Assembly (NCBI RefSeq): GCF_027257955.1
Contig: NZ_JANZNQ010000001.1
Span: 1-64,000, forward strand
Length of the DNA stretch: 64,000 nt
Source: Zhongshania aquatica
Lineage (GTDB): Bacteria; Pseudomonadota; Gammaproteobacteria; Pseudomonadales; Spongiibacteraceae
Direction of reading: 5' to 3'
Shown here: in pieces, positions 1 through 64,000 of the stretch
How the letters are laid out: each line of letters begins with the position of its first letter
Position numbering within the stretch: position 1 is the stretch's first letter
Position numbers and translations under genes: made by a program
Notes under the pieces: generated by a model
Databases searched by the model: none
What the model was told of the DNA's origin: nothing
The model's input: only the letters and a program-made list of their open reading frames with translations

Positions 1-44
1 CGCGGTGGCGTGCTTGGAGAGGGAAGTAATCCTTGAGTATTCAT
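1..44 (-). CDS. possible 5' end of a minus-strand gene, cut by the window edge
   Basis: Reading the minus strand, an ATG at 44 opens a frame (MNTQGLLPSPSTPPR) that runs off the window. Only 15 residues are visible, so no family can be named. A perfect inverted repeat lies directly upstream at 49-76, where an operator or an insertion-sequence end would sit. It could equally be non-coding. Confidence 0.2.
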   Translation of the reverse strand, partial: MNTQGLLPSPSTPP

Positions 45-48
45 AATA

Positions 49-76
49 GGTGTCCACTTAAAATGAGGTGGACACC
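49..76. repeat. perfect inverted repeat GGTGTCCAC-N10-GTGGACACC
   Basis: Two perfectly complementary 9-bp arms (49-57 and 68-76) flank a 10-bp A/T-rich spacer. It sits 4 bp upstream of a possible minus-strand ATG at 44. A dyad of this size suits a dimeric repressor. Similar GTCCAC/GTGGAC dyads also occur near ends of some insertion sequences, so an IS remnant is the alternative. No transposase is visible between here and 419; the rest of 77-366 shows no gene I can support. Confidence 0.6.
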
Positions 77-366
77 AAGGCTACTAGCTTAAAATCGAAT
101 GGAAAGGTGAGTTCGCCGGACGGTTACCTTACGCCGACATTCGCGCTATCTTTAGCTACACTAAGTTACCGCCAGCTCAAAAATGTGTCGCAAATGTAAA
201 TCAATGTCAGTTCAAAACTTAATCAATATTTATTCTAAAACCAGAAATTTAATATATCTCGACTTATAAATCCCGTATCTTGATAAGTACCCCATATGTA
301 GTCTTGCTTTCCATTTTCATCACTTCCCCACCCTTCAATATTCAATTTATACTGCCAATTTAGTGG

Positions 367-391
367 CAAAAAAAAGCGCCCCGGAGGGCGC
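367..391 (-). terminator. intrinsic terminator of the TonB receptor gene
   Basis: A GCGCCC-CGGA-GGGCGC hairpin (376-391) is followed on the minus strand by a run of eight T. It lies 29 bp past the stop codon of the TonB-dependent receptor, which reads leftward. Confidence 0.85.
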
Positions 392-419
392 AAAAGTCTA
401 ACAATTTAAGTAGCAAAGA

Positions 420-2777
420 TTAATAATCCCAACTCACTTTTACACCGTAGGTTCTTGGCGGCGCTAAATAATCTGAACGACCGGCATCCGTATGAAATTG
501 TGAATAAGTATAGCGATCATCACTCAGGTTCTTACCGAAGGCAGTGACTCGAATATTACTGTCAAAGTGTAAGAACCCTAAGGCCGCATCTACTACATAA
601 TATTCATCCTCCCACGAAACGGGAGAATTCTGCGCTAAATAATAAAAACCGCCGTTATAGTAAACACTAGTCGAGAACTCCAGTTCGCCGATGTCAGATA
701 TTTCGATAACTTGGTTCAAACCAAAACTACCGCTGAACTTTGGCGTACGAGTGACGCGATTACCGGTGAAGTCACCCTGACCATTGTTATAGACTCCGTC
801 GCCTTCGTTGTAGCCACTGCCATTTGTATACGAAGTGTATTCAGAATCCAAGTAAGACCCTGTCAATGCCAATACCAAGCCTGGGTTCCAGTTCGGCATA
901 GGCACCCACTGAGTATCAAAATCAATACCTTGAATTTTTGCTCCCCCGGCATTCTCAAGCGAAACTGCACCACCACTTAGCAGAGAGATAAACTGTACTT
1001 GCAGATCCTGGATTTTATTTTCAAAAACCGCAACGTTAAACGTTAAGCCCTTGTCAAAGAATTGCGACTTAAGACCCAACTCCTTGGTAGTCACAGTCTC
1101 TGGTCGAACATATTCTGGATCGTCATACACGTTTACAGTGTTAAAAGTGCCACTCTTGTAGCCTTGGGTATACGTTGCATACGCGAGAATGTCATCGCTA
1201 ATGTTGTACCCTACAGATACTTTGGGTGAGAAATTACTAGTATCCGACTCTGGGCGATCAAATTGCAGCAAGCTACTATTGCTGCCGTCCAGACCTACAA
1301 GTCCTACACTGGATTCAATAACACCGCGTGTCTCTTCCTGATACCGCCCACCGAGAGTAAGGTATAATTCATCGTTAAAATGTAAGGTAGACTGCGCAAA
1401 ATACGCAGTAGACTTGGTACCCAACAAAGACACTAAGCCTAGGGATACACCGTCAGGAACGGAAATACCCAAACCGCTTGTTAATCCAGTAACCACGTTA
1501 ATTAAGCCCTGCGGAACCGGAATACCCAATAAAGCCCCATCACTTAAATCCAGCCCCAATACGGACAAGCGATTTAGCGGAAAGCCGGATTCCTGCTCTA
1601 GATGGAACGCACCAACAATCCACTCGATCCATTCTGGACCATTCTCATTGGACAGAAATTGTATCTCTTGGGTTTTTACATCTGCAAACTGGCCCTTGGC
1701 ATCAAAGGTGATAAATGGTGTATCCGAGCCGTCAAAGTCATACACGTTGTCCGTTGCAATATCTTGACTGCTCGCCAACAATTTGAAATCAAACCAATCT
1801 GTACGCCATTCTAACTCGCCGTAAAAAACATCATTATCTAAAGAAAAGTAACTCGGCACGTCAACGTCAACATAGTATTCGCGGGTCTCAGCTTGAGTAC
1901 CTAAAGTCTGCGCCAAGACACTGGGCGCAACGTTTGGCATCGCCGTTGAACTAACCCCGTATTGATCGAACTTTATGTAAGCTAGGTTTAAGTCGATATT
2001 CTCGGTTGGAGAAAAACAAATTTTGAGTCGGTAACCCTCGCTCTCTTCCTTTGGAAACGCTTCACTACCACCCGCACCGTCACCTCGAGTACCGTCGTAA
2101 TAATTGTCGGCCTCCGCCTTGGTGTAAGACAAGCTCGCCGCCAACCAATCAGTAATTGGCAGACTGCCGTGGAGCCGAAGATTAGTGCTATCAAAACTTT
2201 CTTTACTGGCTAAAACCGAGGCCTCGGGGTCTACCCCGGGAGACTTAGTAATAATGTTAATTGCACCGCCAGTTGAATTTCGTCCAAATAAAGTTCCCTG
2301 CGGCCCCTTTAGAACTTCAACACGCTCGACTGCGCCAAAGGCCTGCGATTGGCCGTTCGCAAAAGGATAGTAGATACCGTCAATATAAGTAGCCACACTC
2401 GGATCCGAGTCAGGCAAGAAAGCGTCGCTACCCACGCCTCGAATATAAATAACAGAAAAATTTACCGTCTGCCCGTAGTACATACCTGGGGTAAATTGAG
2501 CGAGATCTTTTGGATCATCTATACCCATCGCGTCCAGTTTTTCACTAGAAAAGGCGGCAAGTGAAATAGGTACATCTTGCGCGTCTTCGGTACGCTTCTG
2601 AGCAACAACCACAACTTCTTCTAGAAGACGATTACTGCCCCTAGCTCGCTCCTTCTTTTCTTCTTGAGCAAGAACCACTTGGCTGCTAGCGACGGCTACT
2701 AACGCTACACATATAGCGAGTTTAGTTTTAGAAAACTGTGAAAGCGTTGAGCTTTGCTTAACGGTTACTATGCCCAC
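420..2777 (-). CDS. TonB-dependent outer-membrane receptor
   Basis: Outer-membrane gated beta-barrel for active uptake of a ligand with energy from TonB-ExbB-ExbD. The 785 aa match a full receptor. Residues 1-37 form a signal peptide cleaved near VLA-Q; a TonB-box-like stretch (EEVVVVAQ) is at 53-60; the plug carries VERVEVLKGPQGTLFGRN at about 150-167, typical of the family; the C-terminus ends in an aromatic residue (SWDY), as barrels do. The start is GTG with AAGGAA 8 bp upstream. The type (AQKRTEDAQDVPISLAAF in the plug) is common in receptors of organisms degrading hydrophobic organics, not a classical siderophore receptor. It is divergent from a TetR gene, with two dyads between them, and lies beside acyl-CoA synthetase and oxygenase genes. 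Uptake of the cluster's substrate is inferred; iron-complex uptake is the alternative. Confidence 0.93.
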   Translation of the reverse strand: MGIVTVKQSSTLSQFSKTKLAICVALVAVASSQVVLAQEEKKERARGSNRLLEEVVVVAQKRTEDAQDVPISLAAFSSEKLDAMGIDDPKDLAQFTPGMYYGQTVNFSVIYIRGVGSDAFLPDSDPSVATYIDGIYYPFANGQSQAFGAVERVEVLKGPQGTLFGRNSTGGAINIITKSPGVDPEASVLASKESFDSTNLRLHGSLPITDWLAASLSYTKAEADNYYDGTRGDGAGGSEAFPKEESEGYRLKICFSPTENIDLNLAYIKFDQYGVSSTAMPNVAPSVLAQTLGTQAETREYYVDVDVPSYFSLDNDVFYGELEWRTDWFDFKLLASSQDIATDNVYDFDGSDTPFITFDAKGQFADVKTQEIQFLSNENGPEWIEWIVGAFHLEQESGFPLNRLSVLGLDLSDGALLGIPVPQGLINVVTGLTSGLGISVPDGVSLGLVSLLGTKSTAYFAQSTLHFNDELYLTLGGRYQEETRGVIESSVGLVGLDGSNSSLLQFDRPESDTSNFSPKVSVGYNISDDILAYATYTQGYKSGTFNTVNVYDDPEYVRPETVTTKELGLKSQFFDKGLTFNVAVFENKIQDLQVQFISLLSGGAVSLENAGGAKIQGIDFDTQWVPMPNWNPGLVLALTGSYLDSEYTSYTNGSGYNEGDGVYNNGQGDFTGNRVTRTPKFSGSFGLNQVIEISDIGELEFSTSVYYNGGFYYLAQNSPVSWEDEYYVVDAALGFLHFDSNIRVTAFGKNLSDDRYTYSQFHTDAGRSDYLAPPRTYGVKVSWDY

Positions 2778-2871
2778 CTGAATATTCCTTCTTTATTATG
2801 ACTTAAGGTCGATAAATTTCTCAGCTTCGCGCGAAATCACAAAGTTGGTTTACACACATACTGCATAAAAC

Positions 2872-2897
2872 TGATACGCTAATTTAAATCCGTATCA
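2872..2897. promoter_or_regulatory. putative TetR operator TGATACG-N12-CGTATCA
   Basis: Perfect 7-bp arms (2872-2878 and 2891-2897) lie in the 252-bp gap between the divergent TonB receptor and TetR genes, about 95 bp before the receptor start. The position fits a site used by the adjacent TetR regulator to control the receptor, itself, or both. Binding is inferred only from symmetry and position. Confidence 0.5.
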
Positions 2898-2969
2898 TAT
2901 CTTTGTCAACTAAATCTATCAGCATTCGATAAAGCATTTTATTTTTAAATATTTAAACTATATATTTCA

Positions 2970-2987
2970 ATATGTTATAACACATAT
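2970..2987. promoter_or_regulatory. second dyad with TGTTATAACA core upstream of TetR gene
   Basis: ATATGT and ACATAT arms surround a perfectly palindromic TGTTATAACA core (2973-2982), about 43 bp before the TetR start. The region is very A/T-rich, so chance is possible. It may be the autoregulatory operator or overlap the regulator's -10 region. Confidence 0.35.
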
Positions 2988-3029
2988 AAATAACGTTTTA
3001 ATTTAACAAAAGAGAGAACACTAAGTGTT

Positions 3030-3671
3030 ATGAAACACCCAAAAAGCAAACGAGAACGCGTAGGCGGCATACCCAGTCATGAAAATATAATGGCATCAAT
3101 CGCGGGGTGTATAGAAAAACTTGGCCTTGAAAAATGCACCATGAATGATTTCTCAAAAGCCGTTGGAGTAAGCCGAATTAGCCTTTACCGAACGTACGGA
3201 GATAAAATTAAACTTATCGACGCCGTTTTGGCTTATAGAGCAAATCAGTTCAATCAAAAGATAGGACAAAAGCTGTCTGAGTGCACAAGCCTTGAACAAG
3301 CGCTGATTATGTATTTCGTCGCCACTACCCGAAGTGCAGTCAAAGACAAAACAATTCGATATCTTATTGACAGCCAGTATGTATTTAAAGTTATTTATAG
3401 CGAGAAAGGCTCGCTAATGAGAACACCTGTCCATGATCTCTGGGCCCCCATAATCGCTAATTTAGGTGAGCCAAATTCAAATATAGAATTACTCGACGGT
3501 AAAGAGATTATAAATTGGATTCTAATTATGCAAGCCAGCCTGTCACGCGTTGCAATTGAATCTAAATGCGCAGATAGCGATATTATTGCAATGGTCCGCA
3601 ACTTTATCCTTCCCGCATTTACCCTTCCAGCCGCCACAAAAAACAAAAAAAAGTATCTTCACCCTGAGTGA
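3030..3671 (+). CDS. TetR/AcrR family transcriptional regulator
   Basis: Dimeric DNA-binding repressor, 213 aa, a usual TetR length. The N-terminal helix-turn-helix spans about residues 16-65, with the recognition region FSKAVGVSRISLYRTYGDK and the usual following hydrophobic helix. The C-terminal half is the variable ligand pocket and dimer interface, so the effector cannot be read. It is divergent from the TonB receptor, with two dyads between them, and convergent with the acyl-CoA synthetase, which suggests local control of the catabolic cluster by a pathway intermediate, possibly an acyl-CoA (inference). The GAGAG-like ribosome site is somewhat far from the ATG. Confidence 0.9.
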   Translation: MKHPKSKRERVGGIPSHENIMASIAGCIEKLGLEKCTMNDFSKAVGVSRISLYRTYGDKIKLIDAVLAYRANQFNQKIGQKLSECTSLEQALIMYFVATTRSAVKDKTIRYLIDSQYVFKVIYSEKGSLMRTPVHDLWAPIIANLGEPNSNIELLDGKEIINWILIMQASLSRVAIESKCADSDIIAMVRNFILPAFTLPAATKNKKKYLHPE

Positions 3672-3695
3672 TGCATATGATTTTCTCGCCCTGCA

Positions 3696-5222
3696 TCACC
3701 TCAGCTTTTGTAATTCTAGGTGTGCGTTGGCGTATTTCGCCCGAAGTGCAGGCTTTGCAATCTTACCTGTAGGCAAGCGTGGCAATGGCTCAGCCTCGAT
3801 CACTACATAACGCGGTACCTTAAATGCGCTAAGCTCGATATTGCAATGCGCAATAATATCTAACGCTTTAAGTCCCTCGTTACCATAAACTACCGCTAGT
3901 GGTGTTTCACCAAATTTATCGTCTTTTGCAGAGATGACCGCCACTTCCAGTACACCCACATGCTCTGACACCACTCGCTCCAGTTCCGCGGCAGAAATGT
4001 TTATACCGCCAGAAATAATAATGTCCTTCAACCTATCCTGCATTGTCAGCAAGCCGTCAGCATCCACCACGCCAAGGTCGCCCGTGTGTAACCAACCATC
4101 TACCAAGGTTTTAGCCGTTGCCTCTGGATCATCCCAATAGCGCACCATAACCCCAGGCCCTTTGATAACTATTTCGCCAGAAACGTTTGGTGCGCAAAAA
4201 TTGCCTTGCTCATCCTTTATCGCAATCTTAGTAAACATTGATCCTTTGCCGCACTTCTCAGGATGCTCAATAGCCGCAGTATCAGTATTAACCGTCGCCT
4301 GACCGCCAGCCTCAGTCTGCCCATATAATTGTCGCAACAAGACCTTCTTGTCTAGCCAGCTTTTCAATAAATCGTTGGATACTCTCGCCCCGCCAACGTT
4401 GCAAAAACGAAGCGAAGATAAATCGGCACCGACAAATTTCGCGGAGGCCGACATACGCTCGAAAAAAATTGGAGCACCATTAAGCGAAGTAATTTTTTCC
4501 TTTTCAATGATGTCTATTGCACGATCGGGATCGAACGCCGCCTCAACATGTACGCTTGCACCATAGCTTAAATACTGTGTTGCGACGACGTAACCAGCCG
4601 ACGTACAAAACGGGCCGAACACCAATGCTTTCGCCGGATAAGCCGGCACGAAAGGCATAGTCATAGCGGTATCAGCGGCATATGAGCTTAAGCTTCTATG
4701 GCTATAGACCACACCCTTGGGGTATCCCGTTGAACCACTAGTTGGAATGATCACAACCTCAGTATCAGGTGTGATAACAGGTCTCGACACCTGCGGATTG
4801 CGATTGCCACCCCGAAAATTCTTAATTAGTTCCAAACTTTCATAACGGACGTCGGGAGCTCTACTTGCCACGTCCTGTGCTAAAGAATGACGCTCACTAT
4901 CATAAAAAACAAATTTCGATTGATACCGCTCGCCAACCAAATAGCTCACTTCGCTAGCTGTAGAGCGGGGATTAATGGGCGCCAAAATCGCCCCAGACAA
5001 CATGGCAGCCTGAGACACGACCAACCACTCAAGACTATTTGCCGCCAATATCGTTACCCGATCCCCCAAGACAACGCCTTGTTCGATCAACCAATCCGCA
5101 GTCACTTGAGACCATTGATAAAACTCAGCATATGACACACGATCATTTTCAGTAACAATTGCCGCTTCGTTGGCGCGCTCACCCGCCCACCATTCGAAAA
5201 TCTCGAGTAAAGTACTATTCAC
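3696..5222 (-). CDS. class I AMP-forming acyl-CoA synthetase / acid-CoA ligase
   Basis: Activates a carboxylic acid to its CoA thioester through an acyl-adenylate. The 508 aa contain the full ANL-superfamily signature: P-loop TSGSTGYPKG at 161-170, YGQTEAGG at 300-307, HTGDLG at 379-384, the hinge region DRLKDIIISGG at about 396-406, and the catalytic lysine K487 in PTGKIAK. Length and motifs place it with medium/long-chain fatty acid or aromatic acid ligases; substrate is not determinable. It follows the Rieske oxygenase by 67 bp on the same strand, so they are probably co-transcribed. It likely acts in the cytoplasm at the entry of the pathway whose later steps may involve the CoA-transferase and thiolase genes nearby. 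Confidence 0.93.
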   Translation of the reverse strand: MNSTLLEIFEWWAGERANEAAIVTENDRVSYAEFYQWSQVTADWLIEQGVVLGDRVTILAANSLEWLVVSQAAMLSGAILAPINPRSTASEVSYLVGERYQSKFVFYDSERHSLAQDVASRAPDVRYESLELIKNFRGGNRNPQVSRPVITPDTEVVIIPTSGSTGYPKGVVYSHRSLSSYAADTAMTMPFVPAYPAKALVFGPFCTSAGYVVATQYLSYGASVHVEAAFDPDRAIDIIEKEKITSLNGAPIFFERMSASAKFVGADLSSLRFCNVGGARVSNDLLKSWLDKKVLLRQLYGQTEAGGQATVNTDTAAIEHPEKCGKGSMFTKIAIKDEQGNFCAPNVSGEIVIKGPGVMVRYWDDPEATAKTLVDGWLHTGDLGVVDADGLLTMQDRLKDIIISGGINISAAELERVVSEHVGVLEVAVISAKDDKFGETPLAVVYGNEGLKALDIIAHCNIELSAFKVPRYVVIEAEPLPRLPTGKIAKPALRAKYANAHLELQKLR

Positions 5223-5289
5223 TTACGCACACCTTATTACTAGAAACCTTGTCCGCAGTAGCTTGCGCCCCACAGTACCATTATTAAGA

Positions 5290-6456
5290 TTACTTTAAGA
5301 ACGACTCGACGGAATCATGAAACGGCCCAATCATTTTCTCTAAACCGCCAAAATAGACGGTATCAACACCACCGGCCTGTAATCCCTGCTGTTGAATTAG
5401 CGCTGCCCGGAAGTCCTCCCCACCAAAAACCTCGTCAATCAATTTAAACGAGCGCGCATAAAGCTCTTTTGCCTTTTCAGTTTCTGGTTTTTCTTTAACT
5501 AGCATGTAGTAGTCGACCACTGTGCGGTTTGCCGCTCGCGGGCAAAGCACCATTACGCTAATGTAATAAGGACTAGTGACCACAATGGTATTTGGAAATG
5601 CCAGATAGGCATGGGTTATATATTTATGCAGATTGTCCGGATTACCATTTAGTACCGCAGGATCAAACCCAGCTTTTCCAGACACTTGACGCTGATTGTG
5701 CCCCAAAAGGGTATATACACTAGGAACGTCATCAAATAACTTAGCGATTGAATCGGCATGCAAACGTTGTACATGATAGCCTTCCAAGAAGGGTTCAATC
5801 ACAAATTTCCAGTTAGTTTCTAGATCATATTTGCGGCGGCCATATACATACATATTGTCCAGACCAAATGCTTCAAGATCAGCACAAACTTGATCGCTAC
5901 CTTCCAGCATTTCCGGGGACTCTTTATGATCCAACCCCACCCAAATAAACCCACCGGCCTCATACGTCTTAAGAGCAACCAGCCCGAGGTCGCATTTTTT
6001 TAGTGAAGGAAACGTTTCTTGACGAGGAATCCCAACCAACTTTCCGTCCATCGCGTAGGTCCACGCGTGATAAGGGCAAGAAACACGACCAGATTGAACA
6101 GGTTCATCACCTTCGACCAGCTTTGACCCACGATGACGACAGGCGTTAATAAACGCTCTAGCGACACCTTCGCGGTCACGAGTAATAAGCAGTGGCACTC
6201 CGTAACAATCCTGAGCCAAGGACATCCCAGGTTTAGGCAAATACGCTGACACCGTTGCTACAACGGGCACCTTACTAAACAAATCGCGCTGCTCGGACTG
6301 GAAACGAGCATCGCTGAGATACACATCTACTGGGCGACTTGCCTCATCTGTCGGCACCTCCATTTCGTCCAATGGACGAATCGCCTGAATCGCCGCCCAC
6401 TGACTCTCAGTCAAACCCATCGGCGCGAAATTTTCCTCAGATTTCTTCGTTTCCAT
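5290..6456 (-). CDS. Rieske non-heme iron oxygenase, alpha subunit
   Basis: Ring-hydroxylating or related monooxygenase/demethylase terminal component, 388 aa. The Rieske [2Fe-2S] motif is complete: C106-x-H108 and C127-x2-H130. The catalytic mononuclear iron site is visible as H228 and H233 in EGYHVQRLH, with a distal Asp expected in the C-terminal half. The length fits the class of alpha subunits that often work without a beta subunit. No ferredoxin or reductase gene is adjacent, so electrons must come from components encoded elsewhere. It stands first in a two-gene run with the acyl-CoA synthetase. The substrate is unknown; oxidation of an aromatic, terpenoid or quaternary-ammonium compound are all open. 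Confidence 0.92.
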   Translation of the reverse strand: METKKSEENFAPMGLTESQWAAIQAIRPLDEMEVPTDEASRPVDVYLSDARFQSEQRDLFSKVPVVATVSAYLPKPGMSLAQDCYGVPLLITRDREGVARAFINACRHRGSKLVEGDEPVQSGRVSCPYHAWTYAMDGKLVGIPRQETFPSLKKCDLGLVALKTYEAGGFIWVGLDHKESPEMLEGSDQVCADLEAFGLDNMYVYGRRKYDLETNWKFVIEPFLEGYHVQRLHADSIAKLFDDVPSVYTLLGHNQRQVSGKAGFDPAVLNGNPDNLHKYITHAYLAFPNTIVVTSPYYISVMVLCPRAANRTVVDYYMLVKEKPETEKAKELYARSFKLIDEVFGGEDFRAALIQQQGLQAGGVDTVYFGGLEKMIGPFHDSVESFLK

Positions 6457-6697
6457 TCTGGGACTCCATTATTTCCAAATTCAATCTCAAACAGACAGCT
6501 CACAGGGAGTTGTTCAAAGTAACAAAAATACTAACCACCAATTTATCTAATGTCAATAGATAAAAATTTAAAGAGACGGCAAAAAACCGCCGATAATACA
6601 AACCAGTAACTACTATTTCTTTGGGATGGGCGCCAGTACAAAAACACCGTCAGACGCGACATTAAAACCGGCAACAGCACATTTGAATGAGAAAAAA

Positions 6698-6729
6698 CAA
6701 GGTGGCCCTAAACCAAAGGCGACACCTTG
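6698..6729 (-). terminator. intrinsic terminator after the GST gene
   Basis: CAAGGTG and CACCTTG arms, with an inner GCC/GGC pairing, are followed on the minus strand by TTTTTT (6697-6692). It lies just past the GST stop codon and separates the GST/CoA-transferase run from the Rieske gene. The remaining gap to 6457 holds the Rieske promoter region; I see no further feature. Confidence 0.75.
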
Positions 6730-6734
6730 AACTG

Positions 6735-7349
6735 TTATTTTACGGAAGCACGCTGAAAAGCTGGCCTACTCGACAACCGCGCCAAATAGTCTTGAATATC
6801 ATCACTAAAACCTTGATCTAACTTAAAGTGACGCATAAGTATCAACGCATAAGCAACCGAGATATCAGCCAAAGTAAACTGATCGCCGCAAAGATACTCC
6901 GTTGACCGCTCACTTAGCCATCGAGACAACAGGACAAGCCGCTCATCAACCATAGCTTGATAATATTGAGCGACCTCCGGTAAACGCTGATCCTTTGGAA
7001 CAAAATAGGTGTATCGCAACACAATGGATTGCAACATTGCTAAGCTACACTCCCCGAAATACAACCAGTTAAGATAATCGGCGTAGCCAGCGTCTTGCGC
7101 ACTTATTTCTAACTTTCGCTCGCCATACTTAGCCGACAAATACTCCAAAATTGCGCACGATTCACTCATACGCACATCACCATCAATAAGATAAGGTAAA
7201 GTTCCAAGGGGGTTTACAGTGAGAAAATTTGGCGTTTTCAGTCGCGGAGGAAAATCCACCGATTCAAGTTTGTAATCTAACTGCAACTCCTCTAGCAACC
7301 AAACACATCGCATAGATCGAGTTCCAACACTATGATAAAGCGTAATCAT
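6735..7349 (-). CDS. glutathione S-transferase family protein
   Basis: Cytosolic GST of 204 aa, a normal length. The N-terminal thioredoxin-fold domain (about 1-78) begins MITLYHSVGTRSMRCVWLLEE and contains the cis-proline region TLPYLID and the glutathione-contact residues ESCAILEYL. The C-terminal all-helical domain (about 85-200) includes TLADISVAYALI, the usual GST capping/folding motif. It lies 51 bp downstream of the tandem CoA-transferase gene on the same strand and has its own terminator, so the two probably form an operon. In catabolic clusters GSTs may handle electrophilic intermediates or isomerise maleyl-type compounds; the actual role here is inferred only from position. Confidence 0.9.
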   Translation of the reverse strand: MITLYHSVGTRSMRCVWLLEELQLDYKLESVDFPPRLKTPNFLTVNPLGTLPYLIDGDVRMSESCAILEYLSAKYGERKLEISAQDAGYADYLNWLYFGECSLAMLQSIVLRYTYFVPKDQRLPEVAQYYQAMVDERLVLLSRWLSERSTEYLCGDQFTLADISVAYALILMRHFKLDQGFSDDIQDYLARLSSRPAFQRASVK

Positions 7350-7400
7350 ATTTATATACCTTGATGTTATTTCAACACTTTTGTTTGCAAACTACGCCGC

Positions 7401-9845
7401 TCACCGAGCGAGTGCGCGATCTTCTTCAGTTGCCACTTCTAACGCACCCAACTCAATCAATTGCTCAATGCGCTCAACCGGTAAACCGAGAACCAATTCA
7501 GCTATTTCACGGGTATGCTGCCCCTGAATAGGAGCTGGCTGTATCTCTGGATCAGGCAGATCACTATGACCAACGGGGCCATTCTCAGTAATCAGACGTC
7601 CTAACGATGGTTGATTAAACTCTCGGAAAAAATGACGCAATCGAAGTTGCTCATTATCTAACAGCTCATTAATACGTAACATTTTCCCGGCCGCCAAGCC
7701 TGCAGCCTGCATCCGGTACATGACCTCCTCCGGAGAATGCATACTCGTCCACTGTAATACGCAGTGCTCCAACTCTTCACGACGAGCAAGCCTGCCCTCA
7801 GACGTCAAAAGCTCCGGAACACCGGCTAGATCACTCAGACCAATTACATTACACAAGGCCAACCAATCTTCCGTAGATCGAACCTCAATCATGCACCACA
7901 AATCTTCCCCCAAACACGGAAATAAATTTGCCGGCGCATCAAACTCGTAACGATTCCCCTGCGGACGCAGGGTATTCGGACACAGGGATTCACGTAAAAG
8001 AGGTGTAGCTAAGGTATTTAAAATCGCTTCCGCTTGCGAGAGCACAATCTTGGCACCCTTACCAGTTCGCCGACGCTTAATTAACACCGCTAAAACAGCG
8101 GTCGCCGCCAGCCGGCCAGCAAAGTGATCAGGAAAAATCGTCGTACTATCGCTGTAACTATCAGCCATGTCTGGATAGCACCACAAGCCGGTCAAACCTG
8201 AGGACGCTCTAACCAAAGGTCCATAACCCATACTTTTCGCCAACGGCCCGGTATTACCCAAGGCACTACTTTCTACGAGTACAATGCCTGGATTTAACGC
8301 TTTCAAACGCTGGTAGCCGATACCTAGCGACTCTAACGTGCCTGGCTTAAAGTTACTTAGTACAACATCCGAATTCTCAACTAACTGTCCAAATAAAGCG
8401 ATCCCCTCGTCGGAGCGCAAATTCAACCCTAACGACTTCTTGTTCCGACTTCCCTGGGCAAAAGATTGGGTAATTAATGCGCCGTCCGCGCTTTGACGCA
8501 AACCATCGGGAAAGCTGCGACTTTCGACCTTTATAAGCTCTGCGCCCTGATCAGCAAACAACCTACCTAGCTCTGCTCCTGCAACTATCACCCCTAGATC
8601 AAGCACCCGAATTCCGTCCAACGGACGTCGGCTAGCTGGTTCATTACCCGTCTCCGCTAATTGCGGCACCGCTTCAGCCAGCACCTCTCGGGTATGTTGA
8701 CCAAGCCGTGGCGCCGGATCTCGAACACCTACGCGACTACCATCAATGTCAAAATACCCCGATGGCATCTTTCCAGACTTACCGTCAACTTCCACATTTA
8801 TAAAGGCTTCACGCGCATTAAAGTGCTCATTATTTAACACCTGTTGCGGAGTAGAAACTGAAGCTATCGGCACGCCCCTCTTTTGACCTTCCGATACCAG
8901 CACATCTGCATCCTGATCTTTGAATAACAGAGCAATCAACTCGTTAATTTCTTTAATCGCTTTAAATCGTTTACCTAAACTATTAAAACTAGGATCGGTA
9001 AATGGGTGATCTCCCCCTAGCCAGTTAGACATACCCTGCCACTGCCTAGGATTGAGTACACAGATTCGAACATGGCCGTCACGACAAGGAAATATCGGAT
9101 AAACCTTACCTACCGGTGGACGGCCGAAATGCGCTATTTCAGCGGCGGATTTACCCGCTGCGGCGCTACCTGTCACCCCCAAACCCGGATCAATAATCTG
9201 AGCGGTAGCCTCAAATAATGAAAAGTCTAAAAGATTACCTTCACCAACATGAAGATGCTGCCAATAGGCCAACAGGCCAACCCATGCGGCCTGAACAGCA
9301 GCAGCTTCTACCGCCAACTCTCCGGGTGGCAATAGAGGATCACTACCCTTAATACCTGATCGCGCCAACACTCCGCCTAGCGCCATTATCACAGCGTTAG
9401 TACCGCGATAGTCCTTCCACGGACCAGTAAGTCCAAAGTCTGTGATTGAAAAAATAATCAACGCGGGAAACTTACGCCTCAATGCCTCATGACTTATCCC
9501 ACAGGCGGCCAAACGTCCGTCGTCTAACAGCAACGCAGCTCCGCTTAATAAACGAAGGAAATTTTCACGATCATCCTCCCGGTCTAAATCTAAAATAACG
9601 CTCCGCTTATTCGCTTGATGCGTAAAAAAGTGCAAACTTTCATTCTCAAACACCGGTTTCTGCTGCCTAGAGGACAAACCCTCTGTTGGCTCAATGAGAA
9701 TGACATCGGCGCCAAGATCCGCCATCAATCGGCCACACATCTCAGCGTTTCCATCTAGTAAATCAATAACCCGCATACCGGCCAAAGGCAAATCACTGTC
9801 GTTACCTTGACTCACTTCAAGTCTACTTGATGCCTCTAAAGCCAT
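7401..9845 (-). CDS. tandem-fused CaiB/BaiF (family III) CoA-transferase
   Basis: Two family III CoA-transferase units in one chain (about 814 aa from ATG 9845; a GTG at 9896 would add 17 aa but lacks a ribosome site, while the ATG has GGAAGA 6 bp upstream). With numbering from the GTG, unit 1 starts near residue 38 (GMRVIDLLDG) and unit 2 near 427 (DGIRVLDLG). These enzymes move CoA between acids through an aspartyl-CoA intermediate. Unit 2 has the expected catalytic Asp (D590, FPDHFAGRLAA). In the equivalent stretch of unit 1 (PPGELAVEAAA, 190-200) no Asp is seen, so unit 1 is probably non-catalytic and structural. The enzyme is probably co-transcribed with the GST gene. Donor and acceptor acids are unknown. 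Confidence 0.9.
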   Translation of the reverse strand: MALEASSRLEVSQGNDSDLPLAGMRVIDLLDGNAEMCGRLMADLGADVILIEPTEGLSSRQQKPVFENESLHFFTHQANKRSVILDLDREDDRENFLRLLSGAALLLDDGRLAACGISHEALRRKFPALIIFSITDFGLTGPWKDYRGTNAVIMALGGVLARSGIKGSDPLLPPGELAVEAAAVQAAWVGLLAYWQHLHVGEGNLLDFSLFEATAQIIDPGLGVTGSAAAGKSAAEIAHFGRPPVGKVYPIFPCRDGHVRICVLNPRQWQGMSNWLGGDHPFTDPSFNSLGKRFKAIKEINELIALLFKDQDADVLVSEGQKRGVPIASVSTPQQVLNNEHFNAREAFINVEVDGKSGKMPSGYFDIDGSRVGVRDPAPRLGQHTREVLAEAVPQLAETGNEPASRRPLDGIRVLDLGVIVAGAELGRLFADQGAELIKVESRSFPDGLRQSADGALITQSFAQGSRNKKSLGLNLRSDEGIALFGQLVENSDVVLSNFKPGTLESLGIGYQRLKALNPGIVLVESSALGNTGPLAKSMGYGPLVRASSGLTGLWCYPDMADSYSDSTTIFPDHFAGRLAATAVLAVLIKRRRTGKGAKIVLSQAEAILNTLATPLLRESLCPNTLRPQGNRYEFDAPANLFPCLGEDLWCMIEVRSTEDWLALCNVIGLSDLAGVPELLTSEGRLARREELEHCVLQWTSMHSPEEVMYRMQAAGLAAGKMLRINELLDNEQLRLRHFFREFNQPSLGRLITENGPVGHSDLPDPEIQPAPIQGQHTREIAELVLGLPVERIEQLIELGALEVATEEDRALAR

Positions 9846-10253
9846 GAGCTTCTTCCCAAATTCATATATACCATGCCTCGCAAAACCACTTAGCACGCAC
9901 CAAACCTACATTGACTTCAATACCAATTTCTATCGGACTTAATCTACTACAGTTAGTTTTGTGTGCCAAGTAAATGATAGAACTGTAATGACCGTAGGGA
10001 GGGATATTCCTGAGCGACTAGCGCAGCTAAAAACCACTAGTTGTAGGTTGATGAAGAGTGAGAATAGCCCAGTATTTAGAATCTCGGGAATGATCAATAC
10101 TGAGATACGTTCATATCACTTACCACGAGCGAAGCCCGAGTGGCCAGACTAGGCTGGGTGCTTCGATATATAGCACCTACCACACTATGGATTACCCTGT
10201 AGACTGACCTTTACCCCACATTAGCACTAATCTCGTGATGAGAGATTCACAAT
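9846..10253. other. intergenic stretch without a supported gene
   Basis: The gap downstream of the LysR/CMD genes and upstream of the CoA-transferase. Short frames exist but look like noise. A CGAAGC...GCTTCG dyad at about 10128-10168 can form a long stem-loop. The stretch 9846-9960 should hold the CoA-transferase promoter. Together with the transposase-like relic at 10254-10460 this appears to be decayed DNA. Confidence 0.4.
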
Positions 10254-10460
10254 TTACGCCATCAGTTGGGCAAGTAAAAAAGGAGGCTGAACGCTGTAGA
10301 TACTTTGGGGACGAATGATTTTATGGTGATAGCACCACTGATCAATTTCCACACGCGCTTCAACCAGCGTTCGCGGTATAGCTAACCAACGCCGAACATG
10401 TTCAAGTCTTAAAGAAAACCCATGCCAGTGTATTTTCCAGTCAGCCACCAACGCGCTCAA
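10254..10460 (-). pseudogene. remnant of an IS3-type transposase C-terminus
   Basis: A short minus-strand frame whose last 40 residues (TLVEARVEIDQWCYHH, then IIRPQSIYSVQPP) follow the pattern of the integrase-core end of IS3-family OrfB proteins: a helix ending in W, then YN-like residues, RPHS-like RPQS, and a Pro before the final helix. The DDE catalytic residues and the rest of the element are absent, and no terminal repeats are seen. It is best read as a relic. The match is by eye and modest. Confidence 0.4.
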
Positions 10461-10587
10461 CAGTCGTTAGTGAACTGCTGGTTTCACGTGCATTAGTGGA
10501 AATTGAGACTGTCGCACCATGGGAAGTCGCTAGACACGGTACTCAACATAAAGCGTGCCACCACCAGGAGATCGCAATTCACCCTTG

Positions 10588-10956
10588 CTAATTGTCGATT
10601 ACCTCTCTTGCTACTCGCATCGCAGACAAAGCCGCAGGATAACCACAGTAAGCCGCAGCGTGCATAATAATTTCGCGAAGCTCTTCCGGGCTAACGCCGT
10701 TATTGAGTGCGCCGCGTATATGTCCTTTCAGCTCAGCATGTGCCTGTAGAGCAATTAGCATAGATACCGTTGCAATACTGCGGGTCTTGCGATCCAAACC
10801 ACCGCGCGTCCAAACGCCACCCCAGGCATGTTCCATAGCCGCCTCTTGGAGCGGCATATCGAAAGCAGTCGCATTGCCCAGAGAATTATCAACATGGTCG
10901 TTACCCATAACTTCGCGGCGAATAATCTCACCGGCATTTTGATCATCAATACTCAT
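10588..10956 (-). CDS. carboxymuconolactone decarboxylase (CMD) family protein
   Basis: 122-aa CMD-fold protein, the length of stand-alone PcaC-type proteins. It shows the family core: HAWGGVWTRGGLDRKTRSI, then ALQAHAELKGHIRGALNNGVS and a C-terminal EIIMHAAAYCGYPAAL. It lacks the CxxC redox pair of AhpD, so a peroxidase role is unlikely and the 4-carboxymuconolactone decarboxylase-like branch fits better. True PcaC activity is doubtful because no other protocatechuate-pathway gene is adjacent. The ATG follows AGAGGAT at a good distance. It lies downstream of the LysR gene on the same strand. Confidence 0.88.
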   Translation of the reverse strand: MSIDDQNAGEIIRREVMGNDHVDNSLGNATAFDMPLQEAAMEHAWGGVWTRGGLDRKTRSIATVSMLIALQAHAELKGHIRGALNNGVSPEELREIIMHAAAYCGYPAALSAMRVAREVIDN

Positions 10957-11143
10957 AAATATCCTCTAATAAGTTCTTTTATTAAATCACTCTCAATTTA
11001 GATCGCAACGACCTGAGAATAGGCAATACATCTTACGGAGACAAGCTATACAAATCTAAGTGACTTTCTGACAATGACGTGTAATCGATATAGATAAAAG
11101 GTTCTCTCGCACCGTATCGGCCAATCGAGACCTATCGGCACAC

Positions 11144-12061
11144 CTAGCTCTGGATGTCACCCGCGAAAGTCTCTTGAAGTGTATTAGCCATTGCCTGACA
11201 TGCAGCAGATAAAGGATAACGTCGATTGGTAATCAACCCAACCTGTTGACGAATAGTTGGCTTTAATAATGTCCGGCAGTGGGCGCCAAGCTCAAGCATC
11301 TGATCTTGGCAAAGGGACGGCACCACGCTAACCCCAAGACCATTAGCCACCATTCGACCTATGGTAGCTAGTTGATGAGTTTCATACGCCGGTGAAATTG
11401 ATAAGCCGAGACTGGCAAATTCACTGAATATTAACCGACGAACAACCGAAGGCGCTTGTAAACTGATAAAATCTGACTCAAGTAATTGTTTGGCGCTTAG
11501 CTTTTTTAGCTTCAACAACTCGTGCCCCGGCGGGAGCACTGCCACGAAACAATCTTCAAATAGCGGTGTAAATATAAGGTCTTCATTGCCCTGCCGCTTG
11601 TCACCCCCCGGATCAAAACTAACCCCAAGTTCGACCCGCCCGCGGCGAACCATCGCAACCACTTCCTCAGCGATCACGTCATTGAGGGTTATCTGTACCT
11701 GAGGATAATTATTTTTGAATTTGCGAATCGCACTAGGTAATTGATTACTGGCAAAGGATGGCATTGCGGCAATACTAATTTTCCCTTCGCGGAGCACAAA
11801 GCGCTTATGTAGGTCATTGACCGCCCCATCCCAATCGACGAGCAAACGGAGAGCCACTGGGTAAAAGTCCTCGCCTTCTGGCGTTAGAGCAAAAGAGCGA
11901 GTTGTCCGAACTAGCAGCTTTCCACCTATTGTGGTTTCCAGTACTTGTATTGCGCTACTCAAGGCAGGTTGCGAAAGATGAAGCTCAACGGCAGCGTCAG
12001 CAAAACTGCGCGATTGCACCACTGCGACAAAGGCGCGAACCTGTTTTAGGGTAACGTTAAT
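11144..12061 (-). CDS. LysR-type regulator with apparent ATT start
   Basis: LysR family regulator, divergent from the sco/thiolase operon and likely its regulator. The effector domain occupies about residues 95-300. The first conventional start (GTG, 12022) gives 292 aa beginning inside the helix-turn-helix, losing about 13 conserved residues. The same frame continues upstream as NVTLKQVRAFVAV, the standard LysR N-terminus, to a TAA, with no ATG, GTG or TTG. The ATT at 12061 gives 305 aa, a normal length, and has GAGGT 7 bp upstream. I therefore chose ATT. Alternatives are the GTG with a damaged DNA-binding domain, or an ATG altered by mutation or base error. Confidence 0.8.
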   Translation of the reverse strand: MNVTLKQVRAFVAVVQSRSFADAAVELHLSQPALSSAIQVLETTIGGKLLVRTTRSFALTPEGEDFYPVALRLLVDWDGAVNDLHKRFVLREGKISIAAMPSFASNQLPSAIRKFKNNYPQVQITLNDVIAEEVVAMVRRGRVELGVSFDPGGDKRQGNEDLIFTPLFEDCFVAVLPPGHELLKLKKLSAKQLLESDFISLQAPSVVRRLIFSEFASLGLSISPAYETHQLATIGRMVANGLGVSVVPSLCQDQMLELGAHCRTLLKPTIRQQVGLITNRRYPLSAACQAMANTLQETFAGDIQS

Positions 12062-12227
12062 GACAATGACCTCAACCTTTTAATAACCAAAATCTATTAA
12101 TTGATAAAATTAATCCATTTGATAAATATAATCAAGACGTCCATTGTAAGTAAGCATTAGGCTTGCTCCGCTCTAGCAACATGCTGAGCCGAAGGAAGCT
12201 TGGGTCTACTTCTAGGAGCACCTGGCA

Positions 12228-12929
12228 ATGGCTGGATTCAATAAAATAGTAAACAGTTATAGTGAGGCCATGGCCGGCCTGAAAGACGGCATGACTATCG
12301 TCGCTGGCGGCTTTGGGCTATGCGGCATCCCAGAAAACCTGATAGCCGAGATAAAACGCAAAGGCTGCCGCGACCTGACTATTGTTTCCAATAACTGTGG
12401 TGTAGACGGATTCGGCTTAGGCATTTTGCTAGAAGACAAGCAAATCAAAAAAATGGTGTCCTCATACGTCGGCGAGAACAAACTTTTTGAACAGCAGCTA
12501 CTAGCAGGTGAGCTCGAAGTAGAGCTAACCCCCCAAGGCACTTTGGCTGAGAAAATGCGCGCCGGCGGCGCGGGCATTCCCGCCTTTTACACCGCGACTG
12601 GCTATGGCACACCCGTTGGCGAAGGCAAAGAAGTCCGTGAGTTTAATGGCCGGAAATACATACTTGAAGAAGCTATCACTGGCGACTTTGCCATTATCAA
12701 GGCATGGAAAGCAGATCAATACGGCAACTTAGTATTCCGTCACACCGCGCAAAATTTCAATCCGATGGCCGCAACCGCAGGCAAAATCACCGTAGTTGAA
12801 GTTGAAGAAATCGTCGAGCTCGGTTCCCTAGATCCTGCGCACATCCACACCCCAGGCATATATGTGGATCGGCTAATCCAAGGCAGCTTCGAAAAACGCA
12901 TCGAACAACGCACCGTACGCAGCGCATAA
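12228..12929 (+). CDS. scoA: succinyl-CoA:3-ketoacid CoA-transferase subunit A
   Basis: Alpha subunit of the SCOT-type (family I) CoA-transferase, which converts acetoacetate plus succinyl-CoA to acetoacetyl-CoA plus succinate. The 233 aa carry the family signature [13 protein letters not shown] at about residues 26-38 and a later glycine-rich [20 protein letters not shown]. The motif matches ScoA rather than PcaI. AGGAG precedes the ATG. It is followed 11 bp later by the beta subunit gene, then a thiolase, so acetoacetate is activated and then split to two acetyl-CoA. The divergent LysR gene suggests inducible expression. Confidence 0.94.
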
Positions 12930-12940
12930 GGAGAATCACC

Positions 12941-13597
12941 GTGGCATTAACTCGTGAACAACTGGCGCAACGTGTGGCGCGTGAATTACAAGACGGATAT
13001 TACGTAAATTTAGGAATTGGCATTCCCACCTTGGTAGCGAATTACGTTCCCGAGGGCATCGAGGTAATGCTGCAATCAGAAAATGGATTGCTGGGCATGG
13101 GGCCATTCCCTACTGAAGATGAAATCGATGCAGACATGATCAACGCCGGTAAACAAACCGTTACGGCGGCCAAAGGCGCGTCCATTTTCTCTTCCGCAGA
13201 ATCCTTTGCCATGATTCGTGGTGGCCATGTGGATTTAACCGTACTGGGTGCCTTCGAAGTTGATGTGGCGGGCAACATTGCCAGCTGGATGATCCCAGGC
13301 AAACTCATCAAGGGGATGGGCGGTGCAATGGATCTGGTCGCGGGTGCAGATAATATTATTGTCACCATGACCCACGCCAGTAAACATGGCGAATCCAAGC
13401 TGTTAACAAAATGCAGCCTACCACTTACCGGTGTCGGCTGTATTAAAAAAGTAGTTACAGACTTAGCCTACATTGAGATTCATGACAACAAATTTTGGCT
13501 AATAGAGCGGGCACCGGGTGTTAGTGTGGACGACATTATTAAACTTACAGAGGGTGAACTTGTCGTTCCAGACGTTGTACCCGAGATGACATTTTAA
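12941..13597 (+). CDS. scoB: succinyl-CoA:3-ketoacid CoA-transferase subunit B
   Basis: Beta subunit, 218 aa, which carries the catalytic glutamate of family I CoA-transferases: E47 in SENGLLGMGPFP forms the glutamyl-CoA thioester. The N-terminal YVNLGIGIPTLVANYVP is also typical. It starts with GTG behind GGAGAAT, 11 bp after scoA, so the subunits are translated together. It works in the cytoplasm with ScoA on acetoacetate; use on related 3-oxoacids is possible. Confidence 0.94.
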   Translation: MALTREQLAQRVARELQDGYYVNLGIGIPTLVANYVPEGIEVMLQSENGLLGMGPFPTEDEIDADMINAGKQTVTAAKGASIFSSAESFAMIRGGHVDLTVLGAFEVDVAGNIASWMIPGKLIKGMGGAMDLVAGADNIIVTMTHASKHGESKLLTKCSLPLTGVGCIKKVVTDLAYIEIHDNKFWLIERAPGVSVDDIIKLTEGELVVPDVVPEMTF

Positions 13598-13642
13598 AAC
13601 AGAAAGATATTTGCATCGATCCTTATACGTCGGAGAAATAGA

Positions 13643-14836
13643 ATGACTAAAGGCCATGAACGCAAGGTCGTTATTGTGGAGGCAGTTCGCACTGCAATAG
13701 GCAACTTCAATGGGGCACTGTCTTCTGTGCCAGCACATCTCCTTGGTGCAAAGGTAATCAGCGCATTACTCAGTCGCTCAGGTATCGATCCAAAGCAGAT
13801 TGACGAAGTCATTCTAGGCCAAGTCCTGACAGCCGGTGCGGGTCAGAACCCAGCCCGCCAAGCAGTTATTGCGGCAGGCCTACCAGAAACCTGCCCCGCA
13901 ATGACCATCAACAAAGTGTGTGGCAGTGGTTTAAAAGCTGTCCACCTTGCCGCACAGGCTATCCTCTGCGGCGACGCCGATATCGTCATCGCTGGCGGTC
14001 AGGAGAATATGAGTCTATCGCCACATGTTCTGCCGAAATCCCGTGACGGACAAAAAATGGGTAATTGGACATTAAAAGACACCATGATCGAAGACGGTTT
14101 GTGGGATGCATTTAACGATTATCATATGGGCGTGACCGCAGAAAATGTCGCAAAAAAATATGATATAAGCCGCGAGCAGCAGGATCTATTTGCAGCCGAG
14201 TCTCAGAGAAAGGCGCAGCAAGCTATTGAGAACAACAAATTTGACGATGAAATTGTCGCAGTGGATATCCCGCAACGCCGCGGAGATCCAATCCGTTTCG
14301 CCAACGACGAATTCCCGCGTAAAGGCACCACCGTTGAAACTTTAACAAATCTACGTCCGGCATTTAAACAAGACGGGAGCGTGACCGCAGGCAATGCATC
14401 GGGGCTTAATGACGGCGCGGCCGCACTGCTGATCATGAGCGAACGAAAAGCGATAGAGCTCGGACTAACGCCTCTCGCAACAATTACAGCCTATGCAAGT
14501 GCCGGGGTCGATCCCGCCATTATGGGTACCGGCCCCATTCCCGCGTCGACGAAGTGCCTAGCAAAGGCAGGCTGGACTATTAGCGATCTCGACTTAGTAG
14601 AATCTAATGAAGCGTTTGCTGCTCAGTCATTAGGAGTGAACTGCGAACTAGCGTGGGATACATCTATTGTAAATGTTAACGGTGGCGCAATTGCACTTGG
14701 CCATCCTATTGGTGCGTCAGGCGCTAGGATTTTAGTTACCCTACTCCATGAAATGAAACGCCGAGACGCTAAGAAAGGACTTGCCACGCTATGTATCGGT
14801 GGTGGCCAGGGCGTTGCGATCGCCATTGAAAGGTGA
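13643..14836 (+). CDS. acetyl-CoA acetyltransferase (thiolase)
   Basis: Degradative/biosynthetic thiolase, 397 aa, which cleaves acetoacetyl-CoA with CoA into two acetyl-CoA. Catalytic residues are visible: nucleophile Cys in [11 protein letters not shown] near residue 92, His in [14 protein letters not shown] near 350, and the second Cys in LCIGGGQG near 382. It lies 45 bp after scoB with a GGAG ribosome site (GTCGGAGAAATAG), so it belongs to the same operon. The pairing with SCOT makes acetoacetyl-CoA the likely substrate, although a role with longer 3-oxoacyl-CoA in the upstream catabolic cluster cannot be excluded. Confidence 0.93.
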
Positions 14837-14976
14837 ATTTTTTCGGGAGCGTTTATTTACCAGGTTACTAAAATATTTTTCTGAGAATGAAGTAGTAATA
14901 CCAAATAGTATTTTAGCCCTTCGCTTTTGAGAAGAGACCTAACTGGCGCCGAGTTAACTAAATCAGAGAAAACTGA

Positions 14977-15849
14977 ATGAAACAGACAAGTCTATTCCCA
15001 AAACGAGCCAGAATCGTTGAAGTTGGCCCAAGAGACGGACTGCAAAACGAAAAGAAGTTCGTAGATATCGAGACCCGGGTAGAACTTATCAATCAACTGA
15101 CCAAATCAGGGATAACTCATATAGAAGCCGGCAGCTTTGTGAATCCAACTTGGGTGCCACAAATGGCAGGTAGCGACGACGTGTTTTCTAAAATCACTCG
15201 CGGCGAAGGGACAAGCTATATCGCACTCACACCTAATATGCGCGGATTCGAACGCGCTATGGAAGTCGGTGTTAAAGAAGTGGCGATATTCGCCTCTGCT
15301 TCAGAGGCCTTCTCCCAAAAAAATATTAACTGTTCAATAGCGGAAAGCATTACGCGCTTCGAACCAATATTTGATGCCGCGCTAAAAAATGACGTAGCCG
15401 TAAGAGGCTACGTGTCGACTATCGCGGGCTGCCCATACCAAGAAGAGGTCAGTGTAGATGTAGTCGTTGCTCTTGCTGAGAAACTACTTGCTATGGGTTG
15501 TTATGAAATATCCCTAGGAGACACCACCGGAGTAGGAACTCCAGCGCAAATACACTCAATATTGACCGGGCTACTGCAACGTATTCCAGCATCAAAACTT
15601 GCGGTGCATTTTCATGACACCAATGGCCAAGCCCTCGAAAATATCAAAGTCGCGCTGGAGCTTGGAATTTCTGTCATCGACAGCTCTATTGGCGGTCTAG
15701 GTGGTTGCCCCTATGCAAAAGGTGCGTCAGGTAACGTGGCGACCGAGGAAGTTATAGAACTGCTCGACAAATTAGACATCGCTCACGGTATTAATCTAGA
15801 GGAATTAACAAAAGCGAGACAATTCATTCGCGAAAAACTTAGCCAGTAA
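14977..15849 (+). CDS. mvaB: hydroxymethylglutaryl-CoA lyase
   Basis: Splits 3-hydroxy-3-methylglutaryl-CoA into acetoacetate and acetyl-CoA, the last step of leucine and acyclic-terpene catabolism. The 290 aa show GPRDGLQNE near residue 17 (metal-binding Asp), metal-ligand histidines in VHFHDTNG, and the catalytic-loop Cys in GGLGGCPYAKGASGN. It sits 140 bp after the thiolase. With ScoAB and thiolase it completes HMG-CoA to three acetyl-CoA. The upstream leucine genes (isovaleryl-CoA dehydrogenase, methylcrotonyl-CoA carboxylase) are not in the window, so the HMG-CoA source is open. Confidence 0.95.
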   Translation: MKQTSLFPKRARIVEVGPRDGLQNEKKFVDIETRVELINQLTKSGITHIEAGSFVNPTWVPQMAGSDDVFSKITRGEGTSYIALTPNMRGFERAMEVGVKEVAIFASASEAFSQKNINCSIAESITRFEPIFDAALKNDVAVRGYVSTIAGCPYQEEVSVDVVVALAEKLLAMGCYEISLGDTTGVGTPAQIHSILTGLLQRIPASKLAVHFHDTNGQALENIKVALELGISVIDSSIGGLGGCPYAKGASGNVATEEVIELLDKLDIAHGINLEELTKARQFIREKLSQ

Positions 15850-15885
15850 ACCACAATGCGGTCTACTGACTCGTTTCTCTAAATT

Positions 15886-16400
15886 TTAGTTCCCTACTGG
15901 TTCGAATGGGGTGTCGAGAATCAATTGGTAAAATGCGAGATCAAGCCAGCGATCAAATTTAAATTCTGTCTAGTTTATCGTTCCAGAACATTGAAATCCC
16001 AACTTTTGGTACATTAGGATACTGACCGCATTAGAGGCATCTATCACGGCGACCATGACATGATATTGCGGCAATCTCGCCAACGTTATAAGCTCATTCA
16101 TAAGACACGCCCATCGCCCATCGCAATATAACCAGAATATTCAATAGTATACTTGTCCGCAGGAAAATTACGGAATGACCCGTAGCCTAGCAAGCTCGGC
16201 CAAGATATCGCCTTCAAACCCAGCAATTATCGGTATTAAGCCGACTCTTTAGCCCTAAACCATTCAGCTACATTCTCAATTGTGCGCGGCGTATAATCGC
16301 AGAGCGCAGTGGAGTTAAGAATGACTTCGTTAAATACCTCATGAATTTGAGAGCCATGTAATTCAACGTTACAAACAGCAATATGTATCCTATTTTCCAA
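15886..16400 (-). pseudogene. frameshifted PAT/YncA-type GNAT acetyltransferase
   Basis: A decayed phosphinothricin/methionine-sulfoximine N-acetyltransferase-like gene, readable only by changing frame. From the 5' end: RIHIAVCNVELHGSQIHEVF, then NEVILNSTALCDYTPRTIEN and VAEWFRAKESA before a TAA (16236-16238); next, in another frame, GYGSFRNFPADKYTIEYSGYI; then YHVMVAVIDASNAV and YQKLGFQCSGTIN before TAG; finally FKFDRWLDLAFYQLILDTP to a stop at 15886. The order and content follow an intact PAT enzyme of about 170 aa, including the acetyl-CoA/C-terminal YxKLGF and GFKFDRWLDL motifs. At least three disruptions are present, so it cannot make a functional protein. Confidence 0.85.
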
Positions 16401-16601
16401 ACGACTATTTCGATAATAACAGCTAGGCTAGCATGGCTACTCTGGAAAAAATTACGAGTACTTCATTGACTTACGTAAGCAACAAAATATTGAACAGGGA
16501 ATAATCTACACACATAACACTATGTTTACGAAACCGCCTAATATTTAAACGCTCTGATTCCGAAAATAAAGCCACTGCCGTTATTTCAGCCAGGGATTTG
16601 T

Positions 16602-16625
16602 CCAGCCATATGCTGGGCTTTTTTT
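16602..16625 (+). terminator. terminator-like hairpin in the relic region
   Basis: CCAGC and GCTGG arms with a 5-nt loop are followed by GC and seven T on the plus strand. No intact plus-strand gene precedes it closely; it may belong to the decayed insertion sequence. The stretch 16401-16601 holds nothing else I can identify. Confidence 0.5.
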
Positions 16626-16632
16626 GAAAACT

Positions 16633-16788
16633 CTACGACTAAAAAGTAACTTTCTCTCTGAGGGCTTCCACAATAAAATGGACATGATGACACGACGAGC
16701 GTCTGGTTTTAGAAACTTTGAAAATTACAGATTACGCGTACTAGCCCTAGCCCATTGTGGGTGGGACGGTGTGATTGACGGAGTTTAA
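16633..16788 (+). pseudogene. 3' fragment of an ISL3-like transposase gene
   Basis: The frame ends EGFHNKMDMMTRRASGFRN, then FENYRLRVLALAHCGWDGV and a TAA at 16786-16788. The EG-x-HNK-to-RRA-x-GFRNFENYRLRVL pattern is the usual C-terminus of ISL3/IS204-type transposases, where the final E of the catalytic triad precedes the N-K residues. Everything upstream is missing. A C/G-rich dyad (CCACCC...GGGTGG, 16795-16814) immediately follows and may be the element's end. Confidence 0.65.
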
Positions 16789-16865
16789 TGAGCGCCACCC
16801 CCGTTAATTGGGTGGAGCCAAGTTTTGTTACTGGGGCGTCACAGCCAAATTTCAGGCATAAAAAA

Positions 16866-16884
16866 CCCAGATCAAATATCTAGG
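16866..16884 (-). terminator. possible minus-strand terminator
   Basis: CCCAGAT and ATCTAGG arms (one mismatch) are followed on the minus strand by a run of T (16865-16860). It is about 230 bp past the FkbM methyltransferase stop codon, the nearest minus-strand gene. I see no gene in 16885-17112. Confidence 0.45.
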
Positions 16885-17112
16885 CTTCTTTATATAAGTC
16901 AAAGAGTTATGTTTAGTACGCTCGGCACGATTCCGCCACTTTCATCATAACCAGGATCGTCAAATACATGATTTTTTGAACCGCACGTTGGAAATATGAA
17001 TGGCATATCTAGAAATTAGCAGAGCAATACATAGACAGCTTTTAATATTAAATAATCACTGATGTCTAACGCTGAAACCTATGTAGTTCCAATTTTGGTA
17101 CTGCAGAATCGC

Positions 17113-17955
17113 TTAAAGTAGGACGTAATCTTTTGGTGTCACGAGTAGGTTAATAAAACCCTCGTTGTCCGGCTCTTGCGCCAATTCGCCAACCCAATCA
17201 CTTAAGTGATGAACTTGCGCGGGAATAAGACGATGCTCGATATGGTCAATAATATGGTATTGCATGCCAAAGCTTTCAAGCAATTCGATAAGCTGATGGC
17301 CATCTGCGCCCGAATGGCGGATTCCGTAGGGACAAAACTCTAGAATAATACGCACGTGAGTACTGTTGGCAGCGATAAGTTTACGTAGCCCATTTACCAC
17401 AAAATACTCCGCGCCCTGGGTGTCTATTTTCAGGAAATCGATGCGTTGGGTTTGGGCCCCAAGGTGTTGGTCACCGTGTACTAATTGAATAGGACTGCTA
17501 TTGCGCTCCCCGCCGTCTGAGTAAATGCGGTGATCACCAAAGTTGTCAGTTGAAAGAAATAATTTGCCGTCTTCATTTCTGTCACTCAGTGCCAAGGGGT
17601 GCAGCGTCACATTATCCAGATCATTCAGGCTGACATTTTCCTGCAAAAGTGCAAAGTTCTTGGCATCCGGCTCGTATGATAAAACGGTACCTTTCGGCCC
17701 TGCGATTTCACTTGCTAGTAATGTGTAATAACCAATATTGGCGCCTACATCGACAAAGACACCACCAGCTTGAAAATGCTTGATGACTAATTGGGTTTCG
17801 TATGGCTCCCAGCACTGTTCGGCACGCAGCTTTTCAGAAATGATTGTGTCGTTTGACCCGTGAACACGCATTTTTAGTCGCGCTTTCAAACCCTCTATAT
17901 TGAGTTCAATCGGCTTTGCGGGGTCAATACCATTAGTCTGTTTAATTTGAGCCAT
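17113..17955 (-). CDS. FkbM family SAM-dependent methyltransferase
   Basis: 280-aa class I methyltransferase of the FkbM family, which typically methylates hydroxyl groups of sugars, polyketides or other small acceptors. The SAM-binding motif FVDVGANIGYYTLLASEIAG is followed by LSYEPDAKNFALLQENV (acidic ribose contact), and the FkbM-typical IDFLKIDTQGAEYFVVNGL appears near residue 185. The start ATG lies 10 bp after the phytanoyl-dioxygenase-like gene's stop, so the two are co-transcribed. No glycosyltransferase or polysaccharide genes are adjacent, making modification of a small metabolite with the partner oxygenase plausible (inference). Confidence 0.88.
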   Translation of the reverse strand: MAQIKQTNGIDPAKPIELNIEGLKARLKMRVHGSNDTIISEKLRAEQCWEPYETQLVIKHFQAGGVFVDVGANIGYYTLLASEIAGPKGTVLSYEPDAKNFALLQENVSLNDLDNVTLHPLALSDRNEDGKLFLSTDNFGDHRIYSDGGERNSSPIQLVHGDQHLGAQTQRIDFLKIDTQGAEYFVVNGLRKLIAANSTHVRIILEFCPYGIRHSGADGHQLIELLESFGMQYHIIDHIEHRLIPAQVHHLSDWVGELAQEPDNEGFINLLVTPKDYVLL

Positions 17956-17965
17956 ACCACATAAC

Positions 17966-18820
17966 CTAAGTGAAGTTTGGGTAGTCAGCCCAATAGTATT
18001 GCAGGTCTGTCTTCTGCCAGTTTGTGTATATTTTCGGCCAGCTTAACTGATCGATACGCCAGCCGTGATGCGGCTCCAGATTGCTGGAGAAGACCGGCGC
18101 GCCGTAGTCGCAAAAGCGGGTATCGACACTCATACGAACAACCGAATCACTAATATTTGGTTGCGCAGCATGGACGGTAAACGCGTTGAATATAATGACG
18201 TCGCCTTGGGCCACATCAGACACATGCCAAGTGATTTCGTCCGGATAGATCTCGCACTGAACATTGCCGACCCCCGGGGATGTCATGACTTCCCGCATAC
18301 CGCGCTTATGCGATGCGGGCAATATTTTGAGGCGCCCCATTTCGCTTGAAACATCATGTAAAGCAACCCAGATGCCCGCCATGGTGCTAGGAGCGACGTG
18401 AGAGCGCGCATCCTGATGGGGCGGTGTTTCGTAGCCGACCTTTTTGGGCGTTGATATTCGCGCCATCTTCATCGGATATACAAATACCTCACTGTTACTG
18501 ACGGTACGCATCAGTTGCAGGAGATCAGCGTCATGGAAGAAGGCATGAAAGGATTCTAGGCTTTGTATTTTTGGATATACCTCGTCCCAAATCGCATCGG
18601 TTTCTACGAATGCCTCCCCGGTCAGCACGGGTAATTGCTGCGATTCATCCAGCCTTACATGAGGCGACAAACAAGACAGGATATCCTTTAACAGGGCGGC
18701 GCATTTTGTAGCAGCGGTATATTGCTTGAAATAGAGATACCCCCACTCCTGAAAACGGCTGCGAAGAATGTCCGGCGCCTCATTGGCGTCTGACACGATA
18801 AGTCCTTGATCACTGGGCAT
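17966..18820 (-). CDS. phytanoyl-CoA dioxygenase (PhyH) family protein
   Basis: Fe(II)/2-oxoglutarate-dependent hydroxylase fold. The metal triad is visible: H-x-D in PPHQDARSH and the distal His in FNAFTVHAAQPN, followed by VRMSVDTRF where the 2-oxoglutarate-binding Arg is expected. A TTG at 18883 would add 21 aa (305 aa in total); I prefer the ATG at 18820 (284 aa), although neither has a clear ribosome site. It is the first gene of a two-gene operon with the FkbM methyltransferase: hydroxylation followed by O-methylation of the same molecule is a natural reading. The substrate is unknown. Confidence 0.85.
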   Translation of the reverse strand: MPSDQGLIVSDANEAPDILRSRFQEWGYLYFKQYTAATKCAALLKDILSCLSPHVRLDESQQLPVLTGEAFVETDAIWDEVYPKIQSLESFHAFFHDADLLQLMRTVSNSEVFVYPMKMARISTPKKVGYETPPHQDARSHVAPSTMAGIWVALHDVSSEMGRLKILPASHKRGMREVMTSPGVGNVQCEIYPDEITWHVSDVAQGDVIIFNAFTVHAAQPNISDSVVRMSVDTRFCDYGAPVFSSNLEPHHGWRIDQLSWPKIYTNWQKTDLQYYWADYPNFT

Positions 18821-19014
18821 GGAGATGGAAGCCAAAGTAGTTATTGGAATAGGCGTTAATACAAGCCCGTAGATTTTACGCAAGGCAGAATTGGAACGCC
18901 AATATTTATCTGTAGAAATCTAAATCTGAACTAACACATCCACAGATTGATAAGTCAGCAAAAGATCGAAAATGCCGAGCTTGGAGCACATCCAACTTGC
19001 GCAAATGGACGTAT

Positions 19015-19028
19015 TGACCAATTGGTCA
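19015..19028. promoter_or_regulatory. perfect palindrome TGACCAATTGGTCA, probable operator
   Basis: A perfect 14-bp palindrome lies 29 bp before the start of the secreted unknown protein and within the gap divergent to the PhyH/FkbM operon. TetR- and MarR-type regulators use sites of this form. No regulator gene is adjacent. Confidence 0.5.
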
Positions 19029-19057
19029 TTTAAATAATCACCCACTCGGAGAGACTC

Positions 19058-19666
19058 ATGAAACAACTGATCCCTGCACTGATCCTCTTAGGCGTCACTG
19101 GTACTAGCTGGGCCCAGGTGCCGAGTCTGCCACTTGATGCTTTTAACGGCGCCGATCTCGGCAGTGCTCTGAGCCCACAGATCTTGGTCATCGGCTTCAA
19201 CAATATTGACGACGCGACCAACGCGTTCGTTTCAGGTGAAGGGACTCGTGGGGGCGGTATGCGTGCCGCAGGACTGGCCGTACTGAATCCAGATGGCACA
19301 GAAGGCGGCAATGTGACCCAAGGCTTTAATAATGGCAACCCGGCATTTCAGGGGTTTGCAATGAAGCTGTCTAATGGCACACCCGCTTCGCCCCTCGCGG
19401 ACGCCTTTGCCGCTGGCACCGACATGGTCTATGACTTGTTGCTCCCGGCTTATATTCAAATGGATGGCCCAACTGAGATGCTGGTATCCGCTGGCGAACC
19501 CCTCACCCGCCCGCTTTACGACGCGCTAATAGCGACTACATTTGGCTTAGACTTGAACTTCGATGACAGTGGGCTTCCCGGCCTCAGCGCCGAAGATCTT
19601 GGCGAACTGCCGCCGTTACCTAGCGACATGCTGCCCTCCGGCAGTGCCTTGCAAACTCTGCCTTAG
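19058..19666 (+). CDS. secreted protein of unknown function
   Basis: I do not recognise this family. The 202 aa start with a signal peptide (MKQLIPALILLGVTGTSWA, cleavage before QV at about 19/20), so it should be periplasmic or exported. The mature part has no cysteine visible, is rich in Gly, Ala, Leu, Pro and acidic residues, and ends in a Pro/Leu-rich acidic tail (ELPPLPSDMLPSG). The ATG follows GGAGAG at good spacing, and strong codon structure supports a real gene. It is divergent from the PhyH/FkbM pair with a palindrome between them, so shared regulation is possible. Confidence 0.75.
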   Translation: MKQLIPALILLGVTGTSWAQVPSLPLDAFNGADLGSALSPQILVIGFNNIDDATNAFVSGEGTRGGGMRAAGLAVLNPDGTEGGNVTQGFNNGNPAFQGFAMKLSNGTPASPLADAFAAGTDMVYDLLLPAYIQMDGPTEMLVSAGEPLTRPLYDALIATTFGLDLNFDDSGLPGLSAEDLGELPPLPSDMLPSGSALQTLP

Positions 19667-19771
19667 ACCTTACTAAAGCAGCAGCCCAATCACCCGTCGC
19701 TGCAAACACCCACACCACCAATGCAATGTTGCATTGGCAATTTTTCTGAGCGGTTAAGCTTGTGAGCCAAT

Positions 19772-19808
19772 AAAAAAGGCCAGCACATTTCTGTGCTGGC
19801 CTTTTTTA
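19772..19808. terminator. strong bidirectional terminator
   Basis: A perfect 10-bp stem GGCCAGCACA/TGTGCTGGCC with a TTTC loop is flanked by A6 on the left and T6 on the right. It works in both directions and lies between the convergent unknown-protein and chemoreceptor genes. Confidence 0.92.
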
Positions 19809-19821
19809 TTACGCGTAAATG

Positions 19822-22794
19822 TCAGGCGCTACGCTTTTGCCAGCTTCGATGTGCTCCGCTATCTGCGGCTCGGCTTTGTTGAAGTTCGGTAATACGTTGG
19901 TCTTCACCCAGCTCAAATCGTCCAACCATATGATTGAGCTCTTGAGCCTGACCAGAAAGCTCTTCTGCTGCACTTGAAGACTCTTCAGAATCTGCGGCGG
20001 TACGCTGCACCACCTGATCCATGTCCGATATTGCCAAGTGAATTTGCTCAATACCGCTAGTTTGCGCTTCGCTCGCGGTGGTTATTTCGTTAACGATATT
20101 CGCCACCTTACCTACTGCACCTATAATGTCGCCAAGACGTCCGTGAACTTCACTAGACAGACGGCCACCATCTTCTGCAGATTCCGCTGACTGGGCAATC
20201 AAGCTCGCCGTTTTATTCGCGGCCTCTTTAGCACGCAATGCTAGGTTACGAACTTCCGCAGCAACAACCGCAAAACTTCTACCAGACTCGCCCGCCCTCG
20301 CCGCTTCCACCGCCGCGTTCAAAGCGAGCAAGTTAGTTTGGAAAGCAATCTCATTAATATCATTGATAATGGTTTGTGTATCTTTGGCTGATGCTTTAAT
20401 CCGCTCCATCGCATTCAACATTTCACCCATAGTATCGCTACCACTCTTGGCGAGATCCTGGGTTTCCAGAGCCAACTGCTGAGCGTGACGGGTGTTTTCT
20501 GCATTCTGCCTAGTTTGATCTGCGACCTCATCCAGTGAGCGTGTAGTCTGCTCTAAAGATGCTGCTTGCTGCGATGCACCAACGGCTACCGAGTGACTGC
20601 TTGATGCAATCAAACCCGAGGCCGCAGATACTTGTTTTGAGGATTCCAACACATGAGACATGGAATCACGCAACTGCGACACAGCGGTATTTACTGAGTG
20701 TTTCAACTCGTCAAACTGACCACGATAATCGCCAACCACTTGTTTACTTAATACGTTCTCTGCAACCGCTTGCATGACCGCAGACACTTCATTAATTGGT
20801 GCAGTGATCGCATCAAGCATCGCATTAATATTTTGAAGTAATCGCAAGTTATCACCACTAGTGCCTTCTGTATTAGCGCGATTATCTAATCGACCTTCTT
20901 GGGTTGCGCGAATCAGACTCTCCACTTCACTAACCGTTTCTTTACGCTCAGAAATATCTGTCGCGTATTTCACTACCTTAAAGACTTTACCGCTAAAATC
21001 CTTGATGGGTGTATACGATGCTTGAATCCATACATCACTGCCATCTTTATGTTTACGACAAAACTCACCAATTTGTGCTTCGCCACTGCCCAGAAGCTCC
21101 CAGAATCGTCGGTAGTCATCAGACTGACGATAGGTGGCATCAACAAACATACTGTGATGTTTTCCGACCACATCACCTAAGCTGTAACCCAGCGTTGTCA
21201 GGAAATTATCATTCGCGGTGAGAATCGTACCGTCAGTTTCAAATTGAATAACCGCCTGAGAAGAACTGATACCTTCTATTTGACCCTCAAAGTCGGCGTT
21301 ACGTATTTTCTGCTCAGTCACGTCACTTGCGTATTTAACAACTTTGATAACACTACCGCGCAAATCTTTAATCGGTGTATAAGACGCTTGAATCCAAACA
21401 TCTCGGCCATCTTTACGTATCCGGCGAAACTCCCCTATCTGCGCCTCACCAGCTGCTAAGGCTGCCCAAAAGCGACGATAATCATCGGACTGACGATACT
21501 TAGCATCCACAAACATACTGTGACTTTTGCCAACAACTTCTTCTTTTCGGTAGCCAAGTGTTTTCAAGAAGTTTTCATTTGCGGAAATAATTGTGCCGTC
21601 GATCTCGAACTGAATAACCGCCTGCGACGCACTTATACCGTCAATTTGGCCGCGGAAATCAGCATTCTGCATTTTTTGTTTGGTGATATCAGTGGCGTAT
21701 TTAACTATCTTAAAGACCTTACCATTCATGTCTTTAATCGGGGTGTATGAAGCCTGAATCCAAACATCATGGCCGTCCTTATGGCGACGACAAAACTCTC
21801 CAGTTTGCGCTTCTCCGGCTGCGAGCGAAGCCCAAAACTTGCGATATTCCTCTGATTGACGATACGCTGGATCGACAAAAATATTGTGATGTTTACCAAT
21901 GACTTCGTCGCGACTATAGCCAACAGCATTTAAAAAATTGTCATTCGCGAGCTTAATCCGGCCATCAGTTTCAAACTGAATAACGGCTTGTGCACGTCCA
22001 ATTCCTTCAATCTGACCTTGATAATCCGCATTGCGAAGCTTTTGGCCAGTGATATCAGACGCGTATTTAACGACCTTAAAGACTTTACCGTCTAAATCCT
22101 TAATCGGGGTGTAAGACGCTTGCAACCAGATGGTATGACCATCCTTAGCAACACGCGAAAACTCGCCCACCTTAGACTGACCGCCCGCCAGATCAGACCA
22201 AAAATTACGATATTCAGAGGATTGGCGATACGCGCTATCAACAAACATGCTGTGGTGCTTACCCACCACTTCATCTCGGCTGTAACCTACCGAGGCCAGA
22301 AAATTATCATTTGCCGAAGTTATGGTGCCAGAAACGTCAAACTGAATAACCGCCTGACTTTGACCAATGCCTTCTATCTGGCCTTTAAAATCAATATTTT
22401 GAAATTTTTGCTGGGTGATATCAGACGCCACTTTAATAATCCGGCAGACATTGCCCCCCTTATCAAAAACAGGATTGTAAGAGGCCTGTATCCAAAACTT
22501 TGTGCCATCTTTAGCATAGCGACAAAATTCGCCGGTTTGCGCTTCACCGTTGCTCAGCGCTTCCCAAAATCCAATATATTCTTGCGACCGAGCGTAACCG
22601 GACTCAACAAAAATTCGATGATGGGCTCCCTCTAATTCGGCAGCTGAATATCCAGTGATATCTAAGAAATTCTCATTGACGCTTAAAATTCCGCCGTTTG
22701 GATCAAATTCTATAATTGCCTGAGAAGCGCTGATTGCGTCGTAAGTGCTTGATAATCTTTCGTAATCAGATGTATTTATTCTTTTAGTTGGCAT
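19822..22794 (-). CDS. soluble methyl-accepting chemotaxis protein with five PAS repeats
   Basis: 990-aa chemoreceptor with no transmembrane segment, so it should signal from the cytoplasm. Five PAS-type domains of almost exactly 122 residues begin near 24, 146, 268, 390 and 512; each repeats (S/A)QA(V/I)IxF, NxNFL, the FW...G(E/Q)F block and WIQASY(T/N)P, ending in (A/S)T/SDIT. A HAMP-like linker (about 640-700) precedes the signalling domain, whose conserved hairpin is [20 protein letters not shown], then EVRNLA. PAS sensors of this Aer-like type commonly bind flavin or haem and sense oxygen or redox state; the ligand here is inferred. A bidirectional terminator follows. The repeats also show as DNA repeats of 366 bp. 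Confidence 0.93.
19990..22750. repeat. internal 366-bp tandem duplications (PAS repeats)
   Basis: The chemoreceptor's PAS segment, between about 20900 and 22730, consists of five diverged copies of a 366-bp unit. Stretches such as GCTTGAATCCAAACATC (near 21386 and, with one change, 21750) recur at that spacing. This indicates expansion by in-gene duplication. The given span is the gene part containing the array; exact unit borders were not aligned. Confidence 0.6.
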
Positions 22795-22938
22795 GACGAC
22801 CTCGCAGGGGCTTATAACTAAGGCGAATAACTTCTAAATAAATATAAAAGCCATTGGGACATGAAACACAATAGGCCGCCTGTAGAACATTGGCTATAAG
22901 TAATACTGCGCATGAGTAAAGGTGTTAGTGTTGAGGCT

Positions 22939-22957
22939 GCGCGCCAGAGAAGGCGCG
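22939..22957 (-). terminator. GC-rich hairpin after the amidase gene
   Basis: CGCGCC and GGCGCG arms with a short A/G loop lie about 25 bp past the amidase stop codon on the minus strand. There is no T run, so termination strength is uncertain. Confidence 0.35.
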
Positions 22958-22980
22958 GGTTTGAAGGCTTAACTATACCA

Positions 22981-24444
22981 TTATGAAAAAAATCCTAGCT
23001 CGCTTTCTAATTGCGCCGCTAGGCTGAAAAGGGTCTCCTCATCGCACATGCGGCCGGTAAATTGCATGCCGATTGGCAGCCCATCTTTGCTCTTATGTAG
23101 AGGAACTGACATGCCGGGTAAGCCTGTTATATTCCCCATGATGGTAAAAGCCATTTTTTCAAGTACCGGCGATGCCATCTGCTCAACTAAACCGGCACGA
23201 AATAGTAATTTGCCGACGTTAATACGGTGAGACGCGAGCATCAGGAGCTCTTCAAAGCGGGTATTCGGTAATTGACCGTGCGGAACCGCCGGCGTCGGCA
23301 CCGTGGGAGACAACATCACATCGTAGCGCTCTAATAAACGTCCCATCGCCAACTGAACCCCGTGCCAGCCCTTTGTCGCATCAACAAGATCGGCCGCGCT
23401 CAGTGATCGACCTAACATCGCCATATTTTTTGTTGCTGGTTCTAGGCAACGCACGTAATCCTTTCCATATAATTTGCTGAACTTAGCGACCATAGCCGCC
23501 ACCTCACCACACACCACCACAAAGAAATCGCGCCAAAAGCGGTCTATATCTATGAGGGGTTCTTCTTCAACCACCTCGTGACCCAAATGTCGCAACTGTT
23601 CCGCTGTTTTATCTAGCGCCGCCAACACATCGGGATGTATCTGGGTATTCACCAATGGCTTTCGACTTAGCGCAATGCGCAATGGCTTTGGCGGGCGCTG
23701 CGTGGCGGAGAGGAAACTGCCACTTGGTAGCGCAATATTGTAAGGCGAACCGCTCTCATGACCGCTAGTGCAATCAAGCATTGCGGCGCTGTCACGCACA
23801 CTCCGGGTTAATACATGCTCAGCCACCGCGCCCTGCCAATCTTGACCTTGATCCGGACCGAGCGGATTACGCCCCCTAGACGGTTTTAAGCCAAATACCC
23901 CACACCAAGACGACGGAAATCTGATTGAACCTCCGCCATCGCCACCATGCGCCATAGGCACGATGCCTGCAGCGACCGCTGCCGCACTGCCACCAGACGA
24001 CCCGCCGGTGCTATAGTCCGGCTTATGGGGATTGTGACTAACACCATGGGCTTTTGGCTCGGTGGTAATAATTAGGCCAAATTCAGGGGTATTCGTCTTC
24101 GCAAAGATATTTACCCCGCTCGCCTTATAGCGACGCACCAACTCGCTGTCATAGTCAGGTATTGGCGCCTTGCCTCGGCTACCCATCGTCATTGGTTCGC
24201 CAGCAAAGGCTGCCATTAAATCCTTAAGCACAAAGGGCACACCGGTAAATGGACCGTCTGGCAAGCCATCTTTAATATACCGGTACGCCCTGTCGTCAAA
24301 ACGATGAATAATCGCATTGATGCCGGAGTTAAGCTCATTTGCACGTGCGATCGCGGCATCCAACAACTCGGTGGAGCTTATCTCACCGGCTTTTACGAGC
24401 GCCGCCAAACCCAGACCGTCGTATTGGCTATATTCTGTAAACAT
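22981..24444 (-). CDS. amidase (amidase-signature family)
   Basis: Serine amidohydrolase of 487 aa. The Ser-cisSer-Lys triad is visible: Lys in [14 protein letters not shown] (near 72), the Gly/Ser-rich signature [16 protein letters not shown] (near 147-162) with the cis-Ser, and the nucleophile Ser in [22 protein letters not shown]. The family hydrolyses carboxylic amides, includes GatA, and many members act on fatty or aryl amides. No gatC or gatB is adjacent and the sequence lacks GatA-specific context, so this is a stand-alone catabolic amidase. It appears monocistronic; substrate is unknown. Confidence 0.9.
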
Positions 24445-24708
24445 CTGTATCCCCGCGTTATTTTTTTATGTGTCAATCTTGGCCTACAACGTGACGTATT
24501 CTGCAGCTTTCCTCCACGCTGTACGCGCAAATCACCTTGCGCAGATGCCGTAATAAATTAATTTATCAAATTGCCTTTGGCCGAACAGACATTTTCGCGC
24601 TACAGTAATGCGAACGTAGGGATGCAATAACGACATTCCCAGATTTAGCATCAAGATTACACTGCTCTACGCAAGACCTTTAATCCATAACAATACAAGG
24701 TTGTAGCT

Positions 24709-24960
24709 ATGCCCTTAACGAATGACATTCTTGACGAAATACGCGTACTCACCCAATTCAATCCTGCCTCTTCACTAGAGGGAATAAAAGTACATCATAC
24801 GGCAGAAGCCAGTACTATCGCAGCGACAAAGCGCCTTTATGACAAAGATCTGATCACCCTACCCGACGGTGGCTACCTAACTAGCAGCGGCCTAGAGGTT
24901 ATTCGTCATCTAGACGGCCTGATTACCGTTTTACAATGTAATGAAGCTGTTACCGACTGA
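24709..24960 (+). CDS. TIGR02647 family small protein
   Basis: 83-aa protein of a conserved gammaproteobacterial family of unknown function (TIGR02647). It starts MPLTNDILDEIRVLTQFN and holds a compact helical segment followed by LITLPDGGYLTSSGLEVI, which resembles a winged-helix-like beta wing; DNA binding is only a suggestion. It is monocistronic, with a hairpin terminator 14 bp after the stop. Confidence 0.8.
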   Translation: MPLTNDILDEIRVLTQFNPASSLEGIKVHHTAEASTIAATKRLYDKDLITLPDGGYLTSSGLEVIRHLDGLITVLQCNEAVTD

Positions 24961-24974
24961 TATACACCAATCTA

Positions 24975-25000
24975 AAAGCCGACAATGCAATGTCGGCTTT
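24975..25000 (+). terminator. intrinsic terminator after the TIGR02647 gene
   Basis: A perfect AAAGCCGACA/TGTCGGCTTT stem with a 6-nt loop lies 14 bp after the stop codon. The T run is only the three T of the stem. Confidence 0.7.
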
Positions 25001-25131
25001 CGCTCTACACCATCAAGTTGAAAAACCCAACCCCCTCCTCGACTACGTAGAACGCGTATTACAACGCCGCATATGATTCTAGCCCACAAATTCAGATACA
25101 CTTTTAAATCCACACCACGACAGAGACGATA

Positions 25132-26130
25132 ATGGATCCGCTTACCCAAGGTTTACTCGGCGCGGTGGCCGCGCGCAAGGCAAGCAATAAACTGGCAAAA
25201 CGCGGCAGCGCGGTTTTACTCGGCTTTTTAGGGGGAATGGCAGCAGACTTAGACGTGGTGATTCGCTCAAACAGCGATCCCTTATTGTTTTTGGAATATC
25301 ACCGACAATTTACTCACTCGCTTATATTCATCCCTTTGGGCGGACTAATTTGCGGTCTCGTTCTACACAAGCTATTCGCTAAGCGACAGGGCTTGTCGTG
25401 GCGACAAACCGTGCTGTTCTGCACCTTAGGCTATGCTACCCACGCCCTACTCGATGCTTGCACCACCTATGGAACCCAGCTCTACTGGCCCTTTAGCAAT
25501 GAGCGTGTGGCATGGAACACCATGTCGATTATCGACCCACTGTATACCTTACCCATTGGTGGCTTGCTACTTCTTAGCTTGAGTAAACAGCGTAACTGGG
25601 CCGCGTCGCTGGCACTTTTCTGGGTTCTCGGTTACCCCTGTTTGGGCTGGTGGCAACGGGATCGTGCTGAAGTTGTGGGATATGAACTGGCCGCCAGCCG
25701 AGATCATCTTGTAGAGAGCTTAGAGGCAAAACCGTCCTTCGGAAATATACTTCTTTGGAAAGTTGTCTACAGTACCGCTGACCGATATTACGTAGACGCC
25801 GTTCGCGTTGGTATTGATCCAAAGGTATTTATTGGTGACAGTATTCCCAAACTCATACAGAGCTCAGACTTACCTTGGCTACTGGCAGATAGTCGCCAAA
25901 ATACCGATCTAGCGCGGTTTAAATGGTTCTCAAAGGGTTACATCGCCCAAGACCCAAACAACCCAAATCGCATCATTGATATTCGTTATTCGCTGCTGCC
26001 AAATGAGCTGAACGCCCTGTGGAGCATTGAATTATCGCCCGACGCCCCCAATAACCCAGTAATCTACCAAACCCATCGCAGCGATGGCAGAGAGAAAACT
26101 AAGCAACTCTGGCAAATGTTGACGCAATAG
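25132..26130 (+). CDS. membrane-bound metal-dependent hydrolase, YdjM/DUF457-like
   Basis: 332-aa inner-membrane protein. It opens MDPLTQGLLGAVAA, typical of the YdjM/YbcI-like family, with membrane segments at about 50-75, 92-115, 125-150 and 160-175 and conserved metal-ligand candidates in ADLDVV, HRQFTHSL and ATHALLDACTTYGTQ. The C-terminal third (200-332) is soluble. The biochemical substrate of the family is poorly defined; links to membrane lipids have been suggested. It lies 48 bp before a luciferase-like oxidoreductase gene and may be co-transcribed. Confidence 0.85.
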   Translation: MDPLTQGLLGAVAARKASNKLAKRGSAVLLGFLGGMAADLDVVIRSNSDPLLFLEYHRQFTHSLIFIPLGGLICGLVLHKLFAKRQGLSWRQTVLFCTLGYATHALLDACTTYGTQLYWPFSNERVAWNTMSIIDPLYTLPIGGLLLLSLSKQRNWAASLALFWVLGYPCLGWWQRDRAEVVGYELAASRDHLVESLEAKPSFGNILLWKVVYSTADRYYVDAVRVGIDPKVFIGDSIPKLIQSSDLPWLLADSRQNTDLARFKWFSKGYIAQDPNNPNRIIDIRYSLLPNELNALWSIELSPDAPNNPVIYQTHRSDGREKTKQLWQMLTQ

Positions 26131-26178
26131 ATTGAGAAAACACCTGCGATGATATCAACACCTTAATACGGATGGCGC

Positions 26179-27171
26179 ATGGCTAAATTATCAGTGCTCG
26201 ACCTCTCCCCCATCACCGCCGACGGTGATGCGAGCAAGTCACTACAGAACAGCCTTTCGCTGGCGCAGCACGCCGAAAAATGGGGGTTTAACCGCTACTG
26301 GCTGGCGGAGCACCACAATATGCAGGGCATTGCCAGCGCAGCCACCGCCGTAGTGATTGCTCACATCGCCGGGGGCACAAAAACCATCCGTGTTGGCGCT
26401 GGCGGCGTGATGCTGCCCAACCACGCACCACTGATTATTGCTGAACAATTTGGCACCCTCGAAGCTTTGTTTCCGAATCGCATTGACCTCGGTCTTGGCC
26501 GCGCACCGGGCACCGACCAAGCAACAGCCTATGCTATGCGCCGTAATTTAGACGCCGACGTCGATCAGTTTCCTAGGGATGTTGTCGAACTGATGGGCTA
26601 TTTTGGCGAGCCGCGCAATGGCCAAAGAATTCACGCCATACCCGGAAGCGGCCTTAATATCCCCTTCTGGATTTTGGGCTCTAGCTTATTTGGCGCCCAG
26701 CTGGCAGCATCTTTGGGTTTGCCCTACGCCTTTGCCTCGCACTTTGCACCAGATCAAATGCTGCCAGCAATCGCTCTTTACAGAGAACGTTTTCGCCCTT
26801 CGGCACAATTAGAAAAGCCCTATGTCATGCTCGGCTACAACGTCTTTGCCGCTGACACCGACGCCCAAGCGCATTACATCGCCAGTTCGATGCAGCGTGC
26901 ATTTGTTAATTTGCGGCGTGGGCAACCGGGGAAATTACAAGCACCCGCAGACGGCTACTTAGAGCAATTACCCGCTGGCGATCAAATGCTGCTCAAACAG
27001 ATCATGTCCTGTTCAGCAATTGGAACGGCAGACAAGGTACAGAGAGATATGCAGGAGTTCATCGACCGAACCCAGGCAGACGAGCTGATGATCACCTCAC
27101 AGATATACACCCATGAGGCGCGATTGAGGTCTTACGAACTTGTCTCATCTCTACAGGGAACACTGAGCTAA
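26179..27171 (+). CDS. LLM-class flavin-dependent oxidoreductase (luciferase-like)
   Basis: 330-aa bacterial-luciferase-like flavin monooxygenase fold of the MsnO8-type branch. Visible family features are LDLSPI at the start, [20 protein letters not shown] at about 39-58 and [17 protein letters not shown] near 95-111. These enzymes use reduced FMN or F420 from a separate reductase; here FMN is expected. The single-component nature and lack of a LuxB partner argue against luminescence. It is convergent with mscS. Confidence 0.9.
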
Positions 27172-27219
27172 GCAAGACTTCTGCTGAAACTGGCCTGCAA
27201 AACAACAGGCAGTAGCAGC

Positions 27220-28539
27220 TTATTTACCCATGCTCTCGTTGAGCACCCGCACCTCGCGTTGCGGGAAGGGAATTTGGAATCCGTTGTCGCGCATGGCTTC
27301 GAAAATCATCAACAGTAGATCGCCGCCGACGCGATTTTTGCCATCATCGATACCAATCATCCAAAACTCAACAAACATATTGACGCCGGAATCCCCAAAA
27401 CTATCTATTTCACAGTCTGGCCGCTCTTCAAAGGGAATATCCTCGCCGCTAATAACCTGTTCATGGGAGGCGACAGTTTCTTTGATAATTTCGACCAACT
27501 GACGGATATCCGAATCGTAGGCCACAGAAAAATCAACACGGTACCGTTGCTTCTTATTTTTATGGGTCCAGTTGGTAAAACTCTCGGTCACAAATTTTTC
27601 ATTTGGAACCATGATGTCTTTACCATCGTAGGTTTCCAATGTTGTAGAACGCAGCGTCAGCTCGCGAACGACACCTGTCCGGCCATCTTCAAGTTCAATG
27701 TAATCATCTATGGAAACAGAGCGGTCGAGCAAAATAATAATGCCAGATATAAAATTAGACGCAATCGCCTGCAAACCAAAACCAAGCCCCACACCCAGAG
27801 CGCCACCAAATACCGCCAGCGCGGTCAGATTTATCCCCATTACCTGTAACAGCAATAAGAAAATTAGAACAAAAACAGCAACTTCGAACAGTTTTGCCGC
27901 CACTTCTTTGGTACGAAAATCCAGTTTGTCCTGACGTCGGATAATCTCTTTACCGGTGCTGCTTGACACCCGTCCCAACCAAAAAAGCAGCGAGCCAAAT
28001 AGCGCCACTCGAAGCACGCCATACGCCGAAATTTCAATATTGCCCAAGGAGACCTGCATAGCCTCAAGTGTGGCAACAATAGGTTTAAGTACATTCAATA
28101 AATGTAAAAACAACAATGGCTGGCCAATCCAGCGAAACACAAAGGCGATGAAATCGTTCTTAACATAATCACGAATCAAAGACCGGAAAACCAACATCAT
28201 CGCAACATACAAAGCTGTCCGTACCAGCCAGAACGCCCCAATAAACTGCGCACTCACCTCAACCGCAAGACTCAAGACCAAAATAGTTAGCAAGGGAAAT
28301 ATAAGAACACCTAGCTTGCCGGTCAGTTTACGTAACGGCTTTAAAGGAGCATTGGTAGGTGCATCAGCAAAGAGCGGAACAAATTTGCGAATATACGTAG
28401 TGATAAAAAAAGTAATACCGAAAACAACCAATACCAACGCTAACTGCGCGTAGGTCTCTGTTTGTAAAAGAACAGCAAATACCTGATCAGCAAGGTCTAA
28501 CGTAGCCAATTTGAAATTATCAAAATCCACACAATGCAC
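27220..28539 (-). CDS. mechanosensitive ion channel, MscS family
   Basis: Inner-membrane small-conductance mechanosensitive channel, 439 aa, larger than E. coli MscS (286 aa). About five hydrophobic segments precede the conserved pore helix and MscS domain: GGALGVGLGFGLQAIASNF (Gly/Ala-rich TM3), then GIIILLDRSVSIDDYI and STTLETYDGKDIMVPN, the beta-domain signature. The cytoplasmic vestibule domain ends at PFPQREVRVL. It releases solutes on hypo-osmotic shock. It appears monocistronic and convergent with the LLM oxidoreductase. Confidence 0.92.
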   Translation of the reverse strand: MHCVDFDNFKLATLDLADQVFAVLLQTETYAQLALVLVVFGITFFITTYIRKFVPLFADAPTNAPLKPLRKLTGKLGVLIFPLLTILVLSLAVEVSAQFIGAFWLVRTALYVAMMLVFRSLIRDYVKNDFIAFVFRWIGQPLLFLHLLNVLKPIVATLEAMQVSLGNIEISAYGVLRVALFGSLLFWLGRVSSSTGKEIIRRQDKLDFRTKEVAAKLFEVAVFVLIFLLLLQVMGINLTALAVFGGALGVGLGFGLQAIASNFISGIIILLDRSVSIDDYIELEDGRTGVVRELTLRSTTLETYDGKDIMVPNEKFVTESFTNWTHKNKKQRYRVDFSVAYDSDIRQLVEIIKETVASHEQVISGEDIPFEERPDCEIDSFGDSGVNMFVEFWMIGIDDGKNRVGGDLLLMIFEAMRDNGFQIPFPQREVRVLNESMGK

Positions 28540-28626
28540 TCTTGTTATTCATTTTTATCGGGTAAAAGTTTGTCCCTTTTACTCGGTCTTACTCACTTTG
28601 TTAACGCCACCTGATTTTACTAAAAG

Positions 28627-29037
28627 CTAGCTTTTTAGAAGGCCTGCATCACGTATAAGAATATCGTGACCATAAGAATTATCGATACTGCACAACCACC
28701 TACCATCTGCTACTTTATTGAAAACATAACACGCTTTTCGTTCTACTGCCGGGTAGTTTGGTGCGGCAACTTCGGTAAGCGCTAAAACAAGGCAGGTATC
28801 ACCAGACTCAAGTATCTGCATCCCCCTTTGTCTTACTTGTAAACCATTCTTAAAATACACCGCTATTTTCTCGAAGGCCGCTCGTATCTCCGCCTTACCA
28901 ACGGCATTCCGCCCAGGCTCGACCACAAGTACCGCATTATCGGTATAGATATTGAGAAGCGTATCAAAATCCTCCCTAACTATCGCCTCATCAGCCCGTG
29001 CTATTTGCAATATAACTGGATGCTTATCCAAAACCAC
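28627..29037 (-). CDS. SnoaL/NTF2-like fold protein
   Basis: 136-aa protein with the NTF2-like cone fold pattern: an N-terminal helix (ARADEAIVREDFDTLLNIYTD), then NAVLVVEPGRNAVGKAEIRAAF, typical of the YybH/SnoaL-like group. Such proteins range from isomerases to simple ligand binders, so function cannot be assigned. The GTG start is 14 nt inside the end of the acetyltransferase frame (stop at 29024), so the two were once translationally coupled; a GAGGAA ribosome site precedes it. Confidence 0.75.
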   Translation of the reverse strand: MVLDKHPVILQIARADEAIVREDFDTLLNIYTDNAVLVVEPGRNAVGKAEIRAAFEKIAVYFKNGLQVRQRGMQILESGDTCLVLALTEVAAPNYPAVERKACYVFNKVADGRWLCSIDNSYGHDILIRDAGLLKS

Positions 29038-29467
29038 TTCCTCGCTTGATTGTGTCGGGTATTAATCTCTTAGCGGCGCATAAGGTATCTTCCACGCTGT
29101 AACCAAGTGAATGATAGAGTGCCAATACGCTCTTATTTGAACTGCGAACGTGAATGTCCAATTTAGGGCAGCCAATACTAGCAAGATGCTCCTCGATATG
29201 CCCCGTCAATAATCTCCCGACTCCCCGCCCCTGATATGCCGGTGAAACCACTAAATAATAAATAGCACTTCGGTGACCATCGTAGCCAGCCATCGCAGAA
29301 GCGATGACATTACCATCGACCTCAGCGACAAAAAACAATTCAGGCTGCACCTTGAGTTTTCTAGAAATATCCTTATCTAGATCATTCCACAGGCGAGTCA
29401 GATTACACCGTTCTCACAAGGCAATAACTGCCGCTCTACCACTTTCCTTAAATGATCTTATTATCAT
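29024..29467 (-). pseudogene. YpeA-type GNAT acetyltransferase interrupted by TGA
   Basis: The open part (29350 down to 29024, 108 aa from a GTG) has the acetyl-CoA site VSPAYQGRGVGRLLTGH and the C-terminal ALYHSLGYSVEDT. It lacks the N-terminal strand and helix. Those are present upstream in the same frame from ATG 29467: MIIRSFKESGRAAVIAL, TGA (29416-29414), ERCNLTRLWNDLDKDISRKL. In YpeA-like enzymes this spot reads LWERC, so TGA replaces TGG (Trp). The full frame would be 147 codons, the normal family length. One base change therefore makes this a pseudogene, unless it is a base error or translation restarts downstream. Confidence 0.8.
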
Positions 29468-29741
29468 TTCACACCCTCGATCTACTTCCCAGATTTGCTA
29501 CTACCGCGTTCCGTAACCACCAAAATAGTGATGTGGATCTCGCTTTTAAAATCATCACACCCAAATGCGTATTATTACTAATACGGAAAAATAGGTAACT
29601 CAGACATAGTCCATTCACAGCTGGGACGGACATTCCAATAACTAGTCTGCTGCTAACAATACCTTAACTGAACAATCCATTCGTTCCGTTTAAAATTCTG
29701 CTTAGCAACACACAACGCACATAGTCTAGCGAACGAAAGCC

Positions 29742-30575
29742 ATGAAAAGAATTGCGTGTATCAGCACGATCACCACACAGCCAGACGAGGGAGATGCGTC
29801 TACTCAGCTCATGGCGCTCTATAACTCAAGCCGAGTTTACAACAGAGAAAACGATATTACCGGTGTATTCCTTGTTTCAGATAGCAGCTGCTTGCAGGTT
29901 ATGGAAGGTAACGCTGAATCACTAGCGAGTGCCGTTTACCGCATGGGGCGTGATCCACGTATCAGCGATTTCAGCGTAGTCATGAATAGCACCGCCGATG
30001 TCGCAGAATTTTCCGGTTGGAAAATCCGTATCATTAGCGCAGGAACAGACGCCCATTTAGATTTTGTCGCACGACTCAAAGAAATCGTAGCCGACAAAAT
30101 TCAAGCCAAAAGCAGTCATGACAGCACACGCTTAGAAAGCTTTTTTGGCACACCCAAGCTTGCCGCTAATTCCCAGCCCCCAAAGTTAGCCGAATCGACA
30201 TCGACAGGCACTAGCAGCACACGTAAAAAAGTATACGATGATTGTGTCGTGTCCGTCTCTGCTTGGCCGCGACCGACGCAGATGAGGATGACACCAGAAC
30301 TCATTCGCCTCTGCTCAAACCTCACAAAAAGACCTGCACATTTCGAACGTATTTTGGCCTTAAAGCTGTGTTCGTCTACTGAAAAACTAACTCATTATTT
30401 ATCAATCTTAGAAAGCTTAGGCCTATTAAAAACCCACTCTAGCGTCGGAGCCCCAAATTTGAGCGTCGTCAGCAATCAGTCGATAACAACAAACACGACA
30501 GCGTCAGCGGCGAGCACAACCGCCGATCGATTCAGTCGCGTTCTCAGACGTTTTATCGCATCCGCGAAATCCTAG
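29742..30575 (+). CDS. BLUF-domain-like sensor with C-terminal winged-helix-like region
   Basis: 277 aa. Residues 1-97 follow the BLUF blue-light/FAD domain: helix with N34 ([13 protein letters not shown], equivalent to AppA N45), Q52 (CLQVMEG, equivalent to AppA Q63) and W in FSGWKIRI. The photoactive Tyr (AppA Y21, in YRS) aligns with C6 in ACIS, so normal BLUF photochemistry may be lost. A low-complexity linker (about 125-165, Ser/Thr-rich) leads to a helical segment (about 185-235, ending [13 protein letters not shown]) resembling the winged-helix end of DUF4388-type proteins. It starts a four-gene operon with a small GTPase (13 bp later) and two roadblock proteins, suggesting it is the operon's input. 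Light sensing is unproven. Confidence 0.8.
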
Positions 30576-30588
30576 GAAGTCGCAAAGA

Positions 30589-31158
30589 ATGGATCAGATT
30601 TATAATAAATTAGCGATAGTGGGTGAAGTGGGAGCAGGCAAAACCCAGCTCATTAACACTATCAGTGAAATCTCTCCCTTTGCCACCGAAGCCAAATCTT
30701 CGGTAGATATTGGCAAGGAATACACCACAGTTGGTATCGATTATGGTCGCTTGAGTCTAGATGCCGATATCGCACTTGGACTCTTTGGTTTACCCGGACA
30801 GAAACGTTTTTCGCTGCTGTGGGATATGGTGAACACCTCATTGTGGGGGCTAGTAATTCTGGTCAAATACGGCGATGGCATTAATATCGAGGCTATCGAC
30901 GATATTCTTACCCACTTCCAACCACTTAAAAATAACGTTCCCGTTATCGTAGGTGTCAGCCACGCCGAAAACGCCACCGCCGAAGAATTAGATGTACTTA
31001 TGGAATTTTTAGAACACGTATTACAAGGGCACGGTTTATCCGCCCCGATCATGCCTGTTGACCCAAGGGACGTTGAATCTTCTCTCATGCTTCTGCAAAT
31101 GATCGACGCAATTAATAACACTGAGGAATACGAAGGAGCGCAATTAAATGTCGTTTAA
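30589..31158 (+). CDS. small Ras-like/MglA-CvnD-type GTPase
   Basis: 189-aa P-loop protein. Walker A/G1 is G12-EVGAGKT (12-19); a Thr-rich switch I region ([11 protein letters not shown]) follows; G3 is [10 protein letters not shown], where small GTPases have DxAGQE, a variant known in conservon CvnD and roadblock-linked GTPases (FGTPGQERF). G4, normally N/TKxD, reads GVSHAE at about 124-129, close to the THxD form of this family but without the Asp. So guanine preference is probable but not certain. It overlaps the next roadblock gene by 11 nt. The switch between GDP and GTP forms is presumably controlled by the roadblock partners, as MglB controls MglA (inference). Confidence 0.88.
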
Positions 31159-31555
31159 CAAAATGTTGAGTGAGCGACTTATCGACTTATTCAACGAGTA
31201 TTCAGGCAACAATGACGCGATAGAGATTATTTCACTGGCTACGACGGATGGCTTTCCCGTTCATCATTTTTCGCGCCTGAGTGACGGATTTGATGTCGAA
31301 ACCATGGCCGCGGCAGCAAGTACTTTGTATTCAGTAAGCAATGCCGTCACGAAACAGATTCTATCAAAAAGCTTCAAGATTACATTTATTGAATCAGAAC
31401 AGGGCAATGTAGCTTTTGTATCTTTACAGCTGGCTGACAAGGATTTTGTCCTGTCCATGTCGGCCAAAAGCACCATGAACATCGCTAATTTGCGCTTATT
31501 AATCAACCGATTAGCAAATGAAATTGGCGATCTCGATTTAGCTGATGTCGCATAA
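31148..31555 (+). CDS. roadblock/LC7 domain protein
   Basis: 135-aa protein with a roadblock/LC7-type pattern: N-terminal helix, then [17 protein letters not shown] strand-turn-strand, a central helix ([20 protein letters not shown]), and the [18 protein letters not shown] strand pair. Such domains dimerise and act as partners or activating proteins of small GTPases (MglB, CvnB). It starts inside the GTPase gene's end with a GGAG site, so 1:1 translational coupling with the GTPase is likely, supporting a physical complex. Confidence 0.82.
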
Positions 31556-31676
31556 ACGGCAGAAAGCTCAAACTTCAAGGTTGAACAGAATAGTTGAGGG
31601 CAATTAAAGACAAAAAACTATATCAATAATCATTCAGCTTGAAACAAAAAAAAGATTTCACTAGGAGAGTAAAAAG

Positions 31677-32039
31677 ATGAGTAATTTAAACGACGCAGTA
31701 AAAAGCTTGATGGAAATCGACGGCGCTATGGGTTGTGCAGTTGTAGACTACACCTCAGGGATGTTATTGGGTTCAGCAGGTTCTGGGGTTGACCTTGAAA
31801 TGGCTGCAGCTGGCAACAGTGAAGTGGTCAAGGCAAAAATGAAAACCATGAAGTCGTTGGGAATCACCGGCAATATAGAAGATATCTTAATCACGCTAGA
31901 CACACAGCTCCATATCATCCGTCCAAGCACAACTAATGAAGGCCTATTTATCTATCTTGTACTCGACAAAAAGAACTCAAACCTAGCACTTGCTCGCCGC
32001 AAAACAGCTGATATTGAAGGTTCACTGCAACGGGTTTAA
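31677..32039 (+). CDS. second roadblock/LC7-like protein
   Basis: 120 aa with a shortened roadblock fold: a helix (LNDAVKSLMEIDGA), the hallmark strand-turn GCAVVDYTSGMLLGSAGSG, helix DLEMAAAGNSEVVKAKMKTM, and strands DILITLDTQLHIIRPS and GLFIYLVLDKK. It differs from the first roadblock protein, so the operon encodes two non-identical forms that could heterodimerise. It lies 121 bp downstream with its own strong AGGAGAG site; a terminator follows, closing the operon. Confidence 0.82.
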   Translation: MSNLNDAVKSLMEIDGAMGCAVVDYTSGMLLGSAGSGVDLEMAAAGNSEVVKAKMKTMKSLGITGNIEDILITLDTQLHIIRPSTTNEGLFIYLVLDKKNSNLALARRKTADIEGSLQRV

Positions 32040-32100
32040 TTAGCCTTAAAATAGGATTTAAGTGCCTTTCAAGAGTATTTTAATCTTAATAACTCAATGT

Positions 32101-32129
32101 AAAAACGCCCTCATAACGAGGGCGTTTTT
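32101..32129. terminator. bidirectional terminator closing the roadblock operon and glnN
   Basis: An ACGCCCTC/GAGGGCGT stem with an ATAAC loop is flanked by A5 on the left and T5 on the right. It lies between the convergent roadblock and glutamine synthetase genes. Confidence 0.93.
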
Positions 32130-32183
32130 ATTTCAATCAATGCCATCTTAAATAAGATGCGCAGTCCAAAGACTGCGTTCACA

Positions 32184-34358
32184 TTATTTAATGAATAGCA
32201 TTTCTGAGTACTTAGGCAGGGGCCACAGGTCGTCAGCAACCAGTGTTTCCAAAGTATCAGCATGACCACGCACATCGACCATCAGACTACGCAAGGTGCT
32301 TGCAGCGTACTGCATGTGAGCCTCAGTAGAATCGAAGTCGTGCACTTCTAGCGCAGCGCTTAATTTAGCAACAGCGGCCATCATTGCATTAGCTTCTTTG
32401 GCAACCGCAGCTGCAACGGTGCTGTCCAGAGAAATACTCATCGCAGCCATCGATGCCGTTGTGCTCGCCAACTGTGACAAATATTCAACCGCAGCTGGGT
32501 AAATACTCGTTGTCGCCATATCTACAACTAATTTGGCTTCTACTTCTATCGATAGTAAATACTGCTCTGAGTAAACCTCGAAACGACTTTCCAGCTCAAC
32601 CGGTGTTAATACGCCAGTGCTAGAAAACAATTTAACAACTGACTCTTCGCGGAACGCGGGTAGCGCGTCAGCAGAGGTCGGCAGGTTTTTCAAGCCACGC
32701 TCTTCCACCGCAATTCGGTGCCATTCACTTGAGTAACCGTCGCCACCAAAAATAACGTTGCTGTGGCCTTCCATTAACTCTTTCAGAACTTTAATCGCAG
32801 CAACAGGCTTGCTAGTGCCAGTAGCTAATTCCGCTTCCAACTTGTCAGCAATCCAGTTCAACGAGTCAGCCAGCATCGTGTTCATTGCTACCAATGGACC
32901 AGATACAGATGCCGAAGAGCCTACCGCACGGAATTCAAATCGGTTGCCGGTGAAAGCAAACGGAGAAGTACGGTTACGGTCGCCAGGATCACGCTCGAAC
33001 TTAAGAATTTGACTCAAGCCTAGGTCCATCAAGCCGCCTACTTCAGACTTCAGCAATTTACCTTCTTTAATGTCGTTAAATACACGCTCAAGTTGGTCAC
33101 CCAAGTAAACAGACAGAATTGCCGGAGGGGCTTCATTCGCGCCTAGGCGATGGTCATTTGACGCAGAAGCGATAACCGCGCGAAGCAATGGTCCAAAAAG
33201 GTGCACACCACGAATTACTGCACCACAAAAGAGCAAGAAGTTAATATTCTCGTGGGGAGTGCTACCCGGGTCAAGCAAGTTACCCTGTGTAGCATTACCC
33301 ACTGACCAGTTAACGTGTTTTCCCGAGCCATTCACGCCCGCAAAGGGTTTTTCGTGCAACAAACATACAAAGCCGTGTCGCTTAGCGGTCAACTTCAGCA
33401 GTGTCATCAGCAGCTGTTGGTGGTCAGATGCAATATTCGCTGCCTCATAATAGGGCGCAATTTCAAACTGACCAGGCGCAACTTCGTTATGATGAGTTTT
33501 CGCTGGAATGCCTAAACGATAGAGCTTGTCTTCCAAATCTTGCATGAAGACTTGAACGCGCTCTGGAATGGCTGCGAAATAATGATCATCAAACTGCTGA
33601 CCTTTTGCAGGCGATGCACCAAACAAAGTACGACCAGCCAATAATAGGTCAGGGCGGCTATTAGCAAAGTTTGAGTCGATCAGGAAGTATTCCTGCTCTG
33701 CACCACAGCTAGAATTCAGCGCGGCGATCTCTGCTTCACCCATTAAGGACAACACGCGCTTACCTGCTTTATTCATTGCCGAGTTAGAGCGCAGCAATGG
33801 GATTTTCTTGTCCAGTGCTTCGCCAGTCCAACTCATGAACACGCTAGGAATCATCAACGTAGAGCCATTATCTGTGTGCATAATATAGGCAGGGCTAGTT
33901 GGATCCCATGCAGTATAACCACGGGCAGCGTTGGTCATACGCAGGCTACCGTTGGGGAATGATGAACCGTCAGGCTCACCCTTGATTAAAAGGCTACCGG
34001 TGAATTCAGTAATTTGGTTGCCGTCAGAATTCGTAATGATAAAGCCGTCATGCTTCTCAGCGGTGGCATTAGTCATTGGGTAGAAAATATGCGAGAAGAA
34101 TTTAACCCCCTTACCCAATGCCCAATCTTTCATGGCCGCAGCAACAACATCAGCCGTTGCAGGATCTAAAGGCGCGCCAGTCTGGACGGTGGTTTTCAGC
34201 GCTTTAAATGCATTTTTAGACAGTGCCTCTTCCATCTTAGCAAGATTAAACACATCACTTGCCCAGATTTTGCTGAGAGGTTCAGGCATCGTAACGTCTA
34301 TTGGCTTACGATTAACAATCTGGGATACAGCTTGAACACGCGCTTGATTGCGACTCAT
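32184..34358 (-). CDS. glnN: glutamine synthetase type III
   Basis: 724-aa GSIII, the large dodecameric form that makes glutamine from glutamate, ammonia and ATP. The length separates it from GSI (about 470 aa). Signature regions include KTHHNEVAPGQFEIAPYYE, GVNGSGKHVNWSVG and NRTSPFAFTGNRFEFRAVGS, where the ATP- and glutamate-binding residues lie. A sigma-54-like promoter is 91 bp upstream of the start, and ammonium-limited expression is expected. GSIII is sparse in gammaproteobacteria and more usual in Bacteroidetes and cyanobacteria, though no base-composition break is obvious by eye. Confidence 0.96.
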   Translation of the reverse strand: MSRNQARVQAVSQIVNRKPIDVTMPEPLSKIWASDVFNLAKMEEALSKNAFKALKTTVQTGAPLDPATADVVAAAMKDWALGKGVKFFSHIFYPMTNATAEKHDGFIITNSDGNQITEFTGSLLIKGEPDGSSFPNGSLRMTNAARGYTAWDPTSPAYIMHTDNGSTLMIPSVFMSWTGEALDKKIPLLRSNSAMNKAGKRVLSLMGEAEIAALNSSCGAEQEYFLIDSNFANSRPDLLLAGRTLFGASPAKGQQFDDHYFAAIPERVQVFMQDLEDKLYRLGIPAKTHHNEVAPGQFEIAPYYEAANIASDHQQLLMTLLKLTAKRHGFVCLLHEKPFAGVNGSGKHVNWSVGNATQGNLLDPGSTPHENINFLLFCGAVIRGVHLFGPLLRAVIASASNDHRLGANEAPPAILSVYLGDQLERVFNDIKEGKLLKSEVGGLMDLGLSQILKFERDPGDRNRTSPFAFTGNRFEFRAVGSSASVSGPLVAMNTMLADSLNWIADKLEAELATGTSKPVAAIKVLKELMEGHSNVIFGGDGYSSEWHRIAVEERGLKNLPTSADALPAFREESVVKLFSSTGVLTPVELESRFEVYSEQYLLSIEVEAKLVVDMATTSIYPAAVEYLSQLASTTASMAAMSISLDSTVAAAVAKEANAMMAAVAKLSAALEVHDFDSTEAHMQYAASTLRSLMVDVRGHADTLETLVADDLWPLPKYSEMLFIK

Positions 34359-34448
34359 TAAGGAGACCTCGCCTTATAGTAAATTAGCTAATGGGTATCA
34401 CTTGAGGTAACTGAGAGGATCAGGAACTGAAATGATTGCGCTTAATCT

Positions 34449-34464
34449 AGCAAAATCTGCACCA
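34449..34464 (-). promoter_or_regulatory. sigma-54 (-24/-12) promoter of glnN
   Basis: On the minus strand this reads TGGTGCAGATTTTGCT, matching the RpoN consensus TGGCACG-N4-TTGCW at TGG, the following C, and TTGCT with exact spacing. The predicted transcript start is about 34437, giving an 80-nt leader before glnN. Nitrogen-regulated activation by NtrC would be the expectation. Confidence 0.6.
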
Positions 34465-34661
34465 ATCTGACGCAAATATACCAAGGAACAGTAAATTTAA
34501 TTATTTTCGAGAAGGCAACATAAGGCCTCGTCTCGCTAGGCCAACTACAACGGTGGGTTTAGCTCATACAAGGTAGAAGAGTTTGTCGGTATACTGCGCG
34601 TCTTTTGTATCCCCTAGCCTGCAAATGCGCCAGCGCAAGCAAACACAGCGAAGCCAATACC

Positions 34662-35891
34662 GTGCAAACTGACTCAAATAATTACGACGTGATCATTCTT
34701 GGTGCCGGTGCATCAGGATTGATGTGCGCGCTCACCGCCGCACAACGGGGTCGCCGAGTATTGGTTTTAGAGAAAGCCAACAAGGTGGGTAAAAAAATCC
34801 TCATGTCTGGCGGCGGACGCTGCAACTTCACCAACCATTTTGTCGGCGCCGAGAATTTTATTTCTAACAACAGCCATTTTTGTAAAGCCGCACTGAACCG
34901 CTACACCCAGTGGGATTTCATCGGGATGGTGGAACGCTACCAAATACCCTACGAAGAACGTCGCCACAGCCAACTATTTTGTCTGAATTCAGCCAAAGAC
35001 ATTCTCAATATGCTGCTCGACGAATGTGCCAATGCGGGCGCCGAAATCCGCAGCCACGCTGAGCTAGTTTCAGTATCGACAGCTGAGCCAAATGACGCAA
35101 GCTCGTCTCGCTATCAACTAGTCGTAAATCAACAAAACACAGCACATGAGTTTACTTGCGAATCACTTGTTGTCGCCACGGGTGCGCTTTCTATACCCAC
35201 TCTCGGCGGCAGCGGTATCGGTTACGACATTGCCCAGCAATTCGGGCTAAAGCTGACTAAGCGCCATGCCGGTTTGGTGCCCTTTATGTTCAGCGACTCA
35301 ATGAAGCAGCTATGCGAAAAGCTGGCGGGCCTCGCCCTAGAAGTCGAGCTAAGCGCTAATAAAATCAGCTTCACCGAAAACATACTATTCACCCACCGTG
35401 GTATTTCTGGTCCTGCGGCCTTGCAGGTTTCCAACTACTGGAACCCAGGTGACACTATTACTCTCGACTTATTGCCCGGTGTCAACGCCGCCGAATGGCT
35501 GCTAAACGCCAAACAGAACCAAACAAAAAATCTACTGAGAACGGTGCTGAGCCACAAGCTATCGAAAGGCTTAGTCGCCGAGCTGCAATGGCTTTGGTGG
35601 CATGAACACGCTGAAAAACCCATGGCTGAATTTTCAGACAAGCAACTCATTAGCATCGGCGAAAGGCTAAATAGCTGGCAACTGAAACCTTCCGGCACCG
35701 AAGGCTACCGCACTGCAGAGGTGACCCGCGGCGGGGTAGATACCGCAGGGATTAGCTCGAAAACCATGGAAGCCAAGGATCAGGCTGGACTGTATTTCAT
35801 CGGCGAGGTTCTAGACGTGACCGGCTGGCTAGGTGGATTCAATTTTCAGTGGGCGTGGTCCTCTGAGTATAGCGCGGGACTGGCAGTATAG
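34662..35891 (+). CDS. YhiN/HI0933 (BaiN-like) flavoprotein
   Basis: NAD(P)/FAD-dependent oxidoreductase of the HI0933 family. The FAD-binding Rossmann motif VIILGAGASGLMCA opens the protein, followed by LEKANKVGKKILMSGGGRCNFTN, a conserved stretch of this family. C-terminal GYRTAEVTRGGVDTAGIS and GEVLDVTGWLGGFNFQWAWSSG-like sequence (Ser-Ser-Glu here) are also family-typical. I choose GTG 34662 (409 aa) instead of the TTG at 34605 because the family begins just before the Rossmann strand. Physiological substrate is generally unknown; BaiN acts in bile-acid dehydroxylation in some gut bacteria. Confidence 0.9.
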   Translation: MQTDSNNYDVIILGAGASGLMCALTAAQRGRRVLVLEKANKVGKKILMSGGGRCNFTNHFVGAENFISNNSHFCKAALNRYTQWDFIGMVERYQIPYEERRHSQLFCLNSAKDILNMLLDECANAGAEIRSHAELVSVSTAEPNDASSSRYQLVVNQQNTAHEFTCESLVVATGALSIPTLGGSGIGYDIAQQFGLKLTKRHAGLVPFMFSDSMKQLCEKLAGLALEVELSANKISFTENILFTHRGISGPAALQVSNYWNPGDTITLDLLPGVNAAEWLLNAKQNQTKNLLRTVLSHKLSKGLVAELQWLWWHEHAEKPMAEFSDKQLISIGERLNSWQLKPSGTEGYRTAEVTRGGVDTAGISSKTMEAKDQAGLYFIGEVLDVTGWLGGFNFQWAWSSEYSAGLAV

Positions 35892-35979
35892 GAACTGCCC
35901 TGAATACACCACTCAACACATCGGCCCGAGCACCATTGCCGTATAGCTCCCACGTCTCGTAGATAGTGAAGCTAGCAAT

Positions 35980-36732
35980 ATGATCACAACGCCAAACGCA
36001 GCAACTACCCTCGTCATTGGCGCCAGCGGTGCACTGGCGTCGGCCTGCATAAACGCGACGAGCAACATGCCGGATACCGGCAATATCATTGCCATCAGTA
36101 GACAAAACTTATCAGAGCGGAAAACATCCGTTATCACTTATCTAGAATGCGATAACTCAGACAAAGCAATCAATGAATGTGTAGCTAAACTGGTGCATCT
36201 GCGTGGCAAAATTAACCGCGTCATTATTTGCAATGGCCGACTGCATGGCGATGGCATCAAACCCGAAAAACGTTTGGAAGACCTCAATACCGAGACGATG
36301 CTTGCCATCATGGAAAGTAATACCGTCACCCCGCTGCTGTGGATCAAAGCGCTAGCACCATTATTAAAATCCGAGCACGCTTGTGTGCTAGCGGTATTTA
36401 GTGCCCGCATCGGCAGTATCGGCGACAACCATCTGGGTGGCTGGTATAGCTATCGCATGTCGAAGGCGGCCCTAAATATGGGCCTGCGCACTGCAGCCAT
36501 CGAGTATGGCCGTCGTGCTAAAAATGTTCGGCTTATCGCCTTTCATCCCGGCACCACCGACTCGCCGCTGTCGCGCCCTTTTCAGGCGGGTGTACCCAAA
36601 GGCAAATTATTCACCCCTGACTTTGTCGCAAATAGCCTACTCAAATTAATGCAACAAACCGCGGAGGAGACAAACACCAGCGCGGCGGAAGCGGTGTTTA
36701 TCGACTGGGATCACAAAACTATTCCGTGGTAG
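35980..36732 (+). CDS. SDR family oxidoreductase, C-factor (CsgA)-like
   Basis: 250-aa short-chain dehydrogenase. The N-terminal dinucleotide motif is VIGASGALA (TGxxxGIG-like), the NNAG position reads CNGRLH, and the catalytic Tyr/Lys pair is in YSYRMSKAALNM with Ser in FSARIGSI. This belongs to the CsgA-like subgroup. It lies between two flavoprotein genes on the same strand, with a 34-bp gap to the next, so it may be co-transcribed. Substrate unknown. Confidence 0.9.
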   Translation: MITTPNAATTLVIGASGALASACINATSNMPDTGNIIAISRQNLSERKTSVITYLECDNSDKAINECVAKLVHLRGKINRVIICNGRLHGDGIKPEKRLEDLNTETMLAIMESNTVTPLLWIKALAPLLKSEHACVLAVFSARIGSIGDNHLGGWYSYRMSKAALNMGLRTAAIEYGRRAKNVRLIAFHPGTTDSPLSRPFQAGVPKGKLFTPDFVANSLLKLMQQTAEETNTSAAEAVFIDWDHKTIPW

Positions 36733-36766
36733 AATCCCGCGCTTTCCAGCACACCGCGACACCCTC

Positions 36767-38428
36767 ATGCTTAGACTCAATGATCTTAAACTGCCCCTTG
36801 CGCACGATGACTCTGCACTGCGCAAATCCATTGTCGCCAGACTAGGCATTCAAGACGCAGATCTAAGCGCAGTATCTATCTTCAAACGCAGTTACGATGC
36901 GCGAAAAAAAGGCGACATCCAATTAATTTATCAGCTGGATATCAGTCTCAGTGACAAGCTAGAAACAGAACTGCTAGCTCGCTTTGATGGTAAATCCTTT
37001 CTTAGCCCAAGCCCCGATACCAGCTATAAATTTGTCGCCCAGGCACCGAGTGACTTCCCCGCAGCAGAGCAACAACGGCCCGTTATTATCGGCTTTGGCC
37101 CCTGTGGTATTTTAGCGGCGTTGGTGCTGGCGCAAATGGGCTTAAAACCAATCGTCTTGGAGCGTGGCCAAGATGTTCGGCAGCGCACCAAAGACACCTG
37201 GGGACTCTGGCGCGAACGCAAGCTCAACACCGAATCCAATGTACAGTACGGCGAAGGCGGCGCGGGTACATTTTCAGACGGCAAGCTCTATAGCCAAGTA
37301 AAAGACCGACGCTTTCTCGGCCGCAAAGTCATGACCGAGTTCGTTAAAGCCGGTGCGCCAGAAGAAATTCTCATGGTCAGCAAACCCCACATCGGCACCT
37401 TTAAACTGGTAAAGATGGTGGAAAATATCCGCGCTGAAATTACACGCCTTGGCGGCGAAATCCGTTTCAATACCAAGGTAGATACGGTTCACCGAGAACC
37501 CGCTGCGGATGGCCAAGGGCAAATCACCGGGCTGACCCTAAACAACGGCGAGTATTTACCAAGCCGTCACGTGGTATTGGCCATTGGCCATAGCGCCCGC
37601 GACACCTTTGAAATGCTGTTAGAACAAGGCGTATATATTGAGCCAAAGCCTTTTTCCATTGGCTTTCGGATCGAGCATCCGCAATCCGTTATCGACAAAG
37701 CCCGATTCGGCGAACAAGCTGGCCACCCAATTTTGGGCGCCGCGGACTATAAACTCGTTCACCACTGCAAAAATGGCCGTAGCGTTTACAGCTTCTGTAT
37801 GTGCCCCGGTGGCACCGTGGTCGCCGCCACCTCTGAAGAGGGTCGCGTTGTCACCAACGGCATGTCCCAATATTCTCGCAATGAGCGCAATGCAAACTCG
37901 GCGATTGTTGTTGGCATAGAGCCGGAAAAAGACTATCCAGAACATGTGCTTGCGGGAATCGATTTACAGCGCTCGCTAGAAACCTTGGCTTACCAGCTCG
38001 GTGGCGAAAACTATAACGCCCCAGCACAACTCGTCGGGGACTATTTACGCAACACGACGTCTACCGAGCTGGCCAGCGTTACACCGTCTTACAAACCCGG
38101 CGTGTCACTGGGCGATCTATCACTCGCGCTACCCGACTTTGCCAACGACGCCATTCGTGAGGCTATTCCCGTTTTCGACAAACAAATCAAAGGCTTCGCG
38201 ATGAACGACGCCATTCTCACCGGCATCGAAACCCGCACCTCATCGCCAATATGTATTAAACGCGGCAAAGACTACCAGAGCTTAAACACCCGCGGCCTCT
38301 ACCCCGCAGGAGAAGGTGCCGGGTATGCTGGCGGAATTTTGTCGGCGGGGATAGACGGCATAAAAGTGGCTGAAGCCGTTGCAATAGATTTACTCAAATT
38401 AGATGTCGCGATACCAGACGGACGCTGA
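36767..38428 (+). CDS. FAD-dependent dehydrogenase, COG2509 type
   Basis: 553-aa flavoprotein of the uncharacterised COG2509 group. An N-terminal ~85-residue domain (MLRLNDLKLPLAHDDSALRK, then SIFKRSYDARKK) is characteristic of the group. The FAD Rossmann motif follows (GFGPCGILAALVLAQMG, then LERG), and the C-terminal GEGAGYAGGILSAGIDG binds flavin. The role of the family is not established, although the fold relates to geranylgeranyl-reductase and DadA-like enzymes. It is well placed to be in one transcript with the preceding SDR. Confidence 0.88.
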   Translation: MLRLNDLKLPLAHDDSALRKSIVARLGIQDADLSAVSIFKRSYDARKKGDIQLIYQLDISLSDKLETELLARFDGKSFLSPSPDTSYKFVAQAPSDFPAAEQQRPVIIGFGPCGILAALVLAQMGLKPIVLERGQDVRQRTKDTWGLWRERKLNTESNVQYGEGGAGTFSDGKLYSQVKDRRFLGRKVMTEFVKAGAPEEILMVSKPHIGTFKLVKMVENIRAEITRLGGEIRFNTKVDTVHREPAADGQGQITGLTLNNGEYLPSRHVVLAIGHSARDTFEMLLEQGVYIEPKPFSIGFRIEHPQSVIDKARFGEQAGHPILGAADYKLVHHCKNGRSVYSFCMCPGGTVVAATSEEGRVVTNGMSQYSRNERNANSAIVVGIEPEKDYPEHVLAGIDLQRSLETLAYQLGGENYNAPAQLVGDYLRNTTSTELASVTPSYKPGVSLGDLSLALPDFANDAIREAIPVFDKQIKGFAMNDAILTGIETRTSSPICIKRGKDYQSLNTRGLYPAGEGAGYAGGILSAGIDGIKVAEAVAIDLLKLDVAIPDGR

Positions 38429-38517
38429 CCCCCAACTCAAATCTAGCGGGCCAACTACCAAAGTCAAAACAAGGTCCGCTATACTCCTTCACACTCAAAG
38501 CAACGCAGAGCGCTGCC

Positions 38518-39270
38518 ATGACGAAATTACTGGTATTCCCCCATTCCCACTTTTGTGAAAAAGCCCGCTGGGCACTAGATTACAAGGGCACCCCCTATAA
38601 AGCTCAGGCGGTAATACCCGGCCTGCACTTAAAGACCATCCCGAAAATTGCGCCGGGCAGTTCGGTGCCGGTGTTAATTCACGACAACGGCGATATCGTG
38701 CAGGGCTCAAGTGAAATCATCGACTACTTAGACATACACTACCCAGACAACCCACTCACCCCCAGTAGCGAGGCGGGCAGAGATGCTTGTCAACAAATTG
38801 AACGCACTATGGATGAGGCTCTGGGAGTAAATATTCGCTGCATTCTGTACAGCGCACTGCTGAATTATCCAGACTTTATCCGCCAATGTTTCACCCACGC
38901 CATGCCTTTTTACAAAAAGCCTTTTTTTCGACCGATTGCGCCGGTGCTGCGCAAAAAGATTTATCAGGTGTATGTTGGCTCACCGGAAAAAGTTGCCCGC
39001 GCAAAAATGATATTTGATGCGGCAATGCACGATATGGCAAAGCGCATCGAAGGCAAGCCCTATTTAGTTGGCGACAGTTTCAGCAGAGCCGACTTATCCG
39101 CGGCCGCTATGCTCTCGCTACTCACCCTGCCACCAGAACATCCCTTCCCATGGGGGCAGATACCTGACCCGGATGCCACCGCGTTTTGCGAGCACTACCG
39201 CGACCATCCGGTATCACAGTGGGTGAATCGTATTTATCGAGAGCACCGCTGGCCTATAAATGTAAAATGA
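38518..39270 (+). CDS. glutathione S-transferase family protein
   Basis: 250-aa GST-like protein. The thioredoxin-fold domain begins LLVFPHSHFCEKARWALDYKG with an HFCEKAR active-site region similar to omega/DHAR-type or YfcG-like enzymes. PVLIHDNGDIVQGSSEIIDYL shows the cis-Pro and glutathione-binding Gln/Ser-Ser. The C-terminal domain carries LVGDSFSRADLSAAAML. It is probably a stress or detoxification enzyme; the substrate cannot be predicted. Confidence 0.88.
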   Translation: MTKLLVFPHSHFCEKARWALDYKGTPYKAQAVIPGLHLKTIPKIAPGSSVPVLIHDNGDIVQGSSEIIDYLDIHYPDNPLTPSSEAGRDACQQIERTMDEALGVNIRCILYSALLNYPDFIRQCFTHAMPFYKKPFFRPIAPVLRKKIYQVYVGSPEKVARAKMIFDAAMHDMAKRIEGKPYLVGDSFSRADLSAAAMLSLLTLPPEHPFPWGQIPDPDATAFCEHYRDHPVSQWVNRIYREHRWPINVK

Positions 39271-39364
39271 ACGCAATAAGCCCAAGCCCCAAACGCGCGA
39301 ATAGCTTAGAATAGAGTCTACCTAGAAAGCCAAATATCCACAGAACACATATAAAGGTTACTGC

Positions 39365-39907
39365 ATGGCATCGTTGCAAGAGCAGCTTCTCAAAGCAGGC
39401 ATGGTCGATAAAAAGAAGGCCAAGCAAATCAGCCAAGAAAAACGTAAACAAGCAAAAGTGGCCAAGGGCACTGGCGCGGTTATTGTTGACGAAGGTAAAG
39501 AAGCAGCAAAACGCGCACTGGCCGAAAAGGCCGAGCGCGACCGCGAAATGAATCGCCTTCGTCAGGCTGAGGCCGACAAAAAAGCAATTCACGCTCAGAT
39601 CATTCAGCTCATTACACTGAACAAAATTGATCGTCGCGACGGCGAGGTTGCCTATCAATTTACCGACGGTAAAAAGATCAAAAAGCTCTATGTCGATGCG
39701 CTTTTGCAAACCCAATTAATCAAGGGCGTGATCGCCTTGGTTAAATTGAAGGAAGGCTACGAGCTAGTCCCCGCCGCCATCGCTGACAAGATCAAACAGC
39801 GCGATGAAACCGTGGTGCTTGTACATAACACCAAACCGGTAAATGACGCAGTAGAGGAAGACGATCCTTATGCAGCCTACCAAATCCCCAACGACCTAAT
39901 GTGGTAA
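39365..39907 (+). CDS. DUF2058 (YaiL-type) protein
   Basis: 180 aa, widespread in gammaproteobacteria. It is highly charged, with a Lys/Ala-rich coiled coil at about 8-75 (KKAKQISQEKRKQ, then EKAERDREMNRLRQAE) followed by a small domain containing VAYQFTDGKKIKKLYVD and ending YAAYQIPNDLMW. A nucleoprotein or polynucleotide-associated role is usually noted for the family without proof. Its stop codon TAA is in the same frame as recQ downstream. Confidence 0.88.
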   Translation: MASLQEQLLKAGMVDKKKAKQISQEKRKQAKVAKGTGAVIVDEGKEAAKRALAEKAERDREMNRLRQAEADKKAIHAQIIQLITLNKIDRRDGEVAYQFTDGKKIKKLYVDALLQTQLIKGVIALVKLKEGYELVPAAIADKIKQRDETVVLVHNTKPVNDAVEEDDPYAAYQIPNDLMW

Positions 39908-39913
39908 CACGCT

Positions 39914-42067
39914 ATCCTACACACTGACACCAACAACACCGACGACGCCGCTCTACACATTCTGCAAACCGTCTACGGTTACGATGCGTTTCGCAACCAG
40001 CAAGCAGACATCGTAAACCACGTCGTTAACGGTGGTGACGCCCTAGTGCTCATGCCCACGGGCGGCGGTAAATCTCTGTGTTTTCAGGTGCCCGCATTGG
40101 TTCGCAGCGGCACCGCTGTTGTTGTCTCGCCGTTGATTGCACTAATGCAAGATCAGGTCATGGCCCTGCGCCAGAACGGCATTAAAGCGGCATTTTTGAA
40201 TTCCAGCCAAAGTGGCATGGAAGTGAACGGCGTTGAAACTGCGCTGATGAATGGCGAACTCGATTTGCTATACGTCGCGCCCGAACGCCTCATGATGCCC
40301 CGTATGCTCGACCTGCTAAGCCAAGCGCCGCTGGCGCTATTCGCCATTGATGAAGCCCACTGCGTATCACAGTGGGGTCACGATTTTCGGCCAGAATACA
40401 TCAAGCTTTCTATTCTGCACGAGCGCTTTCCCGACATACCCCGCATCGCCCTAACTGCCACCGCCGACGGCCCAACCCAGCGGGAAATTATCGAACGACT
40501 TTCACTGCAGGAAGCGCGGGTATTCAACGACGGTTTTGACCGGCCCAATATTCGTTACCGCATAACGGAAAATCAGGGCAACGCCCGAGAACAACTACTT
40601 CGTTTTATTTTGAACGAGCATGAAGGCGAAGCCGGTATTGTATATTGCCTGTCACGCAAACGGGTAGACGAAGTCGCGCAATGGCTCAGCAGTAAAGGCA
40701 TGACCGCACTGCCCTACCACGCCGGATTAGGCAACGAAATACGCCAGCAACATCAGGAACGATTCCTGCGTGAAGACGGCGTGATTATCGTCGCGACGAT
40801 TGCCTTCGGCATGGGCATCGACAAACCCGATGTACGTTTTGTCGCCCATTTGAATTTACCCAAAAGCATCGAAGCCTATTATCAGGAAACCGGCCGCGCT
40901 GGCCGTGACGGCTTAGCTGCCGACGCATGGATGGCCTACGGTCTGCAAGACGTCATTACCCTGCGACAAATGCAGGGTAACTCCACCGCTGAAGAAGGCC
41001 GCAAACGCCTAGAGCAACACAAACTCGATGCCATGCTCGGCCTCTGTGAACTCACTACCTGTCGCCGCCAAGCGCTGCTGCGCTACTTCGATGACAATTT
41101 AGATCAGCCCTGCGGCAACTGCGACAACTGCCTCACACCGCCGGAAACATGGGACGCCACCCTCGCCGCCCAAAAAGCGCTGTCGTGTGTATATCGGACC
41201 GGTCAGCGTTTTGGCGTGAGTTATTTAGTCGACGTTTTGCTGGGCAAAGAACACGAGCGTATTAGCCAATTTGGTCACGACAAAATTTCGACTTACGGCA
41301 TTGGCAGCGAACTAAACGCCACCGAATGGCGAACCTTATATCGGCAAATCATAGCCCGAGGATTACTCAAGGTAGACGTAGAAGGTTATGGCAGCGTACA
41401 ACTCACCGATAGCGCCAGACCCGTTCTAAAAGGTGACGAACAACTGACCTTACGGAAAATGGTCAAGGTCAGCAAAAAAAACAAAGAACGCAAAAATCGG
41501 TCTTTCTCTGGCCCGGAGAGCAACACCTTGTGGGACGCCCTGCGCGAACACCGCAAGGCACTGGCCAGCGAACAAGGCATTCCCGCGTATATGATTTTCC
41601 ACGACGCCACCATCGCCGAAATGACCGAGCGCCAACCCCAAACACTTGAGCAGCTAGGCCGCATATCCGGTATTGGCGAGAAAAAATTAGACAACTATGG
41701 ACAAGGATTTTTAGACGTCATTCTGGCCAATGCGGGAAACAGCGGCGACCAAAACGATGATATTAACGACACTGCGGCCAATAGCATCATGCTGCTAAAA
41801 CAGGGCAACACAGCGGAAGATATCGCTAGCCAACGCAAGCTGTCTATCAACACCATCTATAGCCATCTTTGCCAAGGTATCAGCAATGGCGAACTCGTAC
41901 TTAGCGATGTAATCACCCTCGACGACACGCAAATAAAAGAAATACTATTTGCTTTTGAATTGAGCGACGACGGCAAAATGAAAACCGTCTTTGAATCCCT
42001 AGATGGCGAGTACGATTACACTATTTTGAAATGTGTGAAGGCGTCGTTGAGTAGCTATTCGGGATAA
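39914..42067 (+). CDS. recQ: ATP-dependent DNA helicase RecQ, non-standard start
   Basis: 3'-5' DNA helicase of recombination repair. From the first Met available (40046) the protein is 673 aa and begins at MPTGGGKS, the Walker A motif itself. The conserved Q-motif that must precede it is encoded upstream in frame ([19 protein letters not shown]), back to the DUF2058 stop codon, but no ATG or TTG lies there and the only GTG is two codons before 40046. I start it at ATC 39914; ATT and CTG codons also occur. Further domains: [17 protein letters not shown], helicase C, zinc Cys set CGNCDNC, RQC, HRDC (about 535-600 of the 673) and a C-terminal HTH_40-type domain. The start is uncertain; the rest is not. 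Confidence 0.9.
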
Positions 42068-42110
42068 TTAATAAAAACACGCATGGCTAATGCGCACTAA
42101 ATACAGTGAA

Positions 42111-42141
42111 GATCATGGAGTACCGCCCCGTGATCTTCAAT
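42111..42141. terminator. hairpin between convergent recQ and TonB receptor genes
   Basis: GAAGATCATGG pairs with CCGTGATCTTC (one G-U pair) around a 9-nt loop. There is no strong T run on either side, so it is only a possible terminator. Confidence 0.4.
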
Positions 42142-42177
42142 CTTTGATTTAGCTTTCCACGTTATTATCAACACTTT

Positions 42178-44247
42178 TTAAAAACGATATTTCAAGCGAG
42201 CCAAGTACGTACGCTCAGGCTCTCGGACAACCCCACTGAATGAACCGGGAGAGAAATATTCTTCGTCGAATGCATTGTCAACCAGCACATCCAATTGCAA
42301 TGATTCGCTAATGGTGTAGTAAACACCAGCATCGACAAGGGTGTAGGCAGGCAACTCGAAACTACTTTCGCTGTCACCAGCACGCTCGCTCAAATACGTC
42401 ACCGTACCGCCTACACTTAAGCCGGGAACGCTGACTATGCTATAGCGGCTCTGCAAGGAAAAAGTGCGCTTTGGCACATTCACAAATGGTTTACCTTCCA
42501 ACTCGGGATCATCGCTACGTAAAATTTCTGTATCAGTGAATCCATAGGCCGCAGCAAGATACCAGTTTGCGTTGACATATCCACCCACGGACAGCTCCAC
42601 ACCCTTGGAGCGGGCGCGCCCTTTAGCAACTTCAAAATCATCATCGAGAGGGTCTTCGATGGCAATATTGTCTTTGGTGATAAGGAAACCGGCAGCGTTG
42701 ATAGAGAGGCCACCCACCTGAATTCGTAAACCCGCTTCATACTGAACACCTTCCTCGGCCTCCAACGGTTTAGCGCCTGATGTTGTTCCTTGCTGAGGTA
42801 CGAAAGATTCACTGCGGTTAGCATACAACGACGTCGCGTCGCTCAGGTCGTAGACGATACCGAACTGAGTCGTCCAATCAGTTTGCGATATTTCGTCTAT
42901 AGAGGAAGTAGTATTCAGATTATCGAACGTCTCTTGTGATTGCTCGGAATCGATATAACGCAAGCCAGCCAACAAGTGCCACTGCTCTGTGATGGTAATC
43001 CGGTTCTGAAGGAATAACGCTGCAACGTCGTCGTCTTGCCGTAATGTTCGGTCGCGCCCCAAATTACCGTCGTTCAGATTCACCGGGCCGTATTGTGGAT
43101 CATACAGATCGATAGGGTCGATGAAATAAATCTGGGTAGGACGGGACAGATTTCCGCTACGATAATCAAGACCGGCGGTAAATCGGTGACTTAGTGAACC
43201 GGTCTCCAACTCACCACTGATATCCAATATAAAGTTATGATCTTTTTTGTAGCTATCAACGCCGGCAAAGACGATACGATTGAGCGTTCGCAAGTCAGCA
43301 TCTAGGCCGAACGGCGCTTGCTCACGAAAGTCTGCATCGTTTCGCAGGTAGGTATAGCTGGCCCGCGCCTGAATACGATCAGTAACGTCGTGGGTAAGGC
43401 GTATATTAATATTTTCAGAATTGCGCTCGGTAAAGCTATCCTTCCCTGCCGGATTGAAATCCTTATCGTAATCACCGTTGGGATTAGGACTAATGGCACC
43501 CTCAACTGGAGTGCCGCCATTTATCGCGGCCCACTCATTGCGAGAGACACTGCCTTCGATTGTCAACTCAGTCTTGTCGGATAAATCGATGGCGACATTA
43601 GGCGCGATAAACAAGTGCTCATGACCCAAGAAGTCAATGAAGGAGTCACTATCTTGATAAGCAACGTTGAGGCGGGCGCGAACACTGTCACTGATAGGGC
43701 CGGTCACGTCCAACGTGCTGCGCTTTCGGCCATAGCTACCGACCTCAAATCCGAGTGCGCCTTGGAATTCAGACAACGGTTGCTTGGTAACCACGTTTAT
43801 CGTACCGCCAGGTTCCATTTGGCCGTAGAGTACTGCTGAGGGGCCTTTTAGTACTTCAATACGCTCCACATTGGCCAGATCGGTTGGATGGTCTGTTTGG
43901 GTAAAACCTAAGCCATTGGTAGACTGCTCTGCGTTAAAGCCGCGAAACAAGTAATCGTCTGCAAACATATCTTGAGACGAGCCGGAGCGCGAGGCTGTGG
44001 GAACCAAGCGCAGCACATCCCCAACCGTATCGAATAGACCGATATCGAACGTTTCCTCATCGTATAAGGACACTGTTTGCGGAATGGTTTTGAGAGTGTC
44101 GTTTTGATGACGGCCATAAACGTTGACGATCTCCAATGCCAGTTCTTTAGCCCCTCTACTACTTTGATTATTCACGTCTTGTGCTGCCACCGTAGATATT
44201 CCGGTCGCCATCACAATGGCTAGATAAGATTTGCTGAAAGGCAGCAT
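42178..44247 (-). CDS. TonB-dependent siderophore receptor
   Basis: Outer-membrane siderophore receptor of the FhuA/FpvA-like type. Starting at ATG 44247, which has GGAG 9 bp upstream, the 689 aa have a signal peptide (LPFSKSYLAIVMATGISTVAAQ). An upstream ATG at 44337 would add 30 aa but not a better signal. The plug shows TIPQTVSLYDEET, VERIEVLKGPSAVLYGQMEPGG and VVTKQP, typical for siderophore receptors; the barrel ends YLARLKYRF with terminal Phe. A Fur-like site lies upstream and a PepSY iron-associated membrane protein is divergent, so ferric-siderophore import under iron limitation is expected. The siderophore is unknown and no biosynthesis genes are here. Confidence 0.94.
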   Translation of the reverse strand: MLPFSKSYLAIVMATGISTVAAQDVNNQSSRGAKELALEIVNVYGRHQNDTLKTIPQTVSLYDEETFDIGLFDTVGDVLRLVPTASRSGSSQDMFADDYLFRGFNAEQSTNGLGFTQTDHPTDLANVERIEVLKGPSAVLYGQMEPGGTINVVTKQPLSEFQGALGFEVGSYGRKRSTLDVTGPISDSVRARLNVAYQDSDSFIDFLGHEHLFIAPNVAIDLSDKTELTIEGSVSRNEWAAINGGTPVEGAISPNPNGDYDKDFNPAGKDSFTERNSENINIRLTHDVTDRIQARASYTYLRNDADFREQAPFGLDADLRTLNRIVFAGVDSYKKDHNFILDISGELETGSLSHRFTAGLDYRSGNLSRPTQIYFIDPIDLYDPQYGPVNLNDGNLGRDRTLRQDDDVAALFLQNRITITEQWHLLAGLRYIDSEQSQETFDNLNTTSSIDEISQTDWTTQFGIVYDLSDATSLYANRSESFVPQQGTTSGAKPLEAEEGVQYEAGLRIQVGGLSINAAGFLITKDNIAIEDPLDDDFEVAKGRARSKGVELSVGGYVNANWYLAAAYGFTDTEILRSDDPELEGKPFVNVPKRTFSLQSRYSIVSVPGLSVGGTVTYLSERAGDSESSFELPAYTLVDAGVYYTISESLQLDVLVDNAFDEEYFSPGSFSGVVREPERTYLARLKYRF

Positions 44248-44300
44248 CAAGTCTTGCTCCTGATTTTCTATTTTGAAAAGATCGGGTATACTACCTTTAA

Positions 44301-44321
44301 TGCAAATGAGAAACAATATCA
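44301..44321 (-). promoter_or_regulatory. putative Fur box
   Basis: The TGCAAATGAGAA half is typical of Fur sites, and the second half (CAATATCA) is degenerate. It lies 54 bp before the siderophore-receptor start and in the divergent gap to the PepSY gene, so it could control both with iron. Confidence 0.55.
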
Positions 44322-44453
44322 CTAGCATTAGCAACAAAGAATCTCGTAATGATGTGAACTGTCAACGGATTTACATTTGAGTGAAACGAATAAAGAAAAA
44401 AACGCCTGCAACAGCTACCGCCCACCCTTAACAACCCTCCCCGGATTAATAAG

Positions 44454-45815
44454 ATGGATAAAATCGCTCAGCCACACGACTCAAGCCGCCAACGAGTTAA
44501 CGCACGCGTCTGGTTTGCTTTGCATGGCTGGTTTGCTATGCCCGTCTGGGGCGGTTTGTTACTAATCTGTTTGACCGGCACGCTGTGTACCATCAGTCAA
44601 GAAATTACCTGGCTTTACAACCCGCAGGTGCGCTCAAGCAGCGCAGCGGTAGATATAAGCCAGTTTGATAAGGTGGGCGCCGCCATTGCGATGCGTTATC
44701 CAGGGAGTCACCTGAGTTCCATTCATATTGAGGAGCCCTATCTAGCCTATCGGGTACGGGCGCGGCTGCCCAACGGCGACAGCAAAACGTTGTTTATCAA
44801 TCCACACACCGGCAGGATACAGGGTGAAGCGGACGGGGCAGGATTTCGTGGCTTTATGCTGGCACTGCATGGCTGGCTGATGTTTCCCTGGCAGGATGAT
44901 CACAGCCTAGGCTGGTACCTTGTAACCATTTTCTCGATACCGCTACTTGGATCTCTAATTACCGCCGTGCTGATGATCAAGCGTTTCTGGCATTTGTTTT
45001 TCCAGCCCCGTATCCGTTTTCACAAAGGACGAAGAGTGCTGTGGGGAGACCTGCACCGAGTAGCCGGCGTTTGGTCCGTATGGTTTGTGGCCGTTATTAG
45101 CTTGTCCGGTCTGTGGTTCATGCTTCAGGGAATACTGGTCCAAAATCAAGTCGACCTCTATCCCAAAGCCCCAACATTAGAGCGGCGGGATATGCCGCAA
45201 TTGGAAAACGTGCAACCTCTAGATACTCTCCCATTAAGCCAACTGATTAGTAAGGCGAAAGCAGAATTTCCCGACCTACGAGTAAGCTATATAGAAATGA
45301 CCGACCACACAGCAGGCGCAACTATCATCCGTGGCAAGCGCGGCGCCTCGCTTTTTCGAGACAACGTCAACGCGGTTTACTTGAACCCTTACTCGGGTGA
45401 GGTGATCGGCACGGATACCCCTAGCACCGTGTCTTTCCTACACGCTTCTGCAGCACTGCTGACACCACTTCATTTCGGCGACTTTGCCGGACTAGCCTCT
45501 AAGTTAGTGTGGTTCACCTTCGGCGTTATTCTTTGCGGAATTATTGGTAGCGGTTTCTATATCTGGTATCGCCGCACGCTCAAGACCACCCGTCATTACT
45601 TAACATCGACTCGTCGTAATCGAAAACGAGGAATTCAGCCGACCGCTTGGAAGGGCTTTTCTATCATAAGCTGGCTTATATTGTTGCTACCTTTGTACTT
45701 TTTGTATCGGCAGTCCTACGCATTACCCAATTCTAAACAAGCTGTCACCGAGCCACCCTCGCTTACTGAACCGCAAGCTACCATGGTCGAAAATAACACC
45801 GCACTAAAAAATTAA
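44454..45815 (+). CDS. PepSY domain, iron-regulated inner-membrane protein
   Basis: 453-aa PepSY-associated TM protein. A first membrane segment (FALHGWFAMPVWGGLLLICL, 21-40) follows a short basic N-terminus; others lie near 145-165, 205-225, 345-370 and 400-420. PepSY-like regions occur in the periplasmic loops (KVGAAIAMRYPGSHLSS and AVYLNPYSGEVIGTD). Members are usually linked to TonB siderophore systems and suspected to reduce ferric-siderophore at the inner membrane. The divergent siderophore receptor and shared Fur-like site support that role. Confidence 0.88.
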   Translation: MDKIAQPHDSSRQRVNARVWFALHGWFAMPVWGGLLLICLTGTLCTISQEITWLYNPQVRSSSAAVDISQFDKVGAAIAMRYPGSHLSSIHIEEPYLAYRVRARLPNGDSKTLFINPHTGRIQGEADGAGFRGFMLALHGWLMFPWQDDHSLGWYLVTIFSIPLLGSLITAVLMIKRFWHLFFQPRIRFHKGRRVLWGDLHRVAGVWSVWFVAVISLSGLWFMLQGILVQNQVDLYPKAPTLERRDMPQLENVQPLDTLPLSQLISKAKAEFPDLRVSYIEMTDHTAGATIIRGKRGASLFRDNVNAVYLNPYSGEVIGTDTPSTVSFLHASAALLTPLHFGDFAGLASKLVWFTFGVILCGIIGSGFYIWYRRTLKTTRHYLTSTRRNRKRGIQPTAWKGFSIISWLILLLPLYFLYRQSYALPNSKQAVTEPPSLTEPQATMVENNTALKN

Positions 45816-45889
45816 TCTTATTAAGTCTCTTGATACATAAAAAACAATACGGTATGTTTGTTGTTAATTTGTCGGTAAGGGTAGTGCCA

Positions 45890-47284
45890 ATGTTTAGGCA
45901 ACGGATGACCGTAGGAGAATTGGCGTGGCTGAAAGGAGAGACGCGCATACGTCCTCTTCACGTTGCCACATTGCTTATTTTTGAAGTCCCAGACGATCCC
46001 CCGCCGCAATACATGCGCGACATGGTCCAAAGCCTAAGAGCCTCTACGGATATCGCCGATCCATTTAATCGCAGAATACTGAATCCGTCGCTATTGCCAT
46101 TCATGCCGTTCTGGGTCAAAGATTTTGATCTGGATATGGAGTATCACATCCGCCACCAAGCATTACCTGCACCTGGTGGCGAGAGAGAATTGGGCGGATT
46201 AATTGCTCGCCTTCAGAGCAACCCCCTCGACTTTTACCGGCCATTATGGGAATTCCACATCATCGAAGGGCTGGAAGATAACCGATTCGCAATCTACTTC
46301 AAAATGCATCACGCCATCGTCGATGGCGTCTCAGGGGTGCGGATGCTTGAACGAACAATGGATCGCACCCCGGACAATCCTGATACACCGCCAATATGGG
46401 TTGAGGGTAAAAAATCAGGAAACTCCGGGCCCCAAAACCACGAACTACAAGATTCAAAGAAACCAAGTAAATCGGCCGCCCGCTTTTCAACTATCACGCA
46501 CGCTGGGAAGGGCTTGGCTAATGTGATGGCAGCGATATTAGATGAAGACGATCCCTATACGCTACCGTTCCAAGCTCCCATGTCAATATTTAACCACCGA
46601 GTCCACAGTCAACGTCGTTTCGCAACACACCTTATTGAGTTTGAACGAATTCGCAGATTGGCTAAGCTGAGTAACTGCACTGTAAATGATGTGGTATTGG
46701 CGCTGTGCAGCGGCGCGATAAGACGTTTTCTTAGTGATTTATGTAGCTTGCCAGGACGCTCACTGACCGCTGGAATCCCAGTATCTCTGAGGGCAGCGGA
46801 CGATCAAGGAAGCGGTGTTGCGGTAAGCTTCATTGTTGCCGATTTGGGAACAAATATCGCTGACCCGCTGCGACGGTTGAAGAATATTACTGATTCAACA
46901 AAACGGGCAAAACAGGCCATATCGGGAATGGATAAGTCGGCGATAGAACTGCTTAATAATGCGCTGTTATCACCCATGCTGCTGCAGGCTGCGCTCGGCT
47001 TAGAAGGAAGGACAAAACCGGGATTTAACCTGATTATCTCTAATGTCCCAGGTCCTAAAGACGTCTTATACTTCAGAGGCGCCAGGTTAGCCGCCATGTA
47101 TCCGGTTTCACAAGTTAGCCATGGGCAGGCACTAAATATCACATGCTATAGCTACGCTGGGAATATGGCGTTTGGTTTTTCTGCGTGCAGAGATACCTTA
47201 CCAAGAATGCAACGTCTGGCGGTCTATACCGGAGAGGTGCTGGAAGAACTAGAGCGGGCCGTAGATAAAGAGGCCGCGTCATGA
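45890..47284 (+). CDS. wax ester synthase / acyl-CoA:diacylglycerol acyltransferase
   Basis: Bifunctional WS/DGAT making wax esters or triacylglycerol from acyl-CoA and an alcohol or diacylglycerol. Starting at ATG 45890 it is 464 aa, the family size; TTG 45830 would add 20 aa. The active-site HHxxxDG is H140-H141-AIV-D145-G146. PLW at 118-120, and later NDVVLALCSGAIRRFL and GFNLIISNVPGP, are also typical. The gene overlaps the following esterase by 4 bp (ATGA), a strong sign of coupling. It is unlike the second WS/DGAT (55183-56565) over most of its length, so the two are separate paralogues. Confidence 0.93.
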   Translation: MFRQRMTVGELAWLKGETRIRPLHVATLLIFEVPDDPPPQYMRDMVQSLRASTDIADPFNRRILNPSLLPFMPFWVKDFDLDMEYHIRHQALPAPGGERELGGLIARLQSNPLDFYRPLWEFHIIEGLEDNRFAIYFKMHHAIVDGVSGVRMLERTMDRTPDNPDTPPIWVEGKKSGNSGPQNHELQDSKKPSKSAARFSTITHAGKGLANVMAAILDEDDPYTLPFQAPMSIFNHRVHSQRRFATHLIEFERIRRLAKLSNCTVNDVVLALCSGAIRRFLSDLCSLPGRSLTAGIPVSLRAADDQGSGVAVSFIVADLGTNIADPLRRLKNITDSTKRAKQAISGMDKSAIELLNNALLSPMLLQAALGLEGRTKPGFNLIISNVPGPKDVLYFRGARLAAMYPVSQVSHGQALNITCYSYAGNMAFGFSACRDTLPRMQRLAVYTGEVLEELERAVDKEAAS

Positions 47285-48009
47285 CAAGCCGAACTTGTCG
47301 TAGAACGTGGCGTAAGTTACTTAGGGACAGGCACGACGTTCCACCTAGCCTATTCTTTTCAATTAGAGAAGCATATCAGGGCTATGCGGAATTTATCACA
47401 TCCGCACCAGTTTCCGTTCTCACAAAAAAAGAACATTCAGGCGACGGTCGCCCAGTACTTGTTATTCCCGGTTTTACTGGTAGTGATTTGTACAACTACC
47501 CCCTGATTAGTTTTCTGCGACGAAAAGGCTACCACGCAAAGGGATGGAATCTAGGAAGAAATTTTGGTCACGGCTTCCTGAATATGGATAAGTTGGTCGA
47601 GCGTGTCGCCAAGCTATACCATTTCGAAGGACAGCCGGTCACACTGATCGGCCACAGCTTGGGCGGTGTCTATGCCCGTGAACTGGCAAAGCGCTGCCCC
47701 GAACACGTCAGGATGGTGATCTCGCTGGGAAGTCCGTTCGGTGAAGATAGAGATAAAGCATCTCGGTGGGATGGACTATACCAACTAGTTAAGCCCTCGG
47801 GGGCAAGCGATACAGAGGGCGAATGGTCAAAGCCGCCGCATGTTCCATGTATAGCGATTTATTCTGTTTGCGACGGGGTCGTTAATTGGCGGGTAACTCG
47901 ACAAAAAGGTGGCGATATTAGCTGCCGAAATTTTAAGGTTCGAGGCAGTCATGTCGGCTTAACAAATAATAAAAACGTATGGCGAATTATTTATAATTGC
48001 TTGCAGTAA
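47281..48009 (+). CDS. alpha/beta-hydrolase (esterase/lipase)
   Basis: 242-aa alpha/beta-hydrolase. The nucleophile elbow GHSLGG sits near residue 124-129 and the oxyanion strand reads VLVIPGFTGSDLYNYPL. A likely catalytic His is in RGSHVGL near the end, and Asp in YSVCDGVVNW. It overlaps the WS/DGAT gene by 4 bp; together they could turn over neutral lipid or recycle its acyl chains (inference). No signal peptide is seen. Confidence 0.86.
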   Translation: MTSRTCRRTWRKLLRDRHDVPPSLFFSIREAYQGYAEFITSAPVSVLTKKEHSGDGRPVLVIPGFTGSDLYNYPLISFLRRKGYHAKGWNLGRNFGHGFLNMDKLVERVAKLYHFEGQPVTLIGHSLGGVYARELAKRCPEHVRMVISLGSPFGEDRDKASRWDGLYQLVKPSGASDTEGEWSKPPHVPCIAIYSVCDGVVNWRVTRQKGGDISCRNFKVRGSHVGLTNNKNVWRIIYNCLQ

Positions 48010-48154
48010 ACTGTTCCGAAAACCTACGGCAAATTTTTGAAACCAGACTCAGTGTGCCCTCCTAGCCAGAACCGTCTTTGTAGCTTTGACCAGTCTTATC
48101 CGTTAGCAATTCTCTGAGACATCAGCATTAGAGATAAACACTTAAAAACATTCT

Positions 48155-48862
48155 TTATAGATTCAACATCTCGGCAAGCAACTCCGGTACTACTTCTCCC
48201 GCCATACCATAACGATGTTCAGCAAACGCCGACTGCACCGCAGACGGCTCTAAGTTTATTTCCATAGTATGTGCACCCGACATTGCCGCTTGACGCACAA
48301 AACCTGCGGCGGGATAGACATTGCCGGAAGTGCCAATAGCAACGAATAGATCGCAGCCTTCTAAGGCATCGTAAATCTCGTCCATTTGTAGCGGCATTTC
48401 TCCAAACCAGACAATATGCGGCCTGAGCGCACCGCGCATGCCGCAACATTCACAGCGATCATCGACGTTGATATCACCGTGTATGGGATAAATGATATCG
48501 GTATAGGCACAGCGCATTTTGAGTAATTCGCCATGCATGTGAATGATATTTTTGGAGCCAGCCCTCTCGTGGAGGTTGTCGATATTTTGAGTGACGATTA
48601 GCAATCTGTCGCCATAGGCCTCTTCGAGCTTTGCCAAGGCAATATGGGCTGCGTTGGGCTTTACCGTGTCGCTTAGTAGTTGTGTGCGGCGACCATTGTA
48701 AAAGCGCTGCACCAATTCTGGATCAGCAGCGAAGCCCTCTGGGGTAGCCACGTCTTCAACACGATGCTCTTCCCATAACCCGTCTTCGGCGCGGAAGGTT
48801 TTGATACCCGATTCCGCAGAGATACCCGCGCCGGTCAATACAACAATACGTTTGTAAGCCAT
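48155..48862 (-). CDS. cobB: NAD-dependent protein deacylase, CobB/SIR2 type
   Basis: 235-aa sirtuin. NAD-binding [20 protein letters not shown], catalytic [18 protein letters not shown] and zinc cysteines (KMRC and CECCGMRG) are all present. The Y-x2-R pair in [10 protein letters not shown] (pocket residues of the desuccinylase/deacetylase CobB and SIRT5) suggests acetyl- and succinyl-lysine removal. In this acyl-CoA-rich region it could regulate acyl-CoA synthetases, which CobB does for Acs (inference). Confidence 0.93.
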
Positions 48863-48882
48863 CGTTATTTACTTATATTCTG

Positions 48883-49326
48883 TTAAAACCAAGGTCGCTG
48901 ACCAATCACATAGGTTTGATCAAAATCGGCGTCAGACTTAGTGATGTATAAAATAAATTCAATAAAGGCGATGATGCAGACCGCAATAGTTGGGATGCCC
49001 ACCAAGATGAATCCAAATAAAAAGCACAACAGCATAATGACACCTTGCTTGTTGTAACCAAGGTAAAACTTGTGAACACCGAGAAATCCGAAGAAGAAGG
49101 CCAATAGCGATGCTGCAATTTTTTTGGACGAAACCGTAGCAATAGTTTTATCTATATAAAGCTGTTTGGCACCGTCACCCTCTGCCACAAAATCCACTGC
49201 CAGCCCCGCGCCTGCGACACCTTCGCTTTTCCATTCAGCACCGTCAAAGCTATACCGCTTACCATCTTCACCAGCTATCACACCTTGCGATGTTGTTGAG
49301 TTAAAATCGAGAATCTTGCCTTTCAT
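48883..49326 (-). CDS. TM2 domain-containing membrane protein
   Basis: 147 aa from ATG 49326, which has GGAAGGTGGG just upstream; ATG 49350 would add 8 aa. The N-terminal part (KGKILDFNSTTSQGVIAG) resembles the small OB/cold-shock-like domain found at the front of some bacterial TM2 proteins. The TM2 motif follows: SLLAFFFGFLGVHKFYLGY with turn KQGV, then MLLCFLFGFILVGIPTIAV. The family function is unknown. It is 20 bp upstream of cobB and may share its transcript. Confidence 0.85.
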   Translation of the reverse strand: MKGKILDFNSTTSQGVIAGEDGKRYSFDGAEWKSEGVAGAGLAVDFVAEGDGAKQLYIDKTIATVSSKKIAASLLAFFFGFLGVHKFYLGYNKQGVIMLLCFLFGFILVGIPTIAVCIIAFIEFILYITKSDADFDQTYVIGQRPWF

Positions 49327-49439
49327 AAACCCACCTTCCCTAGCATTCATTTAGTTACAATCAAGAATAGCGCGGTCGCTTTTCAATAACCACAGCAAAT
49401 ATAGAAACCAATATCGGTATAAAACCCAATCTAAAGGCG

Positions 49440-49925
49440 CTATTTCTCGGATAAGTCTTTCTGCCAAAACAAGGCCTGTCCTTGTTGCGGATCAAGTTGA
49501 TAAGCCGCAAACCCACAACGCAAATAGACAGCCTGAGCGACAGCGTTGCCCTGAAGAACTTCGAGAGTTAATTTACAACATCCGCGCTGCTCGGCAAGTT
49601 TTTCTACCTCGCTCATTAAGCGTTTTCCTAAACCCCGTCCGCGATACGCTGGCAGCACAATAACATCATGAATATTTAATAGCGGCTTGCACTTGAATGT
49701 TGAAAAGCCCTGAAAGACGGTCGCTAGTGCGGCGGGGCTGTTACCATCGAATATCAAGATGGTCGCCGCATGTGGCACCTCCGCCAGGGCGTCGCATAAG
49801 GCGGACAAAACATCGTCTGACAATGGCTCGGCGCCGCCCATGGGATCGAGCGCGTAATTTGCCATTAACATCTCTATCGCAGCACGGTCTGTTGACACTT
49901 TGTAGTCTGCGAGTTTTACCTGCAT
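49440..49925 (-). CDS. GNAT family N-acetyltransferase
   Basis: 161-aa acetyltransferase. The acetyl-CoA loop VLPAYRGRGLGKRLMSEVE (R/Q-x2-G-x-G/A) is intact near 92-110, preceded by the strand HDVIVL and followed by AVYLRCGFAAYQLD at the C-terminus. The substrate is not predictable. Unlike the two broken acetyltransferase genes in this window, it is complete. Confidence 0.9.
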   Translation of the reverse strand: MQVKLADYKVSTDRAAIEMLMANYALDPMGGAEPLSDDVLSALCDALAEVPHAATILIFDGNSPAALATVFQGFSTFKCKPLLNIHDVIVLPAYRGRGLGKRLMSEVEKLAEQRGCCKLTLEVLQGNAVAQAVYLRCGFAAYQLDPQQGQALFWQKDLSEK

Positions 49926-49980
49926 AGAATATCCACAATATATCTCTGTTAATGAGCGCCAACGAGGGCGCTTACGCTAT

Positions 49981-50400
49981 TCAAAATACGATGCCTTCGG
50001 CACCCGGCCCCAGTGGCTGACCAAAGCTAAATTCGACAAAGTTTCCGTCCGGGTCACGCACACCGCAGTAATAGCCAACGGGATACTCTTCGTCGCGGGG
50101 TTCCCATACCAAAATATCATCCGCTCTGGCGCGCTGGGCAACTGCGTCGACGGCATCGCGACTTTCCATTGCAAAACCTAAATGGGAAAAATCGCCATCG
50201 CTTTGCGACCGCCCCGGACCTCCGGGCAACATCACCAGAATAAAGTCCTGCTCTCTTCCTTTCTCTGCCATCCAAATGACTTTGCCGTCGCAATGTGGTC
50301 GTTCGTGCACAATATTCATGCCTGCATAGCGCTGATAGAAATCGACGCAGGCACCCAAATCCTTAACATGCATAGCGATATGTGTCAGTGAAATTGTCAT
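49981..50400 (-). CDS. VOC (glyoxalase/bleomycin-resistance fold) protein
   Basis: 139 aa from ATG 50400 (145 aa from 50418). A single vicinal-oxygen-chelate domain pair: HIAMHVKDLGACVDFYQRYAG at the start, and YYCGVRDPDGNFVEFSFGQ near the end with the metal-ligand Glu. Candidates range from lactoylglutathione lyase-like to extradiol-type enzymes; VOC family is as far as the sequence allows. Confidence 0.86.
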   Translation of the reverse strand: MTISLTHIAMHVKDLGACVDFYQRYAGMNIVHERPHCDGKVIWMAEKGREQDFILVMLPGGPGRSQSDGDFSHLGFAMESRDAVDAVAQRARADDILVWEPRDEEYPVGYYCGVRDPDGNFVEFSFGQPLGPGAEGIVF

Positions 50401-50525
50401 AAGCCGCCCTGCTTGCATCTATTCGGTTAACGGGTGAGTAAGACGATAACAAGACTACGCCACAAGGTCGAACTTCTGGCTGGAATGCTGCATATAAGTG
50501 CCACTGACCGTCCTTTAACCCTCAG

Positions 50526-51452
50526 CTAACTCTCTGCCAAATCGTTGCTAACGCGCAGCATCACGTCTCTAAACCAGCAATGTGCAGAATCATTCTGCAA
50601 GCCATTTGGCCAAATCATCCAAATAGCAATCGGTGCAATATCAACGGGAAAGTGGAACCAGCGCACGTCAAAGGCCTTTGCATACAAGTGGTATAAGCGA
50701 GCGGGCATCACCGCGAGGAAATCCGTTGCCGCGACCACCGGCAACATGCTGGAGAAATTTTGAACCTGCGCTGCGCGTTTACGTGGAAATGCCTGCCCGC
50801 CCAATGCTTGCTCTAGCTGACTGCGCTCACGACTACGAAGCGGCAGGAACACATGCTCTTCTGACAAGTATTGATCCAAGGACAAGGTATGTCCTTTTTG
50901 ACCGGCAAAACGCGGATGAGACTTCCGTGCAACAATGACGAGCTTCTCCGCACCAATTTGCTGGGCCTGCAAGGCATCTGATTCTGGTCGGACATAATCC
51001 ACAATCAAATCAATATCCATGCGTTGTAAGCGAGTTAAGGTGTCGTTTTCTAAGGCCAGTGTTTCTAGCGATAGACCTCCGCCACTTTGTTGCAATTGCG
51101 CCATCAACGGCCCTAAGGCCAGGGACTCAAAATAGTTGTCTGCCGCCACGGTAAAATGACGCTTGGCTTGCGCAGGATCGAAGGCGTCGCCCTGCACCAA
51201 GGTCGTTCTTATTAAGGACAGCGCTTCCCGTATTGGCGGGTATATGGCGATGGCCCGCGGCGTCGGGATCATACCTTGTCTTGTTCGCACAAAAAGCTCA
51301 TCGTGAAAGGTCAGCCGCAATCGCTGCAACGCCGCGCTCATAGCGGGTTGGCTCAGGCCAATACGATCAGATGCGCGGGTGAGATTGCCATCGATCATTA
51401 GCGCGTCAAAACTGGCGAGTAAATTCAGGTCTACAGAGCGAAGATTTATCAT
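50526..51452 (-). CDS. LysR family regulator (NodD-like subgroup)
   Basis: 308 aa from the ATG near 51452; the TTG 48 bp upstream is unlikely. The start matches the subgroup beginning VDLNLLASFDALM, and the recognition helix is ASDRIGLSQPAMSAALQRLR. It is divergent from the fatty acid hydroxylase gene (gap about 100 bp), which it probably regulates. Confidence 0.9.
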   Translation of the reverse strand: MINLRSVDLNLLASFDALMIDGNLTRASDRIGLSQPAMSAALQRLRLTFHDELFVRTRQGMIPTPRAIAIYPPIREALSLIRTTLVQGDAFDPAQAKRHFTVAADNYFESLALGPLMAQLQQSGGGLSLETLALENDTLTRLQRMDIDLIVDYVRPESDALQAQQIGAEKLVIVARKSHPRFAGQKGHTLSLDQYLSEEHVFLPLRSRERSQLEQALGGQAFPRKRAAQVQNFSSMLPVVAATDFLAVMPARLYHLYAKAFDVRWFHFPVDIAPIAIWMIWPNGLQNDSAHCWFRDVMLRVSNDLAES

Positions 51453-51552
51453 AAATATCACTTTTATGGATAATGGGTATATTAAATATCTAATATACAA
51501 ATAACTCTAGTGCGCTAATCTATAATCAAAATAACAGCACGGTAAAAAAACA

Positions 51553-52413
51553 ATGGAAACCTACGTTACTCTATCTGTCATCGCCTTCATCGCCGTCGCG
51601 TCGCTATGGGAGTTTTTAGCAGGTCGCAATAGCAATGGTAAAAAAAGCAAAGAAGACTGGGGCATGGCGGTCTTAGCCTCAGTGTCACTCAGCGCCGTTC
51701 AGCGGCCTGCTCTGGTCTTCGCCACCGCGTGGTTAGGTCGCTTGATGGTGCCTCAGTTTGAGGGCGGACTAGCGTGGCTGCAGGAAGCCTATTTCTGGCC
51801 GGTATTAATCGCTTATATTCTTATTGAAGAACTTCTTCATGGCGGTGCGCACTGGTTTTCACACGCTCGCCGTATGAGCTGGAAGCCCTTACTCTACCTG
51901 CAACAACTCTTCAAAATTGGCCATAGGCCCCATCACTTTTCTGGCAGCAATGACGGTAAAGGCGAAATTACGGTTACCCAAACCTTTGTTGAACATTGGC
52001 TCTTTTGGTTCATCATGCCGAACTTCTGGTTTCAGTTTATCTGCCTGTATCTCGGCCTAACCGAAGTGTTTTTATTCGGTACGGCGTTTAAAGGCTTGTG
52101 GGCGGCGCACAACCACGTCAACTGGAATTACGATCTATACTTGCTAAACCATCGCTGGGCATGGGTGCGCAAGACTATGTACGCCTTGTGCCATGTGCTG
52201 ACCTTTCCAACACAACACCATCATCATCACGCTCGCGGCAAAAACTCGGCAAAGAATATGTGCAATCTGCTGTCAATATACGACTGGCTATTGTTCGGTA
52301 CGCTGGCCATTGAAACTCAGCGCCCCAGTCAATATGGCTGGAAGCAATCTGCCCAAGAAGAACACAGCATATGGCACCGTTACTTTGCTATTGACATGAA
52401 AAAGCTTGGCTAA
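51553..52413 (+). CDS. fatty acid hydroxylase / sterol desaturase superfamily
   Basis: 286-aa integral-membrane di-iron enzyme. The histidine clusters are all visible: HGGAHWFSH (near 97-105), HRPHH (near 130), HNHVNWN, and HHHHHARG near 226. Hydrophobic segments flank them. Members hydroxylate or desaturate lipids, sterols, carotenoids or alkyl glycerols; the substrate is unknown. The divergent LysR gene suggests regulated expression. Confidence 0.88.
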   Translation: METYVTLSVIAFIAVASLWEFLAGRNSNGKKSKEDWGMAVLASVSLSAVQRPALVFATAWLGRLMVPQFEGGLAWLQEAYFWPVLIAYILIEELLHGGAHWFSHARRMSWKPLLYLQQLFKIGHRPHHFSGSNDGKGEITVTQTFVEHWLFWFIMPNFWFQFICLYLGLTEVFLFGTAFKGLWAAHNHVNWNYDLYLLNHRWAWVRKTMYALCHVLTFPTQHHHHHARGKNSAKNMCNLLSIYDWLLFGTLAIETQRPSQYGWKQSAQEEHSIWHRYFAIDMKKLG

Positions 52414-52628
52414 CCCCCTCCAAGATCCTCTTTGCGCGCCAAACTCTGGCGCGCAGCTCAAAAAATCTTCCACATAGTGCGACAGGTCACGAAACAAGAA
52501 AGTTTAATACGGCATTCCTTAATATTCTCACTGAACACATTATAATGACCCTCGAGCTCAGCCGCCGCTCCTTAAACAATATTCCTCTGCGTACGGTTGG
52601 GCCTAAATAATGACAACGAGGCCACATC

Positions 52629-54431
52629 ATGTTTCCTGTTTCGCGCCCACTATCACAATGCATCGTGCTTATTACTCTGAGTTTGCTTGCCGCCTGCGGT
52701 GGCAGCTCCAGCTCCTCATCCTCTAGCAACACCAACAGTAGTAATCCACCTTCTAGCAATAGTGGACAGGCAGAAACCCAAACCCACTATAACCAAACTC
52801 TCGTTGGCTTTGATGACGAGACAGTCGCATTTACCGTTTACGTGCCAGAAAACCCACAGGGAAAATCGGTTCCGCTGATACTACACAGCCACGGTTTCGG
52901 TTTGTCTAGAGCGAAGAATTTTGACAACCCGGATCCTATTGAATCCTTTCTCACCAATGACGTGTCAGGTGATGTCGCCCGCCGCGCGTGGTTAGAAAAA
53001 GGGTTTTACGTGATTAGCTTTGACCAGCGGGGCTTTGGCGAAACCACGGGGAGTATCACCGTAATGGACCCCGATATTGACTGTCGCAATGTATCGCAAA
53101 TTATCGACTGGGCTGAAGAGAACCTGGTCAATCTCAGTTTTGAAAATGATGACCCGCTTATTGGCTCGGTCGGCTTATCTTACGGCGGCGGCTTTCAAAC
53201 CGTGTGCTCGAGCGTTGATAAGCGCTTTGACGCTATCGTACCCTTGGCGACGTGGAGCAACTTACCCTACAGCTTATACGCCAACAATACGCCCAAAAAT
53301 ATCTGGCTAGATATTTTATCCGTTGCCTCAATGGGGAAACTAGAACCCTATCTTACTCAGGCCATAATAGGCGCAACGACCACAGGTGAAATAGACCCCG
53401 ATACGGTAGCGCGCCTAGCTGGCCACAGTCCGCTATCTTTTTGTGAAGGTGAGCGTAGCGACGGCAGAACGCTGTCGAATGCCGACGCCCTATTTATTCA
53501 AGGCAGCAACGATGTGCTATTTAACATTAACGAGGCCGTAGAAAACTACGAATGCTGGAAGGGACAAGGCAACGAGGCGCACTTGTTTATTCAGAAAGAT
53601 GGCCATATTTTACCCGCACTGCAAACCGCTGGCCGACAAATTTTGTTTGGCACAGAAGGCACGCTGTATTGCGACGACCAGAGTTATGCAACCGACGATT
53701 TGGCGCTAAACTTTCTCGCGGACAAATTGCAAGGTACAAGCTCTGCGACCATACCCAATGTTTGCTTTAGCTTGTCAGAGGAACAAACGGGTGTCATCGC
53801 CAGTGACGTAAAACGCGGCGGCTCTCTTAACAGCGTTGTCGAAACGCAGATTATTCCCGGCGGCCTGAGCAATATTGTAGACCTGTTAACATCACTACCT
53901 CTGCAAACCGTGTTGGCGACTTTGTCATCGTTGCCAGTAGAGGCATCGAGTACCTTAATCGCAGTTTTAACAGCCGCTGCTGACCCGACGTCACTGGTCG
54001 ATTATTTAGACGATATCGTTAATTTACTACCAAGTGAGCTACTGAGTCAGCTTGTTGCCAAAGGAGTATTTATTCCCTTACAAACGATGAACAATGACGG
54101 TGTATTAGCAGGCATCCCACTTGCCATGCTGAATATTAGCGGTGGCAATGGCGACGGAAATCTTTTGTATATTGGCTTAGGAAAATTACCCGCCAATGGC
54201 GGCGACTTTGCGTTGATAAACGACCAAGTCTTGCCAATACGCGGCAGCGGCCTATTGGCCCAAGAAATGATTGGTGTTTCTGAGCCCATTGCCGCAGGAG
54301 ATACCATTGGTTTAATGGTCTATGGATTCCACCCCTACTTTACCCATGTGGCTAGTATTGTACAGCCGCCTATACCGGCTGCAATAAGCGGTACGGTTGA
54401 CCTACCCTTTATAGCAAAGACCGGAGACTAA
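52629..54431 (+). CDS. lipoprotein alpha/beta-hydrolase with extra C-terminal domain
   Basis: 600-aa exported lipoprotein: signal ending LSLLAAC with lipidated C23, then a Ser/Asn/Pro-rich linker to about 50. The hydrolase (about 55-320) shows SFDQRGFGETTG, nucleophile elbow VGLSYGGG near 185, and HILPAL near 318; it resembles X-Pro dipeptidase-like (peptidase S15-type) or CocE-like acyl hydrolases. A further 220 residues (about 380-600), with runs such as NIVDLLTSLPLQTVLATLSS, are not hydrolase and I do not recognise them. It is probably anchored in the outer membrane and acts on extracellular esters or peptides (inference). Confidence 0.85.
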   Translation: MFPVSRPLSQCIVLITLSLLAACGGSSSSSSSSNTNSSNPPSSNSGQAETQTHYNQTLVGFDDETVAFTVYVPENPQGKSVPLILHSHGFGLSRAKNFDNPDPIESFLTNDVSGDVARRAWLEKGFYVISFDQRGFGETTGSITVMDPDIDCRNVSQIIDWAEENLVNLSFENDDPLIGSVGLSYGGGFQTVCSSVDKRFDAIVPLATWSNLPYSLYANNTPKNIWLDILSVASMGKLEPYLTQAIIGATTTGEIDPDTVARLAGHSPLSFCEGERSDGRTLSNADALFIQGSNDVLFNINEAVENYECWKGQGNEAHLFIQKDGHILPALQTAGRQILFGTEGTLYCDDQSYATDDLALNFLADKLQGTSSATIPNVCFSLSEEQTGVIASDVKRGGSLNSVVETQIIPGGLSNIVDLLTSLPLQTVLATLSSLPVEASSTLIAVLTAAADPTSLVDYLDDIVNLLPSELLSQLVAKGVFIPLQTMNNDGVLAGIPLAMLNISGGNGDGNLLYIGLGKLPANGGDFALINDQVLPIRGSGLLAQEMIGVSEPIAAGDTIGLMVYGFHPYFTHVASIVQPPIPAAISGTVDLPFIAKTGD

Positions 54432-54437
54432 ACCTCG

Positions 54438-54468
54438 GCCACGAGCGATAATCACAATCGCTCGTGGC
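54438..54468. terminator. perfect hairpin between convergent genes
   Basis: A 12-bp perfect stem GCCACGAGCGAT/ATCGCTCGTGGC with a 7-nt loop lies just after the lipoprotein hydrolase stop and before the truncated-haemoglobin stop on the other strand. No T run follows, so it may act as a transcript stabiliser or Rho-aided end. Confidence 0.6.
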
Positions 54469-54518
54469 TCTCCGGCCCCCATCAAAGCAGTCGTAGCTGA
54501 GATTAACTCGGTACTAAT

Positions 54519-54947
54519 CTAGGCAATAGCAATAATATTGGGATCGGTATTCTCTTTAATCGACTCATCGCGATTTTTAACGGTATCAGCCAAACGAAAA
54601 ACCGGTACACGCAGCATATCCTTCAACTCTTCACTGGCACCAATACGCTCCAGCGCTTCGTTGAAACAGAGAAGCCACTGGTCTCGTTCCTCTGGTCCTA
54701 TCGCGAAGGGCGCATGGGGCTTTGTTAAGCAAACTGTACCGTGCTTTTGCTGATACACCGGAGGTCCACCCAGCCAGCCCGTTAAATATTCTGCTAACTT
54801 TTGTTTGATATCGACCAAACTTTTACTGTGCATATCACGAATATGCTTAGCGTCGGGTAACTCGTCCATCACATCGTAAAATATATTCGCTAGCTCTTTG
54901 ATCTTTTCCTCACCCAAAATTTGATAGGGTGTTTGGTCTTGAGACAT
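54519..54947 (-). CDS. group II truncated haemoglobin
   Basis: 142 aa from ATG 54947 (a 54962 start would add 5). Features of 2/2 haemoglobins, group II: GGPPVYQQKHG (E helix region), PHAPFAIGPEERDQWLLC with the proximal His (F8) and the group II Trp (G8). These proteins bind O2, NO or peroxide and usually serve in NO or oxidative-stress handling. An FNR-like site lies about 100 bp upstream, suggesting oxygen-dependent expression. Confidence 0.9.
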   Translation of the reverse strand: MSQDQTPYQILGEEKIKELANIFYDVMDELPDAKHIRDMHSKSLVDIKQKLAEYLTGWLGGPPVYQQKHGTVCLTKPHAPFAIGPEERDQWLLCFNEALERIGASEELKDMLRVPVFRLADTVKNRDESIKENTDPNIIAIA

Positions 54948-55044
54948 TCGCTTAAACTCCATGGGCGCGTTACCGCGCCACCCACAAATAGACAGTTGTT
55001 AAAATCTGATCTTAGCATTACATAAAATTCGATCTTAACTGTCC

Positions 55045-55058
55045 TTGATCTATCTCAA
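55045..55058 (-). promoter_or_regulatory. FNR/Anr-like box upstream of the truncated haemoglobin
   Basis: On the minus strand TTGAG-ATAG-ATCAA matches the FNR consensus TTGAT-N4-ATCAA at 9 of 10 positions. It is centred about 104 bp before the haemoglobin start, so a class II promoter would begin near 55010 with a leader of about 60 nt. The site is palindromic, but no other gene start is close on the plus strand. Confidence 0.5.
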
Positions 55059-55182
55059 GTTTTTTTAGTAAATCCCTAAACTACATAATCCAAGGACTTA
55101 CTATTTTCAGGCTTGCATCCAAATCATCTCTAAACCATATTCAACTAGATACAGAAATTTTGAACGCTACAAAATTTATGCC

Positions 55183-56565
55183 TTAGAGCATGGACTGCAT
55201 TTCACTAAACGACTCCTGTATACACTCCATAAAGAAATCGATGTCCGGCAAGATGCTCGCTGTCGATATTACATTGAAATACAGTTTACCGTTGTAACTG
55301 GGTGTGGCTATGAACAGCCCCATACCTTCGCCTAGTGGCGGCAAACCCGATAAGCTTTCCAAGCGATGTCCTGCCAAATAAATTGGCTGAGCTGGCCCCG
55401 GAACATTTGAAACAAACAAGTTACAGGTCGAACTCGCCGCAGATGTGGCATTAATGGCGCGGGCAAATAGATATTGCTCAGTTGCTGGTAAACATTTCGT
55501 CACATTGAGCATGAGTCCAGCTGCGGATATTCCACTCTTTCCAGCCTGAGTTGCAGACACTATTTTTGCCATCCTAGCCACGGGATCAGCAATGGTCGTA
55601 TATATCGGTGCGGTGAACGCGCTTAGATTATTGCCTGAATCACTGCCCCCGGTTGCCCCCCTCGCATTAACAGGAATCCATGCTACTAATGAATGGGTGG
55701 TCAGTTCCTTATGTTTTGCTAAATACCGTCGCAGCGCACCAGCGCTAATAGTGAGTATGACGTCATTCATGGTAGCGCCCTGATAGAGCGACCGCAGAGC
55801 ACTGAGAGTTTTTAACTCGACACCAATCACATCGAAAATTTTGTCACCAGCTACCGAGTCATTAAATCGGCTCGGATATACTCGCATCCGCTCAGAGGGT
55901 TTGGTATTAAGATATCGACGAGCAGAAGGCCCTACATAGGAAGCACTATTTAGCAAAGTGCGCCCTAAATTAACCGAAAGTCGAAGCCTGTTTTTTACTG
56001 CCCGACCAGCAACGCTAGACCAAGAGAAGTCGCTACGCTCCTCAGCATGTTCTGCGTTCGGTGATTGATCTGCGTCAGACAATGGCGTGGCAAAACTCGC
56101 TAACATTTTTACAAGTCCGACACCGTCAATCGCAACGTGGTGAAGCCGTACCACAACGGTAAAACCATTTTTATTGTCACCGTTGCAATTTACGCCGGTA
56201 AATATCGTTACATCCCAAAGTGGACGATGCATATCCATTGGCTGGGAATGCAGATAACAAACCTCTTCGCGCAGCGCTTTCCAGTCACCCGGAACTAGTA
56301 AAGGCGTTACAGTAAAATGGGCGTCAGCTTCAAATTCTTCATCATTTACCCAATAGGGGTAGTCAAGCTCAGCAGGCAGCCGCACTAAGCGCTGCGAGTA
56401 AATGGGATGATGCTTTAACTTGTTTTTAAAGAATTGAATCAGCTGCCCGTAGTCCGCATCACCCTCAGCTGGACCATCGAAATTAAGTAGTAGCGTAATG
56501 TGGTTATAATTATCGTCTGTTTCTGTATAGAGAAACTGTGCATCCTGGGGTTTGATCTGTTCCAT
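55183..56565 (-). CDS. second wax ester synthase / DGAT
   Basis: 460-aa WS/DGAT. The catalytic HHxxxDG is H142-H143-VAI-D147-G148, preceded by RPLW (114-117). The C-terminal half shows MNDVILTISAGALRRYLAKH and STCNLFVSNVPGP, usual for the family. Its start MEQIKPQDAQFLYTET is like AtfA/Tgs-type enzymes. It lies 51 bp after the HAD-PlsC fusion gene on the same strand, so phosphatidic-acid synthesis and neutral-lipid formation are linked in one operon (inference). Confidence 0.93.
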   Translation of the reverse strand: MEQIKPQDAQFLYTETDDNYNHITLLLNFDGPAEGDADYGQLIQFFKNKLKHHPIYSQRLVRLPAELDYPYWVNDEEFEADAHFTVTPLLVPGDWKALREEVCYLHSQPMDMHRPLWDVTIFTGVNCNGDNKNGFTVVVRLHHVAIDGVGLVKMLASFATPLSDADQSPNAEHAEERSDFSWSSVAGRAVKNRLRLSVNLGRTLLNSASYVGPSARRYLNTKPSERMRVYPSRFNDSVAGDKIFDVIGVELKTLSALRSLYQGATMNDVILTISAGALRRYLAKHKELTTHSLVAWIPVNARGATGGSDSGNNLSAFTAPIYTTIADPVARMAKIVSATQAGKSGISAAGLMLNVTKCLPATEQYLFARAINATSAASSTCNLFVSNVPGPAQPIYLAGHRLESLSGLPPLGEGMGLFIATPSYNGKLYFNVISTASILPDIDFFMECIQESFSEMQSML

Positions 56566-56616
56566 TTTGGTTCTCGCTTATAACTTTCATGTTGCCGCAT
56601 CAACAGACTTAAATCT

Positions 56617-58107
56617 CTATGCACCAACCTTCGTCGACTTATCCAGGGCTTTTTTGTATAGACCTTCGATTTTAGCTACTTGCTTATCAAGGCCCTCGAC
56701 CGTCCAGCGACTAGTATCGATCGGTGCCAAAATCTCCACCTCAACCGTGCCGGGGTAGTACAAGGTATCGCCTTTGGGGGAAACATCCATCGCGTTATGG
56801 ATAACAATGGGCACAATAGGAACACCTGCCTGCATGGCAATATGAAACGCGCCTTTCTTAAACGGCTTAGGTTTTTTCGAATGGGTTCGCGTACCTTCAG
56901 GCGCAATGACCACTGAAATTTTATCCTGCTTGACCCGCTCTATCAGAGGCTCGAGAGAAGCGATGGCACTCTTGCTGTTACTGCGGTCAATTAAAACGAC
57001 ACCCGCCATTTCCATCGCCACGCCGATAAACGGCATCTTTTTAATTTCAGCCTTACCGACGCCCGTGAAATTTCGACGTAGAAGTTTCGAAATAATCATC
57101 ACATCGATATCGCTCTGATGATTAAAAATGAATACCGCGGGTCTGGCAGCCCATAAATTTTTCTCGCCGGTAATGTCGAGTTTCAGTCCGGCCACCGCGG
57201 AAGCAACATCGGCAAACAGCGACATAGAAAAGTTTCTCGCCTCCTGCTTTGACCCCGTCAACGCCCATATCGGTAGACCAGCTATTACTGAACTGACCAA
57301 ACTTACTTTGGTTGCAATATTCCGCGTTAACCCCATCGTTGTACTACTTGAGCGACTGTGAAAAACGCGAGTCGGCCAGCCCCGAGTGGCCGCGATATCT
57401 TTTAATTTTTGACTTGGATTAAGTGGCCGCGGATGACCTACATATTCTAGAAGCTCGATGTCATCGGTACTATCTGAATAGAAATAACTATTTTCAAGCT
57501 CTACGCCTTTTGCTTTTGCCAAATCAAGAGCCGCATCGACCTTACCCACACCAAAACACAAGGGCCCGCCAAGTTCGCCGGTAAAGATGCCATTTTTAAC
57601 TTCTATGGCGCTGCAGGCCACATGGTTGATGCCAAGGTACCTTGCACATGGTTCGACCTGATAAGGCGTAGCAGAGGATATGATCGCCACCGTATGTCCT
57701 TTTCTCATATGGGCTTCTATCAATGCACGGGTTTCAGGATAGATTTTCTTGGCTAGATCCCGCTCAAAAATTGTTTGGGCAACATCAAGGTAGTCATCCT
57801 CTTTAAGCCCCTTCATACTCTGAGCTGACAGTGACATCAGCTCTGCAAAATCGACACTTCCCAAGCCAAAACGTGCAATAGCTTCCACAGTAGCTAGTAT
57901 TTCGGAGGGTGCAAGATCTCCTCGACGAACCTGCTCGCGAAGAAAACTAAAAACAGAGTAACCCGCGATAATCGTGCCATCGAAGTCAAACAGAGCCGCG
58001 ATTTGTGGCCCTGCAGGGGCGTTGTCTATTTCTTCAGTAATGTCGGTAAAAGGAGGCATACCGGTAGAGCTCCATGAAAGTTCTGAGATCAGAGAATGTG
58101 ACTTCAT
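56617..58107 (-). CDS. HAD phosphatase-PlsC acyltransferase fusion
   Basis: 496-aa two-domain enzyme. Residues 36-225 are a HAD-IB hydrolase (DFDGT at 41-45, VAIISSATPY at 140-149, YSDSTDDIE at 210-218). Residues about 312-490 are a 1-acylglycerol-3-phosphate acyltransferase: HX4D as H330...D335 (NHQSDID), APEGTRTHS with the glycerophosphate site, and the hydrophobic GVPIVPIVI. ATG 58059 with GGAGC upstream is an alternative start that loses only 16 disordered residues. The fusion could make phosphatidic acid and remove a phosphate from a related substrate, feeding diacylglycerol to the adjacent WS/DGAT. The HAD substrate is unproven. Confidence 0.92.
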   Translation of the reverse strand: MKSHSLISELSWSSTGMPPFTDITEEIDNAPAGPQIAALFDFDGTIIAGYSVFSFLREQVRRGDLAPSEILATVEAIARFGLGSVDFAELMSLSAQSMKGLKEDDYLDVAQTIFERDLAKKIYPETRALIEAHMRKGHTVAIISSATPYQVEPCARYLGINHVACSAIEVKNGIFTGELGGPLCFGVGKVDAALDLAKAKGVELENSYFYSDSTDDIELLEYVGHPRPLNPSQKLKDIAATRGWPTRVFHSRSSSTTMGLTRNIATKVSLVSSVIAGLPIWALTGSKQEARNFSMSLFADVASAVAGLKLDITGEKNLWAARPAVFIFNHQSDIDVMIISKLLRRNFTGVGKAEIKKMPFIGVAMEMAGVVLIDRSNSKSAIASLEPLIERVKQDKISVVIAPEGTRTHSKKPKPFKKGAFHIAMQAGVPIVPIVIHNAMDVSPKGDTLYYPGTVEVEILAPIDTSRWTVEGLDKQVAKIEGLYKKALDKSTKVGA

Positions 58108-58171
58108 TTGACAACGTATAAGATATTCAGTCCAATACTATTTTTTCTGTAATATTCGGAAAACGTATACC

Positions 58172-59053
58172 TTGAACACAAGTAAATTACGCTACATTGT
58201 CGCCGTCGATCGGTTTGGCTCAATGACCGCCGCCGCCGCGGCAATCCACGTTTCGCAACCGAGCTTAACCCGAACCGTCGCCGAGGTGGAAAAAGAGTTG
58301 GGAATCGCCCTCTTCGAGCGTCGCGCCCGCGGTGTTATTGCAACACCCCAAGGCCGCAACATCATTGACCGTGCCGCGCGCATTCTCGCTGATATCGAAC
58401 GACTCGACATGGATGCCAAGGAATTCAGGGAATACAGAGAATCCCAACTGCGCATCTGCATTTCGCCACCGCCTTTAATCACGCTAATGAACCCGGCTTT
58501 GCCACAATTAATGGGACGCTACCCACAGCTTAAAGTAGATATAAAATCCGTATCGACAGACCAAGCCATCAGCTTTCTACGGGCTGGCGATTGTGACCTT
58601 ATCATTGGCCCGCTAAGGGCGCTGGAGGAACGGCGTGAATTTAAGATAATTCCTTTAAAACCCTTTGATGCCTATTTCTTTACCCGCCGCACACATCCGC
58701 TAACCAAATTAAAAACGGTATCGTTTAAGCACATATTAAATTACCCCTTGGTACTTCCTGAGCGGGATGGGTCATCGCCAGAAATAACTAGCCGCTTATT
58801 CGGCGATACAGAAATCCCGGCTGATCATCCCATTCACATCATTGGTCACTTTCCGCTAGCCTGCGAAATCGTTGCGGCCACCGACGCCGTAGCAACGGTA
58901 GGACAGAGCTACCTAAACAATAAGGAGTTTTTAAAACGCTTTACCATACTTGGCTTTACGTCAGCGGATCAGCTACAAATATGCTGCGCGCATAGACAGG
59001 AGTTTGAGTTATCTGCACCGTCTAGCGCCCTACTCTCATTACTAGCACGCTGA
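58172..59053 (+). CDS. LysR family regulator
   Basis: 293-aa LysR regulator with TTG start (NTSKLRYIVAVDRFGSMTAA follows), HTH recognition AAIHVSQPSLTRTVAEVEKELG and a full effector domain. TTG is accepted because the N-terminus then matches the family exactly. It is divergent from the HAD-PlsC/WS-DGAT operon (64-bp gap), which it may control, and convergent with the chromate transporter. Confidence 0.9.
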   Translation: MNTSKLRYIVAVDRFGSMTAAAAAIHVSQPSLTRTVAEVEKELGIALFERRARGVIATPQGRNIIDRAARILADIERLDMDAKEFREYRESQLRICISPPPLITLMNPALPQLMGRYPQLKVDIKSVSTDQAISFLRAGDCDLIIGPLRALEERREFKIIPLKPFDAYFFTRRTHPLTKLKTVSFKHILNYPLVLPERDGSSPEITSRLFGDTEIPADHPIHIIGHFPLACEIVAATDAVATVGQSYLNNKEFLKRFTILGFTSADQLQICCAHRQEFELSAPSSALLSLLAR

Positions 59054-59092
59054 ACCAGCAAATCAGGCTATATAGCCAAAATCCACATAGCA

Positions 59093-60223
59093 TTAGTAAC
59101 GCAGAGCACCGCACAGAGCGAACATCGCGATTATAGCCATGATTGGGAAGCGCTTACTACGCAGGGCGACAAACCCCATGCCAGCCAGCAGTAATGCAAA
59201 CCCATCATGCGGCGCACTAGTTAACACCGGATCTAGCCACGCAGACACCAACATACCCACCGCAACAGCATTAACACCGGCAATGGCTGCAACGATACGC
59301 GGCCGCATTGACAACTGCTGCCAAACTCCACGTATACCAGACAGCAATATAAAGCCCGGCGTAAAAACAGCTAAGCATGCGATTACTGCATATAAGAGGG
59401 GAAAGTCTGGGCGCATTGCCGCGCCAAGGTAGGCGCTAAAGGAAAACATCGGCCCCGGCACCGCTTGCGCGGCAGCATAGCCTAATAAAAACTGATCCTT
59501 ACTTAAGGCATCACCGACCAGTGGTTCAAGCAGCGGCAATACCACGTGACCGCCCCCAAATACCATACTACCGGTCTGATAGAAGGTCGCGTAAATACTA
59601 TCAGGGACGGCAATTGAAACAAGCAAAAGCAAGGTAAAAGAACTGAGCCATAAGATCAATGAGCGATCCCTAGCTAGAATTTTCGGATGACTATGGCCTG
59701 GCCTTTCTCGCCACGCCATCACAATGGCTGCCGCCGCAAGTAATCCAAACTGCCAGAGTGGCGTCATAGCCAAGCTTAAAATAACTGCGCTGATCGTCGA
59801 TAAAAGGATTGTTATAGTTTGACGACAGAACTGATTTGCCATTCCCCAAACCGCATCGGCCACTACCGCCACTGCCAACAATTTAAGCCCGCTCACAACT
59901 CCGTGCTGCAGAGTACCCGGCGCAATGTCTAGCTGCCAAACAGCCAATCCATACATAAGAATAAAAGAGGGAAGTGTGAAGCCGAGGAAAGCCGCTATAC
60001 CCGCAGGAACACCACCACGCCGACAGGCAATGGCGTAACCGAGCTGACTTGATGAGGGGCCGGGCAAAAACTGGCAAAGGGCAAGGTCGGCAGCAAACTC
60101 CTGCTCGCTAAGCCAGGCCTTTTGCTCGACAAATACTTTTCGAAAATAGCCGATATGTGCAGCAGGGCCGCCAAAACTGATGCAGCCCAAATACAGGAAT
60201 TGCAGAAATACACGCCAAACCAC
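59093..60223 (-). CDS. chrA: chromate transporter, ChrA family
   Basis: 376-aa long-chain (two-domain) CHR protein of the inner membrane. Both halves contain the repeated CHR pattern: FLYLGCISFGGPAAHIGYFR with PGPSSSQLG in the first, and SMVFGGGHVVLPLLE with AQAVPGPMFSF in the second. About ten hydrophobic segments are visible. It exports chromate, probably with protons or sulfate competition. It stands alone without chrB. Confidence 0.9.
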   Translation of the reverse strand: MVWRVFLQFLYLGCISFGGPAAHIGYFRKVFVEQKAWLSEQEFAADLALCQFLPGPSSSQLGYAIACRRGGVPAGIAAFLGFTLPSFILMYGLAVWQLDIAPGTLQHGVVSGLKLLAVAVVADAVWGMANQFCRQTITILLSTISAVILSLAMTPLWQFGLLAAAAIVMAWRERPGHSHPKILARDRSLILWLSSFTLLLLVSIAVPDSIYATFYQTGSMVFGGGHVVLPLLEPLVGDALSKDQFLLGYAAAQAVPGPMFSFSAYLGAAMRPDFPLLYAVIACLAVFTPGFILLSGIRGVWQQLSMRPRIVAAIAGVNAVAVGMLVSAWLDPVLTSAPHDGFALLLAGMGFVALRSKRFPIMAIIAMFALCGALRY

Positions 60224-60278
60224 GATTACCCTCTCAACCTAATAAAGCGTGAAGAGTGTAAACGAAGCGTATTACGGT

Positions 60279-62066
60279 TTATAGCTTACCGCGTTTTTCT
60301 CTTGGTGAAGTAGGCTTAGTCGTGGACTTTGCCTTTACTCTGGTCACTGGCTTACGACCACCTTTGTCGCCAGTTTTGCTGATACGAGGCTTGCGGGGAC
60401 GCTCGCGCTCTATCGGCATATCACCGCCTTCATGCACAGAAATATTCAATGCTTGCCCAGCTACCCGGGTAGTTTTTAAACACTCCATTGCGCCTTCAGG
60501 TAAGTCTGCTGGCAAATCAACGGTGCTGAACTCTGGGTATATTGAAATACGGCCAATATTCGCGCTGTCGATATTCGCTTCGTTGGCAATCGCACCGACA
60601 ATATTGCCGGCGCTTACACCGTGCTGACGCCCCACTTCCAAACGGTAGCGCTGTAAGCTTGATTCAGCAATACGCTTGCCGCCAACACTAGGCTTGTCGC
60701 GGCTACGCGCTTCCGTCATCAATTTCGGGGCATCCTTCACTAGCAAAGGTTTGTCGCCCTGTACTTGGCAGGCTAAAGCTGCAGCCACATCAAGTTCGCT
60801 TACATCATGCTTAGCAATGTATTCCTGAAGCATTTTGCGGTAGAAGCTGAGATCGGTACCGGCAAGGGTATCAGTGATCTTTTGCATAAACCGATCAACG
60901 CGCAGCGCATTGATATTCTCTGCTGTCGGCAAGCCCATTTCTTCTATGGACTGACGAGTGGCGCGCTCTATTGCCTGCAGCATCCGCTTCTCGCGCGGCG
61001 CCACAAACAAGATTGCATCGCCCGTCCGACCAGCACGACCAGTTCGGCCGATACGATGAACATAGGCTTCGGTGTCGTGCGGGATGTCATAGTTAATAAC
61101 ATGACTAATACGCTCAACATCCAAACCACGAGCAGCAACATCGGTCGCGATAACGATATCAAGACGGCCGTTTTTCAAATGCTCAACGGTGCGCTCGCGC
61201 TGGGCTTGAGCAATATCGCCATTCAAGGCTGCCGCGGTATACCCACGGGCCTGTAATTTCTCTGCCAACTCGGTAGTAACCAGTTTGGTCCGCACGAAAA
61301 TGATCATGCCGTCAAAGGGTTCAGCTTCAAGAATACGCGTCAATGCGTCTAGCTTATTTAAACCACGCGCCATCCAGTAACGCTGACGAATGGTGATCGC
61401 CGTCGAGGTTTTGGTTTGGATCGTGACTTGTTCAGGGTTATTCAAATAAGTTGTCGCAATGCGACGAATCGCGGGCGGCATAGTGGCCGAGAACAAGGCG
61501 ATTTGGCGCTTTTCAGGCATCTGCGACATGATCCATTCGACATCGTCGATGAACCCCATGCGTAGCATTTCATCCGCTTCGTCCAGCACCAAATGACTCA
61601 AGTCATCTAGTTTGAGCGTACCGCGGCGCATATGGTCCATTACACGACCTGGCGTACCAACCACGACTTGTACGCCACGCTTTAGGGCCGCCAATTGACC
61701 TCGGTAATCCTGTCCACCGTAAATAGGCAGTACTTGAAAACCGGGCATATGCGAAGCATAGCTTTGCAGCGCTTCGGCAACTTGAATTGCTAACTCACGT
61801 GTTGGAGCCAAAATTAGAGCTTGTGTACGACGGCTATTCACGTCGAGACGCGACAATAACGGCAAGGCAAAGGCTGCCGTTTTACCGGTACCTGTTTGTG
61901 CTTGACCGACAAGATCTCTGCCGGCGAGGATAAAGGGAATTGTCGCCGCCTGAATTGGCGAAGGTGTTTCATAACCAACCGCTTTAACCGCGGCCAGTAC
62001 CATGGGCGCTAAGCCCAAATCATCAAAAGTCATTGTTTCCGCTGCCGCGGCCGTATCAGAGGGCAT
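60279..62066 (-). CDS. deaD: DEAD-box RNA helicase, DeaD/CsdA type
   Basis: 595 aa from ATG 62066; the frame opens at 62171 but the extra 35 residues are not helicase-like. Motifs in order: Q-motif (TPSPIQAATIP), AQTGTGKTAA, PTRELA, DEADEML, SAT, and HRIGRTGRAGRTG. The C-terminal region contains the DbpA-type RNA-binding domain (VGRQHGVSAGNIVGAIANEA) and a basic tail. It probably acts in ribosome assembly and RNA decay in the cold. Confidence 0.94.
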   Translation of the reverse strand: MPSDTAAAAETMTFDDLGLAPMVLAAVKAVGYETPSPIQAATIPFILAGRDLVGQAQTGTGKTAAFALPLLSRLDVNSRRTQALILAPTRELAIQVAEALQSYASHMPGFQVLPIYGGQDYRGQLAALKRGVQVVVGTPGRVMDHMRRGTLKLDDLSHLVLDEADEMLRMGFIDDVEWIMSQMPEKRQIALFSATMPPAIRRIATTYLNNPEQVTIQTKTSTAITIRQRYWMARGLNKLDALTRILEAEPFDGMIIFVRTKLVTTELAEKLQARGYTAAALNGDIAQAQRERTVEHLKNGRLDIVIATDVAARGLDVERISHVINYDIPHDTEAYVHRIGRTGRAGRTGDAILFVAPREKRMLQAIERATRQSIEEMGLPTAENINALRVDRFMQKITDTLAGTDLSFYRKMLQEYIAKHDVSELDVAAALACQVQGDKPLLVKDAPKLMTEARSRDKPSVGGKRIAESSLQRYRLEVGRQHGVSAGNIVGAIANEANIDSANIGRISIYPEFSTVDLPADLPEGAMECLKTTRVAGQALNISVHEGGDMPIERERPRKPRISKTGDKGGRKPVTRVKAKSTTKPTSPREKRGKL

Positions 62067-62234
62067 AATCGCTACCGTAAAAAATGCAAGAGTCGCCGCA
62101 ACATTAGACCTCACACTCGGCCGAACGCAGATATGGCGTTGAGGCCGCATTATACCGGCATAGGACGACAATTACCCTGAAACCTTTGGCCTTTTTTGGC
62201 ATTAGCGGCCTTTGAATCTGCTCAGGCGCTAACT

Positions 62235-62621
62235 TCAGCGCTGTTTTTCTAACTCGGCACGTAAAGCGGGCGTAATTTCCTGCTTGCACTGTTTCACATA
62301 GTCAAAATAAATCATCACTGCGCTGCCCTTAGCGACCAGTTCGTCACGCTGCCAGGCTTCATGCTCAAAGGTGAAGGATGAACTGCCGATATGCCCTATA
62401 CGTGTTCTAATCTCTACAGGGTGGCCGTAGTAGATCTGCGCAATAAAATCGACGTCCATTTTACGCAGAATCATATTCCACTTTTTTAAATCCTGCCCCG
62501 GATTAAACACCTCAAAAATAGGCGTTCTCGCTGTTTCGAACCACATCGGCACGACTGTATTATTAATATGCCCTAAGGCATCGGTTTCACAGAACCGTGG
62601 CTCCATAGTACACAACATCAT
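62235..62621 (-). CDS. acyl-CoA thioesterase, YbgC/4-hydroxybenzoyl-CoA type
   Basis: 128-aa hot-dog thioesterase. The catalytic Asp sits in ETDALGHINNTVVPMWFE near residues 12-29, as in YbgC-like enzymes. The RTRIGHIGSSSFTFEHEAW stretch is also typical. It hydrolyses acyl-CoA; the substrate is unknown. It has no gene immediately upstream with a shared strand gap under 30 bp except the small membrane protein (62652-62924), 30 bp away. Confidence 0.88.
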   Translation of the reverse strand: MMLCTMEPRFCETDALGHINNTVVPMWFETARTPIFEVFNPGQDLKKWNMILRKMDVDFIAQIYYGHPVEIRTRIGHIGSSSFTFEHEAWQRDELVAKGSAVMIYFDYVKQCKQEITPALRAELEKQR

Positions 62622-62651
62622 TCTTTAACTTTCTCCATTGGGATAAAGGGA

Positions 62652-62924
62652 TTACTGCGCCATCCACCGCAGGGTCATACACAACCACAGTACGTAACTC
62701 ATCAAAGAGGCGGGAAACGCTTTTTGACCTAGATCGCTACCGCGCATTTTCTCCCGTCCGGCATAGACCATGGCGGCACTTACTAGGCCCTGCAAAATCA
62801 TCAACGATGACGCTTGCGGCAAACCGTACTCGAGCCGTTGAATCCCAAGAGGCTGAATCATTGCGACGATTAGCACAATAAAATTTAACAGGCCAAAACC
62901 AATAACAATTCGACAGAAAATCAA
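62652..62924 (-). CDS. small membrane protein of unknown function
   Basis: 90 aa with three hydrophobic segments (about 5-25, 38-56, 70-88); the middle region reads SSLMILQGLVSAAMVYAG. I do not recognise a family. It lies between hemolysin III and the thioesterase on the same strand with short gaps (30 bp each side), so all three are likely co-transcribed. Confidence 0.6.
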   Translation of the reverse strand: MIFCRIVIGFGLLNFIVLIVAMIQPLGIQRLEYGLPQASSLMILQGLVSAAMVYAGREKMRGSDLGQKAFPASLMSYVLWLCMTLRWMAQ

Positions 62925-62954
62925 GCTGATTTACCCTCCGAGCAGCACAAGACT

Positions 62955-63572
62955 CTAGGCGACGAAATAATAGATAGTAAAGAAATGGCAGACACTGCCC
63001 GCCAACACAAATAGGTGCCAAACACCGTGAAAGTGGGTGATTTTTTTATCGAACACATAAAAAATAATACCCGCCGTATAGGAAATACCACCAGCTAATA
63101 ACAGCGTAAAGCCACCCTCGGGAAGGGCCGCACTGAGTGGTTTAACGAGAAACACCGCCAGCCAGCCCATCAGCAAATAAACCCCTATAGACCATGCGCG
63201 CCGACCCGCCTTAGGAATCATTTCGAGAATCATCCCCACCACCGCCAACGACCAAATCAGGGCAAACATCCACCAGCCGCCACTTTCGCGAAGGGTAACG
63301 ACTAGAAAAGGCGTGTAAGTCCCGGCGATAAGGAGATAAATTGCCAAATGATCCAACTGGCGAAATAACGCTTTTTTTGGCCCCTTACTACTGTGGTAGA
63401 GGGTAGAAAATAAATACAGTGCCAGTAGAGACACGCTATAAATTGAAAAGGCAAGTATCTTCCAAACATCATAATTCTGAACTGCCGGCCAAATTAACGC
63501 CGCACTGCCGACTACAGCGGCCAATACCCCCGCCAAGTGGGAAATACTGTTAAAACGCTCGCCTTGATACAC
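62955..63572 (-). CDS. trhA: hemolysin III / TrhA (YqfA-type) membrane protein
   Basis: 205-aa seven-helix protein of the HlyIII/PAQR family. The N-terminus SISHLAGVLAAVVGSAALI carries the first family His, TLYHSSKGPKKALFRQLDHLAIYLLIAGTYTPF is split around the LYH-S and D-H-x2-IY-x2-IAG-TYTP motif, and HFHGVWHLFVLAGSVCHF holds the final His set. Members adjust membrane lipid fluidity; a haemolytic role is doubtful. The start is ATG 63572. Confidence 0.93.
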   Translation of the reverse strand: MYQGERFNSISHLAGVLAAVVGSAALIWPAVQNYDVWKILAFSIYSVSLLALYLFSTLYHSSKGPKKALFRQLDHLAIYLLIAGTYTPFLVVTLRESGGWWMFALIWSLAVVGMILEMIPKAGRRAWSIGVYLLMGWLAVFLVKPLSAALPEGGFTLLLAGGISYTAGIIFYVFDKKITHFHGVWHLFVLAGSVCHFFTIYYFVA

Positions 63573-63880
63573 CTTGCTAATACCACCTGAGTTGTTGGTC
63601 GCTAATGAAAAGGGGGAATAATAGTAAAAATATTCGCAAAAATGACTAACTCTGCTGGCAAATTAGTCTTTTCCGAAGTCAATTTAACAGAAATCAGACT
63701 CGAGGTATTCGCGTTTTCGTCAGGATGATGCTCGGGGGTAGACTGACGAGACAATTCCCATATGCCACGCGGAAGGCAAGCATAGACTGGCGGCCTTTAG
63801 GGGAGAAAAAACAAAATCTTAAATTGAACATTCAGAGAAAGAAGACGAGGTCTAAGACCGCAAAGCTTGAGTAAGGCGCA
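63573..63880. other. intergenic region upstream of trhA
   Basis: 308 bp without a supportable gene. It should hold the trhA promoter (minus strand) and the end of the gene at 63881. No strong terminator or dyad was seen. Confidence 0.5.
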
Positions 63881-64000
63881 CTAAGCGGCGCTTTCGCTGG
63901 GATCAAGTGATCCCAAACCCTCAAAAAGTAGCTCAACATGAAGCGCACCGTTGGTATTGACCACTTTTCGAATACGAATATCGCCCAAGCGCCCATCGCG
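63881..64000 (-). CDS. C-terminal end of a gene cut by the window edge
   Basis: A minus-strand frame of 39 codons ends at TAG (63883-63881): it reads RDGRLGDIRIRKVV, NTNGALHVELLFEGLGS and LDPSESAA. The composition and lack of stops suggest a real gene, but the family is not recognisable from this fragment. Confidence 0.6.
   Translation of the reverse strand, partial: RDGRLGDIRIRKVVNTNGALHVELLFEGLGSLDPSESAA

Follow-up and report, generated by a model that had tools for sequence, protein, structure and literature searches.

The window analysed here is the whole stretch of 64,000 nucleotides that makes up positions 1 to 64,000 of contig NZ_JANZNQ010000001.1 of Zhongshania aquatica. On its + strand lie four intact ORFs forming a cassette: a gene for a sensor with a BLUF fold and a winged-helix-like C-terminal region (29742..30575, 277 aa), a gene for an MglA-type small GTPase (30589..31158, 189 aa), the gene for the MglB-type roadblock protein RB1 (31148..31555, 135 aa), and a gene for a putative second protein of the roadblock fold, RB2 (31677..32039, 120 aa). 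By ORF coordinates, the BLUF gene is followed after 13 nt by the GTPase gene, which overlaps the RB1 gene by 11 nt, and 121 nt separate RB1 from RB2; the 13-bp gap and the 11-nt overlap are exactly those of the original prediction. That prediction had also closed the unit with a terminator, and a strong intrinsic hairpin (32099..32131, + strand; 14 pairs, -21.2 kcal/mol, z -7.4), U-rich on its 3' side, does end the unit 3' of RB2; it was absent from the output of a consensus scan. A promoter scan returned 4 promoter-like sites, which is chance level (shuffle mean 5.4), and nothing in Rfam matched within the window. The nearest named loci are those of Z. aliphaticivorans and Z. aquimaris (95 and 94% GTPase identity), which have in common with the window a downstream glutamine synthetase-like gene, its putative function being a name read from sequence. 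Whole-gene dN/dS for the four genes, computed by a simple counting method for three pairs of Zhongshania-group genomes, was 0.02–0.12, at whole-gene dS values (0.84–1.42) that are near saturation.

The sensor can be divided into four parts, all encoded on the + strand. The BLUF domain (residues 1–100; 29742..30041) gave a Pfam match to PF04940 at residues 19–95 (E 5.6e-13; 49.3 bits against a cut-off of 25) that begins at model position 15, and in a PDB sequence search it matched Tll0078, OaPAC and AppA; the first protein is thus of the BLUF type, as originally proposed. A variable linker (residues 101–165; 30042..30236) follows, with a mean identity of 0.14–0.30 among Cys-type members of 50–80% GTPase identity, Cys type and Tyr type being named after the residue at the photochemical tyrosine position of the BLUF domain. 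The winged-helix-like module (residues 166–235; 30237..30446), here termed WP, was delimited by a structure model and an iterated HMM, and the basic amphipathic C-terminal tail (residues 262–277; 30525..30572) by a pattern count against shuffles, in which the pattern, defined after the sequences had been inspected, occurred in 31 of 56 module-bearing proteins versus 0.6 expected. The constraint on these parts is uneven, with dN/dS values of 0.03–0.08 in the BLUF part (three pairs), 0.22 and 0.27 in the linker (two pairs, the third not being computable) and 0.005–0.04 in the strongly constrained WP module. An AlphaFold model of the first protein, built from six sequences, had a mean pLDDT of 52 and is unusable in the BLUF part (33–54 in ten-residue blocks); its sole confident part is the WP module, modelled as strand-helix-helix-helix-strand with a pLDDT of 74–84 over residues 171–230. 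The window's WP module matched no Pfam or NCBIfam family over the cut-off, and a fold search with the first-protein model against the PDB gave no match at E <= 0.001. The modelled fold, together with the presence of this module in relatives, supports the winged-helix-like C-terminal region of the original prediction.

The GTPase was assigned from its motifs and from orthologue searches, which bear out a Ras-like protein even though the Pfam family Ras itself lies below the cut-off (E 0.0013). Only the generic P-loop family ATP_bind_1 exceeded the Pfam cut-off (E 4.6e-07), and the NCBIfam small_GTP match was likewise below its own. The motifs are G1 GEVGAGKT, G2 TT, G3 GLPGQ, G4 SHAEN and G5 DPR. 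Among the 58 GTPase rows aligned, G2 TT and G5 DxR are present in all 58, and the G4 lysine in only 2; G3 is GLPGQ in all 15 Cys cassettes, GVPGQ in all 8 Tyr cassettes and GTPGQ in 28 of 35 other relatives. The AlphaFold model of the GTPase is poor (mean pLDDT 51); Foldseek with this model found the G-domain folds of SelB, Ras and Gtr1-Gtr2 (best E 5e-6), MglA not being among the 50 matches listed. In a GTPase tree that took in only relatives found in this analysis, the BLUF cassettes group together (99/95), as does the Cys type within the tree (100/99).

RB1 matched the roadblock family PF03259 over the cut-off (E 7e-06), an assignment borne out by alignment, and carries an Asp-Gly pair (TTDGFPV) that is missing from RB2. 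For RB2 itself no Pfam family exceeded the cut-off, the best roadblock-type match being LAMTOR5 (E 0.0052), and sub-cut-off matches to PF03259 were obtained for 3 of 10 RB2 relatives. RB2 is nevertheless classed as a probable roadblock protein because the profile of its 60-member family matches that of the 60-member RB1 family over 108 columns (probability 89%, E 2.1e-6), three control profile comparisons giving 0.2–0.7%; shallow 9-row profiles of RB1 and RB2 did not match each other, and neither protein's profile found a solved protein in the PDB with E under 0.1. The two different roadblock proteins of the original prediction are thus recovered by different routes, one by PF03259 and the other by the profile-profile match. 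RB2 is the most conserved gene of the cassette (72–96% identity to 8 relatives). RB2-family genes also occur at loci L114, L121, L123, L124, L126 and L127, in stretches where the GTPase was not detected, and recall the orphan mglB of Snodgrassella.

The distribution of the cassette was surveyed in 390 genomes of the order, in which the close GTPase type, defined at E <= 1e-40, is present at 18 loci in 17 genomes. A BLUF gene adjoins the GTPase gene at 17 of these 18 loci, the exception (L086) having another N-terminus; RB1 is present at all 18 and RB2 at 17, the contig ending at the remaining one (L080). The four genes, whose joint conservation the original prediction had proposed to check in gene neighbourhoods, are therefore kept together. 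Two gene orders were observed: BLUF-GTPase-RB1-RB2 in the window, Gilvimarinus and others, and RB2-BLUF-GTPase-RB1 at L081–L085, L111–L113 and on plasmid pSU2 of Agarilytica rhodophyticola. Since several families have kept the cassette and its genes show dN/dS values as low as those given above, indicating purifying selection, it is real and more than a chance arrangement. Of the 18 genomes of the window's genus, the 5 that have the GTPase are also the 5 that have RB2. A BLUF-WP gene without the GTPase is found in 2 of the 18 (G004 and G014), so the sensor may act or persist without the switch, and a truncated BLUF in one more. These orphan Cys-type BLUF-WP genes and the truncated BLUF lie at L072 5724–6563, L073 5788–6630 and L074 5458–5958; neither RB2 nor the close GTPase was found in the three genomes, and no convincing remnants of GTPase or RB2 genes were seen beside the orphans, L072 giving a weak RB1 match (E 0.016). 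BLUF matches as such were obtained in 15 of the 18 genus genomes, and the window's own genome encodes a separate BLUF domain outside the window (contig C12, 53943–54218; 98 bits).

In a sample of 299 genomes from across the phylum, a match covering the BLUF-WP profile almost completely (to position 223 of 242) was obtained for the window alone; all other matches listed stop by position 146, before the C-terminal module. The Tyr-type relatives come from the Psychrobacter-like genus of L081–L085, from a second gammaproteobacterial family, and from the Agarilytica plasmid. The name of that genus is given by inference: over about 500 of 12401 bases, a segment in the flank of L083 shows 92% identity to Psychrobacter plasmids, a match that could reflect a mobile gene. 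Divergent BLUF proteins have been noted in Psychrobacter (PMC3554667), and in the Psychrobacter-like family the 16 genomes with the close GTPase, out of 199, all belong to this one genus. As the cassette of Agarilytica rhodophyticola (L170), whose Tyr-type homologue of the window's sensor is WP_103654477.1, is sited on pSU2, a 72-kb plasmid, the Tyr type may move between genomes. No constant output gene was found among ten neighbours of the more distant cassettes, which included a metallophosphoesterase, transporters, an ABC1 kinase and an ABC-phosphatase fusion. At L129 (3346–4686) and L130 (3422–4768), a gene with ABC-type ATPase and dual-specificity-phosphatase-like parts lies between the GTPase and roadblock genes, and metallophosphoesterase genes (524–543 aa) are found near distant GTPase/roadblock cassettes at L132 (1972–3546), L141 (2202–3785) and L143 (6366–7997).

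When the C-terminal profile of the sensor was iterated over the ORFs of 60 fetched loci, it converged at 49 proteins. The module was then present in 56 of 2158 ORFs from 67 loci; as a match to the GTPase, BLUF or RB2 had been the ground for selecting these loci, the count is not a genome-wide census. Fifty-four of the 56 belong to GTPase loci, where 52 adjoin the GTPase gene, and the other two are orphan BLUF genes; conversely, the module was detected at 54 of 58 GTPase loci (all except L088, L134, L135 and L140). The BLUF profile matched 25 of the 56 proteins at E <= 2e-29 and left the other 31 unmatched (best E 0.86); for 13 of these 31 scanned with Pfam, no family exceeded the cut-off. The C-terminal module is the part common to BLUF-headed and other GTPase/roadblock operons. 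This finding bears on the idea that the BLUF gene encodes a receptor acting on its own, cotranscribed with an MglA/MglB set but otherwise unconnected with it. The orphan copies would fit such an arrangement, and so would the first gene being less conserved than the other three, but the BLUF gene is adjacent to the GTPase gene at almost every locus, its C-terminal module recurs in the non-BLUF sensor genes of similar operons, and the BLUF cassettes are grouped in the GTPase tree, so that we regard it as improbable.

A second alternative takes the module for a DNA-binding domain, the protein then being a transcription regulator under GTPase/roadblock control with gene expression as its output. 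Such an output was proposed for Group 3 MglA systems by Wuichet and Sogaard-Andersen from a winged-helix prediction (PMC4316618), and it agrees with the modelled winged helix, with the strong constraint on the module, and with sub-cut-off matches to the winged-helix/HTH families DprA_WH, Trans_reg_C and TrmB in relatives. Winged helices, however, also serve as protein contacts, and no family exceeded the cut-off for the window's module (Pfam and NCBIfam) or for the 13 non-BLUF relatives (Pfam), nor did the fold search give a match at E <= 0.001, although this is absence of evidence only. We consider a transcriptional output possible but do not favour it over a role of the module in protein contacts.

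The nearest known systems appear to be the Group 3 MglA systems of beta- and gamma-Proteobacteria, defined in 2014 by Wuichet and Sogaard-Andersen. As described there, they combine MglA with one or two MglB proteins bearing the Asp-Gly pair and with a companion that is receiver-like at its N-terminus and winged-helix-like at its C-terminus; Group 3 MglA lacks the lysine of the G4 motif [NT]KxD and has an unusual G5, DAR, with a conserved arginine, while Groups 2 to 5 have GTPGQ as G3 and a second threonine in G2 (PMC4316618). The window shares with Group 3 the winged-helix-like C-terminus of the first protein (the companions being likened by their published description), the TT of G2, the G4 without lysine, the Asp and Arg of G5, and the coupling of an Asp-Gly-bearing RB1 with a second roadblock-fold protein, RB2. 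It differs in G3 (GLPGQ versus GTPGQ), in G5 (DPR versus DAR) and in its N-terminus, which is a BLUF domain and not receiver-like. By gene content and motifs, and with a tree holding only the relatives found here, the most fitting description of the cassette is a Group 3 variant with BLUF as the N-terminus; it is this N-terminus that makes it a variant and not a plain member. The word BLUF has 0 occurrences in the main text of PMC4316618, and no account of an MglA/roadblock cassette combined with a BLUF domain was found in the literature searched, which leaves out most subscription papers.

Two other systems are similar in composition. The Myxococcus xanthus polarity module MglA/MglB/MglC/RomR is likewise made up of one Ras-like GTPase, a pair of roadblock proteins and a protein with a sensory domain, and the C-terminal helix of RomR binds the roadblock protein MglC (PMC12719032). 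Unlike the window's sensor, RomR has a receiver domain and is encoded away from mglA; the M. xanthus GTPase belongs to Group 1, with TVPGQ and an intrinsic Arg finger (PMC4316618). The actinobacterial conservon CvnA-D is also a four-gene operon of GTPase, roadblock protein and sensor, and was named for comparison in the original prediction, but its sensor CvnA is a histidine kinase, its roadblock protein is single, and CvnC has no counterpart in the cassette (PMC4316618); with neither CvnA nor CvnC among the four genes, the conservon is a poorer fit than Group 3. The original prediction had the flavin-type domain replacing the kinase. It is right in that a BLUF domain heads an operon where others have another N-terminus, but the N-terminus of the nearest kin is receiver-like and not a kinase.

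BLUF photoreceptors bind FAD and go through a photocycle with a red shift of roughly 10–15 nm. In BLUF domains a tyrosine and a glutamine carry light-driven proton-coupled electron transfer (PMC10799861), and BlsA depends on Tyr7, Gln51 and Trp92 both to regulate motility by light and to remain soluble under overexpression (PMC6695109). The window's protein shares the BLUF domain with the photoreceptors AppA, BlsA, Tll0078 and OaPAC, according to Pfam and, for AppA, Tll0078 and OaPAC, to the PDB search, but unlike them it is encoded with a GTPase cassette and has a cysteine in place of the photochemical tyrosine. Alignment with OaPAC and 13 stand-alone BLUFs places Cys6 (codon 29757..29759, + strand) at the position of OaPAC Tyr6. 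With duplicate rows of the same loci excluded, cysteine is found here in 18 of 18 proteins of the window's clade (15 cassettes and 3 orphans), whereas all 8 sister cassettes and all 13 stand-alone BLUFs compared have tyrosine. Tyrosine also occupies the position in 6 of 7 additional Psychrobacter-like loci (the seventh being unreadable owing to the chosen start), in 8 of 8 stand-alone BLUFs from the window's genus, and in the plasmid copy and 12 of 12 BLUF-WP proteins of family f189, 3 of which are already counted above. A BLUF tree built without the Tyr/Cys column again recovers the Cys type as a group (100/98), and makes no decision either way on the cassette BLUFs as one clade (p-AU 0.389). 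As the Cys type forms one group in both trees and the other BLUFs compared have tyrosine, the replacement most simply occurred once in the window's clade.

The remaining pocket positions are mostly kept. The glutamine is retained in the window and in 13 of the 18 Cys-type proteins (gone in 5), the asparagine in 15 (lost in 3) and the tryptophan in all 18, whereas the methionine after the tryptophan is absent from all 18. Among the Tyr type, one of the 8 cassettes has glycine for glutamine, the tryptophan is lost in the plasmid copy and L193, and the methionine is present in the 3 cassettes of f189, as in the 13 stand-alone BLUFs, but is Val or Ile in the 5 Psychrobacter-like cassettes. No clear difference in rate of BLUF evolution between Cys and Tyr types, as would follow from faster change after the tyrosine was lost, was seen in bins of equal GTPase identity. 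From these residues, the canonical blue-light cycle has most likely been lost in the window's clade, and the window's protein is likely a non-canonical BLUF relative, light-insensitive or responsive to thiol/redox chemistry. The light-linked switch of the original prediction therefore probably does not hold for the window; for the sister cassettes, with tyrosine throughout, it is plausible. A light-gated GTPase cassette possibly exists in these Tyr-type relatives, more likely than in the window, but since their Met, Gln and Trp positions vary, light function would be uncertain there too.

Cys6 is among the 12 columns of the BLUF domain that are invariant in the 15 Cys cassettes and, as the BLUF part is also under purifying selection, the domain has probably been kept for a function other than canonical photosensing. 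The same invariance, together with a largely preserved pocket and with a LOV protein that still signals through flavin photoreduction without its key cysteine (PMC4682037), would suit a Cys-type BLUF that binds FAD and still senses light or redox, with the cysteine taking part in photoreduction or in thiol-flavin chemistry; we think this unlikely, given the losses of glutamine and asparagine in some members and of the methionine in all. That the operon is a decaying photoreceptor set without present function could be argued from the cysteine change, the glutamine losses, the scattered occurrence within the genus (5 of 18 genomes) and the orphan and truncated copies. It is very improbable, as the ORFs are intact, the cysteine is invariant, and purifying selection acts on the four genes and on the BLUF part, albeit measured near saturation of dS.

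We therefore think it fairly probable that the cassette is a Group 3-type MglA/MglB signalling unit with a BLUF input, in which the domain of the Cys clade answers to something other than blue light. The first protein would be a sensor and scaffold whose BLUF fold acts through the flexible linker on the winged-helix-like module and the amphipathic tail; these would dock onto the GTPase, the roadblock proteins or both, and thereby determine whether the MglA-like switch is in its GTP or its GDP state, with RB1 acting like MglB and RB2 as a second, MglC-like partner. The contacts, the control of the GTPase and the output in this scheme are inferred, the scaffold mechanism being drawn by analogy with RomR. 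Type IV pili are one example of the surface or polarity output that the GTP form may drive. Snodgrassella carries an mgl operon of Group 3, and mutation of an orphan roadblock gene there was accompanied by altered spreading of colonies, which the authors link to these pili (PMC11112851). The BLUF domain of the sister cassettes, and most simply that of their ancestor with the window's clade, carries a blue-light receptor's residues, and in the window's clade the domain may answer to the redox state of a bound flavin, to thiol chemistry, or to a ligand or protein. A fuller history, with N-terminal domains swapped onto one winged-helix adaptor and a light-gated MglA switch turned by the single Tyr-to-Cys change into a thiol- or flavin-redox BLUF, is a speculation to which we give little credence. 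If the Tyr cassettes are light-gated, they would provide a bacterial Ras-like module already under the control of light, and illumination could serve as a clean trigger in the search for what the Group 3 MglA systems, so far little studied, act upon. The Cys clade, for its part, is an experiment of nature on the new uses of a photoreceptor fold once its photochemical residue has gone.
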